In this document: in pieces, positions 1 to 34,374 of the stretch | Layout of the letters: the number at the start of each line of letters is the position of its first letter | Numbering within the stretch: position 1 is the first letter of the stretch | Virus record (IMG/VR): IMGVR_UViG_3300032271_001830 | Coordinates: 1-34,374 of that record | DNA length: 34,374 nucleotides | DNA from: a virus | Direction: 5' to 3' (one strand) | The notes under the pieces: model-generated | Told to the model about the DNA's origin: nothing | The model's database searches: none | Seen by the model: the letters and a program-made list of their open reading frames with translations, nothing else | Position numbers and translations under genes: made by a program

Positions 1-1
1 C

Positions 2-241
2 AAATCTGGTGGCTTAAATAAAAAAGGTATTGAGTCTTATCGCAAAGAACATCCAGGCTCAAAAATTTCTATGGCTGTAACCGAAAAAGACCCAGGTCCT
101 AAGGGTGAAGCCAGAAGAAAATCATTCTGCGCAAGGATGAAAGGTTTAAAGGACAAGCTAACAAGTTCTGAAACAGCTCGTGACCCAGATAGCCGAGTTA
201 ACAAATCATTACGTAAGTGGCGATGTAATAAGACCGATTAA
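2..241 (+). CDS. Small basic phage protein, DUF6321-like, 5' end missing
   Basis: An open frame of 79 codons runs from the window edge to TAA at 239-241 with no start codon near its beginning, so the gene is cut by the window edge. The protein is Lys/Arg-rich and has a KSGGLNKKG segment followed by RRKSFCARMKG and ends near RKWRC. From memory this matches the small phage family annotated DUF6321, whose function is unknown. Its family partner, a short protein with LSxKQKxKAK and YPxLV motifs, is the last gene of the window (34237 onward). The two ends may therefore be adjacent on a circular genome, although the frames do not join cleanly as written. Confidence 0.7.
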   Translation, partial: KSGGLNKKGIESYRKEHPGSKISMAVTEKDPGPKGEARRKSFCARMKGLKDKLTSSETARDPDSRVNKSLRKWRCNKTD

Positions 242-277
242 AAACCTATATAACTCGGGATAAATTTTAGAGGAAAC

Positions 278-409
278 ATGGACGCATTAATAAGAAAAAT
301 TGAGAAAGAAGCTGATAAAATAAAAAAACATCTTAAAACACTAGAAGTCGCCGATAAGAAAAGAGATGTGTTCTGCGAGGCCGGCAAAAAGCTTCTTAAA
401 AAGAAGTAG
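278..409 (+). CDS. Small charged helical protein (43 aa)
   Basis: ATG at 278 is preceded by AGAGGAAAC, a good ribosome-binding site, and the frame ends with TAG at 407. The product is very rich in Lys and Glu (IRKIEKEADKIKK at its start, KKLLKKK at its end) and should be largely alpha-helical. I do not recognise the family. It follows the DUF6321-like gene by 36 bp and precedes a zinc-ribbon gene by 5 bp, so it belongs to the same run of tiny basic genes. Confidence 0.5.
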   Translation: MDALIRKIEKEADKIKKHLKTLEVADKKRDVFCEAGKKLLKKK

Positions 410-414
410 TAGTT

Positions 415-582
415 GTGGAAAGGGAATGCAAAACTTGTAAACAAATAAAACCGTTGTATGAGTTTGCATTTGATAGCAAAAAAAATGGCTATACAAATCT
501 TTGTAAGAAATGTAAACAAAGTCAAAGCAATTGCGAATACAAAAAACTACGCACTAACTTTCCAGAAAAATATAAAATCTAA
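415..582 (+). CDS. Small zinc-ribbon protein (55 aa, GTG start)
   Basis: The frame from GTG 415 encodes CKTCKQIKPLYEF followed about 16 residues later by CKKCK. This CxxC...CxxC arrangement is typical of the small zinc-binding proteins common in phages, often related to the N-terminal zinc finger of HNH proteins. There is no HNH catalytic core. The start is uncertain: GTG 415 is the first usable start after the preceding gene, but the upstream sequence is a poor ribosome-binding site. The stop at 580-582 lies 1 bp from the stop of the convergent RHH gene. A second protein of similar type is encoded at 31861-32040. Confidence 0.5.
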   Translation: MERECKTCKQIKPLYEFAFDSKKNGYTNLCKKCKQSQSNCEYKKLRTNFPEKYKI

Positions 583-583
583 C

Positions 584-736
584 CTATTGTTTTCTTATAT
601 ACTCAACAACAAGGTTTTCTAGAATCTTTTGTAATGAGGACTTGTGCACTAAGCAAGCAATTTTCAATTTGTTATACTCTTCATCTGATAATCTAAACAA
701 TACAGGACGCTGCTTCTTATTTTCGTTTGGTTGCAT
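584..736 (-). CDS. Ribbon-helix-helix DNA-binding protein (50 aa)
   Basis: ATG at 736 (minus) gives a 50-residue protein. A short basic N-terminus is followed by a beta strand (RPVLFRL, residues 10-16), then SDEEYNKLKIACLVHKSSLQ and a second helix KILENLVVEYI. Strand, helix, turn and helix in this order is the Arc/CopG ribbon-helix-helix fold, which dimerises and binds palindromic operators through the strand. The palindrome at 762-777 lies 26 bp upstream of its start, between it and the divergent small terminase gene, so autoregulation is likely. It is a prime candidate for the protein that reads the seven related palindromes in the window. Fold assignment is from sequence pattern only. Confidence 0.7.
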   Translation of the reverse strand: MQPNENKKQRPVLFRLSDEEYNKLKIACLVHKSSLQKILENLVVEYIRKQ

Positions 737-761
737 AATAAAAAAATATTAGTTAGGATGA

Positions 762-777
762 TGATATCATGATATAT
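762..777. promoter_or_regulatory. Operator-like palindrome, site 1
   Basis: TGATATCATGATATAT contains the perfect 12-bp palindrome ATATCATGATAT (764-775) and matches the consensus TGATAT-N4-ATATCA except at its last two bases. It lies between the divergent RHH gene (start 736) and small terminase gene (start 791). Confidence 0.65.
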
Positions 778-790
778 AACTTTAATTAAT

Positions 791-1240
791 ATGAAAAAAG
801 AAAAGATTAAGAAAAATCCAAAGGATTTAAAAGAAATTACTATAGGGAAAGAAGTTAAAACGCCTAAACATATTTCTGAAGAAAAGATTGCCGAAGCTTT
901 AAGACTTACCCATGGATTGCAATATTTAGCTGCAGAAGCTTTAAATATTCATGGAGGTTCTTTATCACAAAGAATTAACAATTCCGAATACCTCAAACAA
1001 GTAAGAGATGAGTGTAGAGAAAAAAGATTAGATATAGCTGAACTGAATTTAACAAAATTAACAGAAGAGATGAGTTTAGGAGCTATTTGCTTTTTACTTA
1101 AAACTCAGGGCAAATCTAGGGGTTATGTTGAGTCTAATCAGGTAATTGTAGATCAAGAGACAGTCAATAGTTTTGGTAAACTGATGAATCAAATGTCAGA
1201 GATGCAAAAAACTAAAGAAAAAACGGACATTTTAGAATAG
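791..1240 (+). CDS. Terminase small subunit (putative)
   Basis: This 149-aa protein has a basic N-terminus, then a helix-turn-helix-like region at about residues 28-68 (SEEKIAEALRLTHGLQYLAA... LSQRINNS), then a helical segment ending in FLLKTQGKSRGYVE at 101-114. The combination of a 'grow a list of candidates, skip, bind' HTH and the FxLKTQGKxRGYVE tail is typical of small terminase subunits, which bind the packaging site and recruit the large subunit. The large subunit gene follows at 2140, separated by a minus-strand operon. The start lies 14 bp after operator site 1. A convergent hairpin follows the stop. Confidence 0.7.
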   Translation: MKKEKIKKNPKDLKEITIGKEVKTPKHISEEKIAEALRLTHGLQYLAAEALNIHGGSLSQRINNSEYLKQVRDECREKRLDIAELNLTKLTEEMSLGAICFLLKTQGKSRGYVESNQVIVDQETVNSFGKLMNQMSEMQKTKEKTDILE

Positions 1241-1244
1241 ACAA

Positions 1245-1269
1245 AGTTGTACGTTTAAATCGTACAACT
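1245..1269. terminator. Hairpin between convergent genes
   Basis: AGTTGTACG (1245-1253) and CGTACAACT (1261-1269) form a perfect 9-bp stem with a 7-base loop. It sits between the stop of the small terminase gene and the end of the minus-strand operon, the usual place for a bidirectional terminator. The U-tracts on both sides are weak, so termination strength is uncertain. Confidence 0.55.
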
Positions 1270-1285
1270 CAAGTTTTAAGACATT

Positions 1286-1447
1286 TTACTTTGGTGTTTC
1301 TTTGATAAATTCAATCTCAGCTTCTAACAAAGCTATGATGATAGGGGATAACTCTACAGAAATATCGATGCTTTTTTTACGACATTCTAAAATATAAGTA
1401 TGGGTAATGATAGATAAGTCAGACATAAATGTTTCTTCAGGTGTCAT
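1286..1447 (-). CDS. Small hypothetical protein (53 aa)
   Basis: ATG at 1447 (minus) overlaps the end of the upstream DUF7695-like gene by 11 bp and the frame ends at TAA 1286-1288. The product is acidic toward its C-terminus with a hydrophobic helix around SPIIIALLEAEIEF. I do not recognise it. It is the last gene of a four-gene minus-strand operon and faces the hairpin at 1245-1269. Confidence 0.5.
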   Translation of the reverse strand: MTPEETFMSDLSIITHTYILECRKKSIDISVELSPIIIALLEAEIEFIKETPK

Positions 1448-1838
1448 AAACTTGAAAAATCTCCTTTATTAATAATAATGCAGCTAAATGATCATAATGA
1501 GTTATGGGCTGATTCATAACAGATGTTGGCAACTTTTCTAGATTGCCTATCATAGATTCCAACATGCCTATAAGTTCTTTCTTTTGAGGCTTGGGAACTT
1601 CTTTAGGAATTTCAGGGATAATTTTATCTTCTTCTTTATTTGGATTAACAACTTTGACCACAATTTCATTGCCTTCGTCGTCGACTCTCAAAAAGTTACT
1701 AAAATCTGTAGCGCCACATTTCATGAAATCAGTACCTCCATCAACATAGATTTCGCCACAAGAGCATTTGACAAAATCTTGGCGGAAAAAAGATTCAATG
1801 ACGGTTTGACATTTTTTACACTTGGCTCTATTTCTCAT
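1437..1838 (-). CDS. Zinc-ribbon protein with DUF7695-like N-terminus (133 aa)
   Basis: The N-terminus MRNRAKCKKCQTVIES...VKCSCGEIYVDGG holds two Cys pairs (CKKC at 7-10 and CSC at about 25-27) and the IxVDGG motif characteristic of the small phage domain annotated DUF7695. A charged proline-rich linker (about residues 65-85) leads to a helical C-terminal region. Function is unknown; zinc binding is inferred from the Cys pairs. It is the third gene of the minus-strand operon, starting 3 bp after the stop of the 36-aa membrane protein gene. Confidence 0.65.
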   Translation of the reverse strand: MRNRAKCKKCQTVIESFFRQDFVKCSCGEIYVDGGTDFMKCGATDFSNFLRVDDEGNEIVVKVVNPNKEEDKIIPEIPKEVPKPQKKELIGMLESMIGNLEKLPTSVMNQPITHYDHLAALLLIKEIFQVYDT

Positions 1839-1840
1839 AA

Positions 1841-1951
1841 TTACATCAAATCGTAAGCAAATTCAGCAGCTGGATATTTATTTTCAAAATATACGACTAA
1901 AAACAACAACAACAAAAAAATTAAAATCTGTATTAAAAACAATTTTCTCAT
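1841..1951 (-). CDS. Single-span membrane microprotein (36 aa)
   Basis: ATG at 1951 (minus) gives a peptide with a basic start (MRK) and a continuous hydrophobic stretch (LFLIQILIFLLLLFLVVYF, residues 4-22), then a short polar tail. It is therefore predicted to be a one-pass inner-membrane peptide with the tail outside. Its start overlaps the stop of the preceding 42-aa gene as ATGA, and its stop lies 2 bp before the next start, so it is translationally coupled inside the operon. A lysis, signalling or exclusion role is possible, but nothing in the sequence decides between them. Confidence 0.55.
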   Translation of the reverse strand: MRKLFLIQILIFLLLLFLVVYFENKYPAAEFAYDLM

Positions 1952-2076
1952 AAGAAAACAAACAATTTAGTATTTTGTAATGCTAAAGCTAATAAATAAA
2001 TAATATGAAACCATGAAGCATCTGTACTGTAAGTCCATTTCAAGTAAAGGAATATAATGAGTGGTATAGTTAACAT
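1948..2076 (-). CDS. Two-span membrane microprotein (42 aa)
   Basis: ATG at 2076 (minus) encodes two hydrophobic segments (LTIPLIIFLYL, then FHIIYLLALAL) joined by a polar turn. It is the first gene of the operon. An in-frame ATG at 2115 would add 13 residues, but that codon lies within the operator and the likely -10 (TATGAT at about 2112-2117, with TTGTGT 18 bp upstream). I therefore prefer 2076. It overlaps the 36-aa gene by ATGA. The arrangement recalls holin-like small proteins, but this is not proven. Confidence 0.5.
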   Translation of the reverse strand: MLTIPLIIFLYLKWTYSTDASWFHIIYLLALALQNTKLFVFL

Positions 2077-2098
2077 GGATGACTCAAATTCAGATGGT

Positions 2099-2114
2099 TG
2101 ATATATTGATATCA
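2099..2114. promoter_or_regulatory. Operator-like palindrome, site 2
   Basis: TGATATATTGATATCA has both half-sites (TGATAT and ATATCA) intact around the 4-base centre ATTG. It lies in the divergent spacer between the membrane-protein operon (start 2076, minus) and large terminase (start 2140, plus), directly downstream of a candidate minus-strand promoter TTGTGT-18-TATGAT. Confidence 0.65.
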
Positions 2115-2139
2115 TACTTTATTTCGAAAATAAAACACA

Positions 2140-3450
2140 ATGACTGAACTTTTATCACCTAAGCAAATGGAATTTTGCATTAAAGCAACGTGTAAATGGA
2201 ATCTAGCACATGGTTCTGTCCGTTCTGGCAAGACCGTCGGAACTCTTTTTAGATTCATGCAAGCAGTTTATGAGTGTCCAGATTCACAAATATGGATGGT
2301 TGGTAAATCAGCTGATACGATTTATGACAACGCAATTAGGCTTATTCTTGAAACAAAAGCTGGAGGCCTTCCTGATCCTTTAGCTATTTTTAGGCCATTT
2401 TGTACATGGTTTCCTGGGAAAAGAGAATTGCACTTTAAAGATAAAATCATTTCAACCTTAGGGGCTCGTGATGAAGGCTGCATAGGAGCTTTTCAGGGTA
2501 AAACTTTTTCTCTTGTTTATTGCGATGAGATGACTTTATACCCCGAATCTATCATTGATATGATTGATACTAGGCTTTCTAATCCTCATTCTATGGGTTT
2601 TGCTTCCATGAACCCTTCAGGACCCACACATAAATTAAAGCAATGGATTGACTTTTCAGCCGCTGGGGATCCTAATTATTATGAATTACAGTTTACTTTA
2701 GATGACAATCCATACCTTGATCAAAACTATAAGGATAGAATTCGCAATAGTTTATCGGGTTTATTTTACAAACGAAACTACCTTGGTCTATGGTGTCAAG
2801 CAGAAGGCGCTGTTTTTGATTTCTTTGATAGAAGTATCCATGTGGTCGATTATGCCCCAAGAGCTGCAGAGTATTTTATTGCGGCCATCGACTATGGAAC
2901 TGTTAACGCTTTTTCTTGCATCGTAATGGGAGTATCAACAGGTAAGTATACGCAATCGGGAAAATGTTTTTGGGTAGAAGCTGAGTATTATTGGGATTCA
3001 AAGAAAAAGGGAAGGCAAAAGACCAATACTGAATATGCAGACGATGTGGCAGCTTTTCTAGAACCTTATGGACCAAAGAACCTTTATGTAGATCCATCAG
3101 CTGCATCCTTTAAACTTGAGCTAAGAAAAAGAGGACTACTACCTTCAGATGCCAACAATGATGTTACCATGGGCATAGCAAACATGACCTCTGAAATGCA
3201 GAAAGGAAATCTTTTTGTATTAGACAAATGCCCAAATCTTATAAGAGAAATTGAAGGTTATGTCTGGGACCCAAGACTTGCTGAACGCGGTATAGATGCT
3301 CCCTTAAAAAAGAATGACCACGCCGTAGACTGTTTGCGCTATTGTATGGCTTCGCATCGTATATCTAACTACGATCCAGAAAAACAACTACAGCTGCAAC
3401 AACAGTTTATGCAGAATAAATATGCACCCACACGAGGAAGTTTTAGATGA
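2140..3450 (+). CDS. Terminase large subunit
   Basis: This 436-aa protein is the packaging motor ATPase plus headful nuclease. Walker A is GSVRSGKT at 25-32, Walker B is FSLVYCDE at 123-130 with catalytic Glu130, and the coupling motif is FASMNP at 154-159. The C-terminal RNase H-like nuclease shows Asp251 (IDYGT), Asp318 (VDPSA) and the NDHAVDCLRY motif (Asp393, Asp397). Length and order match the PBSX/P22-type large terminases. It is followed after 88 bp by the portal gene. No clear Shine-Dalgarno sequence precedes ATG 2140. Operator site 2 is 26 bp upstream. Confidence 0.93.
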   Translation: MTELLSPKQMEFCIKATCKWNLAHGSVRSGKTVGTLFRFMQAVYECPDSQIWMVGKSADTIYDNAIRLILETKAGGLPDPLAIFRPFCTWFPGKRELHFKDKIISTLGARDEGCIGAFQGKTFSLVYCDEMTLYPESIIDMIDTRLSNPHSMGFASMNPSGPTHKLKQWIDFSAAGDPNYYELQFTLDDNPYLDQNYKDRIRNSLSGLFYKRNYLGLWCQAEGAVFDFFDRSIHVVDYAPRAAEYFIAAIDYGTVNAFSCIVMGVSTGKYTQSGKCFWVEAEYYWDSKKKGRQKTNTEYADDVAAFLEPYGPKNLYVDPSAASFKLELRKRGLLPSDANNDVTMGIANMTSEMQKGNLFVLDKCPNLIREIEGYVWDPRLAERGIDAPLKKNDHAVDCLRYCMASHRISNYDPEKQLQLQQQFMQNKYAPTRGSFR

Positions 3451-3538
3451 GAAATAGATTAGACGAATAGAAACTTGTCTCAATAAATTCTTTTGATTAT
3501 CTTTATGAATGATTTGATCAATATATCTGGAGTATACC

Positions 3539-5644
3539 TTGTCATTCTATCTACCTCCGTGGCAAAACAACATAGAACCCTCGCAAGGAAGCGTAAGACA
3601 GTGGCTTGACAATTTATATAGTAAGTTCCAGCCCATCGAACAAAGTCGCTGGAACCAAAGTAATATAGATACTCTTTTTTATGCAGGCGCACAAAATTTC
3701 GTAAACAGATATTTCAACTTCACACCTAATAACAGCTATCAACAGTTTTACTTTAACCTCATACAACAACCTGTAAACCTTGTAACTGGCTATCAAAGGC
3801 AGCATAGAAAAGGGATTATGTATGAGGCAACTGAATCTGCTGATCCTCAAACTACAGATCAATACACAAAATTAATGACTCATGTAAACAATGCTAATGG
3901 CATACATGAACAATTTTCTAAAGCTTGTGAACTTGCTACTGTATCAGGAATGGTTTTACTTCAACCTTATTTAGATTATACAAATGAAGATCCTGCTCAA
4001 GGGGAGCTAAAGCTAAAGGTCTGGGAATACAACGCCTTTTTAGTTGATCCCTATTTTAGAAACCCTGACATGTCTGATGCTCAATTTGTATGGTGTCAAG
4101 AATACATATCTAAAAAAGAAGCTGAAGCCCGCTTTCCTGATAAACTGCAAATGATTGCCCCAATGTCAGGAACTCCTCAAAGATATGGTTCGTTCTACTT
4201 TTTACCTGAAAACTATAACATGGCAAGAAACGATTTAATGGTTCTTTCTTATGTTTGGTATAAATGGAAAAAGAAGAAAAAACGTCTCTACAGTAAGACC
4301 CGTAATCAGTTTTTCGACATGGCTCAAGATGCTGATCTAGAAGCAATTTTATATAACATTCCTGATTTAGAGACAGTCGAAGTAGAAGTCAATACCTGGA
4401 AACTGGCAACGATCCTTAATGATCAATTGATGTTCCAAGGGGAAAATCCACTAGGTTTTGATGGATGCCCATTCATTCCTGTATTTTGGAATTATGACCC
4501 ACACATCAACTACTACGATTTGCGCGTACGATCACTTGTTCGTTGCATGAGAGATCCACAATTCTTATTTAACTATAAAGTTATCCAAAACAACGACATC
4601 GCCCAAGCAACTATTAATGCTGGATGGAAACGTAAGATTGGGGCTGTTGCAAATGAAGACAATCTAAAGAAATCAGGACAAGGCTGGGATATTATCATCA
4701 ATGATGGTTACGAGCTTTCTGATATAGAAAAGATTATTCCTTCAGCTGTTCCAGAGTCAGACTTAGCCTTAGCTCAACAGATGGCAGATTTAACCAATCA
4801 AGTATCTGGTATTAATATGGAAAATTGGAGCGCTCAAGAAGATAAAGGGGCTTCAAGTTTGACGGTATTACTAAAGCAAGCTGCTAATTTAATGGTCTTC
4901 CAAAAGTACTTTGATCAGTGGGATTATTCTTTAAGACTGCTTGGTGAAAGATTGCTTCAAATAGTTCTAAATAACTGGAATGCTGAAAAGGTTAAGTTAT
5001 ATATTGGCGAAGAACCGACGCCTTATTTCTATTCGAAAATCTTTGTTAAATTTAAAACTTTGGTTGAAGAATCAGATTTAACACCTACACAACAAAACCT
5101 ACAAGCTAAGCAGATGATGGATATGAATGCTGCTTTTGGTAGAGAAGTTTTCCCACCATCCATGATTATTCCTAAACTAAATATCACTGGTAAAGGGGAA
5201 ATTATTCCTTACCTACAACAACAAGAGCAGCAATCTCAAGCCCTTCAGCAAGAAGGACAGAATATTCAACATACTCTTCAAGAAGCGCAGCTTAAAGATC
5301 TTTATGCTAAAACAGCTGCAAGTATGGCGATGGCTAGAGAAAGACATGGCCGAAGTGAAGCCAATATTGGACTGTTTGAAGAAAGATTATCTGAGATCAC
5401 AAGAAATCGTGCTCTTGCTACAAAAGATAAAATGGAGGCCCTTGAAAAACTCATCGATGTTATCTCAAAGTATGGTGAAATTGAAACAATGCTTAAAATG
5501 GGTCAAATCCAAAGTTTTGACTACACCCAAGAAGCCAAAGAAGACCAAGAAAAAGTAGACGCTAGAAGAACTTCATTATCCAATCAGTTCATGGAATCTA
5601 TCATGGGTAGTGCAATGGATCAACAAATGCAAGGAATGTTATGA
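3539..5644 (+). CDS. Portal protein, P22-like (TTG start)
   Basis: This 701-aa protein has the length of the P22 portal family (about 725 aa in P22) and its typical early segment (YFNLIQQPVNLVTGYQRQHR), followed by a long alpha-helical C-terminus rich in Gln (the portal barrel, about 550-640). The portal forms the dodecameric ring through which DNA is packaged and ejected. The start is TTG 3539: an in-frame TGA lies about 24 bp upstream, no ATG intervenes, and GGAG at 3529-3532 stands 6 bases ahead of TTG. The stop overlaps the next start as ATGA. Confidence 0.88.
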   Translation: MSFYLPPWQNNIEPSQGSVRQWLDNLYSKFQPIEQSRWNQSNIDTLFYAGAQNFVNRYFNFTPNNSYQQFYFNLIQQPVNLVTGYQRQHRKGIMYEATESADPQTTDQYTKLMTHVNNANGIHEQFSKACELATVSGMVLLQPYLDYTNEDPAQGELKLKVWEYNAFLVDPYFRNPDMSDAQFVWCQEYISKKEAEARFPDKLQMIAPMSGTPQRYGSFYFLPENYNMARNDLMVLSYVWYKWKKKKKRLYSKTRNQFFDMAQDADLEAILYNIPDLETVEVEVNTWKLATILNDQLMFQGENPLGFDGCPFIPVFWNYDPHINYYDLRVRSLVRCMRDPQFLFNYKVIQNNDIAQATINAGWKRKIGAVANEDNLKKSGQGWDIIINDGYELSDIEKIIPSAVPESDLALAQQMADLTNQVSGINMENWSAQEDKGASSLTVLLKQAANLMVFQKYFDQWDYSLRLLGERLLQIVLNNWNAEKVKLYIGEEPTPYFYSKIFVKFKTLVEESDLTPTQQNLQAKQMMDMNAAFGREVFPPSMIIPKLNITGKGEIIPYLQQQEQQSQALQQEGQNIQHTLQEAQLKDLYAKTAASMAMARERHGRSEANIGLFEERLSEITRNRALATKDKMEALEKLIDVISKYGEIETMLKMGQIQSFDYTQEAKEDQEKVDARRTSLSNQFMESIMGSAMDQQMQGML

Positions 5645-5835
5645 GTTTAGTCGTTACGGTGACAATTACTCTTAAAAACGAAGAAAAAACTTATAAAGAA
5701 AAATTTCTTGTTTATGATCCTTTAACACTATCTTTAGAAGATGAATCTCTAAAATTGCTTATAGCTAAAGCAAAATTAAGCTTTAAAGCAACTCCTGATA
5801 GCATTATGGTAAAAACATCTGCATTATACGAATAA
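5641..5835 (+). CDS. Small hypothetical protein (64 aa) coupled to portal
   Basis: It starts with an ATGA overlap on the portal stop, so it is translationally coupled. The sequence begins with alternating hydrophobic residues (SLVVTVTITLKN), followed by a charged helical part. I do not recognise a family. Position directly after the portal suggests a virion or assembly role, which is inference only. Confidence 0.6.
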   Translation: MSLVVTVTITLKNEEKTYKEKFLVYDPLTLSLEDESLKLLIAKAKLSFKATPDSIMVKTSALYE

Positions 5836-5851
5836 AGCTGTAAAGAAAATC

Positions 5852-5879
5852 TTGAGCAATATCGTTATTGCAATATAAT
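5852..5879 (+). promoter_or_regulatory. Sigma70-like promoter
   Basis: TTGAGC (5852-5857), a 16-bp spacer and TATAAT (5874-5879) form a good promoter for the gene at 5925. An inverted repeat GCAATA-tcgt-TATTGC (5856-5871) lies inside the spacer, and a second hairpin, GAGCC-N8-GGCTC (5893-5910), lies in the leader just before the ribosome-binding site GGGAG at 5915. Confidence 0.5.
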
Positions 5880-5924
5880 GAAAGTCAATAAAGAGCCTAC
5901 AAACCGGCTCAAAAGGGAGTATGT

Positions 5925-6146
5925 ATGTCAGGTGGACAAAGAATTGATGACCATAAATTTTGGGCTGGTTCAAGAAGCAAAGAATCTGTGTTACCACTAG
6001 GTTCTAAAATGAAACAAGAATCTTCTGTAGGTGGCGCTGGTTCTGTTGCAATGTATGAAGATACTGATAGAGCTATCAAGTCTTTACAAGAAAAAGGCGA
6101 GAAAAAAGTCAAATCTCATGCTTTAAAAGACGGCTATAGAAACTAA
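5925..6146 (+). CDS. Small hypothetical protein (73 aa)
   Basis: ATG at 5925 is preceded by GGGAG (5915-5919). The protein is hydrophilic, with a Gly/Ser-rich middle and a basic C-terminal part (KSLQEKGEKKVKSHALK). It has its own sigma70-like promoter upstream. I do not recognise the family. Small basic proteins of this kind often accompany capsid genes in related phages, but no role can be assigned. The 66 bp after it contain the short palindromes AAAGATCTTT and GGGCCC and a 6-bp CCGGTC/GGCCGG pairing, and no gene. Confidence 0.6.
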   Translation: MSGGQRIDDHKFWAGSRSKESVLPLGSKMKQESSVGGAGSVAMYEDTDRAIKSLQEKGEKKVKSHALKDGYRN

Positions 6147-6212
6147 ATTTTTCCGGTCAGGTTTTAGGATTAAAGATCTTTATTTGGCCGGGCCCTTTAA
6201 CAAAGAGTTATT

Positions 6213-6431
6213 ATGTTTAAAAATCCCATAGCACCTAGAGAAAAAAAAGAAGGCAAATGCCCTTGGAATTTTGAAGCTCCTCAATATGATCAACGTTCAA
6301 GCAATTTTGTAAGTGCTGGTAGTCATTATGGTGTAGGTTTCAATCAACCTGTAGGAACTTCTAAAGTTACTAAAGGTTATGCGGTTCCTATGGGAAAAGT
6401 TTCTACTATGGCTGTAGATGAAAAAGGGTAA
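6213..6431 (+). CDS. Small hypothetical protein (72 aa)
   Basis: It starts at ATG 6213, just after the short palindromes. The sequence is Gly/Pro-rich and polar, with no hydrophobic segment (MFKNPIAPREKKEGKCPW at the start). The end overlaps the following 56-aa gene by 14 bp. I do not recognise it. Confidence 0.55.
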   Translation: MFKNPIAPREKKEGKCPWNFEAPQYDQRSSNFVSAGSHYGVGFNQPVGTSKVTKGYAVPMGKVSTMAVDEKG

Positions 6432-6588
6432 AGTTTCTGACGAAGCCCATGTTTCAAGAAGCGGTAAGCCCATGGGCGATTATTATGGCACAGGCATAAA
6501 AGCTAAAGTTGCTATTTTAAGAGATATGGCAGGAATAAATCCCGCTTCTAAGAAACAACTAGGAACTCCTCCTAAATCTTTAGCTTAA
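6418..6588 (+). CDS. Small basic protein (56 aa)
   Basis: ATG at 6418 lies inside the end of the preceding gene and the frame stays open to TAA 6586-6588. The product begins MKKGKVSDEAHVSRSGKPMG and is basic with a helical KAKVAILRDMAG segment. Its stop overlaps by 3 bp the end of the convergent minus-strand gene. Family unknown. Confidence 0.5.
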   Translation: MKKGKVSDEAHVSRSGKPMGDYYGTGIKAKVAILRDMAGINPASKKQLGTPPKSLA

Positions 6589-6707
6589 AAATCTTTTACA
6601 AGTATTAAAACAGCTGTAATCACCATAAGATTTATAAAAGAAATAAGAACTATTACTTTTAAAACTAACTTCATTTCTGCATCTTCATCATTTAAAGGGT
6701 GCTTCAT
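6585..6707 (-). CDS. Single-span membrane microprotein (40 aa)
   Basis: ATG at 6707 (minus) overlaps the stop of the 157-aa gene as ATGA. A 16-residue charged N-terminus is followed by a hydrophobic stretch (VLKVIVLISFINLMVITAVLI). It is predicted to be a one-pass membrane peptide. Like the microproteins at 1841-2076 and 20019-20156, it is the downstream member of an operator-controlled minus-strand operon. Confidence 0.5.
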   Translation of the reverse strand: MKHPLNDEDAEMKLVLKVIVLISFINLMVITAVLILVKDF

Positions 6708-7177
6708 GTAACAATTTTCCAATTAGGAGCATTAGCAGCGCGACTGATTTCTTCATAAATAGCATCTATTTCAAAGTCTTCTAAATCGTCGTCTTCTTTA
6801 GCTTCTAGTTTAGATTTATTGTTAATGAAATTATGAATGCTTTCACAAATGGTTTCATTAGCTGTTACTAATCCTTTTTGATATTGCGTCCACAACTCGG
6901 GAGCCGGAATCATCCATATAACTTTAATTATATCACTTCCAGGATAAGCTTTAAAAAGCATGGAGTTAGATTGAGCTTTAGGTTTTGTTAGCCTTGGCTG
7001 CCATAAAAGTCTTTTTGTAACCCCATCGTCATCGGTTCTTGCATGAGCAAATATATAAAATGGACAATCACCGAATGGTCTTTTGTTTATTAAGTCCTGG
7101 CAGCATTCACTAATATCAAAGTTTTGTTTTGTAAAGTGTTTATATCTATCATGAGCATCTAGTACATCAACTTTCAT
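6704..7177 (-). CDS. Hypothetical protein (157 aa) in the head-gene region
   Basis: The protein has mixed composition with aromatic-rich segments (CPFYIFAHARTDDDG, VIWMIPAPELW) and an acidic stretch near the C-terminus (KEDDDLEDFEIDAIYEE). I do not recognise the family. It is transcribed against the surrounding structural genes from its own promoter, TTGCGG-17-TAAAAT, which has operator site 3 in the spacer. That suggests expression at a different time from the virion genes. Confidence 0.75.
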   Translation of the reverse strand: MKVDVLDAHDRYKHFTKQNFDISECCQDLINKRPFGDCPFYIFAHARTDDDGVTKRLLWQPRLTKPKAQSNSMLFKAYPGSDIIKVIWMIPAPELWTQYQKGLVTANETICESIHNFINNKSKLEAKEDDDLEDFEIDAIYEEISRAANAPNWKIVT

Positions 7178-7195
7178 ATATTGCCTACATTAAAA

Positions 7196-7224
7196 ATTTT
7201 AGATATAACGATATCAAACCGCAA
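7196..7224 (-). promoter_or_regulatory. Minus-strand promoter for the 157-aa gene
   Basis: Read on the minus strand: TTGCGG (7224-7219), exactly 17 bp, then TAAAAT (7201-7196). The spacer contains operator site 3, so a protein bound there would block RNA polymerase. Confidence 0.6.
7201..7216. promoter_or_regulatory. Operator-like palindrome, site 3
   Basis: AGATATAACGATATCA carries an intact ATATCA half-site and a one-mismatch left half-site (AGATAT) with the standard 4-base gap. It lies in the divergent spacer between the 157-aa gene (start 7177, minus) and scaffold (start 7251, plus), and mostly inside the minus-strand promoter spacer. Confidence 0.6.
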
Positions 7225-7250
7225 TCCAGCGTTAAGGTAAATAAAAAATC

Positions 7251-7904
7251 ATGACAACTAATCCCCAAGAAAATCCTTCTCAAGTTCAAGAAGCTGCAAA
7301 AGTAAGTGACAAAGAGCTTAATTTTAGAAAGCAAGAAGCTATGTATCAAAAAATGTTAGAAGAAAGAGATCGTAGGCTTGCAGAAATTGAAGAACGCTTG
7401 AATGCAAGAAAAAATGCAGATGATGATGACGAAGACGATGATACATTTATTGATCGCAAGAAATTAGAAAAGAAATTGTCTAAATTTGGCGAACAAACTC
7501 AAAAACAAACGCAAAGCGAAATACAAAAAGCTGTGCAATTGGCTTTAGCTGATGAAAGAAGACAAAATTGGCTAAAAAGTAATCCAGATTTTAGAGAAGT
7601 TATGCAACATGCTGAAAAGTTTGCTGAAAAAGATCCAGAGCTTGCTGAAACAATTTTAGAAATGCCTGATGGATTTGAAAGACAAAAGCTTGTTTATAAA
7701 ACTATTAAAGCTATGGGTCTTCATAAACCTGAAGAAAAGCAATCTACTATTCAAGATAAGGTCAATCAAAACAAAAGAAGCCCTTATTACCAGCCTTCTG
7801 GTGTCGGCTCTGCTCCTTATGCAGGTGCTGGGGACTTTAGCCAATCTGGTCAGAAAAATGCTTACGAAAAGCTTCAAGAATTAAAAAGAAATCTAAGAAT
7901 TTAA
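7251..7904 (+). CDS. Capsid scaffolding protein (putative)
   Basis: This 217-aa protein is highly charged and mostly helical. It has a coiled-coil-like stretch (about 20-55), an acidic run of Asp/Glu at 57-64, a Gln/Lys-rich helix, and a flexible Gly/Ser/Pro region before a basic C-terminal helix (EKLQELKRNLRI). Position between portal and major capsid protein, the length, and a basic helical tail are typical of scaffolding proteins that template procapsid assembly. The family could not be verified. Confidence 0.7.
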   Translation: MTTNPQENPSQVQEAAKVSDKELNFRKQEAMYQKMLEERDRRLAEIEERLNARKNADDDDEDDDTFIDRKKLEKKLSKFGEQTQKQTQSEIQKAVQLALADERRQNWLKSNPDFREVMQHAEKFAEKDPELAETILEMPDGFERQKLVYKTIKAMGLHKPEEKQSTIQDKVNQNKRSPYYQPSGVGSAPYAGAGDFSQSGQKNAYEKLQELKRNLRI

Positions 7905-7918
7905 TTAGTTTAATTATT

Positions 7919-7950
7919 CAGTCGGTAACAAATTGTAACCGGCTGTCTTG
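7919..7950 (+). terminator. Rho-independent terminator after scaffold
   Basis: CAGTCGGT (7919-7926) pairs with ACCGGCTG (7938-7945) with one G-T pair and an inner ACA/TGT pairing, followed by TCTTGTT. It would separate the early-assembly transcript from the capsid transcript. Confidence 0.6.
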
Positions 7951-8116
7951 TTATAAAATAATTTCATTGTTAAAGTAAAAAATACGTGGCTATCACGTAA
8001 ACTAGTATGCGTAAGAAAGAATTCGCAGCTTTCAATCAGATATGTAAGGGAACGGATGTATTACGTTTTCGTCCACGGACCTTTATATCAATATAAACTA
8101 GAAACAAAAGGTTTCT
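7951..8116 (+). promoter_or_regulatory. Long structured leader of the capsid gene
   Basis: About 165 bp without a gene lie before the major capsid gene. They contain the stem TACGTG/CACGTA (7983-7988 with 7994-7999) and alternative stems TGCG/CGCA (8008-8011 with 8024-8027) and GAAAG/CTTTC (8015-8019 with 8029-8033), then AAAAGG five bases before ATG 8117. A capsid promoter probably lies near the AT-rich start of the stretch but is not clear. Strong stems in leaders often stabilise highly expressed mRNAs; that role is inference. Confidence 0.4.
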
Positions 8117-9076
8117 ATGTCTATTACAACAACAGGTAATTTAGGCCCAATGATTCTACAGAGCTTAGCGCCTGCTATGCTTTATGTGCCTACACCTACT
8201 ATGAACTATATTACTGTCTGCGACAAAGTTAGCATGCCAGTAAACGGTGGAACTACTTGCCGCTTTATGCGTCCAAGAGCTCTACAGCCGCCTACAATTC
8301 AACTTGGTAATGCAGGTATCGATCCTCCTGCTCAAGTTCCACAACGTGATATCATCGATGCTCAAATGGCATTTTTTGGTACAGGTTGCATCATCAATGA
8401 ACAAGTTATTCTACAAGACCAAGAGGGTGTACTCGCTTGGGTTTCAGAAAGACTTGCAGTTGCTATGAGACAAGCTGAAGACCTAATCCTACGTGATTAT
8501 GTTGTTTCTGCTGCTTCTCAAATCAACGCCGGTGGTGGTTATAATGGTGATAACCCAACTAACTTAGGAGTTTCTGACTTCTCGTTAGTGGCGACAACTC
8601 TTGATACAAACAACGCTTATAAATTTATGAGTGGTGTTGAAGGTATGGATAGATTTGGTACAGGTCCTGTACGTTCAGCTTATTTCATGTTGAGCTCTAC
8701 AGAACTACAAACAGATTTTGATTCATTAACTGGTGCTGGTTTCCTTAGCCAATGGAACTACCCAACTAATGCTTCAGCTCTTCCTTCGGAGTATGGTTCC
8801 GTATTTAACATACGTATCCTAACTTCTAGTGAAGCTCCTGTTTCTAGATCTTCTTCTGCTAATAGCCGTGATGTTTATTACAACACAGTTGTTGGAAAAC
8901 AAGCGGTCACGCACATTAATCAAGATGGATATTCCATGAACTTGATCTATCGTGATCCTTACTATTCTGGAATGCTCGCACAAAATGCGACACTCGCGGT
9001 CAAATTTGCTCAAGCTCAGGCGATCACTCAGGATACAGCTATTAGAAATCTACTCTGCACTCGTGCAGGACAATAG
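8117..9076 (+). CDS. Major capsid protein, N4-gp56-like
   Basis: This 319-aa protein forms the capsid shell. The N-terminal region, the segment with PRDI(I)DAQMAFFG and INEQVILQDQEGV, and the conserved alternation up to QDTAIRNLLCTR are typical of the N4-gp56 family, an HK97-fold capsid group. It is the first gene after a terminator and structured leader and is followed after 11 bp by a capsid-associated protein, so the two share one mRNA that ends at 10214-10246. Confidence 0.85.
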   Translation: MSITTTGNLGPMILQSLAPAMLYVPTPTMNYITVCDKVSMPVNGGTTCRFMRPRALQPPTIQLGNAGIDPPAQVPQRDIIDAQMAFFGTGCIINEQVILQDQEGVLAWVSERLAVAMRQAEDLILRDYVVSAASQINAGGGYNGDNPTNLGVSDFSLVATTLDTNNAYKFMSGVEGMDRFGTGPVRSAYFMLSSTELQTDFDSLTGAGFLSQWNYPTNASALPSEYGSVFNIRILTSSEAPVSRSSSANSRDVYYNTVVGKQAVTHINQDGYSMNLIYRDPYYSGMLAQNATLAVKFAQAQAITQDTAIRNLLCTRAGQ

Positions 9077-9087
9077 GAGATATAAAT

Positions 9088-10197
9088 ATGGCTGAATATT
9101 CAAGAATAGCAAAAGGTTCTTTTACATCTACAGGCGGTGCTCAGGCAGTTATTCTTCCTTTTGTACCTGATTATGTAGAGATTTTTAACTACTCAGTTGC
9201 CCTAGCAGCTCCTACAGCTAATGGTGTAGTATCTGCTGTATGGGATTCAGGTATGGGTCAAGGCTATGCTGTAGAGCAAGCTTATAACGCAACTCCTGTT
9301 TTAGTTGCTGATGCTGTAACAACTGCTGGTATTAGTACCTTCCAAGGTGCTTTAGCCCTTCAGTTTGGACCACAAAAACAAGTTATCGGCGCTACTGCTG
9401 CTAACCCTATTGTGTTCAACGTAACAGCTCACGGTTATAAAGTGGGTGATACTGTTCTTTTCGAAGGACTTTATCAAACATCCACAACTGGTATGCCACA
9501 AATTTGCGGTATGCCTTTTAGAGTTAGTGCAGTTGGTAGTGCTGATAACTTTTCAGTTGTATACCCAGGTGCAGGTTCTAACTTTACAGCTCTTTCAGGT
9601 TCTCCTGCTGGCGCTTATGTAAAGAAAATCCTATACCCTGCGTTGTATAGCCCAGGCGTTAACTTCATTGAAGCAATTAGCCTTGGTACAACAACAACTG
9701 TAACTACAACAGCTGCTAACAACTTTGTAGTCGGACAACAAATTGCGTTCCAAGTTCCGTTATCTTATGGAACTACACAGCTCAATTACTTACCAAATTC
9801 AGTGATCCCAGGATCTCCTGTTTATGGTTATGTAACTTCTGTGACAAGTGCAACTCAATTTGTATGTAGCATTAACTCCACAGGATTTACAGCTTTCAAT
9901 ACTAACCAAACTGTAGCTAGTGTTCCTGGCTTACAATTTGCTCAAGTATGGGCAGTGGGTGATGTAAATAGTGGTGGAACAGCATACAGCGGTGGGGCTT
10001 TATATCCTTCACCTGTTGTTTCTGGTGTTTCAACAATTAATGGTCCTGCAATTTACGGTGCATTCGTCAATAATACAAACCAAGGTTTTATTGTTGGTGC
10101 TGGTGCTGGTGCTAATTTAACGTCATCTGTCCTTGTAGGAGCTAACGGTAATATAATTTACTGGAGAGCCTACCTTGCAGATTACGCTGCTAGCTAA
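9088..10197 (+). CDS. Capsid-associated structural protein (369 aa)
   Basis: This protein is rich in Ser, Thr, Gly and Ala with no charged clusters, as expected for a beta-rich virion protein. Residues about 97-170 resemble the phage module with the pattern 'xxHGYKVGDTVxF...G', often annotated FCCH-like. Residues about 183-330 form a second module (GTTTTVTTTAANNFVVGQQI ... QVWAVGDVN ... GAFVNN) that recurs alone in the next gene. The ribosome-binding site GGAG lies just before ATG 9088, and the gene shares the capsid transcript, so a decoration or capsid-surface role is likely. Confidence 0.7.
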   Translation: MAEYSRIAKGSFTSTGGAQAVILPFVPDYVEIFNYSVALAAPTANGVVSAVWDSGMGQGYAVEQAYNATPVLVADAVTTAGISTFQGALALQFGPQKQVIGATAANPIVFNVTAHGYKVGDTVLFEGLYQTSTTGMPQICGMPFRVSAVGSADNFSVVYPGAGSNFTALSGSPAGAYVKKILYPALYSPGVNFIEAISLGTTTTVTTTAANNFVVGQQIAFQVPLSYGTTQLNYLPNSVIPGSPVYGYVTSVTSATQFVCSINSTGFTAFNTNQTVASVPGLQFAQVWAVGDVNSGGTAYSGGALYPSPVVSGVSTINGPAIYGAFVNNTNQGFIVGAGAGANLTSSVLVGANGNIIYWRAYLADYAAS

Positions 10198-10213
10198 TTG
10201 ATTTGTCAATTTT

Positions 10214-10246
10214 ACCCCTCCGTTAAAAGAGGGGTTTCTTGTTTTT
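10214..10246 (+). terminator. Strong rho-independent terminator
   Basis: ACCCCTC (10214-10220), loop of 8, GAGGGGT (10229-10235), then TTTCTTGTTTTT. A textbook terminator ends the capsid transcript. Confidence 0.9.
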
Positions 10247-10287
10247 AAATGATCAAATGTTTTTACTATAAATAAAAAGGTTTAATC

Positions 10288-10719
10288 ATGGCGTTTCCCG
10301 GTCCAACACCTCCGTTTAACAACCCGCCAATACAACCTTATTTCTTTAAGCCAAGCCAATTCATTATTAGTAATATAGTACTAGGACAAACAACAACAGT
10401 GACGACAGTATTGCCTAATAATTATGTTGTTGGTCAGCAAATTAGATTATTAATACCATCAGGTTATGGCTGTACTCAGCTAGACGAAGTAAAAGGATTT
10501 ATTAGTTCAATTCTTTCTACAACTGACTTTGTAACAACAATTGATTCTTCGCAAAATGTAAATGCTTTCATTTCAAGCCCACCTAATGTAATAAATTATC
10601 CACAAGTAATAGCTATTGGTGATATTAACTTTGGAATTAGCAATCCAAATGGTACAGTGCTAAGTACAGTAACAATACCTGGTGCATTTGTTAACACTTC
10701 ACCCGTAAGGAATCCATGA
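10288..10719 (+). CDS. Structural protein, stand-alone copy of a capsid-associated domain (143 aa)
   Basis: Residues 20-137 align by eye with residues 183-330 of the preceding protein: LGQTTTVTTVLPNNYVVGQQI, then the FISSILSTTDFVTTI and PQVIAIGDIN segments, then PGAFVN. It therefore looks like a duplicated domain with a new proline-rich N-terminus. It lies beyond the terminator, so it is expressed separately from the capsid mRNA and may be made at a different level. The end overlaps the next gene by ATGA. A virion role is inferred from homology to its neighbour. Confidence 0.65.
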   Translation: MAFPGPTPPFNNPPIQPYFFKPSQFIISNIVLGQTTTVTTVLPNNYVVGQQIRLLIPSGYGCTQLDEVKGFISSILSTTDFVTTIDSSQNVNAFISSPPNVINYPQVIAIGDINFGISNPNGTVLSTVTIPGAFVNTSPVRNP

Positions 10720-11291
10720 GAGAAAAACCACAACTATCAACGCTTGGCAATAAAGAATTAGATAAAGCGGAAGCGCAATTTCAAAAATTTGATGAACAAG
10801 TAAAAGAAATGACGCATGATCGTATGCGAGCAGGAACTGCAGAAGAGAGAGAGCAACAAACTAAAATGAGCACAAGAGAAGCTCAAAGTTATGACGCTCA
10901 AGTTTTAACTCCAGCACGTTCCATTGATGATAGGCAGAAATTTAACGAAAAATTTCAGGCAGATTATGATTACAAAATGGAGCTTGTCAAATTTATTGCT
11001 GAAAACAATGAAATTATTGGGGAGACAATTGAACTCTGGACTCATCCTTTTGGGGGAAAGCCTGCAGAATTTTGGAAAGTACCTTGCAATAAACCAGTCT
11101 ACGGACCAAGACATTTAGCTACGCAAATTGCTGCGTCAAGATATTCTCGTTTAATTATGCAAGATACTGTAAGAAATTCAGATGGTATGGGTCAATATTT
11201 TGGAACCATGGCTGTTGATACAGTTAAACAAAGACTAAATGCTCATCCTGTAAGCGACAGAAAAACTACGTTTATGTCGAGCGCATTTTAA
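10716..11291 (+). CDS. Hypothetical virion or assembly protein (191 aa)
   Basis: It begins with an ATGA overlap on the previous gene. The N-terminal half is highly charged and helical; the C-terminal half has conserved-looking aromatic segments (IELWTHPFGGKPAEFWKVP). I do not recognise the family, but its location between capsid and connector genes suggests a head-completion or virion protein. Confidence 0.6.
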   Translation: MREKPQLSTLGNKELDKAEAQFQKFDEQVKEMTHDRMRAGTAEEREQQTKMSTREAQSYDAQVLTPARSIDDRQKFNEKFQADYDYKMELVKFIAENNEIIGETIELWTHPFGGKPAEFWKVPCNKPVYGPRHLATQIAASRYSRLIMQDTVRNSDGMGQYFGTMAVDTVKQRLNAHPVSDRKTTFMSSAF

Positions 11292-11347
11292 GTTTTTTAA
11301 ATTAATCTTGCTATATAGTTGAGAAAAAAAGTTAAAAGAGGTGTGGT

Positions 11348-12565
11348 TTGAACTTACTCAGTGATGTAATAACTTATATCCGAAGGATTATAAAAACCCC
11401 CTCTGATGCTGAAATAACCGATAATCTTCTAATCGATTATATAAATCGTTTTTGGCTTATGGATGTTGATGCAAGAGTGCAACTTTTTGATCTAAAGACA
11501 ACGTATCAATTTCAAACACAACCAGGTGTTGATCAATACAATATGCCTTTGTATTCGATTCAAACTCAGCCTGGTAATCAGCAAATAAGTTATTATCCAG
11601 TTTATCAAGGTTTTTTTGGGCCATCTTATGTAAATGGCATAAGTGTCCCTTTTTATACTCAAAGAAATATTTTTTTTAATACCTGGCCAAATTATGTACA
11701 GAATCTAACAGCATCAACTGTAGGAGACGGGGTTTCAAGTAACTATACTTTACAATTGCCGTTTCTAAATAATCCTGCTGTTTTAAATAATCCCCAATTT
11801 GCGTTGCGTGGACATGTAGATATTACTGGAGTAATCGCAAATGCTAATGCTGTAGCAGCTCCAAGCGTTGAAGATCCTCTGGTAACATCTACTTTTTTAA
11901 CAACAATACCAACAACTAGCGTGTTACCGGCTGTATATATAACAACCATTGATTCTACAGGTGCAAATGTTGTTGTAACAGATTCAGGTCAATTTTATAC
12001 CTCTAATATTAATCTTGGTCTTTTAATGAGACCCGGTCCTGCTCCTTTTGGAAATATCGGTTTAAGTGGTGGATATTCAACAACTTTAAACGTGGTGGAT
12101 TATGCAACCGGAATTGTTAATGTTACGTTTACGGACGCCTCAGGAAACCCAATCATTATACCCGCTGGCCAGAATATTAATGCGCAGTGCTACTATTATC
12201 AGCTTGGACTTCCACGTGGAGTTTTATTCTACAATAACACTATAACTTTACGTAGTCCTCCAGACCGTCAATATTTAGTGCAACTCGATGCTTATCTTTC
12301 TCCTGCGGCATTCCTTTCAACAGGGGCAGCATTACCATTTGGTTATATGGCTGAATATATTGCTCGCGGGGCTGCAAGAAAAGTGCTTTCTGATACTGGT
12401 GATGTGGAACAATTTATGTTCTATGAGCCATTGTTCAAAGAACAAGAAAACCTTGTATGGAAACGAAGCCAACGAATATTTACATCTACTAGAACGCAGA
12501 CTTTATATTCACAAGGATTAACTTACGGTAATACTGGGTCAAGCATGGGACAAGGGGGAACTTAA
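11348..12565 (+). CDS. Head-tail adaptor or connector-like protein (405 aa, TTG start)
   Basis: The N-terminus (NLLSDVITYIRRIIKTPSDA...ITDNLLIDYINRFW) resembles small adaptor proteins that attach to the portal. It continues with a beta-rich region, and the C-terminus is helical (EYIARGAARKVLSDTGDVEQF). The start is TTG 11348, supported by AGAGGTG at 11337-11343 four bases upstream and no ATG nearby. By position after capsid genes and before the tail, I infer a role like P22 gp4 or gp10. Confidence in the family is moderate. Confidence 0.55.
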   Translation: MNLLSDVITYIRRIIKTPSDAEITDNLLIDYINRFWLMDVDARVQLFDLKTTYQFQTQPGVDQYNMPLYSIQTQPGNQQISYYPVYQGFFGPSYVNGISVPFYTQRNIFFNTWPNYVQNLTASTVGDGVSSNYTLQLPFLNNPAVLNNPQFALRGHVDITGVIANANAVAAPSVEDPLVTSTFLTTIPTTSVLPAVYITTIDSTGANVVVTDSGQFYTSNINLGLLMRPGPAPFGNIGLSGGYSTTLNVVDYATGIVNVTFTDASGNPIIIPAGQNINAQCYYYQLGLPRGVLFYNNTITLRSPPDRQYLVQLDAYLSPAAFLSTGAALPFGYMAEYIARGAARKVLSDTGDVEQFMFYEPLFKEQENLVWKRSQRIFTSTRTQTLYSQGLTYGNTGSSMGQGGT

Positions 12566-12568
12566 AAC

Positions 12569-13120
12569 ATGTCTACTTTTACATATAACAACAACATTCC
12601 AGCAACCAATAACGATCCTGCAGATGATCAGCCTCAAATGCTACAAAACTATCAGTCAATTAACAGTCTAGTAGCTGTAGATCATGTAGGATTTAATATT
12701 GCAGGTGGTGGTTACCATAAACAAGTAACTATCCCTACACCTCTTGTATCTGATCCAACTCTTGCTGGTGCTGTTGGTGAATTTTATACAAAAGCTGTCT
12801 CTGGTGTAACTCAAGCTTTTTTTGCTAATGCGACCACTGTTTCTCAATTAACAGGATTGTTAGCAAGTTTTACAAATCCAGGTTATGCAAATTTGCCTGG
12901 TGGTCTTCAAGTGCGTTTTGGCACTCAAGGATCAATAGGTAGCGGTGGTTTTTCTGACGTTAACTTTAATGCTGCTTTTACAAATAACTGCTTAGCAGTT
13001 GTAGCATCATGCTCTGGTGGTACAGCAGCTATCGGTGTTGCGCTTGTAAACGCTGCTAAGTTCCAAGCAAAATCCAGTAGCGGTACAGTTGCCATTCAAT
13101 ACATAGCTGTAGGGTATTAA
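12569..13120 (+). CDS. Tail/virion protein with fibre-type C-terminus (183 aa)
   Basis: The N-terminus (TFTYNNNIPATNNDPADDQPQM ... LVAVDHVGFN) is a recurrent phage virion motif from memory. The C-terminal third (GFSDVNFNAAFTNNCLAVVAS ... IQYIAVGY) has the shape of the small beta-sandwich that ends many tail fibres (gp53-like). It may therefore be a short spike or fibre. Its TAATG overlap with the large next gene couples the two. Confidence 0.6.
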   Translation: MSTFTYNNNIPATNNDPADDQPQMLQNYQSINSLVAVDHVGFNIAGGGYHKQVTIPTPLVSDPTLAGAVGEFYTKAVSGVTQAFFANATTVSQLTGLLASFTNPGYANLPGGLQVRFGTQGSIGSGGFSDVNFNAAFTNNCLAVVASCSGGTAAIGVALVNAAKFQAKSSSGTVAIQYIAVGY

Positions 13121-15795
13121 TGCCTGATCAAATATACATTGGTAATTTTTCCAAGGGTTTAACCTTAAATAGACTACCTTTTAATATTGATAACGATGCA
13201 TTCCCAACCCTAAGTAACGCTTATTCTTGGAGAGGAAGAGTCAAAAGAAAAAGAGGCACTGCTACATTGGGCCGTCTCAATCTTCAAGTTGAATCTGTAA
13301 TTACCTCAACACCTCCTCTTGATTGGCAAATAGGTACTTTAACAACTTTAAGTGGAGCTGGTGCTGGAAGTGTTAATTTACTGACAGCTACTTCTGCTAC
13401 AACTGGGGCAAATATAGTACCTGGAAGTATAACACTATCTGATGGAACAAATACTTATACTGAACCTGCAACACCCAACGGTACTTTAGTAGGGGCGCCA
13501 GCAGGATCTGGTACTATTAATTATGCAACAGGTGCAGTAACAATTTCAGGTGGTGCTGCTGCTGGTAATCTTATAGGAACTTATAGTTATTTCCCTTCCT
13601 TTCCAGTAATGGGTCTTGAAGAATACATAGCTGCAAGTTTTACTTTTCCTCTTTTAATTGCATTTGATACCGAAAAAGCTTATCAGTACAGCGATGCAAA
13701 TATGAGTTTTTATAATATAAGTTTTTATAAAAATACTAATAATCCCGTTACCTGGACTGGACAAGACTATCAACAATTTTGGTCTACAAATTATCAAAAT
13801 GTTTTTTGGGCAACTAATAACACGCCTGGATTTCAGTTTGAAACTAACCTAACTTTTACTGTTGGATCTCCAACAATTGTAGCGACAGCCTCAGTTCATG
13901 GTTTAATTACTGGCGATTATGTTTGGTTTAATGAAGTTACAGGAGCTGATGCTAATATAATTAATGGCAATACTTATAGCGTTACAGTTACTGGACCGAC
14001 AACTTTTACTATTACTTTAAATAGTACAGCCAAAACTTTAAATAATAGCGGTATTTTCCAAACTTTGACAACAACATCTCCAAATTCAACTGGTGATGGA
14101 ATTAAATGGTATGATGGAGATCCTACATCTGGAACAGGTCTTCCTACTTCTACAGGACTTGGATGGGTAAATTTTGCCCCTCCATTAACAGCAACAACAA
14201 CATCTATAAATAATGAAGCGACAGGCTTGTATTATTTAGTAGGGGCGCTGATGGTTGTTCCGTTTAAAGATAGAATATTATTTTTCTCACCTTGGATACA
14301 AACAAGCTCAGGATCTCCTATACAACTTCAAGACACAGTTATTTTTAGTTGGAATGGTACTCCTTTTTATAATTCGCTTGTTCCTGCAAACCAAACTTAC
14401 GATGTGTCAGCCTATTATACTGATGAAACTGGTAAAGGCGGATGGATATCTGCAGGAATAGCCCAAGCTATAGTTACATTAAATAATAACGAAGATGTGC
14501 TTCTTGTCGGATTTACAGGTAAACAAACACGTTTTATTTACACTGGTAACGACATTTCCCCTTTCCTTTTCTTTGCCATTAACTCAGAGCTTGGATCAAG
14601 CGCTACCTTTTCAGGAGTTACATTAGATAATGGCGGATTGACGATTGGTACCTATGGCATAGCTATGACTGATCAGCAAAGTTCAACACGTATTGATTTG
14701 CAAATCCCAGATACTATTTTCCAAGTTCAAGCAGCTAATAATGGTGTTAAAAGAGTTAGTGCTCAAAGGGACTTTTTTAGAGAATGGATTTATTTTTCTT
14801 ACCCTGTAACAACACAAAGTTATGTCGACGGAACGGTTTGTAAATTCCCGCTTGTTACTTTGTTATTTAATTATCGTGACAATACTTGGGCAATCTTGAG
14901 TGAAAATTTTACATGTCATGGAACTTACAGAAGACAAAATAAAAACACTTGGACTTCAATTGGAAGGCTATTTGGTTCATGGGCACAATGGCGCGAGCCT
15001 TGGAATTCCGGCGTTTTAGTATCTCAATTCCCTAATGTTGTTGGTGGAACTCCTCAAGGATACGTTTTAAAGAAGGCCATAGGTACAGGAGAAGCTCCTT
15101 CAGGTAGTATTACAGCAATCGCAGCTACAGCTGGTAATATTACTTTAATAACTTCTTACAACCACTGTGTAAAACAAGGTGATTATTTGTATGTAACAGG
15201 TGCAGTTGGCTTAACTGGATTAAATGACCAAATTGGAAGAGTAGCTCAAATACCAGATGCGAATTCATTTGTTATAGATATAGATTCAACAAGTTGGTCA
15301 GGTACATATTTAGGTAATGGAGTTTTTTCAAGACTTTCCCAACCATTAATACAAACAAAGCAGTTTCCTTTTTATTGGGATAAAGGAAGAAAAACACGTC
15401 TTGGAACGCAGAAATATCTAATGGACACTACAGATAATGGCCAAGTCACAGTAAATATTTATACAAGCCAAAATCCTGATGATGCTTGGAACCAAGGTCC
15501 AATAGTTCCTGATCCAAATGCCGTAAATGCTTCTTTAATTTATAGCCAAATTTTATACACATGCCCTGAAAGCTCTAATATTGGTTTAACTCCTGCCAAT
15601 ACTAATTTGCAAATGCCAACAGCTAATAGTCAATTTCAAATATGGCATAGGATGAATACATCCTTAATCGGAGACAGTGTTCAAATTGGTATTACTTTAT
15701 CAGATGAACAGATGAGAAATTTGACTTATGCAACATCAGAAGTAACTCTGCAAGGCATTGTGCTTGATGTTTACCCTTCACAACAACTTGCATAG
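13120..15795 (+). CDS. Large tail protein, nozzle- or hub-like (891 aa)
   Basis: The protein opens with a conserved-looking segment (GNFSKGLTLNRLPFNIDNDAF, then WRGRVKRKRGTA). It contains repeated beta-rich modules: an FCCH-like one at about 245-320 (ATASVHGLITGDYVWF...) and a second similar one near 690-735 (TSYNHCVKQGDYLYVTG). Length, beta content and position after the adaptor match the tail tube/nozzle protein of podoviruses (P22 gp10-like in role). The assignment to a specific protein is inference. Start codon overlaps the previous stop (TAATG). Confidence 0.6.
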   Translation: MPDQIYIGNFSKGLTLNRLPFNIDNDAFPTLSNAYSWRGRVKRKRGTATLGRLNLQVESVITSTPPLDWQIGTLTTLSGAGAGSVNLLTATSATTGANIVPGSITLSDGTNTYTEPATPNGTLVGAPAGSGTINYATGAVTISGGAAAGNLIGTYSYFPSFPVMGLEEYIAASFTFPLLIAFDTEKAYQYSDANMSFYNISFYKNTNNPVTWTGQDYQQFWSTNYQNVFWATNNTPGFQFETNLTFTVGSPTIVATASVHGLITGDYVWFNEVTGADANIINGNTYSVTVTGPTTFTITLNSTAKTLNNSGIFQTLTTTSPNSTGDGIKWYDGDPTSGTGLPTSTGLGWVNFAPPLTATTTSINNEATGLYYLVGALMVVPFKDRILFFSPWIQTSSGSPIQLQDTVIFSWNGTPFYNSLVPANQTYDVSAYYTDETGKGGWISAGIAQAIVTLNNNEDVLLVGFTGKQTRFIYTGNDISPFLFFAINSELGSSATFSGVTLDNGGLTIGTYGIAMTDQQSSTRIDLQIPDTIFQVQAANNGVKRVSAQRDFFREWIYFSYPVTTQSYVDGTVCKFPLVTLLFNYRDNTWAILSENFTCHGTYRRQNKNTWTSIGRLFGSWAQWREPWNSGVLVSQFPNVVGGTPQGYVLKKAIGTGEAPSGSITAIAATAGNITLITSYNHCVKQGDYLYVTGAVGLTGLNDQIGRVAQIPDANSFVIDIDSTSWSGTYLGNGVFSRLSQPLIQTKQFPFYWDKGRKTRLGTQKYLMDTTDNGQVTVNIYTSQNPDDAWNQGPIVPDPNAVNASLIYSQILYTCPESSNIGLTPANTNLQMPTANSQFQIWHRMNTSLIGDSVQIGITLSDEQMRNLTYATSEVTLQGIVLDVYPSQQLA

Positions 15796-15804
15796 TCTAA
15801 TTAA

Positions 15805-16671
15805 TTACAGGGCATAACCAATAAATAGTTTTGTTCCAACATTAGATTTTTTTAATGAGCTATCAAAAGAACTAAAATGTTGCTCAATTTTAACATAAAA
15901 TGGATCTGCCGGTTTTCTTTTAATGATAAAAGGCATGCTAATTTCATAACCTGAAAACGAAACATCTTCTTCACTGTGAATAGGAAATTCATAATCTGGA
16001 TGAAAACCATGCATAACAACTTTATAGCTTTTGTTATATTTGCAGTTTAGTCCTACGCTATAGCATTTAGATAAAACATAATTTAGTCTTACACCAATTG
16101 GAATGTAATAATCTTCTCTTTTAAATCCATGTTGATTAGAACTTCCTAAAATAAATTTATGTAATCCTACACCTACATATGGAGAAACAGATAAATCATT
16201 AAGTGAAAAATTAAAACCTAAACGATTCTCCAAATTCCATAAATTAACAGACTGTTTTTTCTCAGGAATTTGAAAATAATTATAATCTTCTTGAAATCCC
16301 CGTATGCCATAGTTTGATATGTAATCAGCTCCATAATATAAATTATTTAATTTAATAAATTCATAGCTGAGCTGATAACCCATAAAGTCACGAATATCAT
16401 AAATTTGTCTGTCTGGAATTTCTAAATCAGAAGCAATCGAAAAAGAATTAATACCGAAAGTAAAATAATGACTATACAATTTATTAGGAACATCGTTAAT
16501 TATCCCTTTTTCATCAAAAATAGGCTCTAAAACCGGTGTAGGTTCTGGAAATGTGTAATCATAATACTCTTGAGTTTCTTCTCTAAGTTCTGCAAATAAA
16601 TCTTCATGCGTATCGGCATTTAAAAAAGTATTAAAACCGGCAAATGCTAAAATAAGTAAATATTTATTCAT
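15805..16671 (-). CDS. Outer-membrane beta-barrel protein with signal peptide (288 aa)
   Basis: The start is ATG 16671 with GGAAG as ribosome-binding site; a TTG 12 bp upstream is also open but lacks support. The N-terminus MNKYLLILAFAGFNTFLNA is a clear signal peptide, with cleavage expected after Ala19. The mature part shows alternating hydrophobic/polar strands rich in Tyr and Phe (VSPYVGVGLHKF, YIPIGVRLNYVL, VGTKLFIGYAL) and 'YSHYFTFGINSFSIA', as in outer-membrane barrels. It lies opposite to the structural genes with its own operator, like a moron that alters the host surface. The host must have an outer membrane. Confidence 0.75.
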   Translation of the reverse strand: MNKYLLILAFAGFNTFLNADTHEDLFAELREETQEYYDYTFPEPTPVLEPIFDEKGIINDVPNKLYSHYFTFGINSFSIASDLEIPDRQIYDIRDFMGYQLSYEFIKLNNLYYGADYISNYGIRGFQEDYNYFQIPEKKQSVNLWNLENRLGFNFSLNDLSVSPYVGVGLHKFILGSSNQHGFKREDYYIPIGVRLNYVLSKCYSVGLNCKYNKSYKVVMHGFHPDYEFPIHSEEDVSFSGYEISMPFIIKRKPADPFYVKIEQHFSSFDSSLKKSNVGTKLFIGYAL

Positions 16672-16710
16672 ATGTTCTTCCAAAAGTGGGTATAATTAGG
16701 CTTAAAGCCA

Positions 16711-16726
16711 TGATATCATTATATCA
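16711..16726. promoter_or_regulatory. Operator-like palindrome, site 4
   Basis: TGATATCATTATATCA has both half-sites intact. On the minus strand the centre reads TATAAT, a perfect -10 hexamer for the outer-membrane protein gene (start 16671). An additional inverted repeat GGCTT-a-AAGCC lies at 16699-16709. The plus-strand gene at 16745 starts 19 bp away. Confidence 0.65.
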
Positions 16727-16744
16727 TAAAGGGAATTAATTTTT

Positions 16745-17218
16745 ATGACAGTTAATATTCAAACTGCACCTTACCTTAGACAACAACGGGATTTCCCCCC
16801 AGATGATTCTAAAGCTTTAGCAGTACAAGTCGATAGAGCTTATGTAGATATTGCCGCATCTGTCAATGCTCGCACCATAGGCCTTTTTGCTTTAAATACC
16901 GCTGTTGTTAATGGAGAAAGCTGGTTTTTAAAAGGATCTTCACAACAACAACAGGCCCTTCGCAAAGTCTTTCAATTTTCAAGTGCTGGAAGCTTTGCCC
17001 ATGGAATAAATTTTTCAGGCGTTTCTTTTATTAGTAGGGGATTTGGAACTTATTATGATGGGACCAATTATTATGGGGTTATATTTGGATCATCAACAGC
17101 AATTGCGGGACAGATAAGTTTTTATGTTACGCCGACAAATATTGTTGTGTTATCAGGAGCCGGAGCTCCTTCAATAACATCTGGAATCCTAGTGCTTGAA
17201 TGGGTAAGTAATTTTTAA
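16745..17218 (+). CDS. Phage virion protein, unknown family (157 aa)
   Basis: The N-terminus (NIQTAPYLRQQRDFPPDDSKALAV...DRAYVDIAASVNARTIGLF) is followed by a beta-rich C-terminal domain (ISFYVTPTNIVVLSGAG...ILVLEWVS). From memory such proteins recur in uncultured tailed phages next to tail genes. Role unknown; a tail or fibre-base protein is plausible. The gene follows operator site 4. Confidence 0.6.
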   Translation: MTVNIQTAPYLRQQRDFPPDDSKALAVQVDRAYVDIAASVNARTIGLFALNTAVVNGESWFLKGSSQQQQALRKVFQFSSAGSFAHGINFSGVSFISRGFGTYYDGTNYYGVIFGSSTAIAGQISFYVTPTNIVVLSGAGAPSITSGILVLEWVSNF

Positions 17219-17278
17219 AATCTATTTAATTTATTAGAAATTCTTTTACTCTATAATTAGAAAAAAAAGGACAAGGTT

Positions 17279-17875
17279 ATGAGTACATCAATGGGTGGTT
17301 ATCAAGGATTTGCAGGACCTTCTGGACTTGCTTCTGCAGGAAATCAAACAGGTAGAAGTTTAAGAGGACCAATGTACCAACCCCCAGGACTTGGAAAAGT
17401 ACCTAAAGGTTACCAACAAATAACGACTCAAAATTTTACGCCTGAACAAATGGCATTGTTTCAACAACTATTTGGAAATGTTGGACCTGAAAGTTTTTTA
17501 GGAAAATTAGCTGCTGGAGATCAAGGTCAATTTGAAGCGTTAGAAGCTCCTGCAAAAAGACAATTTGGCGAAGCACTTGGACAAATAGGATCTAGGTTTT
17601 CTGGTCTTGGCGGTGCAGGAAGTTTAGGAGCAAGAAAGAGTTCTGGATTTGGTCTTGAAACATCTTCAGCTGCTGAAAGATTTGCAGAAAATTTACAATC
17701 ACAAAGATTAGGCCTACAAAGACAAGCATTGATGGATCTTATGGGAATATCTGAATCTTTACTTGGACAACAACCTTACAGCACAGATTTTATGAAAAAA
17801 CCCGAATCCTTTTTAAAACAATTGCTATCGGGTTTAGTCGGTGGGGCAGGTAAAATTGGTGGTTCGTTTTTTTAA
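17279..17875 (+). CDS. Gly/Gln-rich internal virion protein (198 aa, putative)
   Basis: Low-complexity N-terminus rich in Gly, Ser, Gln and Pro, then a helical region (AAERFAENLQSQRLGLQRQALMDLM), then a hydrophobic Gly-rich end (LLSGLVGGAGKIGGSFF). This resembles small ejection proteins that sit inside the capsid and enter the cell with DNA. The ribosome-binding site AAGGACAAGG precedes ATG 17279; a TATAAT box at 17252-17257 may be part of a promoter. Family not verified. Confidence 0.55.
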   Translation: MSTSMGGYQGFAGPSGLASAGNQTGRSLRGPMYQPPGLGKVPKGYQQITTQNFTPEQMALFQQLFGNVGPESFLGKLAAGDQGQFEALEAPAKRQFGEALGQIGSRFSGLGGAGSLGARKSSGFGLETSSAAERFAENLQSQRLGLQRQALMDLMGISESLLGQQPYSTDFMKKPESFLKQLLSGLVGGAGKIGGSFF

Positions 17876-17889
17876 AAAATTGAGGATTT

Positions 17890-18495
17890 ATGATTAGAGA
17901 TAACAGACCTAGATACATAGAACGAGAACCATCATTTAAAGAAAGATTAGGTTTTGGTTTAGGATCAGGTCTTGCAGAAACAATTGCTGGAGCATTAAGA
18001 CCTAAAGAAATGGCGGCAGGAATTGAAAGAAAAGATTATGAAAAATTGTCTAATCTTCAAGGCGGATTATCTACAATTCAACGAATGAAACAACTTGGTG
18101 AAACTGGAAAACTTGGATTTTTATCAAAATATAAAGCCCTTTTTGATCCAGGTGCAGCTCAAGCTCGTGGCGAATATGAACAACTTGGCAAATCGTTAAT
18201 TTCTTTAGCTTCTACTATACCTATTAGAAACCAAAAAGAATTTGAAACCTTATCAGGAAAGCTTTTTGATCCAGGCATCCGTGATGTGGAAAGAGAGGGT
18301 ATATTAGATGCGATGCAACAAATTATTTCTAATTCTTTAATGGCTTTTCCAGAATTACAAAAGCCAGAAATAAAAGCTCAAAAGAAAGAGTTAAAAGATT
18401 TAGACAAAGCAACAGCCATGGCTTTATTAAAACAAGCTAAAGGCGATAAAACACTAGCTCGTAAACTTGCCAAAGATTCAGGATACAAATTCTAA
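17890..18495 (+). CDS. Hypothetical internal or tail protein (201 aa)
   Basis: Basic N-terminus, then Gly-rich hydrophobic segment (GFGLGSGLAETIAGAL), then a long charged helical part. It lies between the Gly/Gln-rich protein and a 507-aa internal protein and overlaps the latter by TAATG. I infer that the three form an ejection-protein set (as gp7, gp20, gp16 in P22), but I did not recognise the families. Confidence 0.55.
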   Translation: MIRDNRPRYIEREPSFKERLGFGLGSGLAETIAGALRPKEMAAGIERKDYEKLSNLQGGLSTIQRMKQLGETGKLGFLSKYKALFDPGAAQARGEYEQLGKSLISLASTIPIRNQKEFETLSGKLFDPGIRDVEREGILDAMQQIISNSLMAFPELQKPEIKAQKKELKDLDKATAMALLKQAKGDKTLARKLAKDSGYKF

Positions 18496-20018
18496 TGGCT
18501 GATATATTTGATTCTTTCGATACAAACGATATTTTTGAGACGCTTGAAATGCCTGAAAAAAAAGGCCGATATGCTGCGTTTAAAGAACCAAAAAAAAGAA
18601 TCAAAGAATCACTTAAAGAAATTAAAGAAGAAGCAAAAAGAGCTGGTAGACTAGGCGGTACATTGGCTCAAGAAACAGGCCTTGGTGCTTTAACATCTGT
18701 ACCTGATCTTATGTCAGCTATCGACCAGCTCACACAGAAAATCATTCCTTTACCTGAAAAAGCTAAAGGTGGTTTTGACCCTTATAAGATGTTAACTTCA
18801 GAAAGTGTCAAAGGAGCTTTAGAGCCTTATTTATTAAAGCCTGAATCAATAGCTGAAAAAGCAGCTGCAAGGACAGGTAGGCTAGCAGGATCTGGTTTAG
18901 GTATGGGCGTTCCGGCTAAGACAGCTTTAACCTCAGCTTTAGGTGGTGCTGTAGGTGGACAAGCGGCTGAAGAATTAGGTGGTGGAGAAATTGCACAAAC
19001 GCTTGGTGAATTAGGCGGTATGATAGGCCCTGATATCTTAAAAAAAGGTGCTGTAAGAATAGGAGCAGCTCTTGGCGTCAAACCTGCAGTAGCTTCTCGT
19101 CAAGCATCACAATTTAGAACTTTAGAAAGAGCTGTAAAAGGAAATGCAGATAAACAAAATATAGTTAATTTTGCCAAACAATATGGCTTAAATCCTGAAG
19201 AAACAACCCTACTACTACAATCTGAAGGTAAAGTTGATAAACTTGGTAAATTTGCTAGAAAAACATCTAAATTTAAATCTACAGCTGAATCATTAAAAGA
19301 AAAGCTTGGACAAAACTACGAAGAGCTCAAAGACCTTGGGCAAAAAGGTGGATGGCTTAGCGTAGAAGAAGCAGAAAATCTACAAGATGATCTTGGTAAA
19401 ATTCTACAAGACATACAAAAAACCTATATTGAAGGCCCAGATACTAAAGGCGCCCGTGCATTAATTGAAGAAGCCTTATTTAAAGTAGAAAACCGAGCTG
19501 GAACTGTTGAAGACTTAATCAATAGCCGTCAAAACCTACGCCAAGCGGTTAATTGGAAAAATGTAGATCCTAAAGGAGCCATACTTAAAAAAACTGAAAA
19601 AGCTCTTACAACAGCCATCGAAAAGAAAAACCCTGCTATTGCAAAACGATTAAAAGAAACTGATGAGGCTTGGGGCAAATACAAGAAGTTTGAAAAACTG
19701 CTCAATGAAAAAGCAGGTCTTACAGAAAAACTTTTAAATCTTTCTCCTGGTTTTTTACCTAAATTGGCTTTTGGCGCTTCATTAAATTTAAAAACGGTTG
19801 GTACGCCTTACTTAGCAACTGAAGCTTCTAAAAGATTAATTACAAAGTTACTGCTTGATCCAAAGTATCAAAGTATTAATCGCAATTTACAAAATGCTTT
19901 AATAAGTGGTTCTGTAAAAAGTCAGACAGCAATAGTCAATTTATTGAAAAAACAACTTAAAAAAGACGACCCTGAAATCTACAACGATATTTTTGAAGAA
20001 TTGGAATATAACGAATAG
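18495..20018 (+). CDS. Large internal (ejection-type) virion protein (507 aa)
   Basis: A charged N-terminus is followed by an Ala/Gly-rich hydrophobic region at about 125-195 (SGLGMGVPAKTALTSALGG, AAEELGGG, GELGGMIGPDI), then a long helical Lys/Glu-rich remainder. Membrane-active Gly/Ala segments plus long helices are typical of podovirus ejection proteins that build a channel into the cytoplasm. It ends the plus-strand structural operon. No lysozyme motif was found. Confidence 0.55.
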   Translation: MADIFDSFDTNDIFETLEMPEKKGRYAAFKEPKKRIKESLKEIKEEAKRAGRLGGTLAQETGLGALTSVPDLMSAIDQLTQKIIPLPEKAKGGFDPYKMLTSESVKGALEPYLLKPESIAEKAAARTGRLAGSGLGMGVPAKTALTSALGGAVGGQAAEELGGGEIAQTLGELGGMIGPDILKKGAVRIGAALGVKPAVASRQASQFRTLERAVKGNADKQNIVNFAKQYGLNPEETTLLLQSEGKVDKLGKFARKTSKFKSTAESLKEKLGQNYEELKDLGQKGGWLSVEEAENLQDDLGKILQDIQKTYIEGPDTKGARALIEEALFKVENRAGTVEDLINSRQNLRQAVNWKNVDPKGAILKKTEKALTTAIEKKNPAIAKRLKETDEAWGKYKKFEKLLNEKAGLTEKLLNLSPGFLPKLAFGASLNLKTVGTPYLATEASKRLITKLLLDPKYQSINRNLQNALISGSVKSQTAIVNLLKKQLKKDDPEIYNDIFEELEYNE

Positions 20019-20156
20019 TTATTCAAAAATTCCTGTAAATATATCCTTGATGGCGTCTTGAAAAAAGATAATACATATCGCAAGAAGCGCTACAATTTCC
20101 CCATCACACCCTAAAAATAATAAAACTGATGATAAAACAATAGTTATAATAAACAC
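20019..20156 (-). CDS. Hydrophobic membrane microprotein (45 aa, GTG start)
   Basis: GTG at 20156 (minus), one base after the stop of the 92-aa gene, opens a frame of 45 codons. It has two hydrophobic stretches (FIITIVLSSVLLFLG and EIVALLAICIIFF) separated by CDGE. LFLGC resembles a lipobox, but the second hydrophobic stretch argues for two spans. It could be a holin-type peptide; evidence is topological only. The region after the structural operon stop contains no other gene. Confidence 0.45.
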   Translation of the reverse strand: MFIITIVLSSVLLFLGCDGEIVALLAICIIFFQDAIKDIFTGIFE

Positions 20157-20157
20157 A

Positions 20158-20436
20158 TTACCCCCAACATAGATCGATCGTGCCGATCATTTTATTTCTT
20201 ACATAACGAGCAGCACATTTTTGAGGATCGGACTGTAATAGCTCACAATCGTAATCATAAAGCAGATTAAATACTTCTTTGATGGCATCTGATCTTTCTG
20301 AAGCAAATTCGTTTACCTCAAAGAGATCTTGTTTGTCATAAAAATTTTCTCTAATAAATTTACCAAAACGGAAATCATCGTCATATTTGTCTTTAAAACT
20401 TTGTAGCAATTGCTCATAAACTGTGTCGATATCCAT
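20158..20436 (-). CDS. Acidic hypothetical protein (92 aa)
   Basis: ATG at 20436 (minus) follows AGGATGGGCT. The protein is acidic and helical, rich in Asp, Phe and Tyr (DKYDDDFRFGKFIREN). I do not recognise the family. It is the first gene of a two-gene minus-strand operon with operator site 5 starting 23 bp upstream and a candidate promoter TTGTGA-17-TATCAT that the operator overlaps. Confidence 0.65.
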   Translation of the reverse strand: MDIDTVYEQLLQSFKDKYDDDFRFGKFIRENFYDKQDLFEVNEFASERSDAIKEVFNLLYDYDCELLQSDPQKCAARYVRNKMIGTIDLCWG

Positions 20437-20458
20437 AGCCCATCCTGTGCTTGACTAA

Positions 20459-20474
20459 TGATATCATGATATCA
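20459..20474. promoter_or_regulatory. Operator-like palindrome, site 5 (perfect)
   Basis: TGATATCATGATATCA is a perfect 16-bp palindrome and the best match of the seven sites. It lies between the second RHH gene (stop at 20498) and the 92-aa gene (start 20436), over the -10 and spacer of a candidate minus-strand promoter. Confidence 0.7.
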
Positions 20475-20497
20475 CAATTATCACAACAAATTATTTC

Positions 20498-20653
20498 TCA
20501 TAGTTTCCGATAATTTGGTTCGTATGATTCAACAAATTTCTTTATAAGTTCTGAAGTTACCTTAGGAACACTTAAGTCCCTTTCCAAACAAATCATCCTA
20601 AACCGTTTTAAAAGATGGGGATGGATTCTAATACGTACAACAACCTCTTCCAT
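20498..20653 (-). CDS. Second ribbon-helix-helix protein (51 aa)
   Basis: ATG at 20653 (minus). The product MEEVVVRIRIHPHLLKRFRM starts with a beta strand (VVVRIRI, residues 4-10), then helix 1 (HLLKRFRMICLERD), a turn (LSVPK) and helix 2 (VTSELIKKFVESY): the RHH pattern. It differs in sequence from the protein at 584-736 but has the same size. It sits 24 bp from operator site 5, which controls the genes downstream of it. The role could be repressor, antirepressor or plasmid-partition-type DNA binder; no ParA partner was seen. Confidence 0.65.
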   Translation of the reverse strand: MEEVVVRIRIHPHLLKRFRMICLERDLSVPKVTSELIKKFVESYEPNYRKL

Positions 20654-20769
20654 GGATCACCTTACATGCTGGGTAAAAGTACACTCTTTTTATCAAACAT
20701 AAAGACTTTTTTATATAACTAAAAAACAAGGCCCTTTAATTTTAGGTCATACTCTAACCAAGGTTAATT

Positions 20770-21417
20770 ATGTCTTCTTCATTCCAGCCAGGTGCCAACT
20801 TATACACAGCCGCTTTTGGTGCAAGACCAGAAAACGTTGAAGTGCCACACATTGATTCTCGTGCTCCAGCAAGTACTGATGTTTTATACCCAATCGGTAA
20901 AAGATGGATTAATACTGTTTCAAATATCAGCTATACTCTTACTTCTTTTTCGTCAGCTTTAGGGGTTGTTTCGGCTAACTGGACAGTAGAAGGAGGCTCA
21001 TCAAATGTAGTGTCTATTGCAGGAACTGCTAATCAAATTACTGTTGCAAATGTGGGTGGTGCTGTAACACTATCTACCCCTTCTTCATTTGTTGCTCCAG
21101 GATCGATCACAGGTACATTAGGAGCAATTACTGCAACTAACGGCAACTTGGTTCTTAGCACAGCCGGAAATAAATTAAGTATTGCTACAGGTGCTAATGC
21201 TTCGATTGGATCAGCAGTTTTAGTAGGTGGAACTGTAACAGTTTCAACAACAGCTGTAACCGCAAGCAGTAAAATATTTTTAACTGTTGGCGCTTTGGGT
21301 ACAGTAGCAGTTGCTAAAGCTGTTCATGCTGGTCCTATTGTGGCAGCTACTTCATTTGTGATTACATCCGCTGATGCTACTGATACCTCAACAGTAAATT
21401 GGTTGATTATTAACTAA
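20770..21417 (+). CDS. Tail-fibre-like protein (215 aa)
   Basis: The protein is Ser/Thr/Ala/Val-rich with repeated short beta patterns (ISIAGTANQITV, GNLVLSTAGNKLSIATG), typical of a trimeric fibre shaft. The N-terminus (PGANLYTAAFGARPENVEVPHI) presumably attaches to the tail. It begins the fibre block that runs to 28145. The upstream spacer has no clear promoter. Confidence 0.65.
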   Translation: MSSSFQPGANLYTAAFGARPENVEVPHIDSRAPASTDVLYPIGKRWINTVSNISYTLTSFSSALGVVSANWTVEGGSSNVVSIAGTANQITVANVGGAVTLSTPSSFVAPGSITGTLGAITATNGNLVLSTAGNKLSIATGANASIGSAVLVGGTVTVSTTAVTASSKIFLTVGALGTVAVAKAVHAGPIVAATSFVITSADATDTSTVNWLIIN

Positions 21418-21454
21418 AGATACTTGGATTAGTAAAATATAAATTTTTCTGACA

Positions 21455-21476
21455 ATATCTTCTTTAATGAAGATAT
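21455..21476 (+). other. Hairpin in front of the 113-aa gene
   Basis: ATATCTTC (21455-21462) and GAAGATAT (21469-21476) form a perfect 8-bp stem with loop TTTAAT. No U-tract follows, and AAGAGGAT, a ribosome-binding site, comes just after it, so it is more likely a leader or processing element than a terminator. Confidence 0.4.
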
Positions 21477-21492
21477 AAATTTAAGAGGATAT

Positions 21493-21834
21493 ATGGCAGT
21501 TTCACAAGTAGCTTTACCAGATACATTAAGAACCTTAGCATTCGGAAGTATTACAACATCATACGTAGCAGTAGGCTCAGCTTTAAGCCATGCTGCTCGT
21601 ATGTTTAGACTTATTAATCCAACTGACGGAGATATGATTTTCTCTTTGGATGGAGTTAATGGTGAATTTTTTGTTCCAGCAGGATCATTTGTTCTGTACG
21701 ATTTATGTACTAACAGAGAAAAAAATGGGGAACTTTTTGTTTTGCAAATAGGTAGCCAATTTTATGTGAAATATTCTTCAGCGCCTAGTAAGAGTGCTGT
21801 TTACATAGAAGTCATTTATGCAATAGGTCAATAA
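21493..21834 (+). CDS. Small virion protein (113 aa)
   Basis: A beta-rich protein with no charged clusters (RMFRLINPTDGDMIFSLDGV ... FFVPAGSFVLYDL). The pattern resembles small tail or head-surface proteins of tailed phages. Its TAATG overlap with the next gene ties it to the fibre operon. Family not known. Confidence 0.6.
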   Translation: MAVSQVALPDTLRTLAFGSITTSYVAVGSALSHAARMFRLINPTDGDMIFSLDGVNGEFFVPAGSFVLYDLCTNREKNGELFVLQIGSQFYVKYSSAPSKSAVYIEVIYAIGQ

Positions 21835-22730
21835 TGAACAATCAACTTTTTAATCAAAGCCAGCCTGAGTTAGAAGATCGAGTTGTTCATTTAGAAAATA
21901 CATTGCCTTTACTAGCTAGACTTTCTGAGCAACAAAGATTTATAAATCAAATAGATGACATCACTGTTAAAGTAGATTCTTTAAAAGAAAGTGATGAGAC
22001 AATCCAAACCGTTTTAAAAAAGTTGTTAGATAGCTATACTTTATCTATTCAAAATTTTTCAGATGAACATAAAACGTTTTACGATTTTATGGACAAATCC
22101 CAATCAAAATCAGCACAATTACAAGATAAACTTGTTTTTCATGCAGAAGATGCATCAGGTAAAATTAGTGATTTAGTCGATCAACAGCAAGCTTTGGCAA
22201 GTAAATTTACCAATTTACAAGATGGAATAAGTTCACACCCAAGATTTAATGAGTTAAATGAATCAATAGCTGTTCTTAGTATACAAACACAAGCTGTTAG
22301 ATCAGACCTTGAATTGCTTAGAAAAACACAACAGTTACAAAAAAATGACACGAATGCTTTGCAATATGAACTAACAACACTAAGTAAATCATGTGATGAG
22401 CAAAAAGGAATTGTTAATGATCTTAAAGATGCGTTAGAGCAAATCAAATTAGAAGTGATAAAAACTAATAGAGATTTGAATCGTACGATCCAAGAATCTG
22501 TGGCAAGTTTAAAAGCTGATTATTTGTCTAAAATAGAAGCTATTCCGATTCCTAAAGAAGTATCGCTTGATTTAGTAAAAGACGAATTCAATAAAAAGAT
22601 TGAGCCTTTTAGTTTTGAATCAAAGAATGCCAATTTAAGATCATCGAATAATGAATCTAAAATCGTTGTATTGGAGAAAAAAGTAGAACAATTGTACTTG
22701 CTTATCAATAAATACGAATTAAATAAGTGA
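21834..22730 (+). CDS. Long coiled-coil virion protein (298 aa)
   Basis: Almost the whole sequence is heptad-like with Leu/Ile/Val spaced by charged and Gln residues (e.g. LVDQQQALASKFTNLQDGI, LKDALEQIKLEVIK), so it should form an extended trimer or dimer rod. In a fibre operon this suggests a fibre shaft or tail-fibre connector. It starts TAATG-coupled to the 113-aa gene. No catalytic domain was seen. Confidence 0.6.
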   Translation: MNNQLFNQSQPELEDRVVHLENTLPLLARLSEQQRFINQIDDITVKVDSLKESDETIQTVLKKLLDSYTLSIQNFSDEHKTFYDFMDKSQSKSAQLQDKLVFHAEDASGKISDLVDQQQALASKFTNLQDGISSHPRFNELNESIAVLSIQTQAVRSDLELLRKTQQLQKNDTNALQYELTTLSKSCDEQKGIVNDLKDALEQIKLEVIKTNRDLNRTIQESVASLKADYLSKIEAIPIPKEVSLDLVKDEFNKKIEPFSFESKNANLRSSNNESKIVVLEKKVEQLYLLINKYELNK

Positions 22731-22737
22731 GGTAGTT

Positions 22738-23247
22738 ATTTCTCAGGGCGGCCCACTCGGAGCAACAGAAATTGGACCAACAGTTCCAACAACCTTTAAT
22801 GCTGATACAGGAAGTGCAACTCCTGCTCTTAATGTTTTAAATATTTTTGGTGCTGGTGGGGCTACAACATCTGCAACAGGAAATACAATAACTATAACAG
22901 CTGCAGGTAGCGGAGCCTATACCTGGGTTATTGTAACTTCTGCATTAAATCCAATTACGTTAACAGATAAAACAGCATACATTGTCAAAGGCGCAACTCC
23001 TGTACAATTTATTCTTCCCGCCGCTGCTGCTGTAGGCACAGTATTTAAAATTGTTGGAACGGCAAATTTATGGACAATAGCACAAAATGCTGGCCAGACT
23101 ATGACTGTAGGAATGTTGACTACAACTGCTGGAATAGCTGGTAGTGTGACAGCGACTATGGTATCTGACAATATTGAGTTTGTATGTACAACTACAAATT
23201 CAGAGTTTTACCAAATACAAATTCAAGGCAACCCAACAATAATTTAG
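22738..23247 (+). CDS. Tail-fibre paralogue with non-canonical ATT start (169 aa)
   Basis: The frame from ATT 22738 to TAG 23245-23247 is open for 169 codons and encodes a fibre tip: N-terminal SQGGPLGATEIGPTV, then TWVIVTSAL... with a C-terminal domain (62-169) related to those of the next three genes. No ATG, GTG or TTG precedes it in frame after the nearest stop. GAGGT (22729-22733) stands 4 bases before ATT, the same stop-overlapping spacing used by its neighbours with ATG. Either ATT is used at low efficiency, the start was lost, or there is a base error. Confidence 0.65.
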   Translation: MSQGGPLGATEIGPTVPTTFNADTGSATPALNVLNIFGAGGATTSATGNTITITAAGSGAYTWVIVTSALNPITLTDKTAYIVKGATPVQFILPAAAAVGTVFKIVGTANLWTIAQNAGQTMTVGMLTTTAGIAGSVTATMVSDNIEFVCTTTNSEFYQIQIQGNPTII

Positions 23248-23254
23248 GTAATAT

Positions 23255-23851
23255 ATGGCAACAAATAATTCAATAAATCTTAATCAGGTAGGAATCCCAG
23301 TCTACGATGGCGCAGGAACTTTTACAGCCACGACAACTACACAAAATGCAGTTCTTTTAGGCGGTGCATCAAACACTATTACAAACCAGCTTTTAACAGA
23401 CGGTCAAGTAATTATTGGGTCTACAGGTTTAGCTCCTGTAGCTTCAACTCTTACAGCTGGTACTGGTGTTAGTATTACAAACGCTGCTGGTTCTATAACT
23501 ATTAATTCATCTGGTGGTGGTTTAACTTGGACTGTCATTACCGGCGCTACACAAGCTCTTGCTGTAAACAATGGTTATATAGCAAATAATGCAGGTACAA
23601 TTGTGTTTACTCTTCCAGTTACTGCAGCTGTAGGAACAATAATTGCAGTCACAGGTATTAATAATAATACAGGATGGCAGATTGCTCAAAACGTAGGACA
23701 GACTATTTATTTTGGAAGCGCCAATACAACAACAGGTGCTGGCGGAAGTTTAACTTCAACTAAAACTAGAGATACAGTCTTTTTACTTTGCGTTGTAGCA
23801 AATAATAATTGGAATGTGATTGATTCAATCGGTAATATCACCATAGTTTAA
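23255..23851 (+). CDS. Tail-fibre paralogue (198 aa)
   Basis: The N-terminus (NNSINLNQVGIPVYDGAGTF, TTTTQNAVLLGGASN) and the segment LTDGQVIIGSTG...LTAGTGVSITNAAGSI match blocks in the 476-aa gene that follows. The C-terminal domain at 91-198 (TWTVITGATQALAVNNGYI... TLPVTAAVGTIIAV... NVGQTIYFGS) is shared with the genes at 22738, 23860 and 25298. It is the shortest complete unit of the set. The ribosome-binding site overlaps the preceding stop (TAGGT). Confidence 0.7.
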   Translation: MATNNSINLNQVGIPVYDGAGTFTATTTTQNAVLLGGASNTITNQLLTDGQVIIGSTGLAPVASTLTAGTGVSITNAAGSITINSSGGGLTWTVITGATQALAVNNGYIANNAGTIVFTLPVTAAVGTIIAVTGINNNTGWQIAQNVGQTIYFGSANTTTGAGGSLTSTKTRDTVFLLCVVANNNWNVIDSIGNITIV

Positions 23852-23859
23852 GGTATTAA

Positions 23860-25290
23860 ATGGTATACAATAACAGTGCTAACATAAATCCTACAGGACT
23901 TGTCAAAGCTGATGGATCAGGTGGATTTAGTGGTGTAACGACAACACAGTACAATGTGCAAGTTGGAGCAGCATCTAATGGTTTAACGTCTGTTGCACCA
24001 ACTGCGACAACAGGTATTGCACTTGTATCTAAGGGCTCTAGCTTAAATCCAGCATTTGATACTGTATCACCAGCTGGTGGCGGTACGGGAACAAGTACAT
24101 TGTTTACTACAGGTTCTGTTGTTTTTGCTGGAGCTTCTGGTATTTATGCTCAAGATAATGCCAATTTTTTTTGGGATGATACAAATAATCGCTTAGGAAT
24201 TGATACCAACACGCCTACATCTTCCCTTGATGTTAAAGGCAGTATATCTGCAGGTACTTATGGCGGAACAAATGCAGCTCCAGCAAATGGAATGATAATT
24301 TCTGGACAAGTAGGAATTGGTACAAATTCTCCAGGTGTTAATAACCAATTTCAAATTACCCCTTCTCTTGGTCATGGTGGTTCAATTTTAGGAACTATGA
24401 CTGTTGTAGATTCTCAAAATAACCAACATGCCTGGAATGCCCAACAAACATTTTCTCCAACATCTGGAGCTACAATTTGTTCTTCGTTTGAAGGCACACC
24501 TACTATAGCTGTTCCTACGGGTCAAACAGTAACAAGCTCTGTTACATTTAGATCTAGCCCAGCATTTACTGGAAATCTTGGTACTATTACAACTAAATAT
24601 GGATTTTGGTTTGATGGTGGTGGAGCAGGTGCTGGTACTATAACAACACATTATGGGGCATATTTTGCAACACCTGTAGCCGGAACAACAAAAATTCCTC
24701 TTTATTCAGATAGTGCAGCAATAGGTACTACAGGAACAGTGCCTCCAACAAATGGTTTACTTGTTAATGGCAACATTCGCAATTCAGCATTAACAGCAAG
24801 TAGCGCTTTATATGCTAATGCCACAAAAGATATAACATCTGTTGCTTTGACTAATGGTCAGCTACTAATCGGAAGTACAGGCGCAAACCCTGTTGCTGCC
24901 AATCTTACTGCAGGAACAGGTATATCTATAACCAACGGAGCCGGATCCATATCTGTGGCAGTAACGGGTGGTGGTTTTACTTGGACAAATCAAGCTACAA
25001 ACTTTTCTGCAGCTACAAACCAAGGTTATTTTGTTACTGCTACAGCGATTGCAACGCTTCCTGCTGCACCAGGTCAAGGTGACACAATAATTTTTGTAGT
25101 CGATACGACAAACGTGTTAACAATCACAGCTAATACGGGGCAAAAAATTAGAGTAGGGTCAGCCATTAGCGCACTTGCCGGAACATGCCAAAGTACTTCT
25201 CAAGGAAGTTCTATTGAATTAGTATATAGAACAACTGGAGCTACATGGTTTGTAAAAAATGCGCCTCAAGGAACATGGACTTTAACATAA
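23860..25290 (+). CDS. Tail fibre (476 aa)
   Basis: N-terminal module NPTGLVKADGSGGFSGVTTTQYNV is shared with the 458-aa gene. The middle (FFWDDTNNRLGIDTNTPTSS, then IGTNSPG) is the common 'fibre-head' repeat, and the region LTNGQLLIGSTG...LTAGTGISIT copies a block of the 198-aa gene. The C-terminal domain (about 373-476) is the shared tip. Beta-rich composition without catalytic motifs points to receptor binding. TAAGGT overlaps the previous stop as ribosome-binding site. Confidence 0.75.
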   Translation: MVYNNSANINPTGLVKADGSGGFSGVTTTQYNVQVGAASNGLTSVAPTATTGIALVSKGSSLNPAFDTVSPAGGGTGTSTLFTTGSVVFAGASGIYAQDNANFFWDDTNNRLGIDTNTPTSSLDVKGSISAGTYGGTNAAPANGMIISGQVGIGTNSPGVNNQFQITPSLGHGGSILGTMTVVDSQNNQHAWNAQQTFSPTSGATICSSFEGTPTIAVPTGQTVTSSVTFRSSPAFTGNLGTITTKYGFWFDGGGAGAGTITTHYGAYFATPVAGTTKIPLYSDSAAIGTTGTVPPTNGLLVNGNIRNSALTASSALYANATKDITSVALTNGQLLIGSTGANPVAANLTAGTGISITNGAGSISVAVTGGGFTWTNQATNFSAATNQGYFVTATAIATLPAAPGQGDTIIFVVDTTNVLTITANTGQKIRVGSAISALAGTCQSTSQGSSIELVYRTTGATWFVKNAPQGTWTLT

Positions 25291-25297
25291 GGTATAT

Positions 25298-26674
25298 ATG
25301 TCAACACCAGTAAACGGCTTAAATATCACGCAAACAGGCCTTGTTAAGTTTGATGGAACATCAGCATTTACATCTACAACAACAACTCAATACAACGTCC
25401 TTGTAGGCTCGACAAGTAATGCTATAGCAAACGTTGCGCCTTCTGCCACATCAGGAGTTCCATTAATTTCTCAAGGCTCTAGCGCCAATCCTGCATTTGG
25501 AACAGCAGTTGTTGCAGGTGGTGGTACAGGGATTGTTACTACAACAGCCTATGCTCCCATATGTGGAGGAACTACAGCTACGGGTAATTTTCAGGCTGCA
25601 TCAACAGGTTTTTCTACCAGTGGCTATGTTTTAACGTCTAACGGTTCAGCGGCATTACCTTCATTTCAGGCAACTGGAGCTACATCATTTCAAGTAGTTA
25701 CTCAAGTATTTGCTGCAAGTGGAACCTATACACCAACATCTGGCATGAAATACTGTATTGTTGAAGTAGTTGGTGGTGGAGGCGGTGGTGCTGGAGCAGC
25801 AGCAACCGGAGCTTCAACAATTACTGCTTCGGGGGGAGGTGGTGGAGGAGAATATGCACGCGATGTAATTAGTGCCGCAACAATTGGAGCTTCTCAAACT
25901 GTAACAATAGGAGCTGCTGGAACTGTAGGTTCAGCATCAACAGGAGGGACAGGTGGTACAAGTTCTTTAGGAGCATTAATAACTTGTATAGGAGGAAGTG
26001 GAGGAGTTCTTGGAGGAGTTGCAGTAACTAGCGGCGGATTTGGCGGAGCAGGGGGTACTGGTGGTACTGGTGGTTCTGTACGAACTGCTGGACAAAATGG
26101 ATTTTGGGGAATTGGATCTTTATCACCTGCAATAATTTATGGCGGTCTTGGAGGAAGTACTCAATATGGAGCTGGGGGAATAGGATCACAAACGGGTGTT
26201 GGAGGAGCTGCGTTAGGTTATGGTGCCGGAGGAAGTGGTAGTTCATCCTTTACAAGCGCTGCAGCAAGAACGGGTGGAGCTGCCAAGGCAGGTATTATAA
26301 TTATAACAGAATATGTCTTAGCATCAGCTACAATTGTTACAACCTTACCTTGGACTGAAATTACATCTGCAACACAAGCTTTTGCTGTCAATAACGGCTA
26401 CGTCACAAACCGCGCTTTAGGAGTTACATATACCCTTCCAGCATCTGGATCAGTAGGGGATGTCATCCGTATATCTGGTAAGTCAGGTATTTCAACTGTA
26501 AACCAAAACGCATTGCAGCAAATAGTTTTAAGCTCTGCATCAACAACTGTAGGTGTTGGCGGTAGCATAGCATCAACAAATACTGGTGATTGCATAGAGT
26601 TAATTTGCACAACAGGTGGTACATCAACTGTGTGGAGAGCAAACGGACAAATTGGCGTATGGTCAGTAACTTAA
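25298..26674 (+). CDS. Tail fibre with glycine-rich tip domain (458 aa)
   Basis: N-terminal module NITQTGLVKFDGTSAFT...TTTTQYNVLVGSTSN, as in the neighbours. The middle (about 145-335) is very Gly-rich (VVEVVGGGGGGAGAA, GGTGGTSSLGALI, GGFGGAGGTGGTGG) and resembles the polyglycine-sandwich folds of phage adhesins with variable surface loops. The C-terminal shared domain starts near 351 (PWTEITSATQAFAVNNGYV). It is most likely a receptor-binding protein. Confidence 0.75.
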   Translation: MSTPVNGLNITQTGLVKFDGTSAFTSTTTTQYNVLVGSTSNAIANVAPSATSGVPLISQGSSANPAFGTAVVAGGGTGIVTTTAYAPICGGTTATGNFQAASTGFSTSGYVLTSNGSAALPSFQATGATSFQVVTQVFAASGTYTPTSGMKYCIVEVVGGGGGGAGAAATGASTITASGGGGGGEYARDVISAATIGASQTVTIGAAGTVGSASTGGTGGTSSLGALITCIGGSGGVLGGVAVTSGGFGGAGGTGGTGGSVRTAGQNGFWGIGSLSPAIIYGGLGGSTQYGAGGIGSQTGVGGAALGYGAGGSGSSSFTSAAARTGGAAKAGIIIITEYVLASATIVTTLPWTEITSATQAFAVNNGYVTNRALGVTYTLPASGSVGDVIRISGKSGISTVNQNALQQIVLSSASTTVGVGGSIASTNTGDCIELICTTGGTSTVWRANGQIGVWSVT

Positions 26675-26684
26675 AGGAAATGAA

Positions 26685-28145
26685 ATGACAATATATATAC
26701 CATCAACAAACTACTTTAATGAATCTAGATTTATTGTAGATTCTACAGCTGGTGAAGGTCGTTATACGACTATTCAAGCGGCTATTACGGCTGCTTCTGC
26801 TGGTGAAACTGTATTTATTAGAGGTGGAACTTATACCGAAAACATCACTTTAATAGATGGGGTAAATCTTGCAGCATTTACTGACGATACAAATCAAGTA
26901 ACAATTTCTGGCTCGATTACCATGAGCTCTGCAGGTACTGTGACAATTAGTGGTATTACTTGTCAGACAAACGGTGCTACAGCTGTATCTTTTTCAAGTG
27001 CTAATTTACAAACTTTAACATTTACAAATTGTACATTAACATCAACAAATGCTGATTTAGTAACAAATTCAAATTCTAATGTATCATCAAATTTAAGATT
27101 TACAAATTGTTCGATGAGTGCCGCTGCAACTTATAAAATATTAGCTGCAAGCAATACTGGTACACTAACATTTAAAAGTTGTTCTTTATCGGGAGCTTCA
27201 ACAACAGCAAGTACTTCAACATCTTCTGGGGTAATAGTTTTTTTTCAAGGTACAACTACACAAGTATTTTCACTCACAGGAACAACAAACCTTTCTGCTT
27301 ACGGTTTAAATGTTGGCACAAACAATCTAACATTTTTGACTCTTGGAACAGGTACCACTTCTTTTATTTATGGTGGAAGAATATCTACTGGTACTGCGTC
27401 TTGCTTCAACATTACTTCGACTGGTTATGTTTATTGTTTTAGTTCTACTTTAGATTCTTCAAATGCTTCTACTGTTACTGGAACCGGGACATTTTATGAT
27501 GGATTGAATACTTATCAAAGTGTAAGAAATCCGGCTTCTACAACTGTAACATTACTTAATAATACAATAACCAATGGAGCAGGAACTAGCGGGCAAATTT
27601 TACGATCAAATGGAACGACTTCTTTGCCTACTTGGGCTACACCTTCATCACTTGGTGGATCATTAATATTAATTCAAACCCAAACAGCTTCTGCAAGCGC
27701 AAACATAAGTTTTACAACTGGAATATCAAGTACGTATGATAATTATATTTTGATCGTAAGTAACTATGTTCCTGCTACTACACTTACTGATTTAAGGATG
27801 ACTGTATCTACAAATGGTGGAAGTTCTTATTTAGCTGCTGGTTATACAAGCGGTAATAACGTATTTTTATATAATAGTGCAACACCATCAAATGTTAATG
27901 CATCTACATATTATTACATATTAAATGCAAACAGTACTTCATCTATAGGAAGTTCCTATATATATTTATTTGGTGGTACTAATGGATTTAATCAAAATAT
28001 ATTAACCTATGGAAACAGAAATGCTACTACTACGGTTTTAGGAACTGGAAATATAGCTCAAACAGCAATAAATGCTATAAGATTTGCTTCATCTAGTGGA
28101 AATATAACATCAGGAATATTTAGTTTATATGGAGTAGCAAAATAA
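26685..28145 (+). CDS. Tail fibre with beta-helix N-terminus (486 aa)
   Basis: The N-terminal part (GRYTTIQAAITAASAGETVF, then IRGGTYTENITLIDGVNL) is the entry of a right-handed parallel beta-helix (pectin-lyase fold), continuing as repeated NCTL/TFTNC-type strands to about residue 270. The C-terminal part (ISFTTGISSTYDNYILIVSNY...) is a fibre-tip sandwich unlike that of the previous four genes. No hydrolase residues could be identified, so depolymerase activity is not claimed. Confidence 0.7.
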   Translation: MTIYIPSTNYFNESRFIVDSTAGEGRYTTIQAAITAASAGETVFIRGGTYTENITLIDGVNLAAFTDDTNQVTISGSITMSSAGTVTISGITCQTNGATAVSFSSANLQTLTFTNCTLTSTNADLVTNSNSNVSSNLRFTNCSMSAAATYKILAASNTGTLTFKSCSLSGASTTASTSTSSGVIVFFQGTTTQVFSLTGTTNLSAYGLNVGTNNLTFLTLGTGTTSFIYGGRISTGTASCFNITSTGYVYCFSSTLDSSNASTVTGTGTFYDGLNTYQSVRNPASTTVTLLNNTITNGAGTSGQILRSNGTTSLPTWATPSSLGGSLILIQTQTASASANISFTTGISSTYDNYILIVSNYVPATTLTDLRMTVSTNGGSSYLAAGYTSGNNVFLYNSATPSNVNASTYYYILNANSTSSIGSSYIYLFGGTNGFNQNILTYGNRNATTTVLGTGNIAQTAINAIRFASSSGNITSGIFSLYGVAK

Positions 28146-28146
28146 T

Positions 28147-28530
28147 ATGTTAACAAAATTAGTAGATGGTAAAGAAATAGTTTGTACTCAAGAAGAAGAA
28201 GCAGCAATACTTGCTTATTGGGAATTTAACACTAAATATCCTAAATATTATGATGCATGTCAATTTGACGGCTTCAATATGCCTGTTATATTCATAGATA
28301 AAGCTAAGGAAATGCATCAACAGCAAATAACATGGGCTGTGGATCAAGAGCTTATTAAAATTACAGAAGCCATACAAATAGCTGCAGAAGATGGTGATGA
28401 TACAACAGCTCTTCTTGCAAAAAGAAAGCTTGTTAGATCTTATAAAAATATGGATTTAACAAATATTAGTACTATGGATGATCTTGTAGAAGCTATTCCA
28501 CAAGAACTCATCTCATATTTTAATGCATAA
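28147..28530 (+). CDS. Fibre-associated small protein, assembly-type (127 aa)
   Basis: Starts one base after the fibre stop. The sequence (VDGKEIVCTQEEEAAILAYW ... ITEAIQIAAEDGDDTTALLAKRKLV ... DLTNISTMDDLVEAIPQEL) resembles the small proteins that follow tail fibres and may act as chaperones or cap proteins. Family not verified; function inferred from position. Confidence 0.6.
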   Translation: MLTKLVDGKEIVCTQEEEAAILAYWEFNTKYPKYYDACQFDGFNMPVIFIDKAKEMHQQQITWAVDQELIKITEAIQIAAEDGDDTTALLAKRKLVRSYKNMDLTNISTMDDLVEAIPQELISYFNA

Positions 28531-28563
28531 AAAATATTTTATTTTTCTTTAATTAGGAATAAT

Positions 28564-28743
28564 ATGGATGAAAATTACGCAATAATTGATTCAAATAATA
28601 TAGTAATAAATGTTTGTTTATGGGATGGAGTTACACCATGGCAACCACCAGAAGGCTGTATCGCTGTTCAATCAGACACAGCTCAAATAGGATGGATATA
28701 CGATCCTTCCACTGGAACATTTACACCACCTGAGGTTGTATGA
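28564..28743 (+). CDS. Small fibre-locus protein (59 aa)
   Basis: ATG at 28564 follows TTAGGAATAAT. The protein (YAIIDSNNIVINVCLWDGVTP, then QPPEGCIAVQSDTAQIGWIY) is a recognisable short phage module often found next to tail fibres, function unknown. It overlaps the lipoprotein gene by ATGA. Confidence 0.65.
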   Translation: MDENYAIIDSNNIVINVCLWDGVTPWQPPEGCIAVQSDTAQIGWIYDPSTGTFTPPEVV

Positions 28744-28895
28744 AATATTTATTTATCTTACTAACTATGTCCTTATCATCATGTGTTATGTTTAAATCTT
28801 TTAAGCAAGATGCATTAATCGAAGAAATTGCAGAAGATGTGATCAAGGCAAATACGGGTCTTGATATAGATCTAAGCCCCGCATCTAAGGAATAA
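28740..28895 (+). CDS. Small lipoprotein (51 aa)
   Basis: A signal peptide MKYLFILLTMSLSS is followed by Cys15, giving a lipobox (LSSC). The mature part is short and acidic (DALIEEIAEDVIKANTGLDIDL). From memory, similar lipoproteins with a GxDxDLxP tail recur near tail genes in phages. It could take part in lysis (an outer-membrane spanin-type role) or exclude superinfection; neither is shown. It is the last plus-strand gene before the terminator at 28919. Confidence 0.6.
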   Translation: MKYLFILLTMSLSSCVMFKSFKQDALIEEIAEDVIKANTGLDIDLSPASKE

Positions 28896-28918
28896 TAAGC
28901 CTAAGTGGTATAAATAAA

Positions 28919-28944
28919 GAGCGTACCTTTGTCATGATACGCTC
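28919..28944. terminator. Bidirectional terminator between convergent operons
   Basis: GAGCGTA (28919-28925) and TACGCTC (28938-28944) form a perfect 7-bp stem with a 12-base loop. ATTATTATTTT follows on the plus strand and TTTATTTATACC on the minus strand. It separates the fibre operon from the recombination operon. Confidence 0.7.
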
Positions 28945-28948
28945 ATTA

Positions 28949-29143
28949 TTATTTTCTACTTTCCAGCCATTCAATAAATAAATCTTCACGAATAAGTATC
29001 TTTTTGCCGATTCTAAAAATAGCTTTATCAAGACCATTTGTTTTAGCCTTAAAGATGTGAAGGCTAATGGCATTTAGGGTAAATGGATATTTGGGCGATT
29101 CAGCAATATTTTTACGAGTTAGATAAACATAATTTTCATTCAT
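28949..29143 (-). CDS. Excisionase-like helix-turn-helix protein (64 aa)
   Basis: The sequence (YLTRKNIAES, then a loop, then FRIGKKILIREDLFIEWLES) matches the short winged-helix/HTH_17 excisionase-type proteins that bind DNA at att or operator sites. The preceding YqaJ-type gene ends 3 bp upstream. No integrase was found here, so it may act as a transcription regulator instead. It is the last gene of the minus-strand recombination operon. Confidence 0.6.
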   Translation of the reverse strand: MNENYVYLTRKNIAESPKYPFTLNAISLHIFKAKTNGLDKAIFRIGKKILIREDLFIEWLESRK

Positions 29144-29145
29144 AA

Positions 29146-30000
29146 TTACATCCTTTTAAGAGTTAAAACTTGAGCAGATGGTTTCCTATAACTATCCAAA
29201 TCATTGATGACGCATTTAAGCTTTTCTTCATCAAAGGATCCTTTACGCTCAAAAGAAAGAACCGAATACTTGATTCCTTTAAGAGGTTTTTTTTCTGTAT
29301 AAGCTAGCGCTTCTTCTACAACAACATCTCTTTCTTTTTTTAATTGCTCTATTTGTGAATCTAAAGCTTCCAATTTACTTTCAATCGTTAGCCATTCTTC
29401 AGGTATATTTCTTAAGTTTTCAGGCATCAATTTAGTCATCTTATATTCTTGAATAGCTAAGATAAATTTATTGGCTGCTTGGATTAATTCTTCTACCATC
29501 GATGTATTGTAGGTGACTGGCAATAGTGATATTTCTTCTGTTTGATGACAAAATGAAATAAAATAGCCAATTTTTACATTTGAACACATCATTTGCCATT
29601 GCATTTGGTGATAGTAATGTAACGGGATGCCAGAACATTTGATGCTATTGAAACTAATAAGACCCACAACTTTTATTTCTATCAATTCTTGTCCATTAGA
29701 AGAGATGCCATCTAAAGAAGCCATAAAGTCTGGATGCTCATCTGAAACATAAATAGCTGGTTCAAAATAAGTTTCTAAATCACGAGAAACAATCGAGCGA
29801 ACATATTCTTCTTTTTCTTTGCCTATTTGCATAAAAGAATTTTCAATAACCAGTCCTTCGCCTGTTTTAATTTTAATAAGCTTTTCAGCGCTCATCCAAG
29901 GAGAGCTGCCCATAATAGCTGGAATATCACTAGCACCAATTTTATCTTCTCTAAACTTCAACCATTCATCAGTATTTTGAGTAAGATGGGTAATTTTCAT
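29146..30000 (-). CDS. YqaJ-type phage recombination exonuclease (284 aa)
   Basis: A lambda-exonuclease-like PD-(D/E)XK nuclease that degrades one strand of double-stranded DNA ends for homologous recombination. Motifs visible: IGASDIPAIMG at 21-31, catalytic Asp97 (FMASLDG), ExK at 108-110 (IEIK) and the QMQWQM helix (132-137). The C-terminal region (about 205-235) is a coiled coil. It is overlapped by ATGA with the upstream 59-aa gene and is in one operon with the ERF protein, its expected partner. Confidence 0.82.
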   Translation of the reverse strand: MKITHLTQNTDEWLKFREDKIGASDIPAIMGSSPWMSAEKLIKIKTGEGLVIENSFMQIGKEKEEYVRSIVSRDLETYFEPAIYVSDEHPDFMASLDGISSNGQELIEIKVVGLISFNSIKCSGIPLHYYHQMQWQMMCSNVKIGYFISFCHQTEEISLLPVTYNTSMVEELIQAANKFILAIQEYKMTKLMPENLRNIPEEWLTIESKLEALDSQIEQLKKERDVVVEEALAYTEKKPLKGIKYSVLSFERKGSFDEEKLKCVINDLDSYRKPSAQVLTLKRM

Positions 30001-30176
30001 AAGGCATCCTTAAACTTTTGACAATTTTCACATTCACACGTGGTATTTTTTTTAGCAAAATCTTCTGCAAGTTCTGCAAACTCCATTAAAGATACATTAA
30101 GACAGCCCTTCTCGCTGTCAAAAGCTCCTGTCAATTTTAAAAATTCATAGAAAAGTTCTTTTTTGTTTAATTTCAT
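29997..30176 (-). CDS. Small Cys-containing protein (59 aa)
   Basis: ATG at 30176 (minus). The start overlaps the ERF stop by ATGA and the end overlaps the exonuclease start, so all three are coupled. The C-terminal end has the Cys cluster CECENC (48-52) on an acidic helical background. It may bind a metal; family unknown. It possibly acts as an accessory to the recombination pair. Confidence 0.55.
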   Translation of the reverse strand: MKLNKKELFYEFLKLTGAFDSEKGCLNVSLMEFAELAEDFAKKNTTCECENCQKFKDAL

Positions 30177-30769
30177 AGACGTCCTGCTTTTTTAAGCTCG
30201 TTAACTAGATCTTGGGCTTGAGGCTTGTCAAATGAGCCTACGCTTTTAAGATAATCAATATAATCATCAGGAACTTCATTTAAAGGCTTGCCTTGATGTT
30301 TGCCAAATGGGAATAAATAAACACCCTCTTGTGGTCTAGAAATAGGCTTAGGAGCTTCTTGAGGCTTTCTATAAGGAGTTTCACTCGCTTCTGCATCATC
30401 ATCCTCATCAGAAGAAAGGGCAAGTAAAGCACCTAAAGAATATCTTTTAGCATAGGTAATGCTTGAGCCTATACCTTGAGGTGTTTCTTTTTCTTGAGGA
30501 AGATAAAGGAAAGATCTCATCCATTGACCTGACACATGGGATAGTTGAGTGACCATCACTCGTTTGTTTTCTTCGATTAAAAGATGGTGAGTAATCGATA
30601 AGCCATTAGAGGAAAGGGGAGTTAAGCAAACCTTTCTTAAGGCTTCATAGGTAGCATATTTATTCTTAAAATGAGGATTGGTTGCATCATAAACAGCCAC
30701 ATCAATTGCTCCTTGAGCTTTAGATAAAGCTTCAATGATTTTGTCTATTTCCTGGGATTGTATTTCCAT
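30173..30769 (-). CDS. erf: ERF-family single-strand annealing protein with ExoX-like C-terminus (198 aa)
   Basis: ERF-type recombinases anneal complementary single strands and work with an exonuclease. The hallmark GIGSSITYAKRYSLGALLAL lies at 99-118 and YATYEALRKVC at 38-48. After an acidic linker (121-130) a C-terminal segment (VYLFPFGKHQGKPLNEVPDDYIDYL) resembles the small ExoX C-terminal-like module seen in phage recombinases. SD AAGGAG precedes ATG 30769. Operator site 6 is 22 bp upstream. The exonuclease gene at 29146 is in the same operon. Confidence 0.8.
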   Translation of the reverse strand: MEIQSQEIDKIIEALSKAQGAIDVAVYDATNPHFKNKYATYEALRKVCLTPLSSNGLSITHHLLIEENKRVMVTQLSHVSGQWMRSFLYLPQEKETPQGIGSSITYAKRYSLGALLALSSDEDDDAEASETPYRKPQEAPKPISRPQEGVYLFPFGKHQGKPLNEVPDDYIDYLKSVGSFDKPQAQDLVNELKKAGRL

Positions 30770-30790
30770 ATTTACTCCTTAAAGTGTCGA

Positions 30791-30806
30791 TGATATCATG
30801 ATAGCA
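30791..30806. promoter_or_regulatory. Operator-like palindrome, site 6
   Basis: TGATATCATGATAGCA has one mismatch to the perfect palindrome. On the minus strand TGCTATCAT is an extended -10 for the recombination operon (start 30769). It lies between that operon and the divergent nuclease gene (start 30860). Confidence 0.65.
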
Positions 30807-30859
30807 TATACATCGATAAACAACTATAGAAAACTCTAAACAACAACAACAGCATATAT

Positions 30860-31192
30860 ATGAAAGTAATAAAATTTAATTTACACAAACACAAAGTTTC
30901 TAAATATGGGGCAAAAAAGGCTGTAGCAGACGAGATTACCTTTCATTCCATAAAAGAGCGGGACTATTATTTAAGATTAAAGGGGATGAAAGAAAGAAAA
31001 GAGATCAAGTTTTTTTTAATGCAAGTTCCATTTAGATTGCCGGGTAAGATTAAATATTTACTTGACTTTATGATCTTTGAACTTGATGGAAGTATAAATT
31101 ATGTGGATGTAAAAGGTTTTATGACAGAAACGGCACGTATAAAATTGGCGCAAGTTAAGGATTTATACCAAATAAATGTCACAATTGTTTAA
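30860..31192 (+). CDS. DUF1064-type PD-(D/E)XK nuclease (110 aa)
   Basis: The motifs KYGAKKAVADEITFHSIKE (14-33, with Glu33), Asp69 (LLDF) and DVKG at 83-86 define the DUF1064 nuclease-like family, often suggested to resolve Holliday junctions or cut branched DNA. It is divergent from the ERF operon across operator site 6 and presumably acts in the same recombination or replication pathway. It is followed by a strong terminator. Confidence 0.75.
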   Translation: MKVIKFNLHKHKVSKYGAKKAVADEITFHSIKERDYYLRLKGMKERKEIKFFLMQVPFRLPGKIKYLLDFMIFELDGSINYVDVKGFMTETARIKLAQVKDLYQINVTIV

Positions 31193-31233
31193 GATTGGCG
31201 CATAAGATATTTTCATAAAGTTCCTTCTGGATT

Positions 31234-31264
31234 AGGAAGCTGTAAAAGGCTTCCTTTTTTTTTA
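31234..31264 (+). terminator. Strong rho-independent terminator
   Basis: AGGAAGC (31234-31240) and GCTTCCT (31249-31255) with an 8-base loop, then a run of T. An earlier TTCCT (31221-31225) could instead pair with AGGAA (31234-31238), giving a competing stem. Confidence 0.9.
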
Positions 31265-31492
31265 TAAGTCATAAAAGCACAGATAGTTTTTAGCCATAAT
31301 CACAATTGAAAACTTAGCTGCTTCTTCATCTAGTTCAATCAGTTTTTCTACTAAATCTGTGGTGGCTTGATAAGGTTTAAAATGATGTTTATTAGCATAA
31401 GAAGTAATTGAAATATTTATTTCTTCATCTTCGTAATAAGAATCAAATAGATCATCTATCATATTTTTTTTTTCATAATCAGAAACATCCAT
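31262..31492 (-). CDS. Acidic hypothetical protein (76 aa)
   Basis: A helical acidic protein (DLFDSYYEDEEINI, VEKLIELDEEAAK). It is a single-gene minus-strand unit. Its operator (site 7) begins 53 bp upstream, with a minus-strand TATAAT box at its edge. Its stop overlaps the T-run of the plus-strand terminator. Family unknown; small acidic phage proteins are often inhibitors or DNA mimics, but that is speculation. Confidence 0.6.
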   Translation of the reverse strand: MDVSDYEKKNMIDDLFDSYYEDEEINISITSYANKHHFKPYQATTDLVEKLIELDEEAAKFSIVIMAKNYLCFYDL

Positions 31493-31544
31493 AAAATCCT
31501 CATATTTAGGATTGCATTGTAAACTTGTAACAATTACCTGGCTA

Positions 31545-31560
31545 TTATATCATGATATCA
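31545..31560. promoter_or_regulatory. Operator-like palindrome, site 7
   Basis: TTATATCATGATATCA has one mismatch to the perfect palindrome. Read on the minus strand it ends in TATAAT, a perfect -10 for the 76-aa gene. It lies in the divergent spacer before the plus-strand gene at 31592. Confidence 0.65.
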
Positions 31561-31591
31561 AAGTATATTAAATACTTTAATAGGCATATTT

Positions 31592-31864
31592 ATGGATACA
31601 ATTATAAACAATTTATTTCAAATACTAAGATTAAGCGCTGTAGTAATTTTTGTTCTTTTGTTTTTAGGGATAAAGCTATGCCATGCAAGAGTGATTGATT
31701 TGCATGTTCATAGCGACGCTGATAATTGGCATTATGAAAACTTGGAAAGATCTAATAGAGATAGAGACTACGATCGTTATTGTGAAAAAGAAAGTAATGG
31801 GAAAGATTTATCCGATAAAGAAAAAAAAGAAAAAGAATCTTATGAAAGAGATAATTTAAATTAA
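31592..31864 (+). CDS. Membrane-anchored or secreted small protein (90 aa)
   Basis: A hydrophobic stretch at 11-29 (ILRLSAVVIFVLLFLGIKL) is followed by CHARV, which could be a signal-peptide end. The rest is very hydrophilic with Asp, Arg, Lys and Glu repeats (NRDRDYDRYCEKESNG). It may be a one-pass membrane protein with a charged tail or a secreted protein. It ends in a 4-bp overlap with the convergent zinc-ribbon gene. Unknown function. Confidence 0.55.
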   Translation: MDTIINNLFQILRLSAVVIFVLLFLGIKLCHARVIDLHVHSDADNWHYENLERSNRDRDYDRYCEKESNGKDLSDKEKKEKESYERDNLN

Positions 31865-32040
31865 CGTTTTTTAAAAAAATCAGGGTGTCTTTCTTGAGAA
31901 GGATACCCGTAATACTTCACCCGCTTCTCTCTTTGTATTTTATTAAGACAGTCTAGGCACTGATCTTTTTTAACCATACACATCAAAGCTAAATATTTAT
32001 GCTCGTTGCAGTGTTTGCAAAAACGTTTAAGTTCAGTCAT
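31861..32040 (-). CDS. Zinc-ribbon protein (59 aa)
   Basis: I choose ATG 32040: the protein then begins MTELKRFCKHCNEHKYLALM and contains two CxxC pairs (CKHC and CLDC), a small zinc ribbon. A longer frame would start inside the terminator region at 32097 and is not credible. The C-terminus is basic (QREKRVKYYGYPSQERH). It resembles the protein at 415-582. It lies just downstream (minus strand) of the ncRNA terminator at 32069-32099, so it needs its own promoter, possibly the AT-rich stretch at 32045-32065. Confidence 0.6.
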   Translation of the reverse strand: MTELKRFCKHCNEHKYLALMCMVKKDQCLDCLNKIQREKRVKYYGYPSQERHPDFFKKR

Positions 32041-32068
32041 GTAAGGAAATATATAAAATATAGACTTT

Positions 32069-32099
32069 AAAAAAAAAGGGGCACATATTACGTGCACCC
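32069..32099 (-). terminator. Minus-strand rho-independent terminator
   Basis: On the minus strand GGG-(A bulge)-GCAC pairs with GTGC-CCC across a 7-base loop, followed by nine T (32077-32069). The strength and orientation show that a minus-strand transcript ends here, although no conventional gene lies just upstream. Confidence 0.75.
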
Positions 32100-32208
32100 T
32101 AAGAAATTAGGTATCAATACCCTTGCAGGGGTAAGGATAAAAACTAATAGTATCGAGAGTACTACAAGCTTCATTAGCAAAACCTAAAAAGGAGGTAAAT
32201 GCTAACTT
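32069..32208 (-). ncRNA. Candidate structured antisense RNA (about 140 nt)
   Basis: Between the promoter at 32215-32243 and the terminator at 32069-32099 the minus strand contains four further stem-loops: TTAGCA/TGCTAA with inner ACCT/AGGT (32174-32205), TAGTA/TACTA (32148-32164), TATC-aa-TACCC/GGGTA-ag-GATA (32112-32139) and CCTAA/TTAGG (32098-32111). The first hairpin loop reads CCUUUUU and the arm contains ACCUCC, the exact complement of the plus-strand Shine-Dalgarno sequence. It runs antisense to the leader of the replication-type gene. A 28-codon hydrophobic frame (32174-32088) is possible, but its stop lies in the terminator loop. Confidence 0.5.
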
Positions 32209-32318
32209 TTCCGTATTATAACACAATTATAACACATTCGGAAAAAGCTTCTAGTAAAATGAGAACTATTAGGTTAACTAAAAACTTAAATAGGTCATTT
32301 TATGTCTATAAATTTTGA
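32199..32318 (+). CDS. Possible leader peptide (39 aa) of the replication gene
   Basis: AAGGAGGT (32189-32196) is a perfect Shine-Dalgarno sequence three bases before ATG 32199, within the hairpin 32174-32205. The frame encodes 39 residues (starting MLTFPYYNTIITHSEKASSK) and ends at TGA 32316-32318, overlapping the replication gene start by 17 bp. The composition is unremarkable, so it is probably a regulatory leader: translation of it may control the coupled gene. It could also be chance. Confidence 0.35.
   Translation: MLTFPYYNTIITHSEKASSKMRTIRLTKNLNRSFYVYKF
32215..32243 (-). promoter_or_regulatory. Minus-strand promoter with tandem extended -10 elements
   Basis: An 11-bp unit, ATTATAACACA on the plus strand, is repeated exactly twice in tandem (32215-32225 and 32226-32236). 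On the minus strand each gives TGTGTTATAAT, i.e. an extended -10 (TGnTATAAT). TTCCGA at 32243-32238 is a weak -35. The block is flanked by the inverted repeat TTTTCCG/CGGAAAA (32207-32213 and 32239-32245), a possible operator. Confidence 0.5.
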
Positions 32319-33015
32319 AGAAACTATTCAACGATGTTCTCATGATAAAGAAAATCCTTATGTCATGATTTCTAGAGAATTGATTAAAAATAAAAACATA
32401 TCTCTTCAATGCAGGATGTTTATTATTTACCTCCTCTCATTTGATAAATCATGGATTTTTTCTATCCCTTTTATCATGAAAGAGCAGGACCTAACACGTT
32501 ACGCTATTGATCAATTAATTCATGAAGCAAGAACTGCTGGCTATCTAAAAAGGATAGATTTCACAAAAAACAATCTCAAATGTTACCGCTATCTGATTTC
32601 TGAAACCCCTAAATTTCTTACTGTAAATCCTAGCATTTCAGAAATTCAAATAATTTTACCGTATCGTGATTCTCCGAATACGGAGAAACACAACACTAAT
32701 AAAGAACAATCTTCTTCTTACGAAGAAGAAAGAAATAAACAACAACAACCTCCTACCTCCTTTCCAGAAAAAAATGCAAAGGCTCCTGTTCCCAAAGTTG
32801 TTGTTGCTTTAAGCCATGTTGAAAAGAACCGTAAAACGGTTATCGAAGTCAAGCAAGGAGCGCCTAATGCGACCAAACACATGTACATCTACAACAAAAC
32901 ACAAACGCTGTGTGATTACAAAAGGCCAGAAATAGATATACCCCTTTCCATGCCACCTGAAGACTTTGAGCGCAAGATCGTAGAACTATACGACTTGGTG
33001 GTGACCGATGAATAA
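32302..33015 (+). CDS. Replication-initiator-like protein with winged helix (237 aa)
   Basis: Residues about 20-100 show a winged-helix domain seen in phage and plasmid replication proteins: PYVMISRELIKNKNISLQCRM (domain start), then FIIYLLSFDKSWIFSIPFIMKE, then RYAIDQLIHEARTAGYLKR. The C-terminal part (about 120-190) is a low-complexity Glu/Lys/Gln/Pro linker, then a short terminal domain. It is overlapped by a leader ORF and lies downstream of the antisense RNA. The likely role is origin binding or helicase loading. It overlaps the next gene by 8 bp. Confidence 0.6.
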   Translation: MSINFEETIQRCSHDKENPYVMISRELIKNKNISLQCRMFIIYLLSFDKSWIFSIPFIMKEQDLTRYAIDQLIHEARTAGYLKRIDFTKNNLKCYRYLISETPKFLTVNPSISEIQIILPYRDSPNTEKHNTNKEQSSSYEEERNKQQQPPTSFPEKNAKAPVPKVVVALSHVEKNRKTVIEVKQGAPNATKHMYIYNKTQTLCDYKRPEIDIPLSMPPEDFERKIVELYDLVVTDE

Positions 33016-33403
33016 ATTTAAGGAAAAAGAAGCCTCTGAGGAAAAAAGAAAGGAATCTCCAGATTGTAATCTAAATAGGCAATCAGCTTTATGGTTTGTG
33101 CAGCATTGGAAGCCCGTAGCTGATCTATCTTTAGTTGAAATGAGTACAACGTGGGATTACATAAGTTTTGCGTACAGCAGGCCGAAAAGTTACCAAATTA
33201 ACGATTTATCCCAAGATGTGGAGATACGACATGCAGGATGTGTCTATTTTGAGCAGGATATGTATTTGTTTAGGCAAAAAGTTAAAGAGGTGTTTATTGA
33301 TTGCGGTATGGAGCAAAAGGCCACGCCAGAGTTTTATCAAAACAAAAATTCTTACTACAACCAACCAACAACAGTTTATAAAAAGCCTGACTTTCTACTT
33401 TGA
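33008..33403 (+). CDS. Hypothetical replication-locus protein (131 aa)
   Basis: The start overlaps the previous gene by 8 bp (ATGAATAA), so the two are co-translated. Charged N-terminus, then a helical middle (FVQHWKPVADLSLVEMST...). I do not recognise the family. Co-expression suggests a partner of the replication-initiator-like protein, perhaps a helicase-loader-like component. The 103 bp after it contain no gene and only AT-rich sequence. Confidence 0.55.
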   Translation: MNKFKEKEASEEKRKESPDCNLNRQSALWFVQHWKPVADLSLVEMSTTWDYISFAYSRPKSYQINDLSQDVEIRHAGCVYFEQDMYLFRQKVKEVFIDCGMEQKATPEFYQNKNSYYNQPTTVYKKPDFLL

Positions 33404-33506
33404 TTATGTGAAAAAATAATTTGTTGTATAAAAAAAATATCAGTTTCATAGTTTTGTAAAGTTGGTGTGAGTTTTTTTTCTTAAAACAATCAAATGCGGG
33501 TGTCGT

Positions 33507-33695
33507 ATGAAAAAGAAAATTGTGAAGACTGTCGATAAAATAGCAAAAGTTATGGATGAGTTTAAACATGAGAAGCTGCATTCAGGAAGCAAGAAAGGAC
33601 CTGTAGTGACAGAACCTAAACAAGCTGTAGCTATTGCCTTATCTGAAGCAAGAAAAGCTGGCGCAAAAATTAAGATTAAAAAGAAAAAGAAATGA
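33507..33695 (+). CDS. DUF6496-like basic protein (62 aa)
   Basis: A strongly basic protein: MKKKIVKTVDKIAKVMDEFK, then LHSGSKKGPVVTEPKQAVAIALSEARKAG, ending in a run of Lys. The GSKKGPxVTxPKQAVAIALSEAR motif matches the small phage family DUF6496, whose function is unknown. The end overlaps the next gene (ATGATG). It begins the run of tiny basic genes that seems to continue at the start of the window. Confidence 0.75.
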   Translation: MKKKIVKTVDKIAKVMDEFKHEKLHSGSKKGPVVTEPKQAVAIALSEARKAGAKIKIKKKKK

Positions 33696-33865
33696 TGACA
33701 TTTCCGTTTAAAGAATTTGTTGATTGCAATACTTTAACCATAAAGAAGCTGGAAGATTTATTTGCGCATATCGAGCGTTCCTATGCAGATAATGAACAAC
33801 TAAAACAACAAATAATCGACATGATTATTCATGCTTTACAACAACAAAAAACAATCAACAAATAG
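33692..33865 (+). CDS. Small hypothetical protein (57 aa)
   Basis: Two successive ATG codons (33692 and 33695) are possible starts; the first overlaps the previous stop by ATGA. The product is helical with several Gln residues near the C-terminus (LKQQIIDMIIHALQQQKTINK). Family unknown. Confidence 0.5.
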   Translation: MMTFPFKEFVDCNTLTIKKLEDLFAHIERSYADNEQLKQQIIDMIIHALQQQKTINK

Positions 33866-33873
33866 AGATTTAT

Positions 33874-34011
33874 ATGCACAAGAAAGAACACAAAGAAGAG
33901 CACAAAGAAAGCAAAAAAGTTCATCATCATGAATTAAAAGAGCATATGGATGGCATCCATCACCATCTCAAAGAACTTCATAAAAAAATGAAAAAACATA
34001 AGGCAAAGTAA
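33874..34011 (+). CDS. His/Lys-rich small protein (45 aa)
   Basis: MHKKEHKEEHKESKKVHHHE is followed by LKEHMDGIHHHLKELHKKMK. Roughly half the residues are His, Lys or Glu. Such peptides may bind metals or nucleic acid; nothing more can be shown. The stop TAA overlaps the next ATG by one base (TAATG). Confidence 0.55.
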   Translation: MHKKEHKEEHKESKKVHHHELKEHMDGIHHHLKELHKKMKKHKAK

Positions 34012-34145
34012 TGAAAGACATATCAAAGAAGCATATGGCTGATTACAAAAAAATGTCAGCGTCAGAACTGAAAAAACATATGGCAGGCGAAAAAAAGCTT
34101 GTTAAAGAAAAAACGGCAAAAAAAGCTAAGGTCTGTAAGAAGTAA
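34011..34145 (+). CDS. Small Lys-rich protein (44 aa)
   Basis: Lys-rich with repeated KKHMA motifs (residues 6-10 and 21-25: MKDISKKHMADYKKMSASEL, KKHMAGEKKLVKE). Continues the coupled run by a TAATG overlap at both ends. Family unknown. Confidence 0.55.
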   Translation: MKDISKKHMADYKKMSASELKKHMAGEKKLVKEKTAKKAKVCKK

Positions 34146-34240
34146 TGATCTTGCAACTTTATCATGCGCTACCTGTTCTAAGACCTAAACGAAAAGCTCT
34201 AGCGCATTTTCTTAAATATTACACAACGTTGGAAATATGA
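34145..34240 (+). CDS. Very short basic protein (31 aa)
   Basis: ATG at 34145 overlaps the previous TAA; the frame MILQLYHALPVLRPKRKALA... ends with TGA 34238-34240, overlapping the next start by ATGA. The perfect coupling on both sides supports translation, but with so short a product it may be chance. Confidence 0.35.
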   Translation: MILQLYHALPVLRPKRKALAHFLKYYTTLEI

Positions 34241-34374
34241 AGAAAAAACCTATCTGGGAAACAAAAAACCCAAATGAAAAATCTACTAAATTGAGTAGTA
34301 AACAAAAGCAAAAAGCTAAACGGATAGCTAAAGCTAGTGGATCTACCTATCCCTCACTTGTAGCTAATATAGCA
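34237..34374 (+). CDS. Small basic phage protein, 3' end missing
   Basis: ATG at 34237 opens a frame to the window end without stop (46 codons). The motif KLSSKQKQKAKRIAKASGSTYP followed by SLVANIA resembles short phage proteins of the form LSxxQKxxAKxxAKxAGRxYPNLVDN. Joined to base 1 the frame would read six more residues (QIWWLK) and stop. The DUF6321-like gene of the window start normally follows or is fused to such a motif, so a base may be missing at the junction. Confidence 0.6.
   Translation, partial: MKKKPIWETKNPNEKSTKLSSKQKQKAKRIAKASGSTYPSLVANIA

Follow-up and report, generated by a model that had tools for sequence, protein, structure and literature searches.

Control of a replication (rep) gene by an antisense RNA is a textbook feature of plasmids. 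Here we ask whether a tailed phage carries the same kind of control, starting from IMGVR_UViG_3300032271_001830, a 34,374-bp IMG/VR virus record that we analyzed over its full length (hereafter, the window). The record encodes a P22-like portal, a terminase, a major head protein and ERF/YqaJ recombination genes, and it had no DNA match among annotated phages.

The gene at issue, rep (32302-33015, plus strand), encodes a 237-aa protein with a winged-helix N-terminal domain, which PHROG matches, fold matches and ~37 related loci support as a DnaD/RctB-like replication protein. Its AlphaFold model contains a confident core (residues ~21-106, pLDDT ~90), and the best PDB fold matches of the model, weak to modest at E ~0.01, were the RctB N-domain and primosomal DnaB. 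Among PHROG families, the protein matched a DnaD-like helicase loader (2.5e-5) as well as replication initiation families. It matched no Pfam family, its profile found no match by sequence among solved structures, and its matches in plasmids were distant only; the families it does match are DnaD-like or RctB-like, and it is not an IncFII RepA. The product is a plausible replication initiator, and the AlphaFold core, the weak RctB and DnaB folds and the DnaD-like PHROG match uphold the winged-helix replication protein that had been proposed from the letters alone (hereafter, the sequence-only reading). No iterons were found within or 3' of rep in the window. The stretch encoding SSSYEE in the rep linker (~32711-32731) is a palindrome, CTTCTTACGAAGAAG, which is identical in the rep linkers of three diverged relatives (the window, L002 at 4364 and L106 at 2380) and is possibly an origin or a Rep-binding site.

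A predicted minus-strand RNA gene upstream of rep

The minus strand upstream of rep carries a putative antisense (counter-transcribed) RNA of ~138 nt (32071-32208), predicted from its fold, promoter and terminator and from an arrangement kept in relatives, with its start inferred from the nearer of two -10 boxes. These tandem extended -10 boxes (32220-32215 and 32231-32226, minus strand) each consist of TATAAT preceded by TGT, and a weak minus-strand -35 element (TTCCGA, 32238-32243) lies 17 nt away, in the position occupied by TTGCAA or TTGCGC in relatives. The best promoter score in the window leader was 11.1 (p = 0.04 versus shuffles). Transcription would end at an intrinsic terminator on the same strand (GGGTGCACGTAATATGTGCCCC followed by a T run, 32099-32071), for which the relatives' terminators provide counterparts; terminator-like sites in the region numbered 4, compared with 1.1 expected. 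The predicted fold of a 142-nt version of the RNA comprises the terminator and three hairpins (-40.4 kcal/mol, z = -4.2); none of 200 shuffles equaled it, and the trimmed transcript reached z = -5.0.

In sequence, the antisense RNA is complementary over its full length to the 5' portion of the rep leader. Hairpin 1 (32173-32206, strand not assigned) would present the loop CCUUUUU on the antisense side and AAAAAGG on the sense side, a kissing-loop complementarity that trivially holds for any antisense hairpin. On the plus strand, the same hairpin contains a Shine-Dalgarno (SD) site, AGGAGG (32190-32195), followed by a 39-codon leader ORF (32199-32318, plus strand) that overlaps the start of rep by 17 nt. 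The physical observations of the sequence-only reading are thus all confirmed: the doubled TGT-TATAAT box, the stem-loops with their strong terminator, and the SD held in a hairpin ahead of a frame that runs into rep.

That reading had also seen no credible gene within the minus-strand RNA. An ORF does exist there: MKLVVLSILLVFILTPARVLIPNFLGCT (32174-32088, minus strand), a hydrophobic peptide of 28 aa that resembles type I toxin peptides, ends within the terminator loop, and would make the transcript a small toxin-like mRNA. However, its SD is weak, most other antisense RNAs of the family lack any ORF and the peptide recurs in none of them; we rejected the type I toxin interpretation, which is exceedingly unlikely given that the peptide is not conserved. 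Rfam searches returned no match for the window at the gathering threshold and only tRNAs for 17 relatives; weak hits to suhB and AniS (E 0.13-1.9) were dismissed as chance.

Conservation of the arrangement among related loci

Relatives were collected by scanning IMG/VR with the rep protein and with profiles, yielding ~37 loci plus later additions. A minus-strand terminator was found in ~30 of 35 leaders, 64-275 nt upstream of rep, and most leaders also contained a minus-strand promoter between the terminator and rep (TTGCAA or TTGCGC, 16-17 nt, then TATAAT or GATAAT). Promoters were enriched on the minus strand of the leaders (Fisher 2e-6, compared with 0.66 for the plus strand over that interval), and the antisense RNAs of the family fold better than shuffles (1e-14). 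In the window, the plus-strand promoter for rep scores poorly (p = 0.49). In seven relatives (L003, L014, L022, L027, L029, L033 and L092), a TTGACA-type plus-strand promoter is located immediately upstream of the terminator, so that antisense coverage there would include the extreme 5' end of the rep mRNA.

The leaders are not near copies and share almost no 11-mers, which indicates that the arrangement, rather than the sequence, is conserved. Neither the scans nor the DNA search of annotated phages found close relatives of the window leader, and extra scans for close relatives within sub-clusters gained few. Because the leaders lack close relatives and share hardly any words, we compared them with shuffles and with other genes instead of using covariance modelling. 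Overall, these patterns lead us to predict that a counter-transcribed RNA, starting at a promoter of its own and ending at its own terminator, lies over the rep leader.

Alternatively, the minus-strand RNA might belong to a leftward gene as its attenuated leader and overlap the rep leader only incidentally; a leftward ORF of the window (32040-31861) starts just past the terminator. Yet the RNA gene is kept across the family while just 8 of 25 loci have a leftward-pointing ORF as their upstream neighbor, a count from a simple heuristic that missed the window's own leftward ORF, and we consider this explanation very improbable.

Individual loci vary in their surroundings. A small extra gene, winged-helix-like by eye, lies between the antisense RNA and rep in L016 (~3747-3985) and L023 (~3679-3950), where the antisense lies over the leader of the extra gene instead. 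In L118, five tRNA genes (1122-1655) form a cluster immediately ahead of the antisense RNA and rep. The rep genes of L006 and L125 look short or broken, with a family match that ends early and is followed by stop codons, and their leaders are still readable.

A putative switch in the rep leader

What the antisense RNA would do is suggested by the leader downstream of it. We divided each leader into the part covered by antisense (U) and the uncovered part (D), and denoted as A a decoy within U that resembles the rep ribosome-binding site (RBS) and as B an anti-RBS element within D. Our main reading, to which we give a probability of about 70% on the basis of sequence analysis, is that the phage carries a counter-transcript that regulates how much replication initiator is expressed, refolding the leader so that the rep RBS is hidden. 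While antisense RNA is scarce, A would pair with B, leaving the RBS open for synthesis of Rep; as phage copies rise, antisense RNA would rise with them and pair with A; and with A occupied, B would be freed to fold onto the rep RBS and start codon, lowering Rep synthesis. Such a circuit would probably serve to limit the copy number of a plasmid-like prophage or early replication.

Most leader statistics were computed on the 24-25 loci with an identifiable minus-strand promoter. U:D complementarity reached p < 0.05 in 18 of 24 loci (Fisher 1e-19 versus 0.02 for the control), and pairing of B with the RBS (1e-10) and of A with B (2e-10) was likewise in excess, compared with 0.16 for the control pairing of U with the RBS; these combined p-values pool distantly related loci and their samples are not fully independent. 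An unselected comparison that needs no promoter call, between 36 rep genes and 175 other genes of the same loci, gave p = 6e-6. Removing U raised the predicted cost of opening the RBS by an average of 4.1 kcal/mol, whereas the rise with shuffled U was 0.96 kcal/mol (p = 6e-6) and the change in 156 other genes was -0.33 kcal/mol (p = 1.7e-11). The three elements also appear by eye to change in concert (A/B/RBS of TCCTAT/ATAGGA/TCCTAT in L022 and TTCTAT/ATAGAA/ATCTAT in L092). About a third of relatives, for example L002, L031, L121, L122 and L134, have no clear B:RBS pairing.

Three relatives (L132, L134 and L137) were found after the hypothesis was formed, and two of them, L132 and L137, fit the switch. 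All predicted parts are present in L132 (A, ATCAACAGGAGAGC; B, GCTCTCCTGTTGAT; RBS, ATCAATAGGAGAAATATG), with p = 0.001 for both A:B and B:RBS and opening values of 2.5 / 11.3 / 13.1. L137 has B:RBS pairing at p = 0.001 and opening values of 5.6 / 10.5 / 15.0, but its A:B pairing misses (p = 0.18), and L134 fits poorly.

In the window, segment A (32141-32171, plus strand) is covered by the antisense RNA and forms an inverted repeat with segment B (32245-32275, plus strand), which lies outside it and is predicted to pair with the rep RBS and start codon (32283-32304, plus strand). The A:B pairing was borderline (p = 0.076), and the B:RBS pairing reached -12.8 kcal/mol (p = 0.016), including a perfect 8-mer that joins TAAAATGA (32255-32262) in B to TCATTTTA (32295-32302) at the RBS. 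The predicted cost of opening the RBS was 4.0 for the intact leader, rising to 7.4 when U was shuffled and to 6.6 when U was removed, and 1 of 25 shuffles of U was as open as the real leader; the long target:leader duplex had p = 0.20. Two alternative leader folds, in which antisense pairing would free the RBS-hiding segment, are thus predicted across the family, with moderate strength for the window alone. Together with the conserved promoter and terminator, the conserved leader switch strongly supports the earlier proposal of an antisense RNA over the rep leader and a plasmid-like control.

Antisense binding could alternatively terminate the rep mRNA early, as in attenuation of the pT181/pIP501 type. 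Plus-strand terminator-like hairpins do occur just before rep in L030, L113 and L118, and by eye in L116; in all four, a U-run follows the A:B stem and transcription attenuation may take place. Each of these hairpins, however, is formed by the A:B stem, and antisense pairing would work against that stem rather than favor it; moreover, the window leader has no plus-strand terminator, making this account quite improbable.

The sequence-only reading had favored the logic of IncFII plasmids, in which the antisense prevents translation of a leader peptide and rep, being coupled to it, is switched off in turn, a logic that needs no refolding around the RBS. Much in the window fits: the leader SD is strong, its ORF overlaps rep, and both the SD and the ATG of that ORF are covered by the antisense RNA. 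The SD of rep itself is AGG only (score 2.5), among the weakest of the family and shared only with L098, whereas the rep SD in every other leader matches at 4-6 bases; the weak site in the window favors coupling to the leader ORF. Across the family, however, comparable overlapping leader ORFs are rare, occurring only in L028, L121 and L125, and the RBS switch is common and scores in the window too. The IncFII logic therefore holds as a description of the window and not as the family mechanism, and leader-peptide control by itself is an unlikely explanation. Under the preferred reading of leader refolding, coverage of the SD and start of the 39-codon ORF would likely add a second layer in the window, where translation of the leader ORF probably feeds the poorly initiated rep.

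Known antisense systems and plasmid-like prophages

In R1/IncFII plasmids, rep initiates poorly and is overlapped by a leader ORF whose RBS lies under an antisense RNA. The window alone is similar to the CopA-CopT-tap-repA system (Blomberg 1992, as cited in PMC10724649), in that its leader ORF overlaps rep and has its RBS covered by antisense, but the phage family has no conserved leader ORF and has an additional RBS-decoy switch. What the family shares appears to be a leader that antisense pairing refolds so as to sequester the rep RBS, a logic known from repABC and pSK41 plasmids. The repABC counter-transcript (RepE/incA) refolds the leader downstream of its pairing site; in its absence, both the SD and the start codon are accessible (PMC6090056). 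Antisense-driven refolding would thus control access to the rep SD and start in both systems; the repABC RNA differs in being ~50 nt long, in its location within a plasmid operon, where it separates repB from repC, in having an unrelated initiator and in also involving termination upstream of the repC RBS. In pSK41, representing staphylococcal RepA_N plasmids, RNAI is an ~83-nt antisense to the rep leader that induces an RBS-sequestering stem-loop, and Rep is a winged-HTH protein with a DnaD-like structure (PMC5703833). RBS sequestration by an antisense-induced stem-loop is the shared feature, the pSK41 and phage leaders being likened by description, and pSK41 differs in being a plasmid, not a phage.

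Among temperate tailed phages, lambda encodes OOP, a short RNA with its own terminator that lies on the opposite strand immediately upstream of the replication gene and is antisense to the end of cII (PMC3349717). The placement of the window RNA is the same and the record encodes a P22-like portal, so an OOP-like RNA could act here in another way, as a primer, by transcriptional interference or as antisense to an upstream gene. However, the window has no cII-like sense gene beneath the RNA, the upstream sense-strand gene ending ~200 nt before it, and has a rep-leader switch instead. Since an OOP-like role leaves unexplained why that switch matches the antisense boundary, we regard it as rather improbable.

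Phages that replicate as plasmids are known from mycobacteriophages, in which extrachromosomal prophages use RepA or RNA-based origins together with parABS and replicate at a controlled copy number (PMC7157519). The likeness lies in plasmid replication by phages with ParA; the mycobacteriophage RNA systems differ in being described as initiator RNAs, not antisense control of rep mRNA (PMC7157519). In our set, ParA occurs in 5 of 37 related records and a tyrosine recombinase in 7 of 37, the recombinases being Xer-like, suggesting that several relatives are plasmid-prophages. The L022 record (L145) encodes a 223-aa ParA with a KGGSGKTT Walker motif and a 298-aa Xer-like tyrosine recombinase (6119-6790 and 742-1638), both signs of a plasmid-prophage. 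The window record, which is possibly incomplete, had no match to ParA, integrase or HTH_3.

A search of the mostly open-access literature found no antisense control of rep in tailed phages with a protein initiator; here, plasmid-type copy-number control is predicted to be built into a tailed-phage family. At roughly even odds, a large and diverse metagenomic family of P22-like phages would replicate as plasmid-like prophages under an antisense RNA whose target mimics an RBS, with decoy, anti-RBS and RBS co-evolving while other leader sequence turns over freely, so that incompatibility specificity would differ from phage to phage, and with leader-peptide coupling added in the window. The three-segment switch yields clear, easily tested predictions. 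If it is correct, plasmid-type copy control, possibly with incompatibility, would extend to dozens of phages across many metagenomes, and this would bear on the origin of phage-plasmids and on superinfection between related prophages.
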